From contig NZ_CP024307.1 in the NCBI RefSeq assembly GCF_002944405.1, positions 1,384,501 to 1,448,500 on the forward strand: a stretch of DNA of 64,000 bases, written 5' to 3'. The DNA comes from Sinorhizobium fredii (GTDB lineage: Bacteria > Pseudomonadota > Alphaproteobacteria > Rhizobiales > Rhizobiaceae). Under the pieces are notes generated by a model. It ran no database searches, was not told where the DNA came from, and worked only from the letters and a program-made list of their open reading frames with translations. The translations under genes were made by a program, and so were the position numbers. Of the stretch, positions 1 to 64,000 are shown piece after piece. Each line of letters starts with the position of its first letter. The first letter of the stretch is position 1.

Positions 1-365
1 TCGTCGTCGAGCGCCGAGAAGATTTCCTCGATAAGCTGCTTGCGCGGATGTTCCGCCGCCTGGAGGACGGCACGGCCCGTCTCGGTAATCGAGACGATCT
101 TGGCGCGGCGATCGTCCGGATCGGGCTTGCGCATCACCAGGCGATCGCGCTCCAGCCCGTCGATCGCCTCCGTCACGGTCCTGGGGGCGAAGTTCAACGC
201 GCAGGCGATGTCGGTCGAGCGGCACGGGCCGAGCTTGCTCAGGAAGAACAGGAACTTGCTTCGGGCAAGTGACACACCTTCCTCGGTCATCGACTCGTTC
301 ACCAGGCGATGGACGCGATGGTAGAGTTCGAACAGTTTGTCGGAGACTTCGAATGTGTTCTTCAT
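1..365 (-). CDS. MarR-family transcriptional regulator (partial, C-terminus beyond window)
   Basis: The reverse strand from the ATG at 365 reads open to the window edge (121 codons), so the C-terminus is missing. The visible part has the MarR winged-helix order: an N-terminal dimerisation helix, then a helix-turn-helix around residues 45-75 (STDIACALNFAPRTVTEAID), then the wing with the family signature DPDDRRAKIVSITETG. MarR dimers usually bind a palindrome in their own promoter, and a 17-bp palindrome lies 25 bp upstream of this start (390-406). The gene is on the same strand as the chemotaxis gene to its right, which appears to end in its own terminator. The ligand and targets cannot be told from the sequence. 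Confidence 0.88.
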   Translation of the reverse strand, partial: MKNTFEVSDKLFELYHRVHRLVNESMTEEGVSLARSKFLFFLSKLGPCRSTDIACALNFAPRTVTEAIDGLERDRLVMRKPDPDDRRAKIVSITETGRAVLQAAEHPRKQLIEEIFSALDD

Positions 366-389
366 GAAAGCCGTTGCGATATGGTGAGG

Positions 390-406
390 TGCCATGTCAA
401 ATGGCA
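390..406. promoter_or_regulatory. Palindrome upstream of the MarR gene, candidate operator
   Basis: TGCCAT-GTCAA-ATGGCA is a perfect inverted repeat with 6-bp arms and a 5-bp centre. It lies 25 bp before the MarR start codon. Its size and place fit a MarR autoregulatory operator. A second perfect palindrome, TTTGTCGACAAA, lies at 437-448. Binding is inferred from position only. Confidence 0.4.
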
Positions 407-479
407 GTTAGACTATATTTAGTGACGGCCGCGGTATTTGTCGACAAAAACCTCCTGATTCTTACGGTCGACGTCCTTT

Positions 480-512
480 GAAAAGAAACGGCCCCCGAAT
501 CCGAGAGCCGTT
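480..512 (-). terminator. Rho-independent terminator of the chemotaxis gene
   Basis: On the minus strand AACGGC and GCCGTT pair around a 14-nt loop and are followed by TTCTTTT. It lies 35 bp past the stop of the chemotaxis receptor gene, in the right direction. Confidence 0.6.
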
Positions 513-547
513 GATCTTTCCGAGGCGAAGAACTGCTGTCCCTGCTG

Positions 548-2386
548 TTAAGCGGCGTGGCGTGGCCGCGACGCCCAAGCGCCGGCGCGGTCCGCGTCGG
601 CGAGAGTGAACCGATCGATCAATTCGCGCAGACGACCCGCCTCCTGTGCCAGGGTCGCGCTGGCCGCATTGGCTTCCTCGACCATCGCGGCGTTCTGCTG
701 CGTCACCTGATCCATCTGATTGACCGCCATGTTGACTTCGGAAAGCCCTGCGGACTGCTCCTGGGCCGAAACGGCGATCGCGTCCATATGTTCGTTGATC
801 GTAACGATAAGGCTCTCGATGGTGCGCAGGGCTTCGCCCGTTTCGCGCACGAGCCGGACGCCGCTTTCGACCTCGTTCGCCGAATTGCGGATCAGTTCCT
901 TGATCTCCTTGGCCGCCTTGGCCGAGCGCTGGGCGAGCTCTCGCACCTCCTGTGCAACGACGGCAAAGCCCTTGCCGGCTTCGCCGGCGCGTGCCGCTTC
1001 CACCCCGGCATTGAGCGCCAAAAGGTTGGTCTGGAAGGCGATCTCGTCGATGACACCGATGATGTTGGAGATCTGGCTGGAGGAATGCTCGATTCGCCCC
1101 ATCGCGTCGACGGCGCCGGAGACGATCGCGCCGGACTTGCGTGCACTCTCGTTCGCCTGGCTCGCCACGGCGCGGGCCTCGTTGGTGCGCTTCGAGGAGT
1201 TGGAGACATTGACGGTGATCTGGTCGAGCGCGGCGGCGGTCTCCTCGAGCGATGCCGCCTGTTGTTCGGTCCGTCGCGACAGGTCGTCGGCACTGTGGCT
1301 CACCTCACGGGCGCCGCCGTCGATGCTGCTCGAACTCGTCGCGACGGCGGAGAGCGTGTCGGCAAGCTGGGCGACCGCCTGGTTCAGGTCGTGCCGAAGG
1401 GGCTCGAAATCGGGCGCAAAAGCCTCGTCGAGCTGGAAGGCGAGGTCGCCGCCGGCCAGCCGCCGCAGTCCGCTTGCAAGCCCGGCCGTCGCTTCTTCGA
1501 GACGCCGCTGCGCCGCCGCTTCGGCCTCCTCGGTCACTCTCTGGCGTTCGCTCTCGGATGCGGCGCGCTGGATACGGGCTTCCTCCTCGAGCTTCTGGTT
1601 GGTGATTGCAGCCTGCCGAAAAATTTCGACGGCGCGGGCCATTTCACCGATCTCGTCCTTCCGGCCGCCATAGGGGATGCCGCTTGCCGTATCGCCCCCG
1701 GCAAGCTTCGCCATCGACGCCGTGATGATCCGGATCGGACGTGCGACGCCGCGTATGGCGTAGGCGACCGCGCCCAGAATGACGAGGGCAGCGAAAGCGA
1801 TGACCGCGGTTTCGGTGGTCATGGCTTCCTTGTGCGTTGCGGCACTGGCGGCGACGGCGGCGCCGGTGCCGGCAAGATTTGCGGCAAGCACGTCGTCGAT
1901 CGCCGCATCGACCTTCTTTTCGGCTGCCGCCATCTCGACTTTGAAGACGCTCTGGGCCTTCATGTTCTCGAGGTTGTTGGAATATTTCAGCATGGCATCG
2001 GCGTCCGACAGATAGGCCTGGTAGGTCGCATGCACCTTTGCGAGCGCCTCCTTGTCGGCATCCGATGTCGCAAGGACCGCATAGTCTTCCGAAAGCTTGC
2101 CGAAGCCTGCGACAGTTTCGCCGATCACCTTTTCCGCCCGTTTCTTCTCGAACGGAGTGAGCGAGATCAGGTGCCGGGCGAAGGCCATCCGGGTGTCCGA
2201 AAGCTGAGTCTCCAGCGCCCGGGCCAGCGAGACGCGCGGCAGCCAGCTGGCGGCGAGTTCGTTGTTCCGCTCGTTCAGCATGCGGATGCTGTTCATCGAG
2301 GAGAGGGCAAGCGCTGCGACGATGGCGACGACCACTACGAAAAGACCGATCAGCGTATGCGAAATCTTCAGGCGGGACATGGACAA
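548..2386 (-). CDS. Methyl-accepting chemotaxis protein
   Basis: Chemoreceptor of 612 residues that would relay ligand binding to CheA/CheW. A short N-terminal tail precedes membrane helix 1 (about 11-29); a helical, 4HB-like periplasmic sensor follows (about 30-190), then membrane helix 2 (193-212) and a HAMP domain (213-265). A charged coiled coil (265-300) leads to a second HAMP-like segment (300-350) and the signalling domain. The conserved hairpin tip is at 447-489 ([20 protein letters not shown] and on). There is no CheR-docking pentapeptide at the C-terminus, so methylation would rely on receptors that have one. It is monocistronic with its own terminator. The ligand is unknown. Confidence 0.93.
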
Positions 2387-2664
2387 CTCCGGAATAGCGT
2401 CCGCGAAACTTGGGGTGAACTGTTCCGGCTCTTGATCGTCATGACGGAGCGGATGCAGAAGCAGGAATCATTCCGGTGCTGAAAATGCTCAATGCGTTTC
2501 CATCGCGAAAACTACCGAGCAAGGCGTTACAAAACCGCTAATCGGCGAGCCCGGCGGATGCTGAAGCGGCGCTCTCGGACGGCTGCGCGACGTTGCCCAC
2601 AACTCAGTTGGGCCCCGTCAGCCCGCGTCGTTGACGGCAGGGGCAGGGCCGGCCATGGTCGGTC

Positions 2665-3945
2665 ATGCCTTTCCGATTTATCCATACCGCAGATCTCCAT
2701 CTCGATTCGCCCTTGCGCAGCCTGGCGCTCCGCAACGAGGAGCTCGCCGGGATCGTGCGGGGTGCCACCCGCAATGCCCTCGTGCGTATCGTCGATCTCT
2801 GCATCGCCGAAAGCGTCGACGCGCTGCTGATCGCCGGCGATCTCTATGACGGCAATCAGACGTCGATGAACACGGCGCTCTTCCTCGCCGGTGAGCTGCG
2901 CCGTCTCGACGAGGCGGGCATCCGCACCTTCATCATCCGCGGCAACCATGATGCCCAGTCGCAGGTGACGCGCGAGCTGACGCTGCCGGCGTCGGTGCAT
3001 GTCTTCAGCGGCCGCGGCAAGCCGGTGCTCGCCAAGACTCTGGAAAACGGCAGAGCCGTTCACATTCACGGCATGAGCTTTGCCGACCCGCACGCGCCGG
3101 AAAGCCTGCTGCCGCATTTCCAGCCTCCCATCGCGGATGCCATCAACATCGGCATGCTGCACACGAGCCTCGCCGGCTCGGCGGGGCACGACCCCTATGC
3201 GCCCTGCAGCGTCGCCGATCTGGAGCGGCATGGCTATGACTATTGGGCTCTCGGACACGTGCACCAGCGGCAGGTCCACGGCGTCAAACCATGCATCGTC
3301 ATGTCGGGCATGCCGCAGGGCCGGGATATCAACGAATCGGGCGTGAAGGGCGTCACCCTTGTCACGATCGACCACGACGGTGAGGTGACGCTGGAAGAGC
3401 GGGCGGTGGGTGCGGCTGTGTTCGAGCGCGTGTCGATCGACCTGACCGGGACGGCGGACTGGCGCGACATGCTGGAGGTCGCCGGCCGGCAGCTCGGTCT
3501 GATTCGAAAGGGTCTGCCGGAAGCCGATCTCATCCTGCGGATCACGCTGAACGGTACGACGCCGCTTTCCTGGCGGCTGCGGCGGGATTTCGACCTGCTG
3601 CAGGGAGAGCTGGCGAATATCGCCGCCGGGCTCGGCCGATGCTGGGTCGAGAAGATCGAGACCCAGTTTGCAAATTGCAGCAAGCATGCAGGGCCTATCG
3701 CTGCCGATCCGATCGGCGAACTGACGGCACTCGTCGAGACCGAAGTGTTGTCGGCCTTCGCCTACCGCGCCGACATGCGCGCCGTCGCCGAGGAGCTGCT
3801 GCCGCATCTGCCTGTCGAACTGCGGCATCTGCTTGCCGGGGACGAGGGCATGCTCGACAAGCTGGTGGAGAATGCCGCGCTTTCAGGTAGCGCCGATGTC
3901 CTGTCGCATCTCCATGGCCGCAGCCTCGTCGAGGGCATCGACTGA
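2665..3945 (+). CDS. SbcD/YhaO-like metallophosphoesterase, DNA repair exonuclease subunit
   Basis: 426-residue calcineurin-like nuclease of the Mre11/SbcD group. The dimetal motifs are in order: TADLHLDS (8-15), GDLYDG (58-63), GNHD (93-96) and GHVH (197-200). The C-terminal half lacks strong motifs and probably contacts the ATPase partner. Its stop overlaps the start of the next gene by one base (TGATG), so the two are translationally coupled and very likely form one complex, as SbcD-SbcC or YhaO-YhaN do. The pair is closer to YhaO/YhaN than to canonical SbcCD. Expected role: ATP-dependent processing of blocked or hairpin DNA ends. Confidence 0.9.
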   Translation: MPFRFIHTADLHLDSPLRSLALRNEELAGIVRGATRNALVRIVDLCIAESVDALLIAGDLYDGNQTSMNTALFLAGELRRLDEAGIRTFIIRGNHDAQSQVTRELTLPASVHVFSGRGKPVLAKTLENGRAVHIHGMSFADPHAPESLLPHFQPPIADAINIGMLHTSLAGSAGHDPYAPCSVADLERHGYDYWALGHVHQRQVHGVKPCIVMSGMPQGRDINESGVKGVTLVTIDHDGEVTLEERAVGAAVFERVSIDLTGTADWRDMLEVAGRQLGLIRKGLPEADLILRITLNGTTPLSWRLRRDFDLLQGELANIAAGLGRCWVEKIETQFANCSKHAGPIAADPIGELTALVETEVLSAFAYRADMRAVAEELLPHLPVELRHLLAGDEGMLDKLVENAALSGSADVLSHLHGRSLVEGID

Positions 3946-6900
3946 TGCGGCTGCAACAGCTGGATCTCGTCCGCTACGGCAAGTTCACTGAACGAAGCCT
4001 CGATTTCGGCACTGCCCAGCGGGGAGAGCCAGATTTCCACTTGATCTACGGCCCGAACGAGGCGGGCAAATCGACCCTGTTCTCGGGCTTCCTCGACCTG
4101 CTCTTCGGCATCGAACGCATGAGCCCCTACGGCTTCCTGCATCCCTACCAGACAATGCGGATCGGCGGCGTTGTCGAGGCTGGCGGCAAGAGACATCACG
4201 CCTATAGGATCAAGCGGAACGCCAACAGCCTTGTCGGTCCCGACGAGCAGCCGCTGCCGGACAACCTCTTCTCCTCGGCGCTCGGATCGATCGACCGGGA
4301 TACCTACCGCATGATGTTCTCGCTCGACGACGACAGCATCGAGGAAGGCGGGGAAGCCATCCTAAAGAGCGAAGGCGAACTCGGGTCGCTGCTCTTCTCG
4401 GCAAGTTCGGGTCTGCCGGACAGCAGTGCGGTGCTTGCCAATCTGCGCACCGAAGCGGACGCCTTCTTTCGCCCCCAGGCGCGCAAGCATCAGCTTGCGG
4501 AGCTGAAGGCGGAGCTCGATGCCCTGAAATCCCAGCGCAAAGCAGTGGACGTCAACGCGCGCGAATATGCCGAACTTCGCAAGACGCTGACGAAAGCCCG
4601 CGACCGCCACGATGCAGCAGCGCGACAGCGCGCCGAACTGCGCGTGCGCCGGGATCGGCTGCGCGCCGAGCTCGAATCCCTGCCGCTCCTTGCAAGGCTC
4701 AACCTTGCACGGGAAGAGCTTGCCGGCAGGCAGGCCTTGCCGGTGCCGCCGCAGGAATGGTGGAACGATCTGCCGGCCCTCCGCCGCCGGGAGGTCGAAA
4801 TCGCTACCCGGCTCCGGCAACTGGACGAGGAACTGGCGCAGCGCCGGGCGGAGCTCGAGGATCTGCCGCGGGACGAAGAGGCGCTTGCGCTCGCGGGACG
4901 CTTCGAGGCGTTGCGCGAATCGGCACTCGACGCCCGCTACCAGACGGCCGCCCGCGATATGCCGTCGCGCCTCGACGAATTGGCAAGGGTCTCCGCCGAG
5001 ATTCGTGCCTGCCTCATCCGTCTCGGCGAGGCGGACAATGCCGATCCCGTTTCGCTGGTGCTGCCGACTGCCCGCGCTGCCCGGCTGCAGGAACTGGTTC
5101 GCCAGCACGCGGGCCTCGCGGAGAAGCTGGCGTCGGCGCGCGGGGAGCTCGACAGCGCCAGACGCGATCGTGCTCAGACCGAACGCGATGCGGAGCGGCT
5201 CGGCAACGGTGTCGCCGATACGGGCATTCTGGCCGAACGGCTGCATGTGCTGCGGCAGAGCGATTGCCTTTTGCGCCAGCAGGCCGCGACCAGGGAGGTC
5301 GACCGGCTGGCGGCGGCGCTTGCCGATGCCATGGACGGCTTGCGGCCGTTCGCCGGCGATGCGGATGAACTGGCGACGCTGCCCGTTCCCGCGCCCGGCG
5401 TGGTCGCCATGTGGAAAGCGGAGGAATCCGCTCTTTCGGAGCGGCGGCTGCGGCTCGACGACCGGATCGGCGACGAGCGCGCGCGCCAGGCGGCAGACGA
5501 GGCGCGGCTTGCCGCACTCGCTGCAGACGGCGCTGCAGTGGACGATGCGACCGCAGGCGAGCTGCGCCGGCGCCGGGACCTCGCCTGGCAAGTGCATCGC
5601 ACCAGCCTCGACAAGCGGACGGCAAGCGCCTTCGAGGCGGCATTGCGGGAGGACGATGCCGCCGCGGCGCTGCGCCTCGCCCATGCCGAGCGGCTGGCTG
5701 AGATGCGCGGCCTCACTTTGGCGATTTCCGAAAGGCGCGCGCGACTGCAGGCGCTCGAAGCACAGCGGGAGGCGCTCTCCGAAGAGGGCCAGCGGCTGCA
5801 CAAAACGGTGGCCGCTGCCGCAAGTGCAAGCGGCTTACCCAACGTCAGGCAAATATCGCAGCTGGAGGCTTGGCTTGCCGCGCGAGCCGCGGCGCTGGCG
5901 CTTCGCGCCGAGCTGCGCCCCGCGCACCAGGCGAAAGACCGGGCCGCGTCGGAAGAACAGACGGCGGCACGCGCATTGCGGGGAGAATTGGAGCGCCTGG
6001 GCGCGGCGGACCACCTGCCGGACAGCTTTGACGAGCTCCTCGTTGTTGCGGAACGGGTCGTCTCCCGCGCGCAAGCGGCATCGGCGGCCCACAGCACGGC
6101 AGTGGCACAGCTTCACCGCGCCACGGAAGCTATGGAAAACCGGGAGACGGTTCTCGCCGCCGCCGAGGCCGCCATGATCCGCTGGGAAGAGGCGTGGGCG
6201 GAGGCGCTCGCCGCGACCTGGCTTGCCGGCCGCGCCGACCGGCCGGCTCCGCACGAAATCGGCCCGGTGCTCGCGGTCCTGCAGGACTTCGACAAGCTCA
6301 TGCAGAAGAAGGGCGAGCTCGACCATCGCATTGCCGGCATGCGGAAAGACCAGGCGAGCTTTGCCGAGGCGATCGTGGATCTCGCCCACGACGCCGGAGA
6401 GCAGGGCGATCCGCTCGCGCTTTATGCGTCGCTGCGCGACCGCATCGCCGCCGCACAGCGCCAGGAAGAGCGCCGCCTCGAAGCCTTGGGCAGCATCGAA
6501 CGTCTAGAGGAGGCGCTTCGGCTGCTGCGCAGCGAGGAGCGGCAGCACCTGGCGATGAAGCAGGTGATGTTCGACTTCTTCGGATGCGAAACGTTGGAGG
6601 AGGCCGGACTTCGCCTGGAGGCCGTTCGCGAGCAGGAGCGGCAACGGCTGAGATGCGCCGAGCTTGAACAGGATCTGTTGACCCGGCTCGGCACTGCCAC
6701 GACCGGAGAAGCCGAATCCATCCTCGCTGGCGTGGACGAGCCCGAGCTCAGGCTTGAACTCACCCGGCTGGAGGAAGCGATCGACGTCATCGATCGCGAC
6801 GTCAGCGAGTTGCACGCGGAAGTCAGAAACAAGGAAAGGGCGCTTGCCGAGATCGAGGGTGGCGACCGGGTGGCCGAACTCGAGCAGAAGCAGCGAACCA

Positions 6901-7400
6901 TCCTGCTCGAGATCGAGCACAAGGCGGTCGGCTATCTGCGGCTCAAGGCCGGCGTCGTTGCCGCCGAACACGCGCTGAGGCTGTTTCGCGAGCGCCATCG
7001 CAGTGCCATGATGCAACGCGCCTCGCGGACCTTTTCGCATATCAGCGGCGGCGAATATGCCGGGCTTTCGACCCAGGCGGAAAAGGGGCAGGAATTCCTG
7101 ATCGCCAACACGGCGGCGGGCGGCTCGAAGCTCGCCGGCGACCTCTCGAAAGGCACCCGCTTCCAGCTCTACCTTGCCTTGAGAATGGCCGGCTACCACG
7201 AGGTCGCCGCGGCCCGCGAGACGCTGCCCTTCATCGCAGACGACATCATGGAAACGTTCGACGACAACCGCGCTGGCCGCGCCTTCGATCTGATGGCGGA
7301 GATGGCCCGCGTCGGCCAGGTGATCTATCTGACGCACCACGAGCACCTTTGCGACATCGCCCGCAGCGCCTGCCCCGGGGTAAGACTTCACAGGCTGTAG
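3945..7400 (+). CDS. YhaN/SbcC-like SMC-type AAA ATPase
   Basis: 1151-residue SMC/Rad50-like protein. It has an N-terminal Walker A (GPNEAGKST, 36-44), a very long Glu/Arg/Ala-rich coiled-coil middle (about 170-1020), and a C-terminal ABC head with signature LSKGTRFQLYLALRMA followed by the Walker B-like stretch FIADDIMETFDD. No Rad50 CxxC zinc hook is evident in the middle of the coil, which fits YhaN better than SbcC. The gene overlaps the nuclease gene by one base. The protein would use ATP to clamp DNA and gate the nuclease. It reads outward into a cupin gene 88 bp downstream, which need not be related. Confidence 0.88.
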   Translation: MRLQQLDLVRYGKFTERSLDFGTAQRGEPDFHLIYGPNEAGKSTLFSGFLDLLFGIERMSPYGFLHPYQTMRIGGVVEAGGKRHHAYRIKRNANSLVGPDEQPLPDNLFSSALGSIDRDTYRMMFSLDDDSIEEGGEAILKSEGELGSLLFSASSGLPDSSAVLANLRTEADAFFRPQARKHQLAELKAELDALKSQRKAVDVNAREYAELRKTLTKARDRHDAAARQRAELRVRRDRLRAELESLPLLARLNLAREELAGRQALPVPPQEWWNDLPALRRREVEIATRLRQLDEELAQRRAELEDLPRDEEALALAGRFEALRESALDARYQTAARDMPSRLDELARVSAEIRACLIRLGEADNADPVSLVLPTARAARLQELVRQHAGLAEKLASARGELDSARRDRAQTERDAERLGNGVADTGILAERLHVLRQSDCLLRQQAATREVDRLAAALADAMDGLRPFAGDADELATLPVPAPGVVAMWKAEESALSERRLRLDDRIGDERARQAADEARLAALAADGAAVDDATAGELRRRRDLAWQVHRTSLDKRTASAFEAALREDDAAAALRLAHAERLAEMRGLTLAISERRARLQALEAQREALSEEGQRLHKTVAAAASASGLPNVRQISQLEAWLAARAAALALRAELRPAHQAKDRAASEEQTAARALRGELERLGAADHLPDSFDELLVVAERVVSRAQAASAAHSTAVAQLHRATEAMENRETVLAAAEAAMIRWEEAWAEALAATWLAGRADRPAPHEIGPVLAVLQDFDKLMQKKGELDHRIAGMRKDQASFAEAIVDLAHDAGEQGDPLALYASLRDRIAAAQRQEERRLEALGSIERLEEALRLLRSEERQHLAMKQVMFDFFGCETLEEAGLRLEAVREQERQRLRCAELEQDLLTRLGTATTGEAESILAGVDEPELRLELTRLEEAIDVIDRDVSELHAEVRNKERALAEIEGGDRVAELEQKQRTILLEIEHKAVGYLRLKAGVVAAEHALRLFRERHRSAMMQRASRTFSHISGGEYAGLSTQAEKGQEFLIANTAAGGSKLAGDLSKGTRFQLYLALRMAGYHEVAAARETLPFIADDIMETFDDNRAGRAFDLMAEMARVGQVIYLTHHEHLCDIARSACPGVRLHRL

Positions 7401-7488
7401 CGACTGGGCGGAAAAACGCTAAGGTGCTTCCGATTGCGCCCGCATGGTGCGCGACGTGATTTCACGCGTATGCCAAGAGGAGGTTCGA

Positions 7489-7887
7489 ATGGAAATCTTT
7501 GAGTGTGGCTCGAGACCCTCGTCGCGCGGACCGTCCGACTATTTTCAGGGATCCGTACGCATCGACCCGGCCTTCGAGGCACCCGCGCCGGCCCGGGTAA
7601 GAGGAGCGACGGTCACCTTCGAGCCCGGCGCCCGCACCGCCTGGCACACCCACCCGCTCGGCCAGACGCTCATCGTCACCGCCGGCCGCGGCCTTGCGCA
7701 AAGCTGGGGCGGCGAACTCCGCGAAATCCGCGCCGGCGACGTCGTCTGGTTCCCGCCGGGCGAAAAACACTGGCACGGCGCCGCCGCCGACACGGGAATG
7801 ACCCATATCGCCATTCAGGAGGCGCTCGACGGCAAGGTCGTCGATTGGCTGGAGCATGTGACGGACGAGCAGTCTCGCGGGGGGTGA
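7489..7887 (+). CDS. Cupin-domain protein
   Basis: 132-residue single-domain cupin. The first cupin motif is visible as [19 protein letters not shown] (His, His, Gln and later Glu-like positions) and the second as [10 protein letters not shown], together giving metal-ligand His residues. I chose ATG 7489 over the in-frame ATG at 7444 because AGAGGAGG lies 5-6 bases before it and homology-like sequence begins there. Small cupins of this type occur in oxidoreductase or decarboxylase clusters, but no such partner lies next to this one. The substrate is unknown. Confidence 0.88.
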
Positions 7888-7944
7888 TGAGCCGAATGGC
7901 AACGATCGTAGCCACTTACGGTGAATTGCTAATGCTTTGGATAA

Positions 7945-8020
7945 TGGTGGGCGATGAGAGACTCGAACTCCCGACATCCTCGGTGTAAACGAGGCGCTCT
8001 ACCAACTGAGCTAATCGCCC
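7945..8020 (-). tRNA. tRNA-Val (anticodon TAC)
   Basis: The reverse strand folds as a full cloverleaf of 76 nt with the CCA end encoded. The acceptor arm GGGCGAT pairs with ATCGCCC, the D arm contains AGCTCAGTTGGTAGAGC, the anticodon stem CCTCG/CGAGG carries loop TTTACAC with anticodon TAC, and the T arm contains GTTCGAGTC. The gene stands alone, with no other tRNA on this strand. Confidence 0.97.
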
Positions 8021-8060
8021 TTTCGCGTGCCGGACCGCTGTCCGCCGCGTCGGTGGGCGT

Positions 8061-8089
8061 GATCTATGCGCAACCGGCAAAAACCGCAA
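8061..8089 (-). promoter_or_regulatory. Candidate promoter of tRNA-Val
   Basis: On the minus strand TTGCGG (8089-8084) is followed after 17 bp by TAGATC (8066-8061). This would start transcription about 35 bp before the tRNA. It is a match to sigma-70-like spacing only. Confidence 0.4.
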
Positions 8090-8317
8090 GAGCATTCGAT
8101 CGATTTTTTTGATTTTTTTGCGAGCGGGTCGGCGAGCGCGGGATCGGGCGCTGCCGGCGCTGTGGACAGGAGAGGGGGGCGGCGCCGACGGTAGCGACGT
8201 CGCGGCGTCCGGGTAGCGAGAGAGGGGGCTTCGACCGTCCCGCCCTATGCGGATTTTCTCATTTGGGCAGCCTGTGGGTCAAAATTCTCTCCGTCACGGA
8301 TTTGTCTTCAAACACGC

Positions 8318-8346
8318 TTGACACCCCAGGGCGAACCGCTTAGTTA
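8318..8346 (+). promoter_or_regulatory. Candidate promoter of the tRNA-Asp pair
   Basis: CTTGACA (hexamer TTGACA at 8318-8323) and TAGTTA (8341-8346) are spaced by 17 bp. The -35 is a full match and also fits the rhizobial CTTGAC preference. Start would be near 8353, about 60 bp before the first tRNA-Asp. Confidence 0.55.
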
Positions 8347-8414
8347 GCCGCTCATCGAAACGGCAGGGCCGCTTTGATAAAGGGGTGCGCGAGCGCCCCG
8401 GCCAGTCAAGAGAA

Positions 8415-8491
8415 GCGGGTGTAGCTCAGTCGGTTAGAGTGCCGGCCTGTCACGCCGGAGGTCGCGGGTTCGAGCCCCGTCACTCGCGCCA
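8415..8491 (+). tRNA. tRNA-Asp (anticodon GTC), copy 1
   Basis: 77-nt cloverleaf with encoded CCA. The acceptor GCGGGTG pairs with CACTCGC with a G-T position, the D arm is AGCTCAGTCGGTTAGAGT, the anticodon stem CCGGC/GCCGG carries loop CTGTCAC with anticodon GTC, and the T arm is CGGGTTCGAGCCCCG. It is identical to the copy at 8564-8640. Confidence 0.97.
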
Positions 8492-8563
8492 CTCTTCTTC
8501 TGGTGCATCGGCATCCTCAAGGAGTGCCGATGGTGAGATAATGGCCTGCCATGGCCATGATGC

Positions 8564-8640
8564 GCGGGTGTAGCTCAGTCGGTTAGAGTGCCGGCCTGTC
8601 ACGCCGGAGGTCGCGGGTTCGAGCCCCGTCACTCGCGCCA
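8564..8640 (+). tRNA. tRNA-Asp (anticodon GTC), copy 2
   Basis: Identical in all 77 nt to the tRNA-Asp at 8415-8491 and in the same orientation, with 72 bp between them. The spacer has no clear promoter, so the two are probably transcribed together. Identity indicates a recent duplication or ongoing gene conversion. Confidence 0.97.
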
Positions 8641-8938
8641 TTTCTCCTCACACCATGCTTCAGTGTCAGTCGGCCGTTTTTGCATTGCCGCAATGCGGTC
8701 TCGGCATGGCTCTTGCGGGGAGGGGCGACCGGTTCCCAGGATTCCGTGTTCCACTGTGTCAACTGTGAGAAAGTGCCGTTCAAACCTGTGCCGCGAACCG
8801 GTTTAAATGCCTCGTCGAGGCTTGCGCATGGGCGCGGCCTGCGCTAACCACTCTGGCGTTGCAACATGATTTTCGGCCTGCGGCATTCGTTGTTCGAGCG
8901 CTTCTCCCAAGGCGCTTCGCAGGCAGGGACGGATAACA

Positions 8939-9304
8939 ATGACAGAACTTCTCGGTTCCTATGTTCCGATCGCGATTTTCATTGGAATCGCTCTTGTGAT
9001 CGGTCTCGCACTCCTGATCGCTCCCTTCGCAGTTGCCTTCAAGGCGCCCGATTCGGAAAAGCTCTCGGCCTATGAGTGCGGCTTCAATGCGTTCGACGAC
9101 GCCCGCATGAAGTTCGACATCCGCTTCTATCTTGTGTCGATCCTCTTCATCATCTTCGACCTGGAAGTCGCCTTCCTCTTCCCCTGGGCGGTTTCGTTCA
9201 AGGCGATGGGCTGGTTCGGCTTCTGGTCGATGATGGTCTTCCTCCTGGTCCTGACGGTCGGCTTTATCTATGAATGGAAAAAGGGAGCGCTGGAATGGAA
9301 CTAG
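8939..9304 (+). CDS. nuoA: NADH-quinone oxidoreductase subunit A
   Basis: 121-residue membrane subunit of complex I, first gene of a 14-subunit nuo operon. It has three membrane helices (about 8-30, 62-85 and 90-113). The conserved loop [12 protein letters not shown], whose Cys lies near the quinone site, and the motif [11 protein letters not shown] are both present. The start is preceded by GGGACGG at modest distance. A weak promoter-like pair TTGCGC-N17-TAACCA lies at 8822-8850. The last ten bases overlap nuoB. Confidence 0.97.
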
Positions 9305-9873
9305 CATCCGGCACCACGCTCATTGCGCCGCAGCCGAAGGGCATCATCGATCCCGCGACCGGCAAGCCGATCGGCAGCAATGACGCATTCTTCGGCGAGA
9401 TCAACAACGAGCTCGCCGACAAGGGCTTCCTCGTCACCTCGACCGACGAGCTGATCAACTGGGCGCGCACCGGTTCGCTGATGTGGATGACCTTCGGTCT
9501 CGCCTGCTGCGCCGTCGAAATGATGCAGATGTCGATGCCGCGCTACGATGCCGAACGCTTCGGCTTCGCGCCGCGCGCCTCGCCGCGCCAGTCCGACGTC
9601 ATGATCGTCGCCGGCACGCTGACCAACAAGATGGCGCCGGCGCTGCGCAAGGTCTACGACCAGATGCCCGAGCCGCGCTACGTCATCTCGATGGGCTCCT
9701 GCGCCAATGGCGGCGGCTATTATCACTATTCCTATTCGGTGGTGCGCGGCTGCGACCGCGTCGTGCCCGTCGATATCTACGTGCCAGGCTGTCCTCCCAC
9801 GGCAGAAGCGCTGCTCTATGGCGTGCTTCTGCTGCAGAAGAAGATCCGCCGGACCGGCACCATCGAGCGCTAA
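9295..9873 (+). CDS. nuoB: NADH-quinone oxidoreductase subunit B
   Basis: 192-residue peripheral subunit holding the terminal iron-sulfur cluster N2, which passes electrons to quinone. The four ligands are visible: adjacent C71 and C72 ([10 protein letters not shown]), C136 (GSCANGGG) and C166 (VPGCPP). I chose ATG 9295 rather than the in-frame ATG 9274 because the longer form would overlap nuoA more, and a GGGAG element sits upstream of 9295. The 10-bp overlap with nuoA suggests coupled translation. Confidence 0.97.
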
Positions 9874-9891
9874 GGCAGGGGGTTCTTTTCA

Positions 9892-10497
9892 ATGAGTGAA
9901 GCCCTGAACGAGCTTGCGACCTATCTTCGGGAAGCACGCGGATCGCTGATTGCCGACGCGGCGATGAAATATGGCGAGTTGACGCTGACGGCGACGGCCG
10001 ACAACGTCATCGAACTCCTGACCTTCCTGCGCGACGATCCGCGATGCGGCTTTGTGAGCTTTATCGATGTCTGCGGCGTCGACTATCCGCAGCGGCCGGA
10101 TCGTTTCGATGTCGTCTACCACCTGCTGTCGCCGCGCCAGAACCTGCGCGTCCGCGTCAAGGTCGCGACCGGCGACGGCGAGCCCGTGCCGTCGGCAACC
10201 TCCGTCTACCCTGGCGCCGACTGGTTCGAGCGTGAAGCCTACGACATGTACGGCATTCTCTTCACCGGCCACCCGGATCTGCGCCGTATCCTCACCGACT
10301 ACGGCTTCGAAGGTTATCCGCTGCGCAAGGACTTCCCGCTGACCGGCTTCGTCGAGGTTCGCTACGACGATGAAGTTAAGCGGGTGGTCTATGAACCCGT
10401 CGAACTGAGACAGGAATTCCGCAACTTCGATTTCCTTTCGCCCTGGGAAGGCACGGAATACGTGCTGCCCGGCGATGAAAAGGCGAAGGCACGGTGA
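9892..10497 (+). CDS. nuoC: NADH-quinone oxidoreductase subunit C
   Basis: 201-residue subunit of the hydrophilic arm (30-kDa family). It shows the family signature [20 protein letters not shown] followed by [10 protein letters not shown] near residues 115-155. It is a separate protein from NuoD here, unlike the fused NuoCD of enterobacteria. It helps form the interface around the quinone pocket. It lies 18 bp after nuoB, preceded by AGGGGG. Confidence 0.97.
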
Positions 10498-10553
10498 GAT
10501 AAGTCGGCCCGCGGCGATCCCGAGGGGATCCCGTCCGGCCTGGAGCAATCGGT

Positions 10554-11744
10554 ATGACCGAACACAACGTCCGGAACTTCAACATCAACTTCGGTCCGCA
10601 GCATCCGGCCGCGCACGGCGTTCTGCGCCTCGTGCTGGAGCTTGACGGCGAAATCGTCGAGCGCGTCGATCCGCATATCGGCCTCTTGCACCGCGGCACC
10701 GAGAAGCTGATCGAGGCGAAGACCTATCTGCAGGCGGTGCCCTATTTCGACCGGCTCGACTATGTCGCGCCGATGAACCAGGAGCACGCCTTCGCGCTTG
10801 CCGTTGAAAGGCTGACGGGCACCGAAGTGCCGATCCGCGGCCAGCTTATCCGTGTCCTCTACTCGGAAATCGGCCGCATCCTCTCGCATCTCCTCAACGT
10901 CACCACCCAGGCCATGGACGTCGGTGCGTTGACGCCGCCGCTCTGGGGCTTCGAGGAGCGCGAGAAGCTGATGGTGTTCTATGAGCGGGCCTGCGGCGCG
11001 CGCATGCACTCGGCCTATTTCCGTCCAGGCGGTGTCCACCAGGATCTGCCGCATGAACTGGTCGACGATATCGGCAAGTGGATCGATCCGTTCTTGAAGA
11101 CGGTCGACGACATCGACGAGCTTCTGACCGGCAACCGCATCTTCAAGCAGCGCAACGTCGATATCGGCGTCGTCAAGCTCGAGGACGCCTGGGCCTGGGG
11201 CTTCTCGGGCGTCATGGTGCGCGGTTCGGGTGCCGCCTGGGATCTGCGCCGCGCGCAGCCCTATGAGTGCTACTCCGACATGGAGTTCGACATCCCGATC
11301 GGCAAGAACGGCGACTGCTACGACCGCTACCTGATCCGGATGATCGAAATGCGCCAGTCGGCGCGGATCATGCGGCAATGCGTCGATCGCCTGCTCGGCG
11401 ACGCTAAGGTCGGACCGGTTTCTTCGCTCGACGGCAAGATCGTGCCGCCAAAGCGCGGCGAGATGAAGCGCTCGATGGAGGCGCTGATCCACCACTTCAA
11501 GCTCTATACCGAGGGCTATCACGTGCCGGCCGGCGACGTTTATGCCGCGGTCGAGGCGCCGAAGGGCGAGTTCGGTGTCTATCTGGTCTCCGACGGCACC
11601 AACAAGCCCTATCGCTGCAAGATCCGTGCGCCGGGCTATGCGCATCTGCAGGCGATGGATTTCCTCTGTCGCGGACACCAGCTCGCCGATGTTTCGGCCG
11701 TGCTGGGCTCCCTCGATATCGTGTTCGGCGAGGTGGATCGCTGA
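10554..11744 (+). CDS. nuoD: NADH-quinone oxidoreductase subunit D
   Basis: 396-residue 49-kDa subunit that forms most of the quinone-binding cavity with NuoB. The N-terminal [22 protein letters not shown] and the conserved LLHRGTEKL segment are present, as is the C-terminal [29 protein letters not shown], whose terminal Arg is invariant in the family. Full length for the family. Its stop overlaps the start of a small extra gene (ATGA). Confidence 0.98.
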
Positions 11745-11998
11745 TGCGTCTGGCGCCGCTTGCCGTTCTCGGGTTTCTCGCGCTGAGCCCTGCCGCCGTC
11801 GCTCAGGAGGATGTCGCCAGCACGTCCTCCTCCGGGCTGCATGGCGGCTCCATGGCCGCGCTCCTGTCGAAGGGATACGAGATCAAGGCAGCCGTCGCCA
11901 ACGGCACGCGCTACATCGTGTTCATGCAGAAAGACCAGTCCGCCTATGCCTGCGAATTCGTCACGCTGACGAAATCGCGGTGCGGTTCGATTAATTGA
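11744..11998 (+). CDS. Small exported protein inside the nuo operon
   Basis: 84-residue protein of unknown function between nuoD and nuoE, with its start overlapping the nuoD stop (ATGA). It has a clear signal peptide (hydrophobic 2-16, likely cut after AVA at about residue 20). The mature part ends with two cysteines (residues near 74 and 80, [12 protein letters not shown]) that could form a disulfide. Tight coupling to nuoD argues it is real and expressed with complex I. No function is assigned; an assembly or periplasmic role is only a guess. Confidence 0.85.
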
Positions 11999-12014
11999 TA
12001 AGGTGTCCACTAGA

Positions 12015-12845
12015 ATGTCCGTTCGTCGACTAGCCGAAGACACTGTCCAGCCAGCGAGCTTTGCATTCAGCAAGGAGAACGCGGCCTGGGCCGAGGCAAC
12101 GATCAACAAATATCCTAAGGGCCGCGAGCAATCGGCGATCATTCCGCTGCTGATGCGCGCCCAGGAACAGGACGGCTGGGTGACGAGGGCGGCCATCGAG
12201 TCGATCGCCGACATGCTCGGCATGGCCTATATCCGCGCCCTCGAAGTGGCGACCTTCTACACGCAGTTCCAGTTGAAGCCGGTCGGATCGCGCGCCCATG
12301 TGCAGGTCTGCGGCACGACGCCCTGCATGCTGCGCGGTGCGGAAGACCTCATCAAGGTGTGCAAGAAGAAGATCGCCGCCGAGCCCTTCACGCTGAACAG
12401 GAGCGGCACGCTCTCCTGGGAAGAGGTCGAATGTCAGGGCGCCTGCGTCAACGCGCCGATGGTGATGATCTTCAAGGACTCTTACGAGGACCTGACGCCC
12501 GAGCGGCTCGAGGAAATCATCGACGGCTTCGACGCAGGCAAGGGTGCCGAAATCGAGCCCGGCCCCCAGATCGACCGCATCTTTTCCGCACCGGCCGGCG
12601 GGCTGACGACATTGCAGCTCGTGGAAGCGCCTGAAAAGACCAAGGCGCCGGCCCGCGCCAGCAAGGCGAAGGCTGAAGAAGCGGTAAGTGTGCCGCCGTC
12701 GAACGCCGCCAAACCGGAGACCGCCGCAGACGTCACCAATCCGGCGCTGAAGACCCCGGCGACCGCGAGGAAAGCGGCGGCGAAGAACGCCAAGGCCGAA
12801 GGCGAGACGGTCGACAAGTCCAAGCCGGCGAAGAAGCCGCGGTAA
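12015..12845 (+). CDS. nuoE: NADH-quinone oxidoreductase subunit E with long C-terminal tail
   Basis: 24-kDa family subunit carrying [2Fe-2S] cluster N1a in a thioredoxin-like fold. Ligands C99, C104, C140 and C144 are visible (VCGTTPC and ECQGAC). The core ends near residue 185. About 90 further residues form a low-complexity Ala/Lys/Pro tail ([13 protein letters not shown] and similar) that enterobacterial NuoE lacks. I chose ATG 12015 rather than the in-frame GTG 12003, because [16 protein letters not shown] is the usual rhizobial N-terminus. It pairs with NuoF in the NADH-oxidising module. Confidence 0.96.
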
Positions 12846-12856
12846 AGAGGTGACCC

Positions 12857-14161
12857 ATGCTGAGAGATGAAGATCGCATCTTTACCAATATCTACGGCCT
12901 CAAGGACAGGTCGCTCAAGGGCGCGATGGCGCGCGGCCACTGGGACGGCACCAAGGAGCTGCTCGAGAAAGGTCGCGACTGGATTATCAACGAGGTGAAG
13001 GCCTCGGGCCTGCGCGGCCGCGGCGGCGCAGGCTTCCCGACCGGCCTCAAATGGTCCTTCATGCCGAAGGAAAGCGACGGCCGGCCGCATTACCTCGTCG
13101 TCAATGCCGACGAGTCGGAGCCCGGTACCTGCAAGGACCGCGACATCATGCGCCACGATCCGCATACGCTGATCGAGGGCTGCGTCGTGGCAAGCTTCGC
13201 TATGGGCGCGCACACCGCCTACATCTACGTGCGCGGCGAGTTCATCCGCGAACGCGAGGCGCTGCAGGCCGCGATCGACGAATGCTACGAATACGGCCTG
13301 CTCGGCAAGAACAACAAGCTCGGCTACGATATCGACGTCTTCGTCCATCACGGCGCCGGCGCCTATATCTGCGGCGAGGAAACGGCGCTGCTCGAGAGCC
13401 TCGAGGGCAAGAAGGGCCAGCCGCGCCTGAAGCCGCCGTTCCCGGCGAATATGGGCCTCTATGGCTGCCCGACGACCGTTAACAACGTCGAATCGATCGC
13501 AGTCACGCCGACCATCCTCCGGCGCGGCGCCGGCTGGTACACGAGTTTCGGCCGCCCGAACAACCATGGCACCAAGCTCTATTCGGTCTCCGGCCACGTC
13601 AACCGTCCCTGCACGGTCGAGGACGCCATGTCGATCCCGTTCCACGAGCTGGTCGACAAGCACTGCGGCGGCATCCGCGGCGGCTGGGACAATCTGCTCG
13701 CCGTCATCCCCGGCGGCTCGTCGGTTCCCTGCGTGCCCGGCGCGCAGATGAAGGACGCCATCATGGACTATGACGGCCTGCGCGAGCTTGGCTCAGGCCT
13801 CGGAACGGCGGCCGTCATCGTCATGGACAAGTCGACCGACATCATCAAGGCGATCTGGCGGCTTTCCGCCTTCTACAAGCACGAGAGCTGCGGCCAGTGC
13901 ACGCCCTGCCGCGAAGGCACCGGTTGGATGATGCGCGTCATGGAGCGCATGGTGCAGGGCCGCGCCCAGAAGCGCGAGATCGACATGCTCTTCGACGTGA
14001 CGAAGCAGGTCGAAGGCCACACGATCTGTGCGCTTGGCGACGCGGCCGCCTGGCCGATCCAGGGCCTAATCAAGCATTTCCGTCCGGAAATGGAAAAGCG
14101 GATCGACGAATATACGCGCAATGCAACGTCGCACGGCGCCGTATTGGAAGCAGCGGAGTAA
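12857..14161 (+). CDS. nuoF: NADH-quinone oxidoreductase subunit F
   Basis: 434-residue 51-kDa subunit that binds NADH and FMN and carries cluster N3. The glycine-rich NADH/FMN motif [13 protein letters not shown] is at about 54-66. The [4Fe-4S] ligands are C345, C348 and C351 (CGQCTPC) plus the Cys of TICALGD near 391. Full length. It lies 11 bp after nuoE with AGAGG before the start. Confidence 0.98.
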
Positions 14162-14167
14162 CGAGCG

Positions 14168-14860
14168 ATGGCCGGGACGCGCAATGAAGGACAGGGCATG
14201 AAGGCGGCAGTCATTCCTTTTGTGCGGCCCTTGGGCGCCGGCTCGGCCGATCCGTTCGGCATGGCCGAATGGATGAAGACCATGCCGGCCGTTCCGCTGA
14301 TGGCCAATCCCGTGGCTGCCGTAGCGGCGGCGACGGCGCTCGGCTTCGGCCTGTCGAGCCACTTCGCAGGCGTCATGTTCGGCGCCATGCAGGGGGCTGC
14401 AAGCGCTCTGCAGAAGAGCGCCGGCGTGGCCGAACCGGCGGAGATTGCCGGACCGGCACCGACCGTCGAAAAGCCCGAGCCTGTAACGCAGCGGGCTTCG
14501 CCGGCGCCGGCGGCCAGCGAGGACCGTCCGGCTCCGGTCGCCCGCGAGTCCAAGCCAGCTCCGGCTGCCCGCGAGGCTCGGCCCGCACCGGCTGCCGTCG
14601 CCAAGCCCAAGGCGCGCGCCGCCAGGAAGCCCGTCGCAGCGAAGCCGAAGGGCGGCGTCGCCGACGATCTCAAGCAAATTTCCGGGATCGGCCCGAAGCT
14701 CGAACAGGTGCTGAATGGCCACGGCCTTCGTCGGTTCGCCGACATCGCGGCTCTGAGCGAGGCGGATGTCGCGCGGCTCGATGCCGAGTTCGCGCTCGAT
14801 GGCCGCATCCTGCGGGACGATTGGATCGGGCAGGCAAAGACGCTGATCGGCAAGAGATAA
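14168..14860 (+). CDS. Helix-hairpin-helix domain protein inside the nuo operon
   Basis: 230-residue protein of unknown function between nuoF and nuoG, 6 bp after nuoF. The N-terminal half has a hydrophobic Ala-rich stretch (about 40-85). A Pro/Ala/Arg-rich linker follows (about 95-160). The C-terminal 65 residues form a helix-hairpin-helix / H3TH-like domain with the signature ISGIGPKLEQVLNGHGLRRF. Such domains usually bind DNA but also occur as a protein module in rhizobial proteins. The low-complexity linker resembles the NuoE tail. Co-transcription suggests a link to complex I, not proven. Confidence 0.85.
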   Translation: MAGTRNEGQGMKAAVIPFVRPLGAGSADPFGMAEWMKTMPAVPLMANPVAAVAAATALGFGLSSHFAGVMFGAMQGAASALQKSAGVAEPAEIAGPAPTVEKPEPVTQRASPAPAASEDRPAPVARESKPAPAAREARPAPAAVAKPKARAARKPVAAKPKGGVADDLKQISGIGPKLEQVLNGHGLRRFADIAALSEADVARLDAEFALDGRILRDDWIGQAKTLIGKR

Positions 14861-14959
14861 CGTGACGGCCGCCCGGTCGTTACCATACCGGAAGAGCCGT
14901 GAAGGAATTGTCCGGCGCCGCAGAAGGCAGCCGGACGGAAGACAGGATTGAGTACGAAG

Positions 14960-17038
14960 ATGGCAAAGCTGAAAGTCGACGGAAAAGAGATCGAGGTCCC
15001 GGATCATTTCACGCTGCTTCAGGCGTGCGAAGAGGCCGGCGCCGAGGTTCCGCGCTTCTGTTTCCATGAGCGGCTTTCGGTTGCCGGCAATTGCCGCATG
15101 TGTCTGATCGAGGTGAAGGGCGGGCCGCCGAAGCCGGCCGCCTCCTGCGCCATGGGCGTGCGCGATCTGCGCCCCGGCCCGAATGGCGAGGCGCCCGAAG
15201 TCTTCACGACGACGCCGATGGTCAAGAAGGCCCGCGAAGGCGTCATGGAATTCCTGCTGATCAACCATCCGCTCGACTGCCCGATCTGCGACCAGGGCGG
15301 CGAATGCGACCTGCAGGACCAGGCGATGGCCTTCGGCATCGACAGTTCGCGCTATCAGGAAAACAAGCGCGCCGTCGAAGACAAGTATATCGGTCCGCTC
15401 GTCAAGACGGTGATGAACCGCTGCATTCACTGCACGCGCTGCGTCCGCTTCACGACGGAAGTGGCGGGCATCGCCGAACTCGGGCTGATCGGCCGCGGCG
15501 AAGATGCCGAAATTACCACCTATCTCGAACAGGCGATGACTTCCGAACTGCAGGGCAACGTCGTCGATCTGTGCCCGGTCGGCGCGCTGACCTCGAAGCC
15601 CTTCGCCTTCACGGCGCGTCCGTGGGAGCTCAACAAGACCGAATCGATCGACGTCATGGATGCGGTCGGCTCGGCGATCCGCGTCGACACCCGCGGCCGC
15701 GAGGTGATGCGCATCATGCCGCGCGTCAACGAGGAGATCAACGAAGAGTGGATTTCCGACAAGAGCCGCTTCATCTGGGACGGGCTGAAGACGCAGCGTC
15801 TCGACCGGCCCTATGTGAGAAGGGACGGCCGTCTGCAGGCCGCGACCTGGCGCGAGGCCTTCCAGGCGATCAAGGCTGCCGTCGCTAAGACCTCGGGCGA
15901 CAAGATCGGTGCGATTGCCGGCGACCTCGCCTCCGTCGAGGAGATGTACGCCCTGAAGGAGCTCATCACTTCGCTGGGCTCTGAGAGCGTCGACTGCCGC
16001 CAAGACGGCGCAGCCCTCGATCCGTCGCTCGGCCGCGCAAGCTACCTGTTCAATCCGACGATCCAGGGAATCGAGAGCGCCGACGCGCTGCTCGTCATCG
16101 GCTCCAACCCGCGCTTCGAGGCTTCGGTTCTCAATGCGCGCATCCGCAAGCGCTATCGCATGGGCAAGTTCCCGATCGCGGTGATCGGCGAGCGGGGTGA
16201 ACTGCGTTACGACTATGAGTATCTCGGCGCCGGCACGGAGACGCTCGCTGAGCTCGTTTCCGGCAAGGGCAAGTTCTTCGAGACGCTCAAGAATGCCGAG
16301 CGGCCGCTGATCATCGTCGGCCAGGGTGCGCTTGCAGGGGAGGGCGGTTCTGCCGTTCTCGCCAATGCCGCAAAGCTTGCCGTCGCGGTCGGTGCGGCCG
16401 GCGGAGAATGGAACGGCCTTGCCGTCCTGCACACGGCGGCATCACGCGTCGGCGGTCTGGACCTCGGTTTCGTTCCCGGCAAGGGCGGCATTTCGGCAGC
16501 GCAGATGGCCGGCAGCGCAGAGGTGCTGTTCCTGCTCGGCGCCGACGAGATCGATCTTTCGGCGCGTAAGGGCTTCACGGTCTATATCGGCTCGCACGGC
16601 GACAATGGCGCGCATGCGGCGGATGTCATCCTTCCCGGCGCCGCCTATACGGAGAAGTCCGGCACCTGGGTCAACACCGAAGGCCGCGTCCAGGTCGGCA
16701 ACCGCGCCGGCTTTGCACCGGGAGACGCGCGCGAGGACTGGGCGATCATCCGCGCCCTTTCCGACGTGCTCGGCCGCAGGCTGCCGTTTGATTCGCTTGG
16801 GGAATTGCGTGCCAAGCTCTACGCGGCTCATCCGCATTTCGCAGAGGTCGACAGCATCGCCGCAGGAAGCAGCGACGAAATTGCCGCACTTGCGCAAAAA
16901 GCCGGTGAGATGGGCAAATCCATGTTTGCGTCTCCGGTCAAAGACTTCTATTTGACGAACCCGATAGCGCGCGCATCCGCCGTCATGGCCGAATGCTCGG
17001 CCTTGGCGCGCAACAATTTCAAAGCTGCCGCGGAATGA
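14960..17038 (+). CDS. nuoG: NADH-quinone oxidoreductase subunit G
   Basis: 692-residue 75-kDa subunit that carries several clusters along the electron path. The N-terminal [2Fe-2S] ferredoxin domain has CFHERLSVAGNCRMC. It is followed by the His/Cys-ligated cluster HPLDCPICDQGGECDLQDQ and the [4Fe-4S] motif NRCIHCTRC. The remaining two thirds is a molybdopterin-oxidoreductase-like domain without cofactor. An in-frame TTG at 14948 exists, but ATG 14960 gives the usual MAKLKVDGKE start. 99 bp separate it from the HhH gene. Confidence 0.97.
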   Translation: MAKLKVDGKEIEVPDHFTLLQACEEAGAEVPRFCFHERLSVAGNCRMCLIEVKGGPPKPAASCAMGVRDLRPGPNGEAPEVFTTTPMVKKAREGVMEFLLINHPLDCPICDQGGECDLQDQAMAFGIDSSRYQENKRAVEDKYIGPLVKTVMNRCIHCTRCVRFTTEVAGIAELGLIGRGEDAEITTYLEQAMTSELQGNVVDLCPVGALTSKPFAFTARPWELNKTESIDVMDAVGSAIRVDTRGREVMRIMPRVNEEINEEWISDKSRFIWDGLKTQRLDRPYVRRDGRLQAATWREAFQAIKAAVAKTSGDKIGAIAGDLASVEEMYALKELITSLGSESVDCRQDGAALDPSLGRASYLFNPTIQGIESADALLVIGSNPRFEASVLNARIRKRYRMGKFPIAVIGERGELRYDYEYLGAGTETLAELVSGKGKFFETLKNAERPLIIVGQGALAGEGGSAVLANAAKLAVAVGAAGGEWNGLAVLHTAASRVGGLDLGFVPGKGGISAAQMAGSAEVLFLLGADEIDLSARKGFTVYIGSHGDNGAHAADVILPGAAYTEKSGTWVNTEGRVQVGNRAGFAPGDAREDWAIIRALSDVLGRRLPFDSLGELRAKLYAAHPHFAEVDSIAAGSSDEIAALAQKAGEMGKSMFASPVKDFYLTNPIARASAVMAECSALARNNFKAAAE

Positions 17039-17058
17039 GCGCGAGGGAATAGAGCATC

Positions 17059-18102
17059 ATGGACGCTTTCATTTCGAGCTACGTCTGGCCCACGGCCATC
17101 ATGATCGGCCAGTCGCTGCTGCTTCTGGTCGCGCTGCTGGTCTTCATCGCCTATATCCTGCTCGCCGACCGCAAGATCTGGGCCGCCGTGCAGCTTCGCC
17201 GCGGTCCTAACGTGGTGGGCCCCTGGGGACTTTTCCAGTCCTTTGCCGACCTTTTGAAATTCGTCTTCAAGGAGCCGGTCATTCCGGCCGGCGCCAACAA
17301 GACGATCTTCCTGCTCGCGCCGCTCGTCTCGGTGACGCTGGCGCTTGCCGCCTGGGCCGTCATTCCGCTCAATGCGGGCTGGGTGATCGCGAACATCAAT
17401 GTCGGCATCCTCTTCGTCTTTGCCATATCTTCGCTCGAGGTTTATGGCATCATCATGGGCGGCTGGGCGTCGAACTCGAAATATCCCTTCCTCGGCGCGC
17501 TGCGCTCCGCCGCGCAGATGGTGTCCTATGAAGTCTCGATCGGCTTTGTCATTGTCACGGTGCTGCTCTGCGTCGGTTCGCTCAACCTGACGGACATCGT
17601 CAATGCGCAGTCGGACGGCCTTGGAACGATGATCGGCCTGCCGGCCTCCTTCCTCGACTGGCACTGGCTGTCGCTGTTCCCGATGTTCATCGTGTTCTTC
17701 ATCTCGGCGCTCGCCGAGACGAACCGTCCGCCCTTCGACCTGCCCGAAGCCGAGTCCGAACTCGTCGCCGGCTTCATGGTCGAATACGGCTCCACCCCGT
17801 ACATGATGTTCATGCTCGGCGAATACGCTGCGATCTGCCTGATGTGCGCGCTGACGACGATCCTGTTCCTCGGCGGTTGGCTGCCGCCGGTCGATATCTG
17901 GATCCTGAACTGGGTGCCGGGCATCATCTGGTTCGTGCTGAAGGCCTCGCTCGTGTTCTTCATGTTCGCGATGGTCAAGGCTTTCGTCCCGCGCTACCGC
18001 TACGACCAGCTGATGCGTCTCGGCTGGAAGGTCTTCCTGCCGCTGTCGCTGGCGATGGTCGTCATCGTCGCATTCGTTCTGAAGCTCATGGGATGGGCAT
18101 GA
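17059..18102 (+). CDS. nuoH: NADH-quinone oxidoreductase subunit H
   Basis: 347-residue membrane subunit with about eight helices, linking the hydrophilic arm to the membrane arm and lining the quinone entry. Hallmarks are the [18 protein letters not shown] loop near residue 45 and [20 protein letters not shown] near 220. It lies 20 bp after nuoG with GAGGG upstream of the start. Confidence 0.98.
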
Positions 18103-18166
18103 TGCCCGCCCGCGCTTCGCTGCATACCGCCGGCCCCTCCCAGGCCGGCAAATTTGGAGGTAAATG

Positions 18167-18658
18167 ATGGCCGGTCTTTCGCAAGCCGTCAGCTCGCTGT
18201 TCCTCAAGGAATTCGTCGGCGCATTCCTGCTGTCGATGCGGTATTTCTTCCGGCCGAAGGCGACCGTGAACTATCCCTTTGAAAAGGGCCCGGTCAGCCC
18301 GCGCTTCCGCGGCGAGCATGCGCTGCGCCGCTATCCGAACGGCGAAGAACGCTGCATCGCCTGCAAGCTCTGCGAGGCGATCTGTCCTGCCCAGGCCATC
18401 ACCATCGAGGCCGGCCCGCGCCGCAACGACGGCACCCGCCGCACGGTGCGCTACGACATCGACATGGTGAAGTGCATCTATTGCGGCTTCTGCCAGGAAG
18501 CCTGTCCGGTCGATGCCATCGTCGAAGGGCCTAACTTCGAATTCGCCACTGAGACGCGCGAAGAGCTCTATTACGACAAGGAAAAGCTGCTCGCCAACGG
18601 CGACCGGTGGGAGCGGGAAATCGCGCGCAACATTGCAATGGACTCGCCCTACCGCTGA
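18167..18658 (+). CDS. nuoI: NADH-quinone oxidoreductase subunit I
   Basis: 163-residue ferredoxin-like subunit carrying clusters N6a and N6b. Both [4Fe-4S] motifs are seen: [15 protein letters not shown] near residue 65 and [15 protein letters not shown] near 104. Two overlapping ATGs are available (18164 and 18167). GGAGG at 18156-18160 is spaced better for 18167, so I use that one; the choice changes only one residue. Confidence 0.97.
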
Positions 18659-18724
18659 GGCCATTTGCGTAAACGCCGCATCGCGCCGCTCGCAAGGGGC
18701 ACATGCGGAACGGTTTTGGCACTG

Positions 18725-18742
18725 GCCGGACAGACGTCCGGC
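18725..18742 (+). repeat. Hairpin in the nuoI-nuoJ gap
   Basis: GCCGGAC-AGAC-GTCCGGC forms a 7-bp perfect stem with a 4-nt loop, followed by TTTG. It sits in the largest gap of the operon (146 bp). It could stabilise mRNA ends or weakly terminate. No activity is shown. Confidence 0.4.
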
Positions 18743-18804
18743 TTTGCCTCATGGAGTGAGGGCGGTCGGCCTTCACGCCGAGCAAGACGAAAAAGGCACC
18801 GATC

Positions 18805-19419
18805 ATGGGTCTGCAGGCTCTTTTTTTCTATCTCTTCGCCTTCATCGCGGTGGCGTCAGCATTCATGGTCATCGCGGCCAAGAACCCGGTCTATTCGGTT
18901 CTGTTCCTGATCCTGACCTTCTTCAATGCGGCCGGCCTCTTCCTGCTGACGGGCGCCGAGTTCCTGGCGATGATCCTGCTGGTGGTCTATGTCGGCGCTG
19001 TCGCGGTTCTCTTCCTTTTCGTGGTCATGATGCTCGACATCGACTTCGCCGAACTGCGGGCGGGCGTGCTGGAATACGCGCCGGTCGGTGCGCTGATCGG
19101 TCTGATCCTCGCCGCCGAATTGATCATCGTCGTTGGCGGTTCGACCTTCTCGCCGGAGATCGCCAAGGGCATTTCCATGCCGATCCCGGCGGCTACCGAG
19201 CGGACCAACACGGCGGCACTCGGGGACGTGCTCTACACCCATTACATCTATTTCTTCCAGATCGCCGGGCTCGTGCTGCTCGTCGCCATGATCGGCGCCA
19301 TCGTGCTCACCCTGCGTCATCGTGAAAATATCAAGCGCCAGAGCATTCCGCGCCAGGTTGCCCGCTCGCCCGAGACCGCCGTCGAGGTGGTCACGGTCAA
19401 GCCGGGGCAGGGCCTTTAA
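18805..19419 (+). CDS. nuoJ: NADH-quinone oxidoreductase subunit J
   Basis: 204-residue membrane subunit with five predicted helices. The third helix region [30 protein letters not shown] is the family hallmark, containing the helix that bends during coupling. It is preceded by 146 bp of non-coding sequence with a hairpin and is 29 bp before nuoK. Confidence 0.97.
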
Positions 19420-19448
19420 TCGGGACGCGAGGTCGAGGGATCGGACAT

Positions 19449-19757
19449 ATGGAAATCGGAATCTCCCACTATCTCACCGTCAGCGCCATTCTGTTCACGC
19501 TCGGCGTCTTCGGCATCTTCCTCAACCGGAAGAACGTCATCATCATCCTGATGTCGGTCGAGCTAATCCTGCTCGCGGTCAACATCAACATGGTCGCCTT
19601 CTCGTGGGTTCTCAAGGACATTACGGGCCAGGTCTTCGCGCTGTTCATTCTGACCGTCGCGGCCGCCGAAGCGGCCATCGGGCTTGCAATTCTCGTCGTC
19701 TTCTATCGCAATCGCGGCTCGATCGCCGTCGAAGACGTCAACATGATGAAGGGCTGA
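19449..19757 (+). CDS. nuoK: NADH-quinone oxidoreductase subunit K
   Basis: 102-residue subunit with three membrane helices, homologous to MrpC of Na+/H+ antiporters. The conserved membrane glutamates are visible in [17 protein letters not shown] (helix 2) and [17 protein letters not shown] (helix 3), both needed for proton transfer in the family. It lies 7 bp before nuoL. Confidence 0.98.
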
Positions 19758-19764
19758 CAGGGCC

Positions 19765-21759
19765 ATGGACACCATTATCAAGGCTATCGTCTTTCTGCCT
19801 CTGATCGGCTTTCTGATCGCCGGCCTGCTCGGTACGCAGATCGGTGCCAAGGCATCCGAATATGTGACCAGCGGCCTGATGCTGATTGCGCTGGCGCTCT
19901 CCTGGTTTGTTTTCTTCGACGTCGCACTCGGCCACGAGGAGATGATCAAGGTCTCGGTGCTCCATTGGATCCAGTCGGGCAGCTTCGACGTCGAATGGGC
20001 CTTCCGCGTCGACACGTTGACCGCCGTCATGTTCGTGGTCGTCAACACGGTCTCGACCCTGGTGCACATCTATTCGATCGGCTACATGCACCACGATCCG
20101 CATCGTCCGCGCTTCTTCGGCTACCTGTCGCTCTTCACCTTCGCGATGCTGATGCTGATCACGTCGGACAACCTGCTGCAGATGTTCTTCGGCTGGGAAG
20201 GCGTGGGCCTCGCGTCGTACCTGCTGATCGGCTTCTGGTACAAGAAACCCTCGGCCAATGCCGCGGCGATCAAGGCCTTCATCGTCAACCGCGTCGGCGA
20301 CTTCGGCTTCTCGCTCGGCATCTTCTGTGTCTTCGTCCTCTTCGGCTCGATCAATCTCGAAACGGTCTTCGCCGCCGCCCAGAGCTACATTCCGGCTGAA
20401 GGCGCAGTGGCAGGGGAGGCGGTTATCACGCTCTTCGGCATGCATCTCGACAAGGCCGATGCGCTGACCGCAACCTGCCTGCTGCTCTTCATGGGCGCGA
20501 TGGGTAAGTCGGCGCAGTTCCTGCTGCACACCTGGCTGCCGGATGCCATGGAAGGCCCGACGCCGGTTTCGGCCCTCATCCATGCCGCGACAATGGTGAC
20601 CGCCGGCGTTTTCCTCGTCGCCCGCATGTCGCCGCTCTTTGAACTGTCGCCGGATGCGTTGACTGTCGTCACGCTGATCGGTGCGATCACTGCCTTCTTC
20701 GCCGCGACCGTCGGTCTGGTTCAGAACGACATCAAGCGAGTCATCGCCTATTCGACCTGTTCGCAGCTCGGCTACATGTTCGTGGCGCTCGGCGTCGGCG
20801 CTTACGGCGCGGCGATCTTCCACCTGTTCACGCACGCCTTCTTCAAGGCGCTGCTGTTCCTTGGCGCCGGTTCGGTGATCCACGCCGTCGATGGTGAGCA
20901 GGACATGCGCTACATGGGCGGCCTGCGCACCCATATCCCCGTCACCTACTGGATGATGTTCATCGGCACGATCGCGCTGACCGGCGTCGGTATTCCCGGC
21001 ACGGTCATCGGCACGGCAGGCTTCTTCTCGAAGGATGCGATCATCGAATCCACCTTCGCGTCGCACAGCGTCGTTTCCGGTATCGCCTTTGCGCTTTTGG
21101 TGATCGCCGCTCTGTTCACCAGCTTCTATTCCTGGCGCCTCACCTTCATGACCTTCCACGGCACGCCGCGCGCGTCGCACGAGGTCATGCATCACGTCCA
21201 CGAGTCGCCCCAGGTCATGCTGGTGCCGCTCTATATCCTAGCGCTCGGTGCGCTCGTCGCCGGCTTCCTGTTCCACGATTATTTCTTCGGCCATCACTAC
21301 GCCGAATTCTGGCAGGGCGCGCTCTTCACGTCGGCCGAGAACGAAATCCTCGAGGAGTATCACCACGTTCCGCTGTGGGTGAAATGGAGCCCGTTCGTTG
21401 CCATGGCGCTCGGCCTGTTTACCGCCTGGTACATGTATATCCGTTCGCCGGAAACGCCGAAGTACCTCGCCCGGCAGCATCGCGGTCTCTACCAGTTCCT
21501 GCTCAACAAGTGGTATTTCGACGAGCTCTACGATTTCCTCTTCGTCCGCACCGCCAAGCGTCTCGGTACCTTCCTCTGGAAGGAGGGTGACGGTCGCGTC
21601 ATCGACGGCTTCGGGCCGAACGGGGTGGCGGCGCGCGTTCTCGACGTGACCGATCGCGTCGTCCGGCTGCAGACCGGATACCTCTATCACTACGCGTTCG
21701 TCATGCTGATCGGCATTGCGGCGCTCGTTACCTGGATGATGCTCGGGAGTTCCTTCTGA
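19765..21759 (+). CDS. nuoL: NADH-quinone oxidoreductase subunit L
   Basis: 664-residue antiporter-like proton-pumping subunit at the far end of the membrane arm, with about 16 helices including the long lateral helix at the C-terminus. The family core [20 protein letters not shown] and the motif [20 protein letters not shown] are intact. Its stop overlaps the nuoM start (TGATG), so the two are coupled. Confidence 0.98.
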
Positions 21760-23270
21760 TGACCGATTGGCCCGTACTTTCCGCGGTCACCTTCCTGCCG
21801 CTGGTCGGCGCCCTGCTTCTCCCGCTGATGCGGGAAGACAGCGCCGCCGGCCGCCGCAACATCCTGAACATCTCGCTCATGACCACGATCGTGGTTTTCG
21901 GCCTGTCGCTCTATGTCTGGTATCAGTTCGATCCGTCGAATCCCGGCTTCCAAATGGTCGAGAAGCATGAGTGGCTCGGCACCGGCATATCCTACCATCT
22001 CGGCATAGATGGTATTTCGGTGCTGTTCCTGCCGCTGACGGCATTTCTGATGCCGTTCTGCGTGCTGGCGAGCTGGGTCACGATCGAGAAGCGCCTGAAG
22101 GAATACATGATCGCGTTTCTGATCCTGGAAACGCTGATGCTCGGCGTCTTCGTCTCGCTCGACATCGTGCTCTTCTACGTCTTCTTCGAGGCGGGCCTCA
22201 TCCCGATGTTCATCATCATCGGCGTCTGGGGCGGCAGGGACCGCGTCTATGCGAGCTACAAGTTCTTCCTTTACACGCTGCTCGGCTCGGTTCTGATGCT
22301 ACTCGCCATCATGGCGATGTATTGGCAGGCCGGCACGACCGACATCACCGAACTGCTCAAGTACAATTTCCCGCGCCAGATGCAGACCTGGCTGTGGCTT
22401 GCCTTCTTTGCGTCCTTCGCGGTGAAGATGCCGATGTGGCCGGTCCATACCTGGCTTCCCGACGCGCACGTCCAGGCGCCGACGGCGGGCTCCGTCATCC
22501 TGGCCGGCATTCTCCTGAAGCTCGGCGGCTACGGCTTCCTGCGCTTCTCGCTGCCGATGTTCCCGCTGGCGTCCGATTATTTCGCGCCGCTCGTCTATAC
22601 GCTCTCGATCGTTGCGATCATCTACACCTCGCTGGTGGCTATGATGCAGAGCGACATCAAGAAGCTGATCGCCTATTCCTCCGTTGCCCACATGGGTTAC
22701 GTGACGATGGGGACCTTTGCTGCGAATGTCCAGGGTGTTCAGGGCGCGATCTTCCAGATGCTCTCGCATGGCATCGTCTCGGGCGCGCTCTTCCTTTGCG
22801 TCGGCGTCGTCTACGACCGGCTGCACACGCGCGAAATCTCGGCCTATGGCGGTCTCGTCAACAACATGCCGAAATATGCCGTGGCCTTCATGGTGTTCAC
22901 CATGGCCAATGTCGGTCTTCCGGGCACCTCGGGCTTCGTCGGCGAAGTCCTGACGCTGGTCGGCGCCTTCCGCGCCAATACCTGGGTTGCCCTCTTTGCG
23001 ACCAGCGGCGTTATCCTGTCGGCCGCCTATGCCCTCTGGCTCTATCGCCGGGTGATCTTCGGCGCGCTGGAGAAGGATAGCCTCAAGGCGATGCTCGACC
23101 TGTCGACGCGCGAGAAGGTCATCCTTTATCCGCTGGTGATCCTTACGATCTTCTTCGGTGTCTATCCGGCGCCGGTCTTCGATGCGACGGCGGCCTCCGT
23201 GGATCTGCTCGTCAACAACTACGCCGCAGCCCTGCAGGCAGCGCAAGACGTTGCGCTTTCGGTGCACTGA
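21759..23270 (+). CDS. nuoM: NADH-quinone oxidoreductase subunit M
   Basis: 503-residue antiporter-like proton-pumping subunit with about 14 helices. Hallmarks are the conserved glutamate segment [20 protein letters not shown] and the pump-core motif [20 protein letters not shown]. One base overlaps nuoL. Full length for the family. Confidence 0.98.
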
Positions 23271-23289
23271 CCACAGGACGTGATTGGAC

Positions 23290-24732
23290 ATGACTGCTGA
23301 AACCCTTTTTGCAAGCCTGCAACTCTCAGTTCCCGAGCTGATCCTGGCGGTCGGCGCGCTGGTGCTGCTGATGGTCGGCGTCTATTCGAGCGAGCGCGCG
23401 ACCCCCGTCGTGACCAGTCTCTCCATCGCGGTGCTCGCCATTGCCGGGCTGTGGCTCGTTCTGAACACCGGCGACGGCGAGGCCTATGGCGGCGCCTTCC
23501 TTTCGGATCCCTTCGCGAAATTCATGAAGGTTCTGGCGCTGATCGGCTCGGTCACCGTCATGGTGATGACCATCGGTCAGGCGCGCGCCGCGCAGATCGA
23601 CCGCTTCGAGTTTCCGGTGCTGCTGCTGCTCGCAACCCTCGGCATGTTGCTGATGATCTCGGCCAATGACCTGATCTCGCTCTATCTGTCGCTGGAGCTG
23701 CAGTCGCTGGCGCTCTACGTCGTGGCCGCGATCAATCGCGACAGCGTGCGGTCCACCGAAGCGGGCCTCAAATATTTCGTTCTCGGCGCCTTGTCCTCGG
23801 GCATGCTGCTCTACGGCATGTCGCTCGTCTATGGCTTCACCGGCCATACCGGTTTCGACGAGATTGCCGCGGCGCTTACCGCGGAAGGCCGCTCGCTCGG
23901 CCTGGTCTTCGGCCTGGTCTTCATCCTTGCCGGCCTTGCCTTCAAGATCTCCGCGGTTCCGTTCCATATGTGGACGCCGGACGTCTATGAAGGCGCACCG
24001 ACGCCGGTGACGGCCTTCTTTGCCGCCGCGCCGAAGGTTGCGGCCATGGCGATGCTCGTCCGCATTGTCATCGAGGCCTTCGAGCCGGTCGTCGCCGACT
24101 GGCGGCAGATCGTCGTCTTCATCTCGATCGCTTCGATGCTGCTCGGCTCCTTTGCGGCGATCGGCCAGCGCAACATCAAGCGGCTGATGGCCTATTCCTC
24201 GATCGGCCACATGGGCTATGCGCTCGTCGGTCTTGCCGCCGGGTCCATGGCCGGCGTGCGCGGCGTCATCCTCTACATGCTGATCTACATGGTGATGACG
24301 CTCGGCACCTTCGCCTGCATTCTCGCCATGCGCCGCCGGGATGGCGAGCATGTCGAAGGCATCGATGACCTCGCCGGCCTGTCGCAGACCAATCCGTTCA
24401 TGGCGACGGTGCTGACGATCCTGATGTTCTCGCTTGCCGGGATCCCGCCGCTTGCCGGCTTCTTCGCGAAATATTTCGTGTTCGTTGCCGCGATCGAAGC
24501 CCAGCTCTATGGTCTGGCGATCATTGGCGTCCTCGCATCCGTCGTCGGCGCTTACTATTACCTGCGCGTCATCAAGGTCATGTGGTTCGACGAGGCCAAG
24601 GGCGAATTTGCCCGCACGTCGGGCGAACTGCGTTTGGTCTATGGCCTTTCCGGCCTTTTCGTGCTCGGCTATGTGCTGATCGGCGGCCTGCTCGGTAATG
24701 CCGCCGAGGCGGCGGCGCGGACATTCTTTTGA
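23290..24732 (+). CDS. nuoN: NADH-quinone oxidoreductase subunit N
   Basis: 480-residue antiporter-like proton-pumping subunit, last of the 14 nuo genes. It has the conserved segment [17 protein letters not shown] and the motif [22 protein letters not shown] chose ATG 23290 over the in-frame TTG 23284. The final codons overlap the TTG start proposed for birA, so the operon probably continues into birA. Confidence 0.97.
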
Positions 24733-25496
24733 CCGGCGGGCAGGGCAGCGGCCGGATTTCGCCCGATGAATTCCGGCACATAGCGCTTGCCGAAACTGTC
24801 TCGACGAACAGCGAATGCCTGGCGCGGGCGCGAGAGGGTGATCCGGGCAATCTCTGGATCACCGCGGCGCGCCAGACCGGCGGCCGCGGTCGACGCGGCC
24901 GCGAGTGGTTTTCCGAGCCCGGCAATCTTTACGCATCCTTGCTGCTCATCGATCCGGCGCCGGTTAAGCACCTGCATTCCCTGCCGCTCGCTGCAGCCGT
25001 TGCGGTGCATCGGGCCATTCGCAGGGTCATGCCTTCGGGTTCGCCGGAAGTGGCGATCAAGTGGCCGAACGACATCTTGATCGATGGCCGGAAGACCTGC
25101 GGGATCCTGCTCGAGGGCGAAGCGCTTCCGGATGGCCGCCACGCTCTGGTGATCGGCTGCGGCGTCAACGTAGCGGTCATGCCGGAGACGGGGCTCTACC
25201 CGGTCACCTCGCTTCGGCGCGAGGGCGCCACGATCTCGGCCGAGGAACTATTCGCTCACCTGTTCGTGACAATGGCTGAGGCGCTTTCCATTTGGGATAG
25301 AGGCGCCGGCATTGCCGCGATCATCGATCAGTGGAAGGCCGCCGCGAAGGGCATTGGCGAGGCCATCACCGTTAACCTGCCGGACCGTTCGCTCGGCGGC
25401 CGCTTCGTCGGTATCGACGAAGACGGCCGGCTGCTGCTCGACACGGGCTCCGGTGCGCCGCTGGCAATCGCCGCCGGCGACGTGTTTCTCGGATAA
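24729..25496 (+). CDS. birA: Biotin--[acetyl-CoA-carboxylase] ligase
   Basis: 255-residue biotin protein ligase that makes biotinyl-AMP and loads biotin onto carboxylase carrier domains. Catalytic motifs are [10 protein letters not shown] near residue 50 and [21 protein letters not shown] near 113. It lacks the N-terminal helix-turn-helix of E. coli BirA, so it cannot be a repressor of biotin genes by that route. There is no early ATG; the TTG at 24729 overlaps the nuoN stop (TTGA) and gives the full domain. The start is therefore probable rather than certain. Confidence 0.92.
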
Positions 25497-25520
25497 ACAA
25501 GAATAGAGGCGCAGCGCAAA

Positions 25521-27188
25521 ATGGCGCAGGAAGAAGAATTGGTGTTCTTGCCGCTCGGCGGCGTTGGCGAGATCGGTATGAATCTCGGCCTTTACGGCTA
25601 TGGCAGCCCCGGCAGCCGCCAATGGATCATGGTCGATTGTGGCGTGACCTTTCCCGGTCCGGAACTGCCCGGCGTGGAACTCGTCCTGCCCGACATTTCC
25701 TTCCTCGCCGAGGAGCGCCGCAATCTCAAGGCGATCATCATTACCCACGCCCACGAGGACCACTACGGCGCCCTGAACGATCTCTGGCCGGGGCTGAACG
25801 TCCCGGTCTATGCCTCGCCGTTCACGGCCGGCATGCTCGAGGCGAAGCGCGACTTCGAAAAGAGCCGCGGCGAAATACCGGTGACCGTCTTTAAGGCGGG
25901 CGACCGCATCAATGTTGGCCCCTTCAGCATCGAGGCCGTCGGCGTCAACCATTCCATTCCCGAGCCGATGTCGCTGGTCATCCGCACGCCGCTCGGCGCC
26001 GTCGTGCATACGGGCGACTGGAAGATCGACCTGGAGCCATCGCTCGGCCCGATCACCAACGAAGCGCGTTTTCGTCAGATCGGCGAAGAGGGCGTGTTGG
26101 CGCTCGTCTGCGACTCGACCAATGCGCTGCGCGACGGCGTTTCGCCGTCCGAGCGCGAGGTATCGGAGAGCCTGGCGAAGATCATCGCCAATGCCGAGGG
26201 TCGCGTCGGCATCACCACCTTTTCGTCGAATGTCGGCCGCATCCGCTCGGTCGCCGAAGCCGCGGAGGCCGCAGGCCGCGAAGTGCTCCTGCTCGGCAGT
26301 TCGATGAAGCGCGTCGTCGACGTCGCAAAGGACCTCGGCATCATGGAGGGGCTGAAGCCGTTCCTGGCCGAGGACGAGTTCGGCTATATCCCGCGCGACA
26401 AAGTGGTCGTCATTCTCACCGGGAGCCAGGGCGAGCCGCGCGCTGCACTTGCCAAGATCTCTCGGGACGAAATGCGCAATGTGGCGTTTTCGGCCGGCGA
26501 CACGATCGTCTTTTCGTCGCGCACCATCCCCGGCAACGAAAAGGCGATCAACGACATCAAGAACGGCCTGATCGAGCAGGGCATCCACATCATCACCGAC
26601 AGCGAGGCGCTGGTGCATGTGTCCGGCCATCCGCGCCGTAACGAACTGCAGCAGATGTATCAATGGGTGAAGCCCCAGATCGTCGTGCCGGTGCATGGCG
26701 AGGCGGCGCATCTGACGGCGCATGCCGAGCTTGCGCTCAACTCGGGCATCACCAGCGTCCCGCGGCTGCGCAACGGCGAAATGCTGCGCCTGGCGCCCGG
26801 TCCCGCCGAGGTCATCGATGAGGCACCGCACGGCCGCATCTACAAGGACGGCACGCTGATCGGCGATTTCGACGAAATGGGCATTGGGGAACGGCGCAAG
26901 CTCTCCTTTGCCGGCCACGTCTCGGTCAACGTCGTGCTCGACAACCGTTACGACTTCCTCGGCGACCCGGACGTCGTGCCGATCGGGCTTCCGCAGTTCG
27001 ACGACGAGGGCGACGACATGGACGACGTGCTCTATGACGCCGTGCTCGGGGCGGTGGAAAGCATCCCGCGCGCCAAGCGCAAGGATCTGGCGATGCTGCA
27101 GGAAGCGGTCCGGCGGGCGGTGCGCAGCACGGCCAACCAGATCTGGGGCAAGAAGCCGATCGTCACGGTCTTTGTCACCAAAGTCTGA
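25521..27188 (+). CDS. rnj: Ribonuclease J
   Basis: 555-residue metallo-beta-lactamase/beta-CASP RNase. The zinc motif HAHEDHYGAL is at about 74-83. Downstream are the VDCGVTFPGPELPGVE N-terminal segment, the beta-CASP part with SRTIPGNEKAIND, and VHVSGHPRRNELQQMYQWVKPQIVVPVHGE. It processes and degrades RNA 5'-3'. In alphaproteobacteria, which also have RNase E, it matures rRNA 5' ends and affects quorum-sensing RNA decay. It lies 24 bp after birA. Confidence 0.96.
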   Translation: MAQEEELVFLPLGGVGEIGMNLGLYGYGSPGSRQWIMVDCGVTFPGPELPGVELVLPDISFLAEERRNLKAIIITHAHEDHYGALNDLWPGLNVPVYASPFTAGMLEAKRDFEKSRGEIPVTVFKAGDRINVGPFSIEAVGVNHSIPEPMSLVIRTPLGAVVHTGDWKIDLEPSLGPITNEARFRQIGEEGVLALVCDSTNALRDGVSPSEREVSESLAKIIANAEGRVGITTFSSNVGRIRSVAEAAEAAGREVLLLGSSMKRVVDVAKDLGIMEGLKPFLAEDEFGYIPRDKVVVILTGSQGEPRAALAKISRDEMRNVAFSAGDTIVFSSRTIPGNEKAINDIKNGLIEQGIHIITDSEALVHVSGHPRRNELQQMYQWVKPQIVVPVHGEAAHLTAHAELALNSGITSVPRLRNGEMLRLAPGPAEVIDEAPHGRIYKDGTLIGDFDEMGIGERRKLSFAGHVSVNVVLDNRYDFLGDPDVVPIGLPQFDDEGDDMDDVLYDAVLGAVESIPRAKRKDLAMLQEAVRRAVRSTANQIWGKKPIVTVFVTKV

Positions 27189-27193
27189 TTGGC

Positions 27194-27223
27194 CCGACCG
27201 GCGGGCCGGTGTAAACCGGTCGG
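27194..27223 (+). repeat. Inverted repeat between rnj and mce
   Basis: CCGACCGG and CCGGTCGG are perfect 8-bp arms around a 14-nt loop, starting 6 bp after the rnj stop. No T run follows, so it is not a standard terminator. It could be an mRNA 3'-end stabiliser for the upstream transcript. Confidence 0.4.
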
Positions 27224-27255
27224 AGCCCGCACGGCGCTGAAGGGGAGGAGGTTCG

Positions 27256-27660
27256 ATGCTCGGCAGAGTGAATCACGTGGCGATCGCCGTACCGGACCTT
27301 GCGTCTGCGGCCGAAAACTATCGTGCCACCCTCGGAGCAACGGTCACCGAGCCGCAGGCTTTGCCCGAACATGGCGTGACGGTCGTTTTCGTCACGGTCC
27401 CCAACACCAAGGTCGAACTGCTGGAGCCGCTCGGCGATCAGTCGCCGATTGCCGCCTTTCTCGAGAAGAATCCGGCCGGTGGCATGCACCACATCTGCTA
27501 CGAGGTGGAGGACATTCTTGCGGCGCGCGACCGGCTGCGGCAGGCGGGGGCACGTGTGCTGGGCGACGGCAATCCGAAGATCGGAGCCCACGGCAAGCCG
27601 GTCCTTTTCCTGCATCCGAAGGATTTCCACGGCACGTTGATCGAACTCGAAGAGGTGTGA
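27256..27660 (+). CDS. mce: Methylmalonyl-CoA epimerase
   Basis: 134-residue vicinal-oxygen-chelate (glyoxalase-fold) enzyme that interconverts 2R- and 2S-methylmalonyl-CoA in the propionyl-CoA pathway. Two VOC repeats are visible, with metal ligands in NHVAIAVPDL (His near 5), GGMHHICYEVEDI (His near 77-78) and the C-terminal Glu of GTLIELEEV. GGGGAGGAGG lies before the start, a strong ribosome binding site. Full length. Confidence 0.94.
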   Translation: MLGRVNHVAIAVPDLASAAENYRATLGATVTEPQALPEHGVTVVFVTVPNTKVELLEPLGDQSPIAAFLEKNPAGGMHHICYEVEDILAARDRLRQAGARVLGDGNPKIGAHGKPVLFLHPKDFHGTLIELEEV

Positions 27661-27682
27661 CAGTCGGGTGCGGCGAAGCGGT

Positions 27683-27711
27683 TTGCGCGATCCACAGCAA
27701 AGGCGCTATAA
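27683..27711 (+). promoter_or_regulatory. Candidate promoter upstream of the DUF1467 gene
   Basis: TTGCGC (27683-27688) and CTATAA (27706-27711) are spaced by 17 bp. The -10 fits the CTATAT preference of rhizobial housekeeping promoters. Start would be near 27718, leaving a 210-nt leader that contains two hairpins and a mosaic repeat. Confidence 0.42.
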
Positions 27712-27772
27712 GGCGTTGCCTCGCAGAAATCGCTTCGACAGCCGCTTGCGATCGGCGCAATCAAGACGGTAT

Positions 27773-27806
27773 GGCAGCAAGGCTGCTGCCAATGGGCGTT
27801 GCCCAT
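27773..27806 (+). repeat. Two adjacent hairpins before the mosaic repeat
   Basis: GGCAGCA-AGGC-TGCTGCC (27773-27790) is followed at once by ATGGGC-GTT-GCCCAT (27792-27806). Both stems are perfect. They abut the inverted copy of the intergenic mosaic element. Confidence 0.45.
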
Positions 27807-27907
27807 CTGCATGTCTCCTTACATCGACCTCGATTTAAGGAAAAGACATGCAACGATTCAAGTGCTACAGCGACCTTTGCGCGTCCGATGAGACGCCCGG
27901 CGCTGTA
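27803..27907 (-). repeat. Rhizobial intergenic mosaic element (RIME/ABC-type), copy A
   Basis: Read on the minus strand this begins TACAGCGCC, contains a GGCGTCTCATCGGACGC hairpin, then GGTCGCTGTAGCACTT, then CATGTCTTTTCCTTAAATCG, and ends in AGGAGACATGCAG. It matches the element at 62678-62784 over its whole length with scattered differences. Elements of this kind (RIME in R. leguminosarum, ABC/Sm mosaics in S. meliloti) are known from many rhizobial intergenic regions. A short frame reads through it but is not a gene. Confidence 0.75.
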
Positions 27908-27929
27908 AGCCTTCCATCAGGGAACCTGG

Positions 27930-28199
27930 ATGTCCGCCTTTTCGATCTTTGCCGTCTATTTCATCATCTGGTGGCTGACGCTTTTTACCGTGCTGCCGTT
28001 CGGGGTGAGGACCCAGGCCGAGGAGAATGAGGTCGTGCCCGGCAGCGTCGAGAGCGCTCCCGCCCGCTTTCGTGGCCTGCGGGTGGTGCTGATCACGACG
28101 GTAATCGCCGGCTTGATCCATCTGGGCTGGTATGTGCTTTCCGTGAAGCTCGAATACGACCTCGATGCGATATTCGGCTTCATAGGTCCGAGAGGCTGA
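27930..28199 (+). CDS. DUF1467 family membrane protein
   Basis: 89-residue protein with two membrane helices (about 2-23 and 50-72) joined by a short polar loop, PFGVRTQAEENEVVPGSVESA, the conserved signature of DUF1467. The family is typical of alphaproteobacteria and has no assigned function. It commonly lies after mce and before proS, as here. A promoter-like element and a mosaic repeat separate it from mce. Confidence 0.9.
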   Translation: MSAFSIFAVYFIIWWLTLFTVLPFGVRTQAEENEVVPGSVESAPARFRGLRVVLITTVIAGLIHLGWYVLSVKLEYDLDAIFGFIGPRG

Positions 28200-28356
28200 G
28201 GCGAGGGCGCTCGATCGGCCGCACGCAAGAAACGTGCCGCACTTTCATGGAGACGTTGCAGCAGCCGTTACGCACTTCGAGCTCAGGCGCAGCCCTTGAC
28301 AGTCGTCAAATCGACATATTTGCCCGCTGCTTCGTTTTCATTGGCGGGTAAATAGC

Positions 28357-28386
28357 AAAAAAAAACAAGGCCAAAGCCTTGTTTTC
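28357..28386. terminator. Bidirectional Rho-independent terminator
   Basis: AAAACAAGGC-CAAA-GCCTTGTTTT is a 10-bp perfect stem with a 4-nt loop. The minus-strand transcript would end in nine U residues, the plus-strand transcript in a shorter U run. It can end the mce/DUF1467 transcript from the left and a minus-strand RNA from the right. Confidence 0.75.
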
Positions 28387-28540
28387 AAGTTTCGCGTGAT
28401 CTTTGAACCGTTGCCGGCGGCAGCGAACGAGCGCGCCTAAGATCTTATCCTCCCAAGACTTGACCGCGAAATTCGGCAAGAATTTGGTCTTCTTGCCTGT
28501 TTTGTGAGCCGAAACTAGCTCAAACATTGGGCTATGTCAC
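28357..28540 (-). ncRNA. Candidate small RNA ending in the 28357 terminator
   Basis: On the minus strand about 160-180 nt precede a strong intrinsic terminator with a long U tail. No annotated gene lies on this strand to the right that the terminator could serve, since the next gene is proS on the plus strand. The 5' end is not defined and no clear promoter is seen, so limits are approximate. The alternative is a terminator used only by the plus-strand transcript. Confidence 0.33.
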
Positions 28541-28584
28541 CAGCTTTTTTTGCATTTTTGCTACAGTTTGGCAAAAAAATCCGA

Positions 28585-28613
28585 TTGACAGAAATGGGCC
28601 TTGTCCTGTTACT
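28585..28613 (+). promoter_or_regulatory. Weak promoter candidate for proS
   Basis: TTGACA (28585-28590) is a full -35 match. The best -10 at 17-18 bp is poor (GTTACT or TTACTA). Start would lie near 28620, about 275 bp before proS. Confidence 0.3.
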
Positions 28614-28894
28614 ACCGTGCTCTTTTGACGCAGGTCTGAGAGAGCGTTTCCGCCGCAGCGTCATTTTCGGTGTGGCTTTCTTCCCGATCTAGCAGGGTTT
28701 TCTTCCGCGCGCGAAGCGGCTATGAACGCTAAACTCGGAAGTTCCCGTGGCCGCGCCGATGGGAAATCAAGAGCCCGATTTCAAACGGCAATCGCCACCT
28801 CCGCCTGTTGGAGGGCGAGGGCGGCTGCCGCAGCACAACGTCATTTCGCCCGAATCCACCGATAGTGCGAGAGCCACCAGTTCCGGAACCCGTC

Positions 28895-30223
28895 ATGCGC
28901 CTGTCCCGCTATTTCATGCCCATTCTGAAGGAAAACCCGAAGGAAGCGGAGATCGTTTCCCATCGCCTGATGCTGAGGACCGGCATGATCCGCCAGCAGT
29001 CGGCCGGCATCTATAGCTGGCTGCCGCTCGGCAAGCGCGTGCTCGACAAGGTCAATGCGATTATTCGCGAGGAACAGAACCGGTCCGGCGCGGTCGAGCT
29101 CCTGATGCCGACTTTGCAATCGGCGGAGCTCTGGCAGGAGAGCGGCCGCTACGATGCCTACGGCAAGGAGATGCTGCGCATCAAGGACCGGCAGGATCGG
29201 CCGATGCTCTACGGGCCGACGAACGAGGAGATGATTACCGACATCTTCCGCTCCTATGTGAAGTCCTATCGGAACCTGCCTCTCAATCTCTACCACATCC
29301 AGTTGAAGTTCCGCGACGAGATCCGTCCGCGCTTCGGCACCATGCGCTCGCGCGAGTTCCTGATGAAGGATGCCTACTCCTTCGACCTCGATCGAGAGGG
29401 CGCGGAGCATGCCTATAACAAGATGTTCGCCGCCTATCTGCGGACCTTCGACCGCATGGGCCTGCGCGCCATTCCGATGCGCGCGGACACCGGCCCGATC
29501 GGCGGCAACCTCAGCCATGAATTCATCATTCTTGCCGATACAGGCGAGTCCGAGGTGTTCTGCCACAAGGATTTCCTCGGCTTCGACATTCCGGGCAAGG
29601 AGACGAATTTCGATGACGTCGGCGGGCTGAAGGCGATCTTCGACAAGTGGACTTCGCGTTATGCCGCCACCTCGGAAATGCACGACGAGGCCGCCTTCAA
29701 CGCTATTTCCGAGGGCGACCGGCTGTCGGCGCGCGGCATCGAGGTCGGTCACATCTTCTATTTCGGCACGAAATATTCGGAGGCGATGGGTGCCAAGGTG
29801 CTTGGACCCGACGGCAAGGAGCACACCGTGCACATGGGCTCCTATGGCATCGGCCCGACACGCCTGGTGCCGGCGATCATCGAAGCCTCGCATGACGAGA
29901 ACGGCATCATCTGGCCGAAATCGGTGGCTCCGTTCGACGCGGTCGTCATCAACATGAAAGCGGGCGACGCCGCTTGCGATGCGGCCTGCGGCACGCTCTA
30001 CTCCGACCTCGGCAAGGCGGGATTCGACGTCCTTCTGGACGACACGGACGACCGCGCCGGCGCTAAGTTCGCGACCGCCGATCTTATCGGCGTTCCCGTG
30101 CAGATCATCGTCGGGCCGCGCTCGGTCGCCAATGGCGAGGTCGAGGTGAAGGACCGCAAGACCGGCGCGCGCGAGACGATGACGGTGGAAGCCGCAATCA
30201 ACAAGCTGGTTGCGAACAGATAG
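28895..30223 (+). CDS. proS: Prolyl-tRNA synthetase
   Basis: 442-residue class II aminoacyl-tRNA synthetase that charges tRNA-Pro. Motif 1 ([14 protein letters not shown]), motif 2 ([24 protein letters not shown]) and motif 3 ([14 protein letters not shown]) are present, followed by a C-terminal anticodon-binding domain. It is the short form without the editing (INS) domain, usual for alphaproteobacteria. I chose ATG 28895, where conserved [13 protein letters not shown] begins, over the longer frame from 28808, whose first 29 codons look non-coding. Confidence 0.96.
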
Positions 30224-30237
30224 AGGCAAGGACGACG

Positions 30238-31548
30238 ATGACCGCGGCGACGGAAGAGCAAGTGCAGGTTGCCGCGCCATCCGGCATAAGGTCCAGTCGT
30301 CCCTTCTCCGCCTTCGAGCGCATGGTCGCCTGGCGCTATCTGCGCTCGCGCCGCAAGGAAGCCTTCATTTCCGTCATAGCCGGCTTTTCCTTTATCGGCA
30401 TCATGCTCGGCGTGGCGACGCTGATCATCGTCATGGCAGTGATGAACGGTTTCCGCACCGAGCTGATATCGCGCATTCTCGGCATGAACGGCCATGTGAT
30501 CGTCCAGCCGCTCGACGGGCCGCTCACCAACTATGCCGAGCTCGCCACCAAATTCTCGGCCGTTCCAGGGGTGACGATGGCGATCCCCCTGGTCGAGGGG
30601 CAGGTGCTCGCGCAGGGCGTTGGCGACGCCTCGACTGGCGCCCTGGTTCGCGGCATCCGGGCGGAAGACCTCGCGAAGCTCAAATCGATCTCGGAGCACA
30701 TCCAATCCGGCGACCTCGTCGGCTTTGCCTCGGGTGCCGGCGTTGCCATCGGCTCGCGCATGGCCGAACAGTTGGGAATTCGCGTCGGCGGAACGATTAC
30801 GCTCACCTCGCCGAACGGCGACGTCACGCCCCTCGGCATGAATCCCCGCGTCAAGGCCTATACCGTTTCGGCGATCTTCGAGATGGGCATGTCGGAATAT
30901 GACGCGACGATCGTCTTCATGCCGCTAGAGGAAGCGCAGCTCTATTTCAATGCCGAGGGCCTCGTCCAGTCGATTGAGCTTTTCGTCGAGCAGCCGGACG
31001 CCGTCGACGCCTTGCGCAAGCCGATCGAGGACGCCGCCGGACGGCAGGTCTACCTGACAGACTGGCGGGACCGCAACAGAACCTTCTTCTCGGCGCTCGA
31101 GGTCGAGCGCAACGTGATGTTCATGATCCTGACGCTGATCGTGCTCGTCGCCGCGCTCAATATCGTTTCCGGCCTGATCATGCTGGTGAAGGACAAGGGC
31201 AGCGACATCGCCATTCTGCGCACGATGGGTGCGACCTCCGGCTCGGTGATGCGCATCTTCTTCATGACGGGGGCGGCGATCGGCGTTACCGGAACGATCG
31301 CCGGCGTCATTCTCGGCGTGGTCGTCTGCCTCAACATCGAGTCGATCCGCCAGTTCTTCTCCTGGGTCTCCGGCACGACGCTCTTCGATCCGGAGCTCTA
31401 CTTCCTCAGCCAGCTGCCGGCCGACATGAATGCCGACGAGACCATCTCCGTCGTCATCATGGCGCTGGCGCTCTCCTTCCTGGCGACGATCTTCCCGGCC
31501 TGGCGCGCCTCGCGCCTCGATCCGGTGCAGGCCCTGCGGTACGAATAA
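30238..31548 (+). CDS. lolC: Lipoprotein-releasing ABC transporter permease (LolC/LolE family)
   Basis: 436-residue inner-membrane permease that extracts mature lipoproteins for transfer to LolA. Membrane helix 1 is near residues 40-65, a large periplasmic domain follows (about 70-280), and three helices form the C-terminal FtsX-type domain, which ends in WRASRLDPVQALRYE, a family signature. There is only one permease gene here, so the transporter is likely a homodimer with LolD. It lies 14 bp after proS and 14 bp before lolD, forming an operon. Confidence 0.94.
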   Translation: MTAATEEQVQVAAPSGIRSSRPFSAFERMVAWRYLRSRRKEAFISVIAGFSFIGIMLGVATLIIVMAVMNGFRTELISRILGMNGHVIVQPLDGPLTNYAELATKFSAVPGVTMAIPLVEGQVLAQGVGDASTGALVRGIRAEDLAKLKSISEHIQSGDLVGFASGAGVAIGSRMAEQLGIRVGGTITLTSPNGDVTPLGMNPRVKAYTVSAIFEMGMSEYDATIVFMPLEEAQLYFNAEGLVQSIELFVEQPDAVDALRKPIEDAAGRQVYLTDWRDRNRTFFSALEVERNVMFMILTLIVLVAALNIVSGLIMLVKDKGSDIAILRTMGATSGSVMRIFFMTGAAIGVTGTIAGVILGVVVCLNIESIRQFFSWVSGTTLFDPELYFLSQLPADMNADETISVVIMALALSFLATIFPAWRASRLDPVQALRYE

Positions 31549-31562
31549 GGACAAGAACGTAG

Positions 31563-32249
31563 ATGAATGCGCGCGTGGCACTGCAGCTCTCCGGCGTCGA
31601 GCGGCACTATGGCGAGGGGGATACCTACCTGCCGATCCTCAAGGGTGCCGACCTGACGCTGCGGAGCGGCGAGACGATTGCGCTCGTCGCGCCCTCGGGC
31701 ACCGGGAAGTCGACCCTGCTTCACCTCGCCGGGCTGCTCGAACATCCGGACGAAGGAGACGTGATCGTCAACGGCATCCCATGCAACGGCCTCAGCGACG
31801 ACCGGCGCACGGCGATCCGCCGCAACGAGATCGGCTTTGTCTATCAGTTTCACCACTTGCTGCCGGAATTCTCAGCGCTCGAGAACATCATGATGCCGCA
31901 ACTGATCGCCGGCTTGTCCAAGGCGGAGGCGGCCGAGAGGGCGAGGGCACTGCTGGACTACATGCGGATCGGACACCGGGCTGCACACCGGCCGGCCGAA
32001 CTTTCTGGCGGCGAGCAGCAACGTGTGGCGATCGCCCGGGCGGTCGCCAACGCGCCGCTCATCCTGCTGGCCGACGAGCCGACCGGCAACCTCGACCCCG
32101 AGACGGCTGGCTATGTCTTCGAGGCGATGGAAGCCCTTGCGCGTCAGTCAGGCCTAGCGGCGCTGATCGCCACCCACAATCACGAACTTGCTGCTCTTAT
32201 GGATCGTTGCGTGACGATCGAGGACGGCAAGGTCATCGAACTTCGATAG
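31563..32249 (+). CDS. lolD: Lipoprotein-releasing system ATP-binding protein
   Basis: 228-residue ABC ATPase. It has Walker [13 protein letters not shown] near residue 47, Q-loop [19 protein letters not shown] near 97, signature [14 protein letters not shown] near 146, Walker [13 protein letters not shown] near 166 and the switch His in ATHNHE near 204. It powers release of lipoproteins from the inner membrane with the adjacent permease. One residue of Walker A is unusual at the front (APSGTGKS), within family variation. Confidence 0.95.
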
Positions 32250-32262
32250 GCCGGAAGGAAGC

Positions 32263-32730
32263 TCACGGCACGATCAGTCCGCCGCGATAATCGAGCTCAT
32301 AGGCCTCTTCGCCATCGACGAATATGGTCTCGCGTCCGGAAAAGTGGTCGGTCCCGCCGCGGCTGCTGTCGATATAGCAACCATAGGCGTGCTGATATTC
32401 CATGCCGCCGAGGAAGTGGCGCTTCTCGTGATACATCGTCTGCAGCGCCGCCTTGATGACGGCGCCGGCCCGTCGCGCATCGATCAGTTCCGGTCGGACG
32501 ATCCGGCCGAAATAATTCATCGCCCAGCACGGCTTGCCGTCGTGCCAGACCGCTTCCTGACCGGCGAAGTCGCTGCCGCCGAAGTAGCTGTCGAGATAAC
32601 GCCAGGCCCCGCGCTGATGGCCAATATCGTGGGAGCCTGTCCGGCACGCCGGCAGCCTGGCGCCATCACTGACATAGGTTTTAGCCTTAGCTTCGACGAT
32701 GAAGTCTGTGAGTTCGTCGATGTTGATCAT
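32263..32730 (-). CDS. DUF5680 domain protein, possibly SOS-controlled
   Basis: 155-residue soluble protein of unknown function. Its conserved core includes GSHDIGHQRGAWRYLDSYFGG and a second part with YHEKRHFLGG and GCYIDSSRGGTDHFSGRE, typical of DUF5680. I chose ATG 32730, where the family sequence starts and AGGGGA lies just upstream, rather than the longer frame to 32937. It is convergent with lolD (13 bp between stops). A LexA-type box lies 54-68 bp upstream at 32784-32798, so it may be induced by DNA damage. Confidence 0.85.
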   Translation of the reverse strand: MINIDELTDFIVEAKAKTYVSDGARLPACRTGSHDIGHQRGAWRYLDSYFGGSDFAGQEAVWHDGKPCWAMNYFGRIVRPELIDARRAGAVIKAALQTMYHEKRHFLGGMEYQHAYGCYIDSSRGGTDHFSGRETIFVDGEEAYELDYRGGLIVP

Positions 32731-32783
32731 GGGCGTTCCCCTGGTATTGGATTGAGGATGCCTCAAGAGGAGGCGCGTGTAAA

Positions 32784-32798
32784 GAACAAATAGTGAAC
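32784..32798. promoter_or_regulatory. LexA-type (SOS) box upstream of the DUF5680 gene
   Basis: GAAC-AAATAGT-GAAC, which is GTTC-N7-GTTC on the gene strand, matches the alphaproteobacterial LexA operator exactly. It is 54 bp from the DUF5680 start codon. The opposite strand leads, after 230 bp, to the membrane peptide at 33030. Confidence 0.55.
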
Positions 32799-32981
32799 AA
32801 ATGTCTCCGCACCGCAGCCTTTTGGCGGCAGATCGCCCCAAGGCCTTGCGTTTGGACGCCACCCTATTCGTCGATTCGGTCGGCCTGGCGTTTTGCCAGT
32901 CGCGTGGAAAGCTGATCGCCTTGGTTGCATTAACCATAGCCGGTGAATAACGGGCGTTTCATGCGTGCTTGCTTGACTATT

Positions 32982-33007
32982 GAACAAAAATAGAACAAAA
33001 AAAGAAC
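32982..33007. promoter_or_regulatory. Tandem LexA-type boxes (three GAAC half-sites) with -35 element
   Basis: GAAC occurs at 32982-32985, 32993-32996 and 33004-33007. Each pair is separated by exactly 7 bp (AAAAATA, then AAAAAAA), so two overlapping GAAC-N7-GAAC boxes are formed on the same helix face. A CTTGACT -35-like element (32972-32978) lies just before, so bound repressor would cover the promoter spacer and -10. The array ends 22 bp before the start codon of a 28-codon membrane peptide. Confidence 0.65.
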
Positions 33008-33029
33008 AATAGCCGAAAGGAGCCATGTT

Positions 33030-33116
33030 ATGACTGATTTCGTCCGTGATCTCGCTGCCTTCGCCTCGATGACCCTTTTCATCGCCAGCATCTCGGTGAT
33101 CGCACTCGGCATGTGA
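33030..33116 (+). CDS. 28-residue single-pass membrane peptide behind tandem LexA boxes
   Basis: The peptide begins MTDFVRDLAAFASMTLF and ends in a hydrophobic run IASISVIALGM. Residues about 9-27 form one membrane helix after a short charged N-terminus. AAAGGAG lies 6-8 bases before the ATG, a strong ribosome binding site. The gene follows a triple array of LexA half-sites. Size, topology and control resemble Caulobacter SidA, a 29-residue SOS-induced inner-membrane inhibitor of division (acting on FtsW). I see no convincing residue-by-residue match to claim orthology. It lies 130 bp before dnaE. Confidence 0.7.
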   Translation: MTDFVRDLAAFASMTLFIASISVIALGM

Positions 33117-33150
33117 CCGCTCCACCCTTTCCCACGGTCCTCCGCTCTGC

Positions 33151-33180
33151 GGCCCTGGCAAAAACATCCCCGACAGGGCC
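33151..33180 (+). repeat. Hairpin between the membrane peptide and dnaE
   Basis: GGCCCTG and CAGGGCC form a perfect 7-bp stem around a 16-nt loop. No T run follows. It may partly separate the short SOS transcript from dnaE or protect its 3' end. Confidence 0.4.
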
Positions 33181-33246
33181 GGAAGACTGGACAGTCGCGG
33201 CGGGAAACAGGATATCCTCGCACCGAACAGGAATCGGAGTGCGGCA

Positions 33247-36741
<3,495 letters not shown>

Positions 36742-36768
36742 GCACCGGCCGCAAGCGTCAGCGACCGC

Positions 36769-37986
36769 TTACGGAGCGCGAGTAATGGTGATGAAATCGG
36801 TCCCTTCGCCGGTCTCCAGCCCGGTGTCCGTGTCGGAAACCGACAGCGACGATCCGTCGGCAAGGAGGCTTGCTATGCGCCGGCGCACGTCCACGGACAT
36901 TGTGAGGCGGCTCAGGCTCCGCTGAAGGCCGTTGTATTCCATGCGGTCGGCGTCCACCGTGATGCCCAGCCGTTGTTTCGCGGCCTTTGAGAGCGCGTTG
37001 TCGAGCGACATGCCGAACCACTTGCCCTCGCCGGTTGCTGCGTCTGTATCCTGGTACTGCAGAAAATGCGTGCCGAGCGCCAGTTCGGGTCTCTCTATCC
37101 TTACGTCCGCCTCGAAGAGCGGTTCAAACGCGCGGCGTACGCGCAGAATACCGTTCGCCGGCATGTCCCTGCCGGCCTTGCGATAGACCGCCCCGATCAG
37201 TTCCGGGGTCGCTTTTCCGTCCACCGGCAGCCCCTCTGCCGTCTGGAACGAGCGGATCGCCGCAAGCGTCATGGGGCCGCTGCGGCCATCCGGCTCACCC
37301 GCGTCGTAGCCGAGCATCGTCAGCAGCACCTGCAGATCGCGCATCGTCTCCCGGTCGCCACGCCGGGTGATCAGAATGCGAATTGGCGGCTGATCGTGCT
37401 CCAGCACCGGCAAGGGGTTGCTTTCCGTCATGGCGACTTCGACGGAACTCCCGTCGAAATGGCTGATGGCGGGCCGCAGCGGCACGTCCGACATCGGCGG
37501 CTGCGGCGGGCGCGCCTCTCTCGGCTGGAACAGCATCACGCTCGAAATTTCGGCGGGCGTCACCTGGCGATCGGAGATCACCACGTGCATGCCGCGTTCT
37601 GTCATCTTGAACAAGCCGACGGCGAATTTGCTCGGCAGGCGCACGCAGCCATGCGAGGCGGGATAGTCCGGCACATGGTTCGACCCATGCAAGGCGATAC
37701 CGGACCAGGTGAGCCGCTGCATGAACGGCATCGGTGCATTCGAATAGATGTTGGACCTGTGATGGCGGCGCTTTTCGAGAATCGAAAAGATGCCCGTCGG
37801 CGTCGTGTGGCCGCGCTTGCCCGTCGAAACATTGGACGTCGCGACGACGGTGTCGCCGTCATAGACGACGAGCGACTGCTGCTGCCTCGAGACGACGATC
37901 TGCAGCGGCGCCTTGGTGCCGGCCACAAGCGCCGACGGCGCCGACACGATGAGAACGGCAAGTGCCATTCCGAGAGTGATACGCAA
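36769..37986 (-). CDS. Exported L,D-transpeptidase with peptidoglycan-binding domain
   Basis: 405-residue YkuD-type enzyme that makes 3-3 peptidoglycan crosslinks or attaches proteins to the wall. A signal peptide (1-22, cut near VAG) precedes the catalytic domain (about 28-140) with ALHGSN and SHGCVRL, whose Cys is the nucleophile. A peptidoglycan-binding motif follows near 215-265 (LLTMLGYDAGEPDGRSGP and FQTAEGLPVDG). The start is a TTG at 37986 with GAGGG 7 bases upstream; the first ATG (37968) would lose the basic start of the signal peptide. Convergent with dnaE. Confidence 0.92.
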   Translation of the reverse strand: MRITLGMALAVLIVSAPSALVAGTKAPLQIVVSRQQQSLVVYDGDTVVATSNVSTGKRGHTTPTGIFSILEKRRHHRSNIYSNAPMPFMQRLTWSGIALHGSNHVPDYPASHGCVRLPSKFAVGLFKMTERGMHVVISDRQVTPAEISSVMLFQPREARPPQPPMSDVPLRPAISHFDGSSVEVAMTESNPLPVLEHDQPPIRILITRRGDRETMRDLQVLLTMLGYDAGEPDGRSGPMTLAAIRSFQTAEGLPVDGKATPELIGAVYRKAGRDMPANGILRVRRAFEPLFEADVRIERPELALGTHFLQYQDTDAATGEGKWFGMSLDNALSKAAKQRLGITVDADRMEYNGLQRSLSRLTMSVDVRRRIASLLADGSSLSVSDTDTGLETGEGTDFITITRAP

Positions 37987-38164
37987 TACAAACCCTCATC
38001 CGACCTGAAGCGCAATACCGATGCAGCGCTTCCATGCGGCCCTTTTCATGCACGCCTGGGTCGAGCGGGCGCGCCGAAATCTGTCGAGCAAGGATACGGA
38101 TCAAGATTTAACGAATTGAAACACAGGAAGCCGCGCCGTCGCCGAGGGGCAGAGGGTTTACGCG

Positions 38165-39454
38165 CTATTGGTCGCGTCGGCGTTGGCCGAACGTATAGCC
38201 CGTTTCGACGCTGGCCTTGCCGAACTTGTCGCGCAGCTTGTTGATCGCCTCCTCGGCCGCAGCGCGTCTGGTCGCCAGAGGATCGACGAGATCCGGCGGA
38301 TCGGCGAGATCGGGATGGGTGAGGTCGCTGACGCCGATGCCGATCAGTCGGTATTTCGTACCGTCGACCTCTCTTTCGAGCAGCTGGAGGCCGACCCGAA
38401 AGATGCGGTCGGCCAGCCGGGTCGGACTTTCGAGCCGCCGGTTGCGGGTGCGGAGCTTGAAATCCGCGGTCTTGAGTTTCAGGACAACCGTTTGGCCGGC
38501 AAGCTCCGACTTGCGCAGCCGCAGCGCCACCTGCTCGCTCAGCCGCCTGAGATGCGAAACGAGCTCGTCCGGGCGCGACAGGTCGTCGTTGAATGTCGTC
38601 TCCGAGGAGACGCTCTTCGCCTCGCCGTCGATCTCGACGGTGCGCTCGTCCTGACCGCGCGACAGGCGGTATAGCCTTTGGCCCATCGAGCCATAGCGGC
38701 GCATCAGGTCCGCTTCGTCCATCGTCTGCAACTGGCCGATGGTGCGGATTCCGTCACGCTCCAGCGTCGCGGCAAAGGCCTTGCCGACGCCCCAGATCAG
38801 CGTGACCGGGCGCTCCTTGAGGAAATCGACCGCCTCGGCCTGGCCGATGACGGAGAATCCGCGCGGCTTCTGCAGATCGGAGGCGACCTTTGCGAGGAAC
38901 TTGCAGTAGGAAAGTCCGACCGAGACGGTGATGCCGACTTCCTCTTCGACGCGTTTCGCGAAGCGCGCCAGCGTGCGGGCAGGGGGATGGTGATGCAGCC
39001 GCTCGGTGCCGTTCAGGTCCAGGAACGCCTCGTCGATCGAGAGCGGCTGCACGAGCGGTGTCAGCTCGAGCATCATTGCCCTGACTTCGCGCCCGACCTG
39101 CGAGTACTTTTCCATGTTGGGCTTGATGACCACGGCTTGCGGACAGGCTTCGAGCGCCTTGAACATCGGCATAGCCGAGCGGACGCCGTGAATGCGGGCG
39201 ATGTAGCAGGCTGTCGAGACAACTCCGCGCTTGCCGCCGCCGATGATCACCGGCTTGTCGGCAAGCTCCGGCTTGTCGCGCTTCTCGATCGAGGCATAGA
39301 AGGCGTCGCAATCGATATGCGCCAAGGTCAACCGATAGAGTTCGGCATGGCTGAGAAGCCGCGGGCTGCCGCAGGCCAGACACCGTCGCACCGGCGCAGC
39401 CAGTTCCTTGAGGCAGTCTCGGCAGAAGCCGGAAAACGGGGCAGCGCTGGTCAT
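38165..39454 (-). CDS. dinB: DNA polymerase IV with N-terminal Cys4 motif
   Basis: 429-residue Y-family translesion polymerase. The catalytic motifs [16 protein letters not shown] (near 47-62) and SIDEAFLDL are intact, and thumb and little-finger regions follow. Before the polymerase core lies an extra segment with CxxC...CxxC (C11, C14, C25, C28) that could bind zinc. The start at 39454 lies just after a LexA box and about 20 nt after the predicted transcription start. The open frame continues upstream to 40576, but that part is not coding. DinB should be induced by DNA damage. Confidence 0.94.
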
Positions 39455-39458
39455 GGAG

Positions 39459-39473
39459 GAACAAATGTTGAAC
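39459..39473 (-). promoter_or_regulatory. dinB: LexA-type (SOS) box of dinB
   Basis: On the gene strand GTTC-AACATTT-GTTC is an exact alphaproteobacterial LexA operator. It covers the predicted transcription start and ends 4 bp before the start codon. Repression by LexA and induction by DNA damage are the expected outcome. Confidence 0.8.
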
Positions 39474-39479
39474 GCGGTG

Positions 39480-39508
39480 ACTTTACGCTCTACGCTAGTG
39501 AGTCTCAA
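39480..39508 (-). promoter_or_regulatory. dinB: dinB promoter
   Basis: On the minus strand TTGAGA (39508-39503) and TAAAGT (39485-39480) are spaced by 17 bp. Start would fall near 39473, the first base of the LexA box. The agreement of promoter and operator supports both. Confidence 0.6.
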
Positions 39509-39525
39509 GGCGGCGATCGGAGGCC

Positions 39526-40117
39526 ATGGTGGATATCGCCCTGCAATTTGCGCCGGTGACACGGGATCTCTGGCCAGATTTCGAGACGCTCTTCGGGCCG
39601 AAGGGGGCCTATTGCGGCTGCTGGTGCGTTTGCCCTGCGCCTGCCCTACAAGATCCGCGGCACCATGTCGGCCGATGACCGCAAGGCGTATATCCGCGAG
39701 CGCATCGAAGCCGGCCCGCCGCCGGGCATCCTCGGCTATTGCGAGGGAAGGCCGGTCGCCTGGATCCAGGTCGGCCCTCGTCAGGATGTGCCGCAATTCA
39801 ATTCGCCGCGAACGTGTTCGCGGCCGTTGGAAGAACGCGAGGCCGAGGACGCAAGCGTCTGGGCGGTGAGCTGCTTCTTCCTTGCCTCGCCGCTGCGCGG
39901 CAAGGGACTTAGCCACCATATGCTCTCTGCGGCGATTGACCATGCGCGGGCGAGCGGCGCGCACTACCTCGATGCCTGTCCGATCGGTCACACGAAGCGG
40001 CCGAAATCGGTGGGTCTCTATATCGGCTCGACGGCGATTTTCGATGCGGCCGGCTTCGAGACGGTCGCCTGCCGCAAGGACGGCAGGCCGCTGATGCGAC
40101 TGGACTTTAGGCAATGA
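39526..40117 (+). pseudogene. GNAT acetyltransferase, frameshifted
   Basis: An ATG at 39526 opens a frame whose first 36 codons read like an acetyltransferase N-terminus ([20 protein letters not shown], then YCGCWC). At the run TTT (39629-39631) the sense continues only after skipping one base: [20 protein letters not shown] and on to 40117, including the acetyl-CoA fold core [20 protein letters not shown]. Removing one T restores a protein of about 196 residues. It is either a recent pseudogene or a sequencing error in the window. A shorter product from ATG 39665 would lack the first strand. It diverges from dinB and its start lies 18 bp beyond the dinB promoter. Confidence 0.6.
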
Positions 40118-40167
40118 CGATGCGTCCGGAAAGTCTGCCGGCCTGTGGAGCGCCGCCCCGGCTTGCT

Positions 40168-40821
40168 TCAGCCGCCCGTCGTCGCGCCCCAGTGGGCGCG
40201 GATCAGCCCTGCCGCTACGCCCCAATCGGCGGCAACCTGGATGCCGGCGGCCGGCGTCGGGGCGAGTGCGCGAAACTCCGCGTTCGCCATCAGATTGATG
40301 AGGAAGGAGGAGGGCGCGTGCTCCTGCACGGAATGGAGGTTGCGCAGGATGTCGTCGATGAAGACGAGCGGAAGGCGGCGCTCCCCGTGCAGGTGCTTGA
40401 CGAGCGGTCCCTTCGGCTCCTCGGAGGCAATCAGCGGATAGGGAAGGCCGAGGGCGTCGAGCAGGGCAGTGCGCAGCGGCGCATGGCGCGGCGGCATCGC
40501 CGTCAGGAAGACGATGTCGGCCTCTTCCGAAAGTGCCGTGAGCGTCTCGACGGCCAACGCGGCCGGCGTCTGCCATTGATCCTGGGCGGTGTAGAAGGCT
40601 TCGAGCAGCGCTTCCGCCGTCGCTTCGCTGACTGGTTCGCCGCTCCGCCGGTCGATGATGTTGCCGGCAAGGCGAAAGGAGCGCGGGAGCAAAACGTGCT
40701 CGCGGGCCTCCAGGAATGCGATGAACGGAGTCAGGAATTCGAGCACGACCTCGTCGACGTCGGTGACGATCAGCGGCCGTGGCTTAAGAGGCACGTCGCC
40801 AGGAGCGGCGAAGGTAGGCAT
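40168..40821 (-). CDS. HAD-superfamily-like hydrolase
   Basis: 217-residue protein with HAD-like motifs: [12 protein letters not shown] near residue 20 (two Asp); [11 protein letters not shown] near 105 (Thr); III, Lys in [21 protein letters not shown] near 153 (two Asp). This suggests a phosphatase, substrate unknown. I chose ATG 40821, because GAGG lies 7 bases before it, over the TTG at 40827 that overlaps the preceding gene. It lies 2 bp after the DUF3572 stop, so the two form an operon. Confidence 0.85.
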
Positions 40822-40823
40822 GC

Positions 40824-41093
40824 TCAATCCTCGAAGTGCGCCGGGCCGGAAAATGCCTGGTGCGCCCAGACGACGTCTTCGGGAGCGGTCCCAGTCGCCG
40901 CACAGAAGGCGATGAGCGTCGGCTCGTGGTCCATCAGAAAGGCGACGACCCCGCCCATGAAGGCCGGGTCCCCCACGGCTTTGCGCAGCGACACAGGGTC
41001 GGTGCCGGTCAGCGCCAGGAAACGCGACAGCAGTTCCGGTTCGTTGGCGAGCCAGCCGAGGATCGCGATCGCCGTTTCGTCAGCGCTCTTCAT
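40824..41093 (-). CDS. DUF3572 family protein
   Basis: 89-residue acidic, all-helical protein. Its sequence starts [20 protein letters not shown] and contains [16 protein letters not shown], which fits DUF3572, a short family common in Rhizobiales next to divK. The function is unknown. It is divergent from divK, with 156 bp between their starts, a conserved neighbourhood as far as I recall. It is followed by the HAD-like gene on the same strand. Confidence 0.88.
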
Positions 41094-41249
41094 GTTCTTG
41101 AATCTCTTCTCATATGGCGCTCGGAGTTACCTCTTTTTCAACCAAATATCGTTAGTCTTGCGACCGAGAAAGTGGGTCGAGTCACCGTTCGTGAAGCTTA
41201 TATCTCTCCAAGGGACTTGCAAGGCGGCGACAGACAGCAAGGGATCGAC

Positions 41250-41621
41250 ATGCCCAAACAGGTGATGATTGTTGAGGATAACGAGCTGAACATGAAGCTC
41301 TTCCGCGACCTGATTGAGGCTTCTGGCTATCAGACGATCCAGACGCGCAACGGCATGGAAGCGCTCGAACTAGCGCGCAAGCACCGGCCCGACCTCATCC
41401 TCATGGACATTCAACTGCCGGAGGTTTCCGGCCTCGAAGTGACGAAATGGCTGAAGGAGGACGACGAGCTCCACGTCATTCCGGTCATCGCCGTAACCGC
41501 CTTCGCCATGAAGGGCGACGAGGAGCGTATTCGACAGGGCGGATGTGAAGCCTATGTGTCCAAACCGATTTCCGTTCCGAAATTCATTGAAACAATCAAG
41601 ACATATCTGGGCGATGCCTGA
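41250..41621 (+). CDS. divK: Cell-cycle response regulator DivK
   Basis: 123-residue single-domain response regulator. The acidic pocket (E9, D10), phospho-acceptor D53 (LILMDIQLP), T/A switch ([11 protein letters not shown]) and Lys of VSKPI are in place. In alphaproteobacteria phosphorylated DivK controls the CckA-CtrA pathway and cell polarity through DivJ, PleC and DivL. It lies 17 bp before pleD, so both are probably one operon. The reading frame is open far upstream, but the ATG at 41250 gives the usual protein. Confidence 0.96.
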
Positions 41622-41638
41622 TTGCCGGGAAAGACGAT

Positions 41639-43006
41639 ATGACTGCTCGCATCCTCGTCGTCGATGACGTACCAGCCAACGTAAAGCTTCTGGAGGCGCG
41701 CCTCGTCGCCGAGTATTTCGATGTCTTGACCGCCGGCGACGGACGCTCCGCATTGGCAATTTGCGAGAATACGCCGGTCGACCTTATCCTCCTCGACATC
41801 ATGATGCCGGACATGGACGGCTTCGAGGTTTGCGCGAGACTGAAGGAAAACGGCCGCACCGCCCATATTCCCGTGGTCATGGTGACGGCGCTTGACCAAC
41901 CCTCCGATCGGGTCCGGGGCCTCAAGGCCGGTGCAGACGATTTCCTCACCAAGCCGGTCAACGATCTGCAGCTGATGTCCCGGGTGAAAAGCCTGGTGCG
42001 GCTCAAGAATGTCAGCGACGAATTGCGCCTCAGGGCGCAGACGGCGCAGACGATCGGCCTGCAGGAACTTGCCCGCGCCGACCGGCCCGACGAGCCCGGC
42101 AACGTGCTCCTTGTCGACGGTCGGGCCTCCTCGCAGGAGCGGCTGCTGCGCGCCTTGAAGCCGATCGCCGACGTTTCGGTGATCTCCGACCCCCAGGCCG
42201 CCCTTTTCGAGGCTGCGGAGAACAGCTTCGATCTCGCGATCGTCAATGCCAACTTCGACGACTACGATCCGCTGCGTCTCTGCTCGCAATTGCGCTCTCT
42301 CGAGAGGACGCGCTTCATACCGATCCTGCTCGTCACCGAGCAGGGGAGCGAAGAGATGGTCGTCCGCGCCCTGGAACTCGGGGTAACGGACTACATCATG
42401 CGGCCGGTCGATCCCAACGAGCTGGTGGCGCGCTCCCTGACGCAGATCCGCCGCAAGCACTGCAATGACCGGCTGCGCGCCAGCGTCCAGCAAACCATCG
42501 AATTGGCGATCACAGATGATCTCACCGGCCTTCACAATCGCCGTTACCTCGACAGCCATCTGAAGCTCCTGATCGATCGGGCGAGCGCGCGCGGCCGGCC
42601 GCTTTCGATCTGCATCACCGATATCGACCGCTTCAAGCTGGTGAACGACACCTATGGGCACGATGCGGGCGACGAAGTTCTGCGCGAATTTGCCAACCGC
42701 GTCCGTGCGACGGTTCGCGGCGCCGATCTCGCCTGCCGGTTCGGCGGCGAGGAGTTCGTCATCGTGATGCCGGACACGACGCCCGAGATGGCCGCGATCG
42801 TCGCGGAGCGGCTTCGCTTGATGGTTGAGGGACGCGCCTTCGGGATTTCACAGGGCGAAACGATCCTCAGCGTCACGGCGTCCCTGGGCATCGCCACGCT
42901 GCGGCCCCGGGACGATACGCCCGAAGCCCTGCTGAAGCGCGCCGATACGGCGCTGTACCAGGCCAAGAACAACGGGCGCAACCGGGTCGTGGCGGCGGCC
43001 GCGTAA
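41639..43006 (+). CDS. pleD: Diguanylate cyclase response regulator PleD
   Basis: 455-residue protein with two receiver domains (1-125, phospho-acceptor D53; and about 150-270, degenerate) and a GGDEF domain that makes cyclic di-GMP. The active-site motif is GGEEF (FGGEEFVIVMPDTTPEM). The inhibitory I-site RxxD (RGAD) stands five residues before it, so product feedback is expected. With DivK it links cell-cycle phosphorelay to c-di-GMP. It starts 17 bp after divK. A perfect hairpin lies 46 bp after the stop. Confidence 0.96.
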   Translation: MTARILVVDDVPANVKLLEARLVAEYFDVLTAGDGRSALAICENTPVDLILLDIMMPDMDGFEVCARLKENGRTAHIPVVMVTALDQPSDRVRGLKAGADDFLTKPVNDLQLMSRVKSLVRLKNVSDELRLRAQTAQTIGLQELARADRPDEPGNVLLVDGRASSQERLLRALKPIADVSVISDPQAALFEAAENSFDLAIVNANFDDYDPLRLCSQLRSLERTRFIPILLVTEQGSEEMVVRALELGVTDYIMRPVDPNELVARSLTQIRRKHCNDRLRASVQQTIELAITDDLTGLHNRRYLDSHLKLLIDRASARGRPLSICITDIDRFKLVNDTYGHDAGDEVLREFANRVRATVRGADLACRFGGEEFVIVMPDTTPEMAAIVAERLRLMVEGRAFGISQGETILSVTASLGIATLRPRDDTPEALLKRADTALYQAKNNGRNRVVAAAA

Positions 43007-43051
43007 GCCGAATTGGCAAGCGGCGCTCGCCGGCCGTCACGGACTTCGCCA

Positions 43052-43084
43052 TTGGGCGTATGGGAGAGCGAAGCATACGCCCAA
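43052..43084 (+). repeat. Perfect 11-bp hairpin after pleD
   Basis: TTGGGCGTATG and CATACGCCCAA are perfect arms around an 11-nt loop. No T run follows, so it is not a typical intrinsic terminator. It may stabilise the divK-pleD mRNA 3' end or serve a Rho-dependent stop. Confidence 0.5.
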
Positions 43085-43269
43085 ACTCAGCTTGCCATCT
43101 TACTTATAAGTTGTATCTTTTGCCGCATCGCTGATGCTGGGGCAAGCATTTCCAAAGAGCGGTCGGTTCGGATTTGTCCGAAGACGAGACAGAATTAACC
43201 AAACGCCGAGCAACGCGCTCCGGCGATTAAGAATTCGTTGATTTTTTTTTATTTTCAAGCAATGCTGAT

Positions 43270-43446
43270 ATTAAGGAAGTGTGACTTCCACGATCGATCG
43301 GTTACCCCATGATGCTCAGGTCCGCCGCATCTCCTGGGTCGTGGGGTCGGTCGGCTGGTTTCCGACATCCGCGGATTCCTCGTGCCGCAGTCGGAGCCAG
43401 CCGACCCCCTTTCAAAACGCCGCTTCGGACTGAGGCGGCGTTTTTC
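43270..43446 (+). ncRNA. Candidate trans-acting small RNA between pleD and rpmG
   Basis: A segment of about 175 nt begins after an AT-rich, promoter-like stretch (GATATT at 43267-43272) and ends in a strong intrinsic terminator. Inside, GGGGTCGGTCGGCTGG (near 43342-43358) can pair with CCAGCCGACCCC (43397-43409), giving a long stem, with a second hairpin in between. It lies 400 nt beyond the pleD stop, too far to be simply its terminator. The 5' end is approximate. Confidence 0.45.
43414..43446 (+). terminator. Rho-independent terminator (candidate small RNA)
   Basis: AACGCCGC and GCGGCGTT pair around an 11-nt loop and are followed by TTTTC. The left side carries AAAA, so some function on the other strand is possible. 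Confidence 0.7.
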
Positions 43447-43523
43447 GTTGCCGATCGCAAGGCGTCGCGCGTGCTGTCGGACGCTGTTCAAGCGAAGAAC
43501 TTCGCCATCGGCTGCAGCCAAAG

Positions 43524-43552
43524 AAAAAGCGCCGAACCTTGCGGCCGGCGCT
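43524..43552 (-). terminator. rpmG: Rho-independent terminator of rpmG
   Basis: On the minus strand AGCGCCG and CGGCGCT form a 7-bp stem and are followed by TTTTTC. It lies 24 bp past the rpmG stop. Confidence 0.7.
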
Positions 43553-43576
43553 CATCGGTCGAACCGAAACGCGATC

Positions 43577-43744
43577 TTACTTGATCTTCGTTTCCTTGAA
43601 TTCGACGTGCTTCTTGACGACCGGATCGTACTTCGTCTTCGTCATCTTTTCCGTCATCGTGCGGCTGTTCTTGGTCGTGACGTAGAAGAAACCCGTGTCG
43701 GCCGTCGACAGCAGCTTGATCTTGATGGTGGTAGCTTTCGCCAT
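43577..43744 (-). CDS. rpmG: 50S ribosomal protein L33
   Basis: 55-residue ribosomal protein, too short for many gene callers. It begins [20 protein letters not shown] and contains [18 protein letters not shown], the L33 signature, with the usual Lys-rich C-terminus. It lacks the CxxC pairs of zinc-binding L33, so it is the zinc-independent (C-minus) form. AGGAC lies before the ATG. It ends in its own terminator 24 bp downstream. Confidence 0.96.
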
Positions 43745-43839
43745 GGTCGTCCTGCCTTTATAGAAAGATGAAAGCCGTGGACAACCGGTTGCGGGCCACG
43801 GTCAAGGTTGGCGCGAAACTACAAATCGCGGCCGAAAAG

Positions 43840-45024
43840 TCAAGGCCGTTTTGGATTCAAAACCATGCGGGCGAGCGAAAGCACGACATAAAGCCCGAAG
43901 AAGCCGGCAATGGCCCAGGCAAACCCGTCGTTGCCGGTGACATCCATTGCGGCGCCGATCACTTGCGGGCCCGCTACCGTGCCGACGGCGTAAGAGAACA
44001 CGAAGGCTGCGTTGGCGGCCGCGAGGTCGGCCCCCTGGAGTCGGGCGCCTAGATGGCTGAGTCCGACCGTGTAGAGGCCCGAGACGCACCCTCCCCAGAA
44101 CAGAAGCACAAGTGCCATGAGAAACCAGTTTTCGACCAGCATCGGCAGAAACAATGCGCCCACGAAGCCGATCAAGGTCAGTGCCGACAGGATCGTACGG
44201 CGATCCTTCACGCGGTCGGACAGCATGCCGAGCGGAATCTGAAAGATGAAATTGCCGATGCCCATGACGGTCAGGAGCAGAGCCGCCTGCGATTCGGTAA
44301 AGCCGGCGCGTGTCCCGAAGATAGGGAAGAGCGAAAGGCCACCATATTCCACCGCGCCGAAGATGAAGACGGCGGCGGTGGCCGTCGGCACGAGGAAGAC
44401 GTAACGCATGAAATGGCGTTTCGGCTTCTCGTCGAGGGCCGGGCTTTCGTTGCGCGCGAGAAAGATCGGAATTGCCGAGAGCAGGATGACCACCGCGCCG
44501 ACGGCGAAGGGCAGCACGCCCTCGCTCCCCAGCATAGAAAAGAGCAGGGGGCCGCTGGCGAAGCCAAGCGAGAGCACCGTGCCGTAGATGCCGAGCACGA
44601 AGCCGCGCCTGTTGGGCGGCGCAGTGGCATTGATCCAGAATTCCGAGAGAATGAAGAGAACAGTAATTGCACCGTGAAACACGATTCGAAGCGGAAACCA
44701 GAGCCAGAAATTGCTGACGTAGTAGAAGCCGAGCGCGCTTGCCGCCGCGAAAACGATCGCCAGCAGCATGGTCGGCGCAACGCCGTGACGATGGGCGAAT
44801 TTCATTGTGAACGGAGCGGCGGCCATCGATGCGAGGCCGGCCATTGCAGCATTCAACCCGTTCAGCGTCGGTGCGATGCCGCGCTTTTCCATGATGATGC
44901 TGAGCAGCGGAAGGCCAAGACCCATCGCAATGCCGACGGCGGTGATCGACGCAAGCGCAGCGATCAGCGAAGGCCAGTGAATTTCGTCAACCGGCGCGGA
45001 TGTGCCGGACTGCGGCTTCGACAT
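43840..45024 (-). CDS. MFS transporter
   Basis: 394-residue major facilitator with 12 predicted membrane helices. It has GLNAAMAGLASMAAAPFTMKFAHRHG at the loop between helices 2 and 3 and IPLGMLSDRVKDRRTILSALT as the second-half copy of the MFS signature loop. Sequence style is that of the YcaD/SMR-like drug or sugar exporters, but the substrate cannot be told. It follows the Nudix gene on the same strand with 12 bp between, so it may be part of the DUF983-Nudix-MFS run. Confidence 0.92.
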   Translation of the reverse strand: MSKPQSGTSAPVDEIHWPSLIAALASITAVGIAMGLGLPLLSIIMEKRGIAPTLNGLNAAMAGLASMAAAPFTMKFAHRHGVAPTMLLAIVFAAASALGFYYVSNFWLWFPLRIVFHGAITVLFILSEFWINATAPPNRRGFVLGIYGTVLSLGFASGPLLFSMLGSEGVLPFAVGAVVILLSAIPIFLARNESPALDEKPKRHFMRYVFLVPTATAAVFIFGAVEYGGLSLFPIFGTRAGFTESQAALLLTVMGIGNFIFQIPLGMLSDRVKDRRTILSALTLIGFVGALFLPMLVENWFLMALVLLFWGGCVSGLYTVGLSHLGARLQGADLAAANAAFVFSYAVGTVAGPQVIGAAMDVTGNDGFAWAIAGFFGLYVVLSLARMVLNPKRP

Positions 45025-45036
45025 TCGGCAGGATCC

Positions 45037-45750
45037 CTAGAGAAGCGTGCGAAGAAAGCGCCCGCGGCGCGTGAAGTAGAACGGGATTGCTCGGTCATGA
45101 GGAAGCGAGGAATCCGCCTCAAGCCCGGCTCTCAGATCCGCGAGGATGATTGCGGTGATCTCCGGCACTTGGAGAGACGAGAAGTCGTTGACGTCGATCC
45201 ACTGCAAATCCTGAAGCTCCCGGCTGTCCAGGATAGCAGACGGCTCGATTTCGGCCTCATCCGCGAAGACTGCAAAGAAGCGCGTGTCGAACCGCCGCGC
45301 TTGTCCCGGCGGCGTGATGGCCCGCGCCATATAGCGCAAGTTTGTGAGATCGGGAAGAAAGGGAAGGGGAGCACCCGACGGGCTGTGTTGCCGGCCGAGA
45401 CATACTCCCGCCTCTTCGAAGAGTTCTCGCGCGGCCGCGAGCGCCAGCGCCCGGGCGCGTCCCTCGGGGATCGGGCGCCCTTCGCTTGCCTTCAGCGCGC
45501 TGAGCACTGTCGGCTTCAGATCGCCGGAAAATCCCAGCCGATGGTCCGTCGGATCGCGGCGGCCACCGGGAAAGACATAGAGGTCGGGCATGAAGGCATG
45601 GGCGCTGTGGCGCTTGCCCATCAGGACACGCACGCCCTTGTTGGAGCGGTCGAGGAGCATGATCGACGCCGCGTCCCGCGGTCGGAGCGGCGGATGCTTG
45701 GCCGCGCCCGGCTGTGGCTGCGGCGGGCCGCTGCTCCGATTAGGCTTCAT
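45037..45750 (-). CDS. Nudix hydrolase
   Basis: 237-residue pyrophosphohydrolase. The Nudix helix is visible as ARELFEEAGVCLG near residues 108-120, with the upstream Gly in an insertion (FSGDLKPTVLSALKASEGRP) longer than the classical spacing. The N-terminus has PDLYVFPGGRRDP, like the RNase-associated NUDT7/NUDT19 CoA-diphosphatase group. The start overlaps the DUF983 stop (ATGA). Substrate is not certain; a CoA or nucleoside diphosphate derivative is possible. Confidence 0.9.
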   Translation of the reverse strand: MKPNRSSGPPQPQPGAAKHPPLRPRDAASIMLLDRSNKGVRVLMGKRHSAHAFMPDLYVFPGGRRDPTDHRLGFSGDLKPTVLSALKASEGRPIPEGRARALALAAARELFEEAGVCLGRQHSPSGAPLPFLPDLTNLRYMARAITPPGQARRFDTRFFAVFADEAEIEPSAILDSRELQDLQWIDVNDFSSLQVPEITAIILADLRAGLEADSSLPHDRAIPFYFTRRGRFLRTLL

Positions 45751-46202
45751 GCCGAGGGATCCCGCGGCGGCAGGATGTCTTCCGGCCGGTCTTCGTGACC
45801 GCCGAAGCCGTGCATCTTGAGAGCCCATTGCAGGCCGATGACCGCGCCCTTGACCGGCTGCATCAAAGCGAGTGCGCTGACGAGCGTCACCGGCGCCCAG
45901 AGCGCCAGGTGCTGCCAGGTGGTGAGCGGAAGGACGAGATCGGTCATCATATAGCCGCCGAGCACCACATGGCCGACGATCGTCACGACGATATAGGGCG
46001 GAAAGTCGTCGGCACGGTGATGGTCCATTCGCTCGCGGCAGACGGCGCAGGCATCCACCGATTTGACGAAGCTTTGAAACAGTCGGCCCTGGCCGCAGGC
46101 GGGGCACTTCCCGAGAAAGCCGCGCTTCATCGAGCGGCCGACGGGCCGCTCCTCCCGCTGCTCCCCGCCCAGTTGGAGCTTGTCCGTTGCCATTGCCTTC
46201 AT
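45747..46202 (-). CDS. DUF983 family protein
   Basis: 151-residue membrane protein. It has an N-terminal Cys4 motif (GKCPACGQGRLFQSF, later CAVCRERMDHH) and two membrane helices (about 72-92 and 98-118), as in DUF983. I chose ATG 46202, with AGGA six bases upstream, though ATG 46193 is also possible. Its stop overlaps the Nudix start. The function is unknown. It lies downstream of rnr in the same orientation, in an order commonly seen in alphaproteobacteria. Confidence 0.9.
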   Translation of the reverse strand: MKAMATDKLQLGGEQREERPVGRSMKRGFLGKCPACGQGRLFQSFVKSVDACAVCRERMDHHRADDFPPYIVVTIVGHVVLGGYMMTDLVLPLTTWQHLALWAPVTLVSALALMQPVKGAVIGLQWALKMHGFGGHEDRPEDILPPRDPSA

Positions 46203-46244
46203 GCCCAATCCTAATCGAACGAGGACCGCTCCGGCCGCTGAAGA

Positions 46245-48611
46245 TCAGCGCCTGCCGCGCGGCGGTCGCGTTCCCGGCCGCTTGCCTGCGTTCATGCGAT
46301 CGCGGCGGCCGGACTTGTGAAAGGAGCGCATTGCCGTCGGCATCTTTCGCCCTTCGCTCAGCATCTCGAAGCGGAGCGCGCCGGCGAGCGGCACGGCTTC
46401 TGCGAGCTTGACGCGGACCGGATCGCCGAGCCGATAGCCAAGTCCGGTTTTTTCGCCGGAAAGGGCCTGATGCGCTTCGTCATAGATGAAGTAGTCGCGT
46501 CCGAGCGTAGATATAGGGATGAACCCATCCGCACCATAGGCGGGAAGGGTGACAAATAGTCCCGCCTTGGTGACGCCCGAAACGCGCCCGTCGAACTCCT
46601 CGCCGACGCGTCCGCTCAAGTGATGGGCGATCAGCCGGTCGACCGTATCGCGTTCGGCCGCCATCGCGCGCCGCTCAAAGGTGGAGATTTCCGCTGCGAT
46701 ATCGTCGAGCACGCCCTCTTCCTGGTGTGTCAAGCCGCCCTCGCCAAGCCCGAGCGCGCTCACCAGCGCCCGATGCACCACTAGGTCGGCATAGCGCCGA
46801 ATCGGCGAGGTGAAATGAGCATAGCGCATCAGATTAAGGCCGAAATGGCCGATGTTCTCCGGACTGTAGATCGCCTGGCTTTGCGACCTCAGCACCATCT
46901 CGTTGACCATCGTCTCGTAGGGTTTGCCGTCGGCCCGGGCGAGTACGCCGTTGAAATGGTTGGCGCGCATATTGCCGCCTTTGGAGAGCGAGATGTCGAG
47001 CGTCGCCAGGAACTCGCGCAGGCTTTCCTGCTTGGCGAGCGACGGCTGGTCATGGACGCGGTAGATCAGTGCCTGGCGTTTCTGTTCCAGCGTCTCCGCG
47101 GCGGCGACGTTGGCCTGGATCATCATTTCCTCGATCAGCCTGTGGGCGTCGAGCCGCTCCGGCACGAAGACCCGGTCGACGGTCCCATCCGGCTTCAGGA
47201 TGATCTTGCGTTCGGGCATGTCGAGCTCGAGCGGCTGGCGCCGTTCCCGCCCGCGGCTGAGAATGCGGTAGCCTTCCCATAGCGGCTTCAGGATCGGTTC
47301 CAGGATCGGCCCGGTCTTTTCGTCCGGCGCGCCGTCGATGGCGGCCTGGGCCTGTTGATAGGAAAGCTTGGCGGCGCTGCGCATCATGATGCGGTGGAAC
47401 GTATGCCCCGCCTTACGGCCCTCCTTGGAGAAGCGCATCCTGACGGCGAGCGCCGGGCGATCGACGCCTTCCTTCAAGGAGCAGAGATCGTTGGAGATTC
47501 GCTCGGGCAGCATCGGCACGACGCGATCGGGGAAATAGACGGAATTGCCGCGTTTCAACGCTTCGAGATCGAGAACCGATTTCGGCCGGACGTACCAGGA
47601 GACATCGGCGATCGCGACCGTGACGATGACGCCGCCGGGATTGTCGGGCGAGGGGTCCGGTTCGGCATGGACGGCGTCGTCGTGGTCCTTGGCATCGGCC
47701 GGGTCGATGGTGACGAGCGGCAGCGAGCGCCAATCCTCGCGATGCGCCATTGTGGCGGCCTCTGCCGCATCGGCCTCCTGCAGCACACGCTCCGGAAAAA
47801 TGTGAGGAATGCCATGCGCATGGATGGCAATCATCGAGATCGCCTTTTCGGAAGCGACGGAGCCGATGATGTTCTGCACCTGTGCACGCGGCAGGCCGTA
47901 GCGGCCGAGGCGGGCGAGATGCACTTCGACGAGGTCGCCGTCCTTGGCCTCGCCGGTGAATTCCGGATCGACGAGGACTTCCTCGCCCCGCTTGTCGATC
48001 GGCAGCAGCCGTCCGCCGCCGCCCGGTGTAGCGCGGAAAACGCCGAGCACGGCATCCTTGCGCTTGTCGAGGACCTTGATGATGCGCGCCGTGTAGGCCG
48101 GCCCGCCGCGCTCCTTGGCCGGGAAGATCTTGGCAAGCACCCGGTCGCCGAGACCGGCGACGGGTATCTTGCCCTTCGCCTTGCCGACGGCAGACTGCCG
48201 GATGAGGACGGCCGGCGCGACGCCGTCGTCGTCGAGCCATTCGGCCGGCCGGCCGATCAATTCGCCGTCGATATCGCGGATCGTGATGTCGAGCACGGTC
48301 ACCGGCGGCAGGGCGCCGGGGCGAACGAGCGACTTGCGCTTCTTCTCGACCAGCCCGTCCTCTTCCAGCGAGCGCAGCAGCGCCTTGAGTTCGACGCGAG
48401 CTTCCCCCTTAAGGCCGAAGGCCTTGGCGATCTCCCGCTTCGAGGCCTGCTGCGGGTTTTCGGCGATGAAGCGCATCAGCATGTCGCGTGACGGAACGGC
48501 GCCGTGGATGATCGTTTCCTTTTGGGCGGGCGCCGCCTGGGCCGCGCGCAACTGCTTCTTGCCGGCGCCTCTTGCGGGCCGTTCGGTCGGATCGCGCGGA
48601 ATTCTGCTCAA
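46245..48611 (-). CDS. rnr: Ribonuclease R
   Basis: 788-residue RNase II/R-family 3'-5' exonuclease that degrades structured RNA. It has an N-terminal winged-helix (KREIAKAFGLKGEARVELKAL), cold-shock domains, the RNB catalytic domain with DPADAKDHDDAVH near residue 290 (metal-binding Asp cluster), and a C-terminal S1 domain followed by a basic tail. The start is a TTG at 48611 with AGGA six bases before it, inside the end of topA. Two bases separate it from topA, so they are one operon. Confidence 0.95.
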   Translation of the reverse strand: MSRIPRDPTERPARGAGKKQLRAAQAAPAQKETIIHGAVPSRDMLMRFIAENPQQASKREIAKAFGLKGEARVELKALLRSLEEDGLVEKKRKSLVRPGALPPVTVLDITIRDIDGELIGRPAEWLDDDGVAPAVLIRQSAVGKAKGKIPVAGLGDRVLAKIFPAKERGGPAYTARIIKVLDKRKDAVLGVFRATPGGGGRLLPIDKRGEEVLVDPEFTGEAKDGDLVEVHLARLGRYGLPRAQVQNIIGSVASEKAISMIAIHAHGIPHIFPERVLQEADAAEAATMAHREDWRSLPLVTIDPADAKDHDDAVHAEPDPSPDNPGGVIVTVAIADVSWYVRPKSVLDLEALKRGNSVYFPDRVVPMLPERISNDLCSLKEGVDRPALAVRMRFSKEGRKAGHTFHRIMMRSAAKLSYQQAQAAIDGAPDEKTGPILEPILKPLWEGYRILSRGRERRQPLELDMPERKIILKPDGTVDRVFVPERLDAHRLIEEMMIQANVAAAETLEQKRQALIYRVHDQPSLAKQESLREFLATLDISLSKGGNMRANHFNGVLARADGKPYETMVNEMVLRSQSQAIYSPENIGHFGLNLMRYAHFTSPIRRYADLVVHRALVSALGLGEGGLTHQEEGVLDDIAAEISTFERRAMAAERDTVDRLIAHHLSGRVGEEFDGRVSGVTKAGLFVTLPAYGADGFIPISTLGRDYFIYDEAHQALSGEKTGLGYRLGDPVRVKLAEAVPLAGALRFEMLSEGRKMPTAMRSFHKSGRRDRMNAGKRPGTRPPRGRR

Positions 48612-48613
48612 GG

Positions 48614-51274
48614 TCAGTCCTTCTTGGCCTTCGCGGCCGTCTTGCTCTTCGCCTTTGCAGCGGTCTTGGGTTTTCCGGTTTTCGTCGCCGTGCTCTTCGT
48701 TGCCGCGGCCGCGGATCGGCCCCGGGCCGACTTGCCCTTCGACACGCCGCTTTTCGCCGCGCGTTCGGCGATCAGTGCGAGCGCCTCTTCGACGCTCACC
48801 GATTGCGGATCCTTGCCCTTCGGCAGGGTTGCGTTCACCTTGCCCCAGTTGACATAGGGGCCGAAGCGACCGTCGCGTACCGTAATCGCCCCGCCGTCGG
48901 GATGTTCCCCGAGTTCCTTGAGAGCGGCGGCGGTGCGCCCGCGGCCGCCTTCTGCAGCCTTCGACTGCTTGTCGGCGAGTGCAGAAACGGCCCGATTGAG
49001 GCCGATCGAGAAGACGTCCTCGACAGACTCCAGATTGGCATAGGTGCCGTCATGCAGCACGAACGGGCCGTAGCGGCCGATCCCGGTCGAGATCATCTTG
49101 CCGGTCTCCGGATGCTTGCCGATGTCGCGCGGCAGCGAGAGAAGGGCAAGCGCCTTCTCGTGGTCGATCGTCGCCGGCGTCCAGCCCTTGGGAAGGCTTG
49201 CGCGCTTGGCCTCCTTGCCGTCGCCCCGCTGGACATAGGGTCCGAAGCGGCCGCTGCGCAGCGTGATTTCCTCGCCGGTGTGCGGGTCCTTGCCGAGGCT
49301 CTGCGGCTCGTTCGACACGGAGGCTTCCGCCTCGCCGTTGCTTTCCGACGAAAGCTGGCGCGTATAATTGCACTCCGGATAGTTGGAGCAGCCGACGAAG
49401 GCGCCGTATTTGCCGAGCTTCAGGGAGAGCTTGCCGGTGCCGCAGACCTGGCAGGTCCGCGGGTCGCCGCCGTCTTCGCGATTCGGGAAAACGAGCGGCG
49501 CCAGCTCCTCATTGAGCGCATCGAGCACATTGGTGACACGCAGTTCCTTGGTATCCTCGATCTGCGAGAAGAAATCCTTCCAGAACTCGCGCAGCACGTC
49601 TTTCCAGTTGAGCTCGCCGGCGGAAATCTGATCGAGCTTCTCCTCAAGCGACGCGGTGAAGTCGTACTCGACATAGCGGGTAAAGAAGCTCTCGAGGAAG
49701 GCGGTGACCAGCCGGCCCTTGGCCTGCGGCAACAGCTTGCGCTTGTCGATCGTCACATAGTCGCGGTCGACAAGCGTGCTGATCGTCGCGGCATAGGTAG
49801 AGGGCCGCCCGATGCCGAGTTCTTCCATCTTCTTGATCAGCGTCGCTTCCGAATAGCGCGGCGGCGGTTCGGTGAAGTGCTGGGTGGCGTTGATTTTCTG
49901 CTTGGCGAGGTTTTCGCGCGCATTGATCTCGGGCAGCCGGCCATCCTCATCGCCGTCGTCCGCCTGCTCGCCGTCTTCCTTCATGTCGGTATAGGCAGCG
50001 ATGAAGCCGTCGAAGCGGATGACCGAGCCGGTGGCCCGGAGGCCGGCTTTCCTGCCGCCATTGTCGGCCGCGATCTCGGCCGTCGTCCGTTCGATCTCAG
50101 CGGAGGCCATCTGGCTGGCGATGCCGCGCTTCCAGATCAGATCGTAGAGCTTCAGCATGTCGCCGTCGAGGAAGCGGCGGACCTGATCTGGCGTGCGGTT
50201 GAAGTCGGTCGGCCGGATCGCTTCGTGGGCTTCCTGAGCGTTCTTCGCCTTGGTGGAATAGAAGCGCGGCTTTTCCGGCAGGTAACGGGGCCCGAACTGG
50301 CCGCCGATCGCCCGACGCGCTGCATCGATCGCCTCCGGCGCCATCTGTACGCCGTCGGTACGCATATAGGTGATGAGACCGACCGTCTCGCCGCCGACAT
50401 CGACGCCTTCGTAGAGCTTCTGCGCCACCTGCATGGTGCGCGACGCCGAGAAGCCGAGCTTGGAGGAAGCGGCCTGCTGCAATGTCGAGGTGGTGAAGGG
50501 CGGACCGGGATTGCGCTTGACCGGCTTCGCCTCGACGCTCTCGACCACATAACTCGCGCCGTCGAGCAGCGCCTTCAGCCGATTGGCCTCCTCGCCGTTG
50601 CCGATCGACTTCGCCTGCAGCCGCTTGCCCTCCGCCGAGACGAGCCGCGCTTCGAACTCGTCGCCGCGCGGCGTCTTCAAGAGCGCCGCGATATTCCAGT
50701 ATTCCTCCGTGACGAAGCGTTCGATCTCCGCCTCGCGGTCGCAGACGAGCCGCAGCGCCACCGATTGCACGCGGCCGGCCGAGCGCGCGCCGGGCAGCTT
50801 GCGCCAGAGAACCGGGGAAAGATTGAAGCCGACGAGGTAGTCGAGCGCGCGGCGGGCGAGATAGGCGTCGACCAGCGAGATATCGATGTCGCGCGGGTCC
50901 GCCATCGCATCGAGCACCGCCTTTTTGGTGATGGCATTGAAGACGACGCGCTTGACCGGCTTGTCGCCGATCACCTTCTTTTTCTTGAGGAGATCGAGCA
51001 CGTGCCAGGAGATCGCCTCACCCTCGCGATCCGGGTCGGTTGCGAGAAACAGCCCGTCCGACGACTTCACGGCGTCGGCAATGTCCTTCATCCGCTTGGC
51101 GGAGGCGCCGTCGACTTCCCACGACATTTCGAAATCTTCGTCCGGCCGAACCGATCCATCCTTGGCCGGCAGATCCCGCACATGGCCGAACGAAGCAAGT
51201 ACCTTGTAGCCGGGGCCGAGATACTTGTTGATCGTCTTGGCCTTGGAAGGCGACTCCACCACTACAACATTCAT
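48614..51274 (-). CDS. topA: DNA topoisomerase I
   Basis: 886-residue type IA topoisomerase that relaxes negative supercoils. It starts with the Toprim domain (VVVVESPSKAKTINKYLG; later DPDREGEAISWHV). The catalytic Tyr is in LITYMRTDGVQM. The C-terminal region has one Cys4 zinc ribbon (CQVCGTGKL...CSNYPEC) and repeated GRFGPYVQ/GKYGAFV-type modules, ending in a Lys/Ala-rich tail. I chose ATG 51274 over 51280 by ribosome-site spacing. It lies upstream of rnr and downstream of dprA. A homologue of a TopA-inhibiting toxin lies at 62786-63040. Confidence 0.95.
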   Translation of the reverse strand: MNVVVVESPSKAKTINKYLGPGYKVLASFGHVRDLPAKDGSVRPDEDFEMSWEVDGASAKRMKDIADAVKSSDGLFLATDPDREGEAISWHVLDLLKKKKVIGDKPVKRVVFNAITKKAVLDAMADPRDIDISLVDAYLARRALDYLVGFNLSPVLWRKLPGARSAGRVQSVALRLVCDREAEIERFVTEEYWNIAALLKTPRGDEFEARLVSAEGKRLQAKSIGNGEEANRLKALLDGASYVVESVEAKPVKRNPGPPFTTSTLQQAASSKLGFSASRTMQVAQKLYEGVDVGGETVGLITYMRTDGVQMAPEAIDAARRAIGGQFGPRYLPEKPRFYSTKAKNAQEAHEAIRPTDFNRTPDQVRRFLDGDMLKLYDLIWKRGIASQMASAEIERTTAEIAADNGGRKAGLRATGSVIRFDGFIAAYTDMKEDGEQADDGDEDGRLPEINARENLAKQKINATQHFTEPPPRYSEATLIKKMEELGIGRPSTYAATISTLVDRDYVTIDKRKLLPQAKGRLVTAFLESFFTRYVEYDFTASLEEKLDQISAGELNWKDVLREFWKDFFSQIEDTKELRVTNVLDALNEELAPLVFPNREDGGDPRTCQVCGTGKLSLKLGKYGAFVGCSNYPECNYTRQLSSESNGEAEASVSNEPQSLGKDPHTGEEITLRSGRFGPYVQRGDGKEAKRASLPKGWTPATIDHEKALALLSLPRDIGKHPETGKMISTGIGRYGPFVLHDGTYANLESVEDVFSIGLNRAVSALADKQSKAAEGGRGRTAAALKELGEHPDGGAITVRDGRFGPYVNWGKVNATLPKGKDPQSVSVEEALALIAERAAKSGVSKGKSARGRSAAAATKSTATKTGKPKTAAKAKSKTAAKAKKD

Positions 51275-51474
51275 CGTCATTCTCTGAGACAATCTCTTCT
51301 GGCAAGGCGCAGGTGTTGCGCGGCCTTTATGGTGGCCACGAAATGGACAGGGATTCGGGCGCGGTCAAGGGGTTTATCGAAAATAGCGAACCGCAACCAA
51401 ACCGCAACATTCGATTTTCCGCAACTTCCGGTGGTTCGTTTTGCGACTTCCGCGTGTAGAGCTGCGTTTGCCGC

Positions 51475-52572
51475 CTATTGCGGTGGCGCGAGGGATACGA
51501 GATTGCCGCCGTGGCGGCTGAGCTGGCCGGCAAGATCGAGCTCGAGAAGCACGAGGTGCACCTCGGAGGCGGAAAGGCCGGTGTGGCGGATGATGTCGTC
51601 GATCTCGACCGGCGTCGGACCGAGCGCTTCGACGACAAGGGCGCGGCCGCCTCCTCCGGGCGAAGGCATCGTGGGCGGCACGGCGGGCGCATGTTCAGGC
51701 ACCGGCTCCCGGGCGCTCAGCCGCGAGAATAGATCGTCGCGGCTGAGCGGCGCCAATCCCTCCAGAACGTCGGCGGCGGAGGTGGTGACGATCGCGCCCT
51801 GTTTCAGGAGATCGTTCGTGCCGTGACAACGCGGATCGAGCGGTGAGCCCGGTACGGCAAAGACGAGCCGGCCGAAATCGGCCGCATAGCGGGCGGTGAT
51901 GAGCGAGCCCGAACGGCTGGCGGCTTCAACAATTGCGACGCCGAGGCTGATGCCGGCCACCAGGCGATTTCGTCTTGGAAAATCGCGGGCGCGCGGCTCC
52001 CAGCCGAAGGGCATTTCGCTGATCGCCAAGCCCGCTTCCGCGGTGATCTGCTGCAGGAGGCCGACATTTTCGGGCGGATAGGGTTGGTCGATGCCGCGGG
52101 CGAGGCCGGAAGTAATGACATAGCCCGCGGCACCGGCGTCGCGCGCGATCATCGCTGCGAATTTCGCGCCGCTGACCGAGGCATTGCGCGAGCCGACGAT
52201 GCCGAGCGAGGGGCGGCTTGCCGCCTGGAGGTTGCCCTTCATCGCAAGAAGCGGCGGAGCGGCGTCGATTTCCTTGAGCGCCGGCGGATAGTCCGGCTCG
52301 CCGATACCGACAAATACCGCGCCGAACCGATGCGCCGCCTCGAGCTCGCGCTCCGCGTCTGCCACCGAGGCGATGCGGAACTGTCGATCCGAGCCGCCGC
52401 GCCGCGACAGTTCCGGCAGCGCCTCGAGCGCCGCCTCCGCGGAGCCGAAGTGGTTGACGAGGTCCCGAAAGGTCGCCGGACCGACATTATCGCTGCGGAT
52501 CAGCCGCAGCCATGCGATTCTCTGCCGCTCCGTCAGCGCGGTTCCGTTACGTCGAGCGATGCCGGCCGGCAT
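51475..52572 (-). CDS. dprA: DNA-processing protein DprA with an internal deletion
   Basis: 365-residue DprA/Smf, which loads RecA onto incoming single-stranded DNA. A SAM-like N-terminus, Rossmann-like core ([65 protein letters not shown]) and C-terminal winged helix are seen. After ARGID (to residue 162) the usual AAH...GTIAVLAGGLD block of about 22 residues is absent; the sequence jumps straight to [11 protein letters not shown]. This removes a core strand and helix near the DNA-binding pocket. The frame is intact. It overlaps plsY by one base. Confidence 0.9.
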
Positions 52573-53183
52573 TATCCCTTTTCTCCGATCCGGCTTTCCG
52601 TACCGCTCAAGAGCCGCTGTATGTTGGCGCGGTGCTTGATCCAGGTGATGACCGTCATCAAGGCGAAGAGCAGGGCGATCTTCCCGTATCCGGTGGCGTA
52701 GAGTGCAATCGGCATGATCGCGGTGGCAACCAGAGCCGACAGTGAGGAGTATCGGGTGATCTTGGCCGAGACGAGCCAGATCGCGGCAAACGCGGGAACC
52801 ATCAGAGGCGCAAGGCCGAGCAGGATCCCGATATAGGTGGCGACGCCCTTGCCGCCCTTGAAGGAGAGCCAGACCGGAAAGAGATGGCCGAGAAAGGCGG
52901 CGAGGCCAGCGGCGATGCCGGCTTCGACACCCCACAGAGACGCGACCGCGGCCGCTGCCGTTCCCTTCAGCGCATCGAGCAAGAGCGTGGCCCCGGCCAG
53001 TTTCTTGTTGCCGGTTCTCAGGACATTCGTCGCGCCGATATTGCCGGAGCCGATCTTGCGCACGTCGCCGAGCCCCGCCATGCGGGTGAGGATCAGGCCG
53101 AAGGGGATGGAGCCGAGCAGATATCCGAAGGCGAGGCAGAGAAGTGTTGCGGGCAGCCCCAGCTGCCAGGAAAACAGATCCAC
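52572..53183 (-). CDS. plsY: Glycerol-3-phosphate acyltransferase PlsY
   Basis: 203-residue inner-membrane enzyme that transfers an acyl group from acyl-phosphate to glycerol-3-phosphate, the first step of phospholipid synthesis. The three conserved motifs are present: GSIPFG near 24-29, [12 protein letters not shown] near 46-57 and the glycine-rich [12 protein letters not shown] near 107-118. About five to seven membrane helices. The dprA start overlaps its stop by one base (TAATG), so translation is coupled. It follows pyrC' on the same strand. Confidence 0.96.
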
Positions 53184-53210
53184 CGGTTCCTCCCCCCTAA
53201 ATGCTTCGGC

Positions 53211-54503
53211 TCACAATGAATGGACGAGCTTGCCGGCAACATAGGTCTGCACGACCCGGCCGGTAAAGCGTGCATTTTCGAATGGCGTGTTCTTGGAGCG
53301 GGAAACCAGCTCCTTTTCGTAGAGGATCCAGGGTTCGTCGAGATCGAGGATGGCTATATCCGCCTTCGCGCCGGGTTTCAGCGTGCCGGCGTCCAGGCCG
53401 AAGATCGCGGCAGGACGCGTCGAGAGCGCATCGATAAGCCGTATCAGCGGAACCTGGCCGCTGTGGTGGAGCCGAAGTGCGGCCGCCGCCAGGGTTTCCA
53501 ATCCGATCGCGCCGTCGGCCGCATCCGCGAAGGGCAGCCGCTTGGTATCGGCGCCCTGCGGGTCGTGCGACGACACGATGATGTCGATCTTGCCGGCGGC
53601 AAGCGCCTCGACCATGGCAACCCTGTCGTCTTCGCCGCGCAGTGGCGGGGTCAGCTTGAAGAAGGTCCGGTATTCGCCGATATCATTCTCGTTCAGCGTC
53701 AGGTGATTGATCGAGATGCCGCAGGTGACATTCGCCCCGCGTTCTCGTGCCGCATGCACGGCATCCGTCGATTCGGGGACGGAGATCTCGGCGGCGTGAT
53801 AGGCGGCCTTCGTCAGTGCCGCGACGCGCAAATCGCGCTCGAGCGGGATGATCTCGGCCTCGCGCGGAATGCCCGGCAGCCCGAGCCAGCTCGCGAGCAG
53901 GCCTTCGTTCATCACGCCGTTGGCGCCGAGGTATTTGTCGCGGGTCTCGAGCGCGACGACGGCGCCGAATTCACGCGCATAGGTCATGGCGCGGCGAAGC
54001 ACGAGCGTGTCGTGGACAGGCTGCCGGCCGTTGGTGAAGCAGACCGCACCCGCATCGCGGAGCAGCCCGAGCTCGCTCATTTCCACGCCGAGCAGCTCCT
54101 TCGTCAGGGCGGCGGCCGGATAGACGTTGACGAGCGCCTTGTCGCGGGCGGTCTTCTGCACGAACTCGACGAGGGCGATCTCGTCGATCACCGGATTGGT
54201 GTCGGGCATGGAGATAAAGGACGTGACGCCGCCGGTCGCTGCCGCACGCGCGGCCGACTCGATCGTTTCGCGATATTCGCTGCCCGGTTCTCCGACGAAG
54301 ACGCGGGCATCGACGAGGCCGGGCACGGCGACGAGGCCGGCACAATCCTTGACGAAGGCGCCCGCCGGGACGCCCTGGTTCAGGGCGTCCTTGCCGGCCG
54401 CAAGGATCCGTCCGTCGTTGCCGACGACGATCGTGCCGACCTCGTCGAGGTTTCGCGAGGGATCGATGATGCGCAGGTTCTCGAGAACAAGCGGTCTGGT
54501 CAT
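53211..54503 (-). CDS. Dihydroorotase-like protein, probably noncatalytic PyrC'
   Basis: 430-residue amidohydrolase-fold protein. Active dihydroorotases have HxH in PGLxDxHxHxREPG; here it reads [14 protein letters not shown], with Arg67 and Phe69 in place of the histidines. The late TDHAPH motif reads SSHDPQGA, losing the catalytic Asp, and the metal-bridging Lys region is replaced by LETRDKYLG. It is therefore most likely a structural partner of ATCase, like Pseudomonas PyrC' (PyrX). Its ATG overlaps the pyrB stop (ATGA). Annotation simply as dihydroorotase would be misleading. Confidence 0.9.
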
Positions 54504-55441
54504 AGGCGAGGGCCCTGGTTCTGAGAGAGAAGAAGCGTTTCCATGACGGCCATGCGCACGGCAACGCCCATCTCGACCTGCTGTTCGATGACGCTTTGCG
54601 GTCCGTCGGCGATCTCCGACGCAATCTCGACGCCCCGGTTCATCGGGCCAGGGTGCATGACGAGCGCATCGTCCTTCGCCGCCTTCAGCTTTTCCGCGTC
54701 CAGCCCGTAATAGTGGAAATACTCCCGCACCGACGGCACGAAGGAACCGGCCATGCGCTCGCGCTGGAGCCGCAGCATCATGACGACGTCCGCATCCTTG
54801 AGGCCTTCCGCCATGGATCGATAGACCTCGACACCCATCTGCTCGATGCCGGCGGGGAGCAGAGTCGCCGGGGCGACGACGCGAACGCGCGCCCCCATCT
54901 GATTGAGCAGCAGGATGTTCGAGCGGGCGACGCGCGAATGCAGGACGTCGCCGCAGATCGCCACGATGATCCGCGACAGCTTCCCCTTGGCGCGGCGGAT
55001 CGTCAGCGCGTCGAGCAGCGCCTGGGTCGGATGCTCGTGCTGGCCGTCGCCGGCGTTGACGACCGAGCAGGAGACCTTCTGCGCAAGCAGTGCCGCGGCG
55101 CCGGCCGACGAGTGGCGAACGACCAGCACGTCCGGATGCATCGCGTTCAGCGTCATCGCCGTGTCGATCAGCGTCTCGCCCTTCTTCACCGAGGAGTTGC
55201 CGACCGACATGTTCATGACGTCTGCGCCAAGCCGCTTGCCGGCCAGTTCGAAGGACGATTGCGTGCGGGTCGATGCTTCGAAGAAGAGATTGATCTGCGT
55301 CAGCCCGCGGAGCGAAGACGTTTTCTTCTCCCGCTGCCGGGAGATCTTCACGGCTTCGTCGGCGCGATCGAGGAGGAGCGTGATGTCCTGTTCCGTCAGC
55401 CCCTTGATGCCAAGCAGGTGGCGATGCGGGAAAGTGATCAT
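54500..55441 (-). CDS. pyrB: Aspartate carbamoyltransferase catalytic subunit
   Basis: 313-residue ATCase, which joins carbamoyl phosphate and aspartate in pyrimidine synthesis. The carbamoyl-phosphate motif [13 protein letters not shown] is near residue 48-60. HPTQALLDA and the aspartate-binding MLRLQRERM and HPGPMNRG are intact. I chose ATG 55441, with AGGG upstream, over the in-frame ATG 55456. It is translationally coupled to pyrC', and no pyrI lies nearby, in line with the PyrB-PyrC' class of enzyme. Confidence 0.96.
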
Positions 55442-55473
55442 GAGCCGCCCTTGCATGCTGGAATTTGGCTCGC

Positions 55474-55502
55474 TCTATAGAACGTGGCCCTTGGCACGGC
55501 AA
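55474..55502 (-). promoter_or_regulatory. pyrB: Promoter of pyrB-pyrC'
   Basis: On the minus strand TTGCCG (55502-55497) and TATAGA (55479-55474) are spaced by 17 bp. Start would be near 55467, about 26 bp before the chosen ATG. No attenuator-like leader fits in this short space. Confidence 0.5.
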
Positions 55503-55611
55503 GTGGCGCGGCAAGCGACGCACAGGGGCTTCCGAAGAAAACGAGCGGCGGCCATGGTTCTTGTCCGCGGGCCTGTTTCGTACCCGCGAAACTTGCGCTA
55601 GAACCGGCCTC

Positions 55612-57264
55612 ATGAATCAGATGAACCGGACCGAACAGAAACTCGCCGAACTGAACCAGCCGAAGCCCTGGTCCGGTATCAATGCCTACCGTTCCGACCC
55701 CCTAGTGGTCGACATCACGTCAAGCATGTCGAAGACGCTTCGTGACGAGTTCGACGCGCTCGGCCGCTATGTGACCACGCCCGAGGCGCAGGAACTGGCG
55801 CGCATGGCGAATGACGGCGTGCCGAAGCTCAAGACCCACGGGCCGCGCGGCGAACGTCTCGATGTCGTCGAGTTCCACCCGGCCTGGCATGCGCTGATGC
55901 GCCGGTCGATGACAACCGGATTGCACTCTTCCGCCTGGGAGAATCTGCCGGACGAGCGCGGTCGGTCGCACAAGGTGAGGGCGCTGCGCTTCTATTTGAC
56001 GGCGCAGCTCGAATGCGGCCATCTCTGCCCGCTGACGATGACCAGCGCTTCCGTCGCCGCGATCACCGCCTCGCCGGCTGTCCAGAAGGAGTGGGCGCCG
56101 AAGATCCTGTCGCGCAAATACGACTCGACCAACCGGCCCTGGATGCAGAAGTCCGCGGTGACGATCGGCATGGGCATGACAGAGAAGCAGGGCGGCACGG
56201 ATGTGCGCGCCAATACCTCGACCGCCGAACGGGTCGGCGAGGGGATCTACCGTCTGAACGGCCACAAATGGTTTATGTCGGCGCCGATGAGCGACGCCTT
56301 CGTCATGCTGGCGCAGACCCGCGAGGGGCTCGGCTGTTTCCTGGTGCCGCGGCTGCTCGAGGACGGCGCCGCCAACGGGTTGCGCTTCCAGCGCCTCAAG
56401 GACAAGCTCGGCAACCGTTCCAATGCCTCGTCGGAGGTCGAATTCTCGGACACTTTCGGCTTCCTGCTCGGCACGCCGGATGCCGGCATTCGCACGATCC
56501 TCGACATGGTGACGCTGACCAGGCTCGATTGCGCGCTCGCTTCGGCCGGGATGATGCGAGCCTCGCTCGCCGAGGCCGTGCACCATACCCGCGGCCGCAA
56601 GGTCTTCGGCAAGACGCTCGTCAGCCAGCCGATGATGACGCGGGTTCTCGCCGACATGGCGCTCGACGTCGCCGCCGCAAGCGCGCTGTCGTTCCGCCTC
56701 GCCGAAGCCTTCGACAATGCGCACAGCAGCGCCGAGGACGCGGCCTACGCCCGGATCATGACGCCCGTCGCGAAATACTGGTGCTGCAAGATCGCCCCCG
56801 CCTTGATCTACGAGGCGATGGAGTGCCTCGGCGGCAATGGCTACGTGGAAGAGCGGGCGCTTGCCCGGCACTATCGCGAAGCGCCGGTCAATGCGATCTG
56901 GGAGGGTTCCGGAAACGTCATGGCGCTCGACGTTTTGCGCGTGCTCGGTCGCCGCAAGGAGCTCTTCGAGCAGTTGTTCGCCGTCTTCAGCCGCGATCTC
57001 GGACCCTCCGGCCCCAAGACGATCGACGTGCTGCGCGCCGCCATGTCGCTTTGCGAGCGCGACGAAGGCGCGGCGCGCATGCTGGTCGAACAGCTGGCGC
57101 TGGCGGCCGCCGCCGCCGAGCTCTATCGGTTGGGTGCCGGCCGCATCGCCGATGCCTTCCTGGAGTCGCGATTGGCCGCCGGTTGGCGCGCGACCTACGG
57201 CATGCTCGATTCCCGCTTCGACTCCGCCTATGTGCTCGATCTTCTCTATCCCGCCGCGGCGTAG
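55612..57264 (+). CDS. AidB-like acyl-CoA dehydrogenase
   Basis: 550-residue flavoprotein of the AidB/isovaleryl-CoA dehydrogenase group. It has MTEKQGGTDVRANTST (flavin and substrate loop) near residue 185, RGRKVFGKTLVSQPMM near 325 and YEAMECLGGNGYVEE near 405, where the last Glu matches the catalytic region. E. coli AidB is part of the response to alkylation damage and binds DNA through its C-terminal part; whether this one does is unknown. No ada box or alkB neighbour is seen. Start may be ATG 55612 or ATG 55621. It is divergent from pyrB. Confidence 0.88.
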   Translation: MNQMNRTEQKLAELNQPKPWSGINAYRSDPLVVDITSSMSKTLRDEFDALGRYVTTPEAQELARMANDGVPKLKTHGPRGERLDVVEFHPAWHALMRRSMTTGLHSSAWENLPDERGRSHKVRALRFYLTAQLECGHLCPLTMTSASVAAITASPAVQKEWAPKILSRKYDSTNRPWMQKSAVTIGMGMTEKQGGTDVRANTSTAERVGEGIYRLNGHKWFMSAPMSDAFVMLAQTREGLGCFLVPRLLEDGAANGLRFQRLKDKLGNRSNASSEVEFSDTFGFLLGTPDAGIRTILDMVTLTRLDCALASAGMMRASLAEAVHHTRGRKVFGKTLVSQPMMTRVLADMALDVAAASALSFRLAEAFDNAHSSAEDAAYARIMTPVAKYWCCKIAPALIYEAMECLGGNGYVEERALARHYREAPVNAIWEGSGNVMALDVLRVLGRRKELFEQLFAVFSRDLGPSGPKTIDVLRAAMSLCERDEGAARMLVEQLALAAAAAELYRLGAGRIADAFLESRLAAGWRATYGMLDSRFDSAYVLDLLYPAAA

Positions 57265-58181
57265 CCGGTGACGAAAAGGACAAGCGGTATCGTGAAGAAC
57301 GACAGGGCCGTCTGTATCGTGGCGACGGCGGCGTAGAGCTCCGCGTCTCCCCCCATCTGTTTGGCGAGAATATAGCCGTTCATGGCCGTCGGTACGGCAG
57401 CGCCGAGGCCGATGATCACCAGGGCATCGCCGTCGATGCCGAGGAGTGCGCTTCCGGCAACCATGAAGATCGGCATGACGATCAGTTTCAGTGCGACCGC
57501 CAGGACGGCGGGTGCGCTTGGCTTCAGGGCGTCGGCGATCTTCAATCCGGCGCCCACCAGAATCAGGCCCAGGCTGAGCGAGGCGCTCGCCAGCATGTCG
57601 ATCGTCCGCATGGCCGGCGAATAGACCTCGATCCCCGCAAGATTGCATAGGATGCCGAGTGCCGATGCGATGATGAGTGGGTTGGTGACGATCCGCAGGA
57701 AAAACAGGCCGATACCGCGGCTGCCGCCGCCGAACCAGACGAGCACGGCGACATTGTAGAAGTTGATCGGGATGATGATCAGCGCCATCACCAGAGCGGT
57801 CAGACTCAGTCCAAGTGCGCCATAGAGCTTTTCAGCGATGGCGAGCGCTATGAAGGCATTCCAACGCGTCGCAGTCTGGAAGATCGAGGTGAAGGTAGCG
57901 CCGGAAATGCCGTTATTGCGCAGGAGGGGCCAGGCAAGCAGGACAGCGATCGACATCAGCGTGACGCTGCCAATTGCCGCGACGGCCGTCGCGTCGGCCC
58001 TCATTCCCGTGAAATCCGCCTTCGCCAGGGTCGAAAAGAGCAGCGCGGGAAAGAGAAAGTAGTAGCCGAACTGCTCGAGCCCCACCCAGAGCCCCTGATC
58101 GATGAGCCGCGAACGGCGGAGCCAGACGCCCAGCAATACGAGCAGAAAGACGGGCAGGATGCTTTCGAAAATGGCGGTCAT
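57246..58181 (-). CDS. AEC-family transporter (auxin efflux carrier type)
   Basis: 311-residue membrane protein with about ten helices in two inverted repeats. The N-terminus MTAIFESILPVFLLVLLGVWLRR and the motif VGAGLKIADALKPSAPAV fit the AEC/YfdV-type carriers. In bacteria such proteins move malate, malonate or other organic acids; the substrate here is not known. Convergent overlap of 19 bp with the acyl-CoA dehydrogenase gene. Confidence 0.9.
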   Translation of the reverse strand: MTAIFESILPVFLLVLLGVWLRRSRLIDQGLWVGLEQFGYYFLFPALLFSTLAKADFTGMRADATAVAAIGSVTLMSIAVLLAWPLLRNNGISGATFTSIFQTATRWNAFIALAIAEKLYGALGLSLTALVMALIIIPINFYNVAVLVWFGGGSRGIGLFFLRIVTNPLIIASALGILCNLAGIEVYSPAMRTIDMLASASLSLGLILVGAGLKIADALKPSAPAVLAVALKLIVMPIFMVAGSALLGIDGDALVIIGLGAAVPTAMNGYILAKQMGGDAELYAAVATIQTALSFFTIPLVLFVTGYAAAG

Positions 58182-58302
58182 CGCGGCTCATGCAGGTGGA
58201 GGGGTCAGGTGGGCGGGGCAAGGAAATTGGCGCGCCTTCTCTCTATCTATTAAAGCCGGCCGGGTGAGTGCCGCAAGCCGGCTCGGCTTGTGAATATTAA
58301 CC

Positions 58303-58317
58303 TTAACAGATGGTTTA
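58303..58317 (+). promoter_or_regulatory. Possible CtrA half-matching site
   Basis: TTAA-CAGATGG-TTTA matches seven of eight bases of the CtrA consensus TTAA-N7-TTAA. It lies 70 bp before the small membrane gene pair. One mismatch and short length make chance likely. Confidence 0.2.
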
Positions 58318-58386
58318 CGTTGCAGAGAACCGGCGATGGCGGAGATACTGGCGTCAGTTCAATGACGTTCGGAATGGAGCGGTTCG

Positions 58387-58542
58387 GTGAGAACTGGCTT
58401 GATGATCATCATGATGATGTTTTTCGCTGCGCTGGCGCTCGACATAGCGACGCTCGCCGCCGGGCTGGTCGCCTTTGTCCTTGCCGACCGCGCCATCTAC
58501 CCGGTGCTCAGCGGCTGGGCCGAGGGGAGGGGCGACGCATGA
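58387..58542 (+). CDS. Small membrane protein (51 aa), GTG start
   Basis: 51-residue protein beginning (M)RTGLMIIMMMFFAALALDI and continuing to GWAEGRGDA, with one or two membrane helices (about 5-36). The GTG at 58387 has GGAG eight bases upstream. Its stop overlaps the ATG of the next gene (ATGA), which supports both. The unusual Met/Ile-rich start is not typical of spurious frames. Function unknown. It would be missed by callers with a length cut-off. Confidence 0.65.
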   Translation: MRTGLMIIMMMFFAALALDIATLAAGLVAFVLADRAIYPVLSGWAEGRGDA

Positions 58543-58883
58543 AGTGGCTCATGGTCTTCTGGGGCGGCCCGGTGATCCTGCTGACCGGCTGGTACTCGCT
58601 CTCCTATTACGACATGAGCTTCGGCATCTTCATGCTGACGCGCGAGGCGCATGACCTCGTCTTCCGCATCTACGGCCACATCCTAGGTATCCCGCCGGAG
58701 AGCATTCCGCCGCTCGTTGCGCGGGCAATGGTTGTCGATACAATCGTCCTTTTCGGCCTCGTCGCGCTGCGCAAGCACCGGCAAATTGCAACCTGGCTAC
58801 GCGCCCGCTTCGGCGGCGCGACATCTCAGCCGGCCGAGCTATCCGCCCTGCCGAGGGATGCCAATCTGTCGAGCGCCCCCTGA
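58539..58883 (+). CDS. DUF6105 family membrane protein
   Basis: 114-residue protein with two membrane helices (about 3-22 and 67-82). The segments [20 protein letters not shown] and [20 protein letters not shown] fit DUF6105, found in rhizobia, function unknown. It starts in an ATGA overlap with the 51-residue gene. Its C-terminal 19 codons overlap the end of ruvX on the other strand (58826-58883), a 58-bp convergent overlap. Confidence 0.85.
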
Positions 58884-59314
58884 AGGATGAAGGAGGCGGC
58901 GGCCGAGTCGATGCGCTCGGCGCGTTTCCTGCGCGACACGTCCATTTCGATCAGCACCCGCTCGGCCGCGACCGTCGAAAGCCGTTCGTCCCAGAGCACG
59001 AAGGGAATATCGGTCTTCTCGCCCATATTGCGCACGAAGGCGCGCGTCGCCTGGCAGCGCGGCCCTTCCGTTCCGTCCATGTTAACCGGCAGGCCGATGA
59101 CAAAGGCGCCGACCTTTTCTTTTTCCGCGATCGCCAGCAGCGCTTGCGCATCGACGCCGAACTTGATGCGCCGAATCACCTCGCGCGGCGTTGCAAAGCG
59201 CCGTCCGAGATCGGATACGGAGAGGCCGATCGTCTTGGTGCCGAGATCGAGACCGGCGATCGCCTGATGTGGCGGCAGCCGGCCGGCGAGTTCTTCGATG
59301 GTGAGAATTGTCAT
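58826..59314 (-). CDS. ruvX: Putative pre-16S rRNA nuclease / Holliday junction resolvase YqgF
   Basis: 162-residue RNase H-like protein. The catalytic-core strand [17 protein letters not shown] (near 19-35), the [18 protein letters not shown] segment and the final acidic [12 protein letters not shown] (Asp near 137) match RuvX/YqgF. The family processes the 5' end of 16S rRNA and may resolve DNA junctions. ATG 59314 is used; the long open frame upstream to 61498 is the antisense of gatA and is not coding. Overlaps the DUF6105 gene end to end. Confidence 0.93.
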
Positions 59315-59431
59315 GGGTTTGGCCGATTCGATCTTTTCGCTTCGCTGGTCTGATCCATATGCTTGTCCGGCAGATAAATCGATGACCTTTATGGCTTGCT
59401 TCGAAGCCGCCATGATTTCAGGGAGAACGTC

Positions 59432-60136
59432 ATGAAGATCAAATGGCTGGGCCATTCCGCCTTTCACATCGAAACCGCGAGGGCGAAGATCCTGATCGAT
59501 CCGTTCTTCACCGGCAATCCGGCGTTCCGCGACAGCGAACGCCGGACGGCGACCGCCGGGCTGACCCATATCCTGCTGACGCACGGGCATGGCGACCACG
59601 TCGGCGACACGGTGGCGATCGCCAAGGAGACCGGCGCCACCGTCGTCGCCAACTTCGACCTGTGCATGTGGCTCGGACGGCATGGCATTTCGAAGATGGA
59701 GCCCGGCAATACTGGCGGCACGATCCGGCTCGGCGCCTTCTCGGCCACCTTTGTCAATGCCTTGCATTCCTCGGCGCAGATTACCGAGGATGGCGTTTCG
59801 CATTGCCTCGGCAATGCGAATGGCCTTGTCCTCCATTTTGATGACGAGCCGACGCTCTATCACATGGGAGACACGGACATTTTCTCCGACATGGCTCTGA
59901 TCCAAGAGTTGCACGAGCCGGATATCGGCATCGTGCCGATCGGCGACCGCTTCACCATGGGCGGTGCGGTGGCGGCGCTCGCCTGCCAACGCTATTTCGA
60001 ATTCAACACCGCCATTCCCTGCCACTATGGCTCGTTTCCGATCATCGATCAGACGCCGGAGACCTTCGTCACCGGCATGGACGGCACCTCGACCCTGGTC
60101 GCGACGCCCGAGGTCGGAGGCGTGGTCACCGCCTGA
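59432..60136 (+). CDS. UPF0173 metal-dependent hydrolase
   Basis: 234-residue metallo-beta-lactamase-fold hydrolase. Zinc ligands are in [12 protein letters not shown] (H51, H53, D55, H56), later [14 protein letters not shown] and the C-terminal PCHYGSFP. The start [14 protein letters not shown] is the UPF0173 hallmark. Substrate is unknown for the family. I chose ATG 59432 with GGGAG upstream over the longer frame from 59396. Confidence 0.93.
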
Positions 60137-60183
60137 CGAAGGAGAGCGCGAAGCGCAGGGGCCGGCTCGCCGACGTTTGCCGC

Positions 60184-60214
60184 AGTTGCACGTTGTGCAA
60201 CTCGCCTTTATAGC
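60184..60214 (+). promoter_or_regulatory. gatCA promoter with overlapping palindrome
   Basis: TTGCAC (60186-60191) and TATAGC (60209-60214) are spaced by 17 bp, start near 60221. The sequence AGTTGCAC-GTT-GTGCAACT (60184-60202) is a perfect palindrome with 8-bp arms that covers the -35 and part of the spacer. A regulator bound there would block polymerase. Confidence 0.55.
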
Positions 60215-60244
60215 GGGGGAAACTTTGAGATACCGGAGACGACC

Positions 60245-60532
60245 ATGTCCGTTGACCTTGCCACCGTGAAGCGTGTCGCGCGCCTCGCCCGCATCGCCGT
60301 CAGTGACGAGGAAGCCGAACGGATGACCGGCGAGCTCAACGGCATCCTCGGCTTCGTCGAGCAGCTTTCCGAAGTGGACGTCGATGGCGTCGAGCCGATG
60401 ACATCGGTGACGCCTATGGAGATGAAGAAGCGGGACGACATTGTCGCCGACGGCGGCAAGGCCGCCGACATCGTGGCCAATGCGCCGAATTCGGATCGCA
60501 ACTTCTTCCTCGTTCCCAAAGTGGTCGAGTAA
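60245..60532 (+). CDS. gatC: Asp-tRNA(Asn)/Glu-tRNA(Gln) amidotransferase subunit C
   Basis: 95-residue subunit that stabilises GatA in the GatCAB complex, which converts mischarged Glu-tRNA(Gln) or Asp-tRNA(Asn). The conserved parts [19 protein letters not shown], then [15 protein letters not shown] and the C-terminal [10 protein letters not shown] are all present. GGAG lies eight bases before the ATG. It is 48 bp before gatA; gatB lies further on with its own promoter. Confidence 0.97.
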
Positions 60533-60580
60533 GAGCCGCTTCCCGCCGCCCGCGTCCAGATTCGAAAGTTCGATTGCACC

Positions 60581-62062
60581 ATGACCGACCTGACCCGCCT
60601 CACGATCGCCGAAGCCCGCACCAAGCTTTCCGCAAAGGAAATCACCGCGGTCGAATTGACCGATGCCTATATCGCAGCGATCGAGGCAGCCAATGAGACG
60701 ATCAACGCCTATGTCACCGTGACGCCGGAAAAGGCGCGCGAGATGGCCAAGGCTTCCGATGCCCGTATCGCCGCCGGCAATGCCGGTGCTCTCGAAGGCA
60801 TCCCGCTCGGCATCAAGGACCTCTTCGGTACCGAAGGCGTGCACACCCAGGCCAGCAGCCACATCCTCGACGGCTTCAAGCCGCGCTATGAGTCGACCGT
60901 TACCCAGAATCTCTGGAACGATGGCGCAGTCATGCTCGGCAAGCTGAACATGGACGAGTTCGCCATGGGCTCGTCCAACGAGACCTCCTATTACGGTGCG
61001 GTCAAGAACCCGTGGCGCGCCAAGGGATCGAACATGGATCTCGTGCCTGGCGGCTCCTCCGGCGGTTCCGCGGCTGCAGTTGCGGCCCAACTCTGCGCAG
61101 GCGCGACGGCAACCGACACCGGCGGTTCCATTCGCCAGCCGGCGGCCTTCACCGGCACCGTCGGCATCAAGCCGACCTATGGCCGCTGCTCGCGCTGGGG
61201 CATCGTCGCCTTCGCCTCCTCGCTCGACCAGGCCGGTCCGATCGCCCGCGACGTGCGCGATGCGGCGATCCTTCTGAAGTCGATGGCGAGCGTCGATCCC
61301 AAGGACACGACCTCCGTCGACCTTCCGGTTCCGGACTACGAGGCGTCGATCGGCCAGTCGATTAAGGGCATGAAGATCGGCATTCCGAAGGAATACCGCG
61401 TCGACGGTATGCCCGAGGACATCGAGTCGCTCTGGCAGCAGGGCATCGCCTGGCTGAAGGAAGCCGGTGCCGAGATCGTCGATATCACGCTGCCGCATAC
61501 GAAATACGCGCTGCCCGCCTATTACATCGTTGCACCGGCCGAAGCGTCGTCCAACTTGGCGCGCTACGACGGTGTGCGCTATGGCTTGCGTGTCGACGGC
61601 AAGGACATCGTCGACATGTATGAGAAGACGCGCGCCGCCGGCTTCGGTCGCGAGGTCAAACGCCGCATCATGATCGGCACCTATGTGCTGTCGGCGGGCT
61701 ACTACGACGCCTATTATCTGCGCGCTCAGAAGGTCCGCACCCTGATTAAGCGCGACTTCGAGCTTGCTTTCCAGGCAGGCGTCGATGCGATCCTCACCCC
61801 GGCCACGCCGTCTTCAGCCTTCGGCATCGCCGATGAGGATCTCGCGTCCGATCCGGTCAAGATGTACCTGAACGACATCTTCACGGTAACGGTCAACATG
61901 GCCGGATTGCCGGGCATTGCCGTCCCCGGCGGGCTCGATCACAAGGGACTGCCGCTCGGCCTGCAATTGATCGGCAAGCCTTTCGACGAAGAAACGCTGT
62001 TCAAGACGGCCCATGTCATCGAACAGGCCGCCGGCCGCTTCACGCCGGCAAAGTGGTGGTAA
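60581..62062 (+). CDS. gatA: Asp-tRNA(Asn)/Glu-tRNA(Gln) amidotransferase subunit A
   Basis: 493-residue amidase that releases ammonia from glutamine. The Ser-cisSer-Lys catalytic triad is K79 (GIKDLF), S159 ([11 protein letters not shown]) and S183 ([11 protein letters not shown]). Full length. It follows gatC by 48 bp. Two unrelated genes (GNAT, yjhX) stand between it and gatB, unlike the contiguous gatCAB of many bacteria. Confidence 0.97.
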
Positions 62063-62138
62063 CTGGCGCCAGCTTCCGCCGGCAATAGTCAAGCGGCGCC
62101 GGAAATGATGTAATGCAGGCGGGAAGGGGCTCTGCCGC

Positions 62139-62612
62139 ATGATCGTCATCCGTCACGCTCGCCAGAACGAGACCGGTCTCCTTGCGGCGATCGGGATCAG
62201 GGCTTGGGCAAAGGCGATTGCGGGACTGGCCGATGCCGCAGCAATGCGCGTGGCAGCTGAGCGCGCCTTTGTCGATTTCCTCGCGAAGCACTGGCTTTCC
62301 GTTCTCCTGATCGAGGAAGAGAACCGTATCTGCGGCTGGGCCGCCCGCGAGGATCTCGACAGCACGATCTCCGATCTCTGGATCGACCCCGGCGCGCAGG
62401 GAAGGAGTCTCGGCAAAGCGCTGCTGGCCGACATGGAGCAGCGCATGGTGGCTGAAGGATTTGATGTCGCAAACGCCAGGACGCATGCGCAGAACGCGTC
62501 CGCGGTCGCCTTCTTCCAAAGCGCTGGCTACCGGGTAAAGTGGCTGTCGACCGCCTATTCGCAGAAGCTCGACCGCGACATGGAATTCATCGGTCTCTCC
62601 AAGCAATTATAG
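62139..62612 (+). CDS. GNAT-family N-acetyltransferase
   Basis: 157-residue acetyltransferase. The acetyl-CoA motif A is seen as WIDPGAQGRSLGKALLADME near residues 85-104 (Q/R-x-x-G-x-G/A type, here Q-G-R-S-L-G-K), followed by NARTHAQNASAVAFFQSAGY, typical motif B. It lies 76 bp after gatA in the same direction. It is convergent with a YjhX-type toxin gene. In E. coli the TopAI toxin is neutralised by YjhQ, also a GNAT protein, so an antitoxin role is possible but unproven. Confidence 0.9.
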   Translation: MIVIRHARQNETGLLAAIGIRAWAKAIAGLADAAAMRVAAERAFVDFLAKHWLSVLLIEEENRICGWAAREDLDSTISDLWIDPGAQGRSLGKALLADMEQRMVAEGFDVANARTHAQNASAVAFFQSAGYRVKWLSTAYSQKLDRDMEFIGLSKQL

Positions 62613-62626
62613 GCGACGGCAGGAGC

Positions 62627-62657
62627 CAAACCGGACATGACTGTCATCTCCGGTTTG
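62627..62657. repeat. Near-perfect 31-bp palindrome after the GNAT gene
   Basis: The left arm CAAACCGGACATGAC and right arm GTCATCTCCGGTTTG pair at 14 of 15 positions around one central base. It lies 14 bp past the GNAT stop. There is no T run. It could be a binding site, an mRNA stabiliser or part of the mosaic element that follows. Confidence 0.55.
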
Positions 62658-62677
62658 CAACCGGATGGTTACATGCC

Positions 62678-62784
62678 TACAGCGCCTCGCGTCTTATCAG
62701 ACGCGCAAAGGCGCTGTAGCACTTTGGATTGCTGCACGTCTTTGTCCTTAAACCGAGGTCGATTTTGAGGACACAGCAGTAGGG
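62678..62784 (+). repeat. Rhizobial intergenic mosaic element (RIME/ABC-type), copy B
   Basis: It begins TACAGCGCC, has the inner hairpin CGCGTCTTATCAGACGCG, then GGCGCTGTAGCACTTTGG (pairing with the start), then GTCTTTGTCCTTAAACCG and an AGGACACAGCAG end. It aligns with the inverted copy at 27803-27907 throughout. It fills the gap up to the end of the yjhX gene. Confidence 0.75.
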
Positions 62785-62785
62785 G

Positions 62786-63040
62786 TCACCGGTTGTCGAG
62801 TTCGGAGCGGACCAAATAGAGCCCGCGTTCGGTAATGCGATAGGGCCTTCCGCACGACGACTTGATCGCCCTCTTGCGTTTCAGCTTGCGAAAGAGCTCG
62901 AGGCTGACGCCGGGATAGACCCAGCCGTCGCGTGTGAAGCAGCGGATCTCGGCGATCGTCTTGCCTTCCCGCCTGATTTCAATGCGGCCGCCCTGGGCCA
63001 AATGGTGAAGAATGCGCTGTTCGGCGCGCGAAATGTCCAT
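62786..63040 (-). CDS. YjhX/TopAI-family toxin
   Basis: 84-residue basic protein of the UPF0386/YjhX family. It begins MDISRAEQRILHHLAQGGRI and contains GWVYPGVSLELFRKLKR and RPYRITERGLYLVRSELDNR, the whole family length. E. coli YjhX (TopAI) binds topoisomerase I and inhibits it. This genome has its topA 11 kb away in the window. No antitoxin lies on the same strand; the closest gene is a convergent GNAT protein. A palindrome (63061-63076) lies 21 bp before the start and a promoter-like pair further upstream. Confidence 0.9.
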   Translation of the reverse strand: MDISRAEQRILHHLAQGGRIEIRREGKTIAEIRCFTRDGWVYPGVSLELFRKLKRKRAIKSSCGRPYRITERGLYLVRSELDNR

Positions 63041-63060
63041 GTCTTGAGTGTTCCGGAATG

Positions 63061-63076
63061 GCGTTCTTCAGAACGC
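63061..63076. promoter_or_regulatory. Palindrome upstream of yjhX, candidate operator
   Basis: GCGTTCT-TC-AGAACGC has perfect 7-bp arms around two bases. It is 21 bp before the yjhX start, inside the predicted leader. It could be an operator for autoregulation or an mRNA hairpin that hides the start. Confidence 0.4.
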
Positions 63077-63212
63077 AGGAAAACGGTCCGCCGATCGTGA
63101 GATGGGTGGGGTTCGCGTTTCCGGCCCGTGCGCGCAGTTCGTGATGAATGCGGGCAGGGCCCTTACCGGGACTCAGACTGAAGGAACATAAAGACTCCGT
63201 TCGGACAGGTAT

Positions 63213-63241
63213 CTTCTAAAAGACGACCGCAATAACGTCAA
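63213..63241 (-). promoter_or_regulatory. Candidate promoter of yjhX
   Basis: On the minus strand TTGACG (63241-63236, preceded by C as in rhizobial CTTGAC) and TAGAAG (63218-63213) are spaced by 17 bp. Start would be near 63206, leaving a leader of about 165 nt. Confidence 0.45.
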
Positions 63242-63311
63242 GGTTGCAAGGACCGGCGGCGTTGAGATCAGTGCGGGCGGGTGCGCTTGGCCGTAGCGCG
63301 CCTCACAAGCC

Positions 63312-63340
63312 TTGCACCGCTGAACCAATTGCTCTACCGA
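63312..63340 (+). promoter_or_regulatory. gatB: Candidate promoter of gatB
   Basis: TTGCAC (63312-63317) and TACCGA (63335-63340) are spaced by 17 bp. The -35 is the same as in the gatCA promoter. Start would be near 63347, 31 bp before gatB. Confidence 0.45.
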
Positions 63341-63377
63341 GAAACGTCAAAATTCAGGCTTCAAAGAAGAGCATGAG

Positions 63378-64000
63378 ATGAGCATCGTCGACGTCCGCAC
63401 TCCCGATCCGAAACGCTTCATCCCCGGCGCCACCGGCGACTGGGAGGTCATCATCGGCATGGAGGTTCATGCTCAGGTGCTGAGCAATTCGAAGCTGTTC
63501 TCCGGAGCGTCGACCGAGTTCGGAAGCGCGCCCAATGCCAATGTCTCGCTCGTCGATGCGGCCATGCCCGGCATGCTGCCGGTGATCAACGAGGAATGCG
63601 TCAAGCAGGCCGTACGCACCGGACTTGGGCTGAAAGCCAAGATCAACCACCGCTCGATCTTCGACCGGAAGAACTATTTCTATCCGGACCTGCCGCAGGG
63701 CTACCAGATCTCGCAGTACAAGGATCCGATCGTCGGCGAAGGCAAGATCACGATTTCGATCGGTCCGGACCGCCAAGGCCAGTTCGAGGATGTCGAGATC
63801 GGCATCGAGCGCTTGCACCTGGAACAGGATGCCGGAAAGTCGATGCACGACCAGCATCCCTCCATGTCCTATGTCGATCTCAACCGCTCCGGCGTGGCGC
63901 TGATGGAGATCGTCTCGAAGCCGGACCTGCGCTCGTCGGACGAGGCCAAGGCCTATCTCACCAAGCTGCGCTCGATCGTGCGCTATCTCGGCACCTGTGA
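63378..64000 (+). CDS. gatB: Asp-tRNA(Asn)/Glu-tRNA(Gln) amidotransferase subunit B (partial)
   Basis: The first 207 codons of GatB; the 3' part lies beyond the window. The subunit binds tRNA and activates the misacylated amino acid with ATP. The family motifs [19 protein letters not shown], then [11 protein letters not shown] and [11 protein letters not shown], and [13 protein letters not shown] are visible. ATG 63378 has AAGAAGAG before it; a nearby ATG at 63373 is in another frame. Has its own promoter, apart from gatCA. Confidence 0.97.

Follow-up and report, generated by a model that had tools for sequence, protein, structure and literature searches.

A predicted divergent homologue of the Caulobacter division inhibitor SidA, encoded behind LexA-type boxes upstream of dnaE in Sinorhizobium fredii

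The closest described counterpart of the small gene considered here is sidA of Caulobacter, whose product is a 29-residue, SOS-induced inhibitor of the inner membrane that interacts with FtsW (PMC4211646) and through which a lexA deletion mutant filaments (PMC12700426). The gene is CCNA_02004 (PMC10769358), the adjacent CCNA_02005 encodes an inosine-uridine nucleoside hydrolase (PMC3667746), and strain CB15 has CC1926 as its main dnaE (PMC1839093). In the literature that we searched we found no account of how rhizobia halt division after DNA damage.

Our analysis concerns a locus in the window, i.e., the whole stretch of 64,000 nucleotides of S. fredii contig NZ_CP024307.1 that was analysed (Table 1). 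Elsewhere in the genome, a 12-kb piece of contig C3 shares 98.6% identity with a plasmid of Sinorhizobium americanum, and a piece of contig C2 gives weaker matches to Rhizobium, Sinorhizobium and Ensifer. The initial annotation had described three GAAC half-sites forming two overlapping GAAC-N7-GAAC boxes, followed by AAAGGAG and a 28-codon frame, and this layout can be read directly: the half-sites start at 32982, 32993 and 33004, at exact 11-bp spacing, AAAGGAG ends 7 nt 5' of the ATG at 33030, and the stop codon occupies 33114-33116. The frame does stand just before dnaE, whose ATG at 33247 is 130 bp downstream, and, having been deemed too short for annotation, it was indeed missed by it. 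The proposed -35 element holds in part, as TTGACT is present and TTGAC is kept in the family, but a consensus scan of both strands of 32700-33300 calls no sigma-70-type promoter (its one terminator-like site is on the minus strand), so that the promoter assignment depends solely on the conserved TTGAC.

Table 1. Features of the locus and of two further LexA-type boxes, in window coordinates
Feature	Position	Strand	Basis or remark
-35-like TTGACT, peptide promoter	32973..32978	+	sequence; TTGAC kept in family
LexA-type box 1, GAACAAAAATAGAAC	32982..32996	+	sequence; GAAC-N7-GAAC pattern
LexA-type box 2, GAACAAAAAAAGAAC	32993..33007	+	half-site common to boxes 1 and 2
Shine-Dalgarno AAAGGAG	33016..33022	+	sequence; kept across genus
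28-codon gene, predicted SidA homologue, MTDFVRDLAAFASMTLFIASISVIALGM	33030..33116	+	pN/pS, family profile, SidA profile homology
dnaE, DNA polymerase III alpha subunit, 1164 aa	33247..36741	+	Pfam DNA_pol3_alpha, finger, PHP; TIGR00594
separate LexA-type box, GAACAAATAGTGAAC	32784..32798	+	53 bp from divergent DUF5680 gene start
divergent DUF5680 gene, 155 aa	32263..32730	-	Pfam PF18931, E 3.9e-26
LexA-type box before dinB, GAACAAATGTTGAAC	39459..39473		dinB from 39454 downwards, - strand; 4 bp before chosen dinB start

The 28-codon frame is a real gene under purifying selection. The block is present in 22 of 23 other same-genus genomes, the exception (G023) being 85% complete, and all 22 genus loci parsed (own genome included, L022 left out) have 28 codons, the sequence of the genus loci diverging past the stop codon. 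Over 22 genomes of the genus the in-frame pN/pS is 0.13 (mean pS 0.41, pN 0.05) and the shifted frames give 2.5 and 15.6, with 11, 2 and 22 variable sites at the first, second and third codon positions of the frame. Conservation in related genomes, which the initial annotation had made decisive for its reading, extends to the family: whereas a single query peptide matches, at E<=1, 137 of the 297 family genomes (all 90% complete or more), a 23-row rhizobial profile matches 246 of them, from 93 of 106 genera, at E<=0.01, some of the matches being weak. Seven of 20 listed non-matching genomes (of 51) are 2.0 Mb or less in size, as is one, of 1.9 Mb, among the matching genomes listed. Several family genomes (G055, G088, G112, G227, G267, G305 and G316 among others) have two or three profile matches, so that paralogues of the peptide may exist in some of them.

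The relation to SidA can be approached from the Caulobacteraceae side. In the Caulobacter loci L219 and L222 (C. zeae) a nucleoside hydrolase gene (PF01156, E ~1e-78) diverges from a 29-codon frame before dnaE; the NCBIfam model NF033228, 'cell division inhibitor SidA', scores the L219 peptide at 73.7 bits and matches 20 of 20 Caulobacteraceae pre-dnaE peptides at E<=1. An exact LexA-type box, a 29-codon frame and dnaE occur together in 22 of 30 Caulobacteraceae loci, the exact box being absent within 500 bp in 8 of the 30 and named loci such as L222 likewise having none. From NF033228 and the nucleoside-hydrolase neighbour we conclude that the Caulobacteraceae frame upstream of dnaE can be taken as SidA, C. 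vibrioides itself lying outside the loci read.

When the rhizobial profile is compared with the Caulobacteraceae profile, HHalign returns a probability of 89% (E 2.2e-6), with residues 1-18 aligned ungapped from Met1, and a third profile, made from 30 peptides of other alphaproteobacterial families chosen by box, place and hydropathy, is matched by the former two at 94% and 95% (E 1e-7 and 1.7e-8), respectively. For none of the three profile pairs does any of 200 column-shuffled alignments score as high as the real one, and the highest shuffled probabilities are 15, 7 and 23%. The rhizobial HMM ranks the 20 Caulobacteraceae peptides with an AUC of 0.9996 against 261 decoys and of 0.9986 against 5000 shuffles; 18/20 of them and 14/30 other-family peptides score above all decoys, and 10/20 and 6/30 above all shuffles, single sequences being weak. 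Conversely, the Caulobacteraceae HMM places 22/29 rhizobial peptides above all decoys and 2/29 above all shuffles. NF033228 yields no match to the window peptide at E<=10, which leaves the latter outside that SidA equivalog model; of 23 family peptides it recognises one, at E 0.038, and of the 30 peptides from other alphaproteobacterial families none. NF033228 is a narrow model, whose curated cut-off of 35 bits is passed by 1 of 367 class genomes, with the Caulobacteraceae genome G610 below it at 21.4 bits and Caulobacter vibrioides alone matching among 14 named control genomes.

The window peptide combines this profile similarity with a length of about 29 residues and one hydrophobic helix (the best 16-residue segment has a hydropathy of 2.1-2.6 in those family frames that were listed, frames under 1.2 having been filtered out beforehand), a LexA-type promoter box and a pre-dnaE locus. 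We regard it, on the strength of profile comparison, as a divergent homologue of Caulobacter SidA and a putative new distant relative of the known inhibitor; the initial likening to SidA in size, topology and control is thereby supported by profile homology with shuffle controls and by the shared start, length and site. E. coli has SOS-controlled single-helix peptides of the TisB/DinQ type that depolarise the membrane, and the short hydrophobic helix taken alone would suit a LexA-controlled peptide of that kind just as it suits a division inhibitor. We nevertheless consider such a depolarising role unlikely, as the homology points to SidA, a division inhibitor, and as the conserved residues (M1, R6, D7, S13 and F17) sit in the first 17 positions, unlike what would be expected of a generic helix.

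Less probable still is an upstream-ORF role, in which translation of the frame would regulate dnaE and the peptide would have no task of its own. It would fit the presence of dnaE downstream of the frame in 25 of 25 family loci parsed (of 30) and in 14 of 19 further ones, and it would also fit the Ribo-seq data of S. meliloti, where a translated small ORF, sORF25, is reported in the 5'-UTR of dnaE1 and where some such 5'-UTR sORFs are considered capable of acting as uORFs (PMC10117765). S. meliloti Ak57 (CP090106.1) carries the frame MADFVRDLAAFASMSLFIVSISVIALGL, absent from the PLSDB gene table, with both boxes, flanked by an ABC ATPase gene and dnaE. The translated sORF25 of the dnaE1 5'-UTR is very likely this SidA-homologue frame; LexA and SOS go unmentioned in the main text of the Ribo-seq study (PMC10117765). 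What speaks against a purely cis-acting role is that the amino acids are conserved in genus and family alike and distantly also across the class; that dnaE is absent from the 0.8-1.1 kb fetched downstream in 5 of the 19 loci (L209, L213 and L216-L218), where it may lie further off, a carbamoyl phosphate synthase gene following the box-peptide module in L218; and that the peptide start stands anywhere from ~80 to 620 bp ahead of the approximate dnaE start. As a separate observation, the Ak57 record (L316) is labelled plasmid pSymB (3.7 Mb) yet carries dnaE and looks like a chromosome, and the peptide is also found on 'plasmids' of several megabases in Sinorhizobium sp. C101 and in Shinella sp. 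PSBB067 (L317, L346), so that plasmid labels may be swapped.

As regards the promoter, 90 family loci were read, 77 of them distinct in promoter and peptide. A GAAC-N7-GAAC box lies no more than 75 bp from the peptide start in 76 of these 77 (L332 is one base off), TTGAC stands 4-12 bp ahead of the box in 70, and the peptide is 28 aa long in 76. Loci L001-L026 had been retrieved with a DNA query spanning the boxes and the 64 others by protein; the protein-found loci, 58 of them distinct and with 4 distinct forms common to both sets, have the box in 57 cases, TTGAC in 51 and a tandem pair in 18. One box behind TTGAC is the rule, whereas the tandem pair is found in only 27 of the 77 distinct loci, and conservation of both boxes, on which the initial annotation had laid weight, is therefore borne out for a single box.

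Across the class, GAAC-N7-GAAC occurs within 500 bp upstream of dnaE in 20 of 76 loci, one of these 20 (L122) coming from the rhizobial family itself; the 76 are what remained of 30 best dnaE matches and 47 hand-picked loci once a locus that was too short had dropped out. Among loci chosen by DnaE similarity it occurs in 47 of 79 (80 given), a candidate frame following the box in 46 of the 80. Each of eleven permuted motifs is found in at most 1/76 and 7/79 loci, respectively, and the reverse orientation of the box in 6 and 2. When the class was searched with a profile of the rhizobial peptides, nothing beyond the family matched convincingly, fragments giving the best E value of 0.01, and one class match (G693, E 0.2) was recognised solely through its position before dnaE. 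Box and frame before dnaE are widespread in Alphaproteobacteria, not universal; the suggestion of an SOS checkpoint peptide of rhizobia stands inasmuch as a predicted SidA homologue is found family-wide, but the gene is not restricted to rhizobia.

The window contains 4 single boxes where 1.66 would be expected, and 8 of 100 shuffles reach 4; the whole genome contains 196, the reversed pattern giving 160. The triple GAAC array is seen a single time in the window and never in 100 shuffles. The box alone was discarded as evidence because single boxes are only slightly over-represented, and conservation is the stronger argument for the box than its rarity. That the peptide is a conserved membrane peptide under some other control, with incidental GAAC boxes, gains something from the chance frequency of single boxes and from the recognised SOS genes at just two of nine other box loci scanned, but is scarcely credible in view of the triple array, of a box at nearly one place throughout the family and of its excess over every permuted motif before dnaE in the class loci.

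Elsewhere in the same genome, the 15-mer GAACAAAAAAAGAAC of box 2 recurs identically between uvrA and ssb (L305), a similar box precedes a YifB-type gene (L299), and the dinB gene behind the box listed in Table 1 encodes DNA polymerase IV (NF002751, E 4e-219). Fourteen box loci of the genome were picked by eye, and neighbours were scanned at nine: L299 and L305 suit an SOS role, and at the other seven there is no recognised SOS gene, either nothing or genes of other kinds being found. The DUF5680 gene on the minus strand has a box of its own ahead of its start; a full-length DUF5680 match is found in 17 of 23 same-genus loci, 16 of them with a box 52-54 bp ahead, and in the seventeenth (L012), where the gene runs past the scanned 900 bp, the same-genome stretch L315 has a box at the expected place. 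This gene, of unassigned function, is possibly a separate candidate SOS gene.

A 42-residue relative is encoded in the Rhizobium phages V1VFA-S, B1VFA and RHph_X66 and in plasmid pRlX6 of R. beringeri, where it is annotated as a hypothetical protein and keeps the core RD-x-AAF-x-S. Three of these peptides were scored with the rhizobial HMM and reach 28.6-29.6 bits, the best of 5000 shuffles reaching 11.1; with the Caulobacteraceae HMM the phage-type peptides do not rank above shuffles, and pairwise searches give weak E values (0.1 to 9; reverse search 0.4). GAAC-N7-GAAC is absent from the 600 bp before the 42-residue gene in the three cases inspected (plasmid L318, phages L319 and L320). Searching viral contigs with the rhizobial profile gave 20 pattern matches, none confirmed, and neither Pfam nor PHROGs holds a family for the window peptide or the phage peptide.

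We therefore favour, as the probable reading, a single-helix inner-membrane SidA homologue that would be LexA-repressed, damage-induced and able to delay division via FtsW/FtsI/FtsN. LexA, bound to a single box or to an overlapping pair immediately downstream of the -35 element, would keep the gene off; DNA damage would activate RecA, LexA would be cleaved, and a burst of peptide synthesis would follow. The peptide would then insert into the inner membrane and, in a SidA-like manner, hold the FtsW/FtsI/FtsN septal synthesis complex inactive, so that division would wait for DNA repair to finish. The sequence anatomy, the purifying selection, the conservation of box and frame, and the homology and locus shared with SidA are observed; that LexA binds, that damage induces the gene, that the peptide enters the membrane and that it blocks division at this target are steps that we infer, and the function assigned to the peptide derives from homology. 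In Caulobacter, mutations at F145 and A246 of FtsW suppress SidA, and A31K suppresses SidA but not DidA (PMC4211646). FtsW of Sinorhizobium has T, F and A at positions 31, 145 and 246, vs A, F and A in Caulobacter-type FtsW (L334 numbering), and, with A31 replaced by Thr, the contact of the peptide with FtsW may differ from that of SidA.

If this reading is true, the peptide is the missing damage-induced division inhibitor of rhizobia and provides a second, divergent micropeptide for mapping the inhibitory contact on the septal synthase; it would also bear on rhizobia inside nodules, where they elongate and cease dividing. On a broader proposal we are evenly divided: SidA would represent, in the Caulobacterales, an ancient SOS checkpoint peptide of Alphaproteobacteria that was kept beside dnaE with its LexA promoter, diverged past annotation, was lost in some reduced genomes, and was captured by Rhizobium phages as a 42-residue, box-less version that perhaps stops host division during infection. 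In that event, the phage version would exemplify the use of a host checkpoint peptide by a virus.

Compared with SidA itself, the window peptide has the same LexA-type box in front, a single helix and a place upstream of dnaE, with 28 vs 29 residues, and the same ungapped N-terminal alignment with R6, D/E7, S13 and F17. It differs in that the SidA model does not match it, in that its C-terminal half is unlike that of SidA and has no Trp19, in the overlapping double box of Sinorhizobium, and in the upstream neighbours, which in Sinorhizobium are DUF5680 and ABC ATPase genes and not a nucleoside hydrolase. YneA, SosA, SulA and like SOS division inhibitors are larger proteins. They have in common with the proposed role a damage-induced block of division, whereas their genes are, by description, unrelated (PMC4211646). 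DidA of Caulobacter is also small, sits in the membrane and inhibits division by acting on FtsW/I/N (PMC4211646), but is set apart by its description as a 71-residue, SOS-independent protein induced by DriD.
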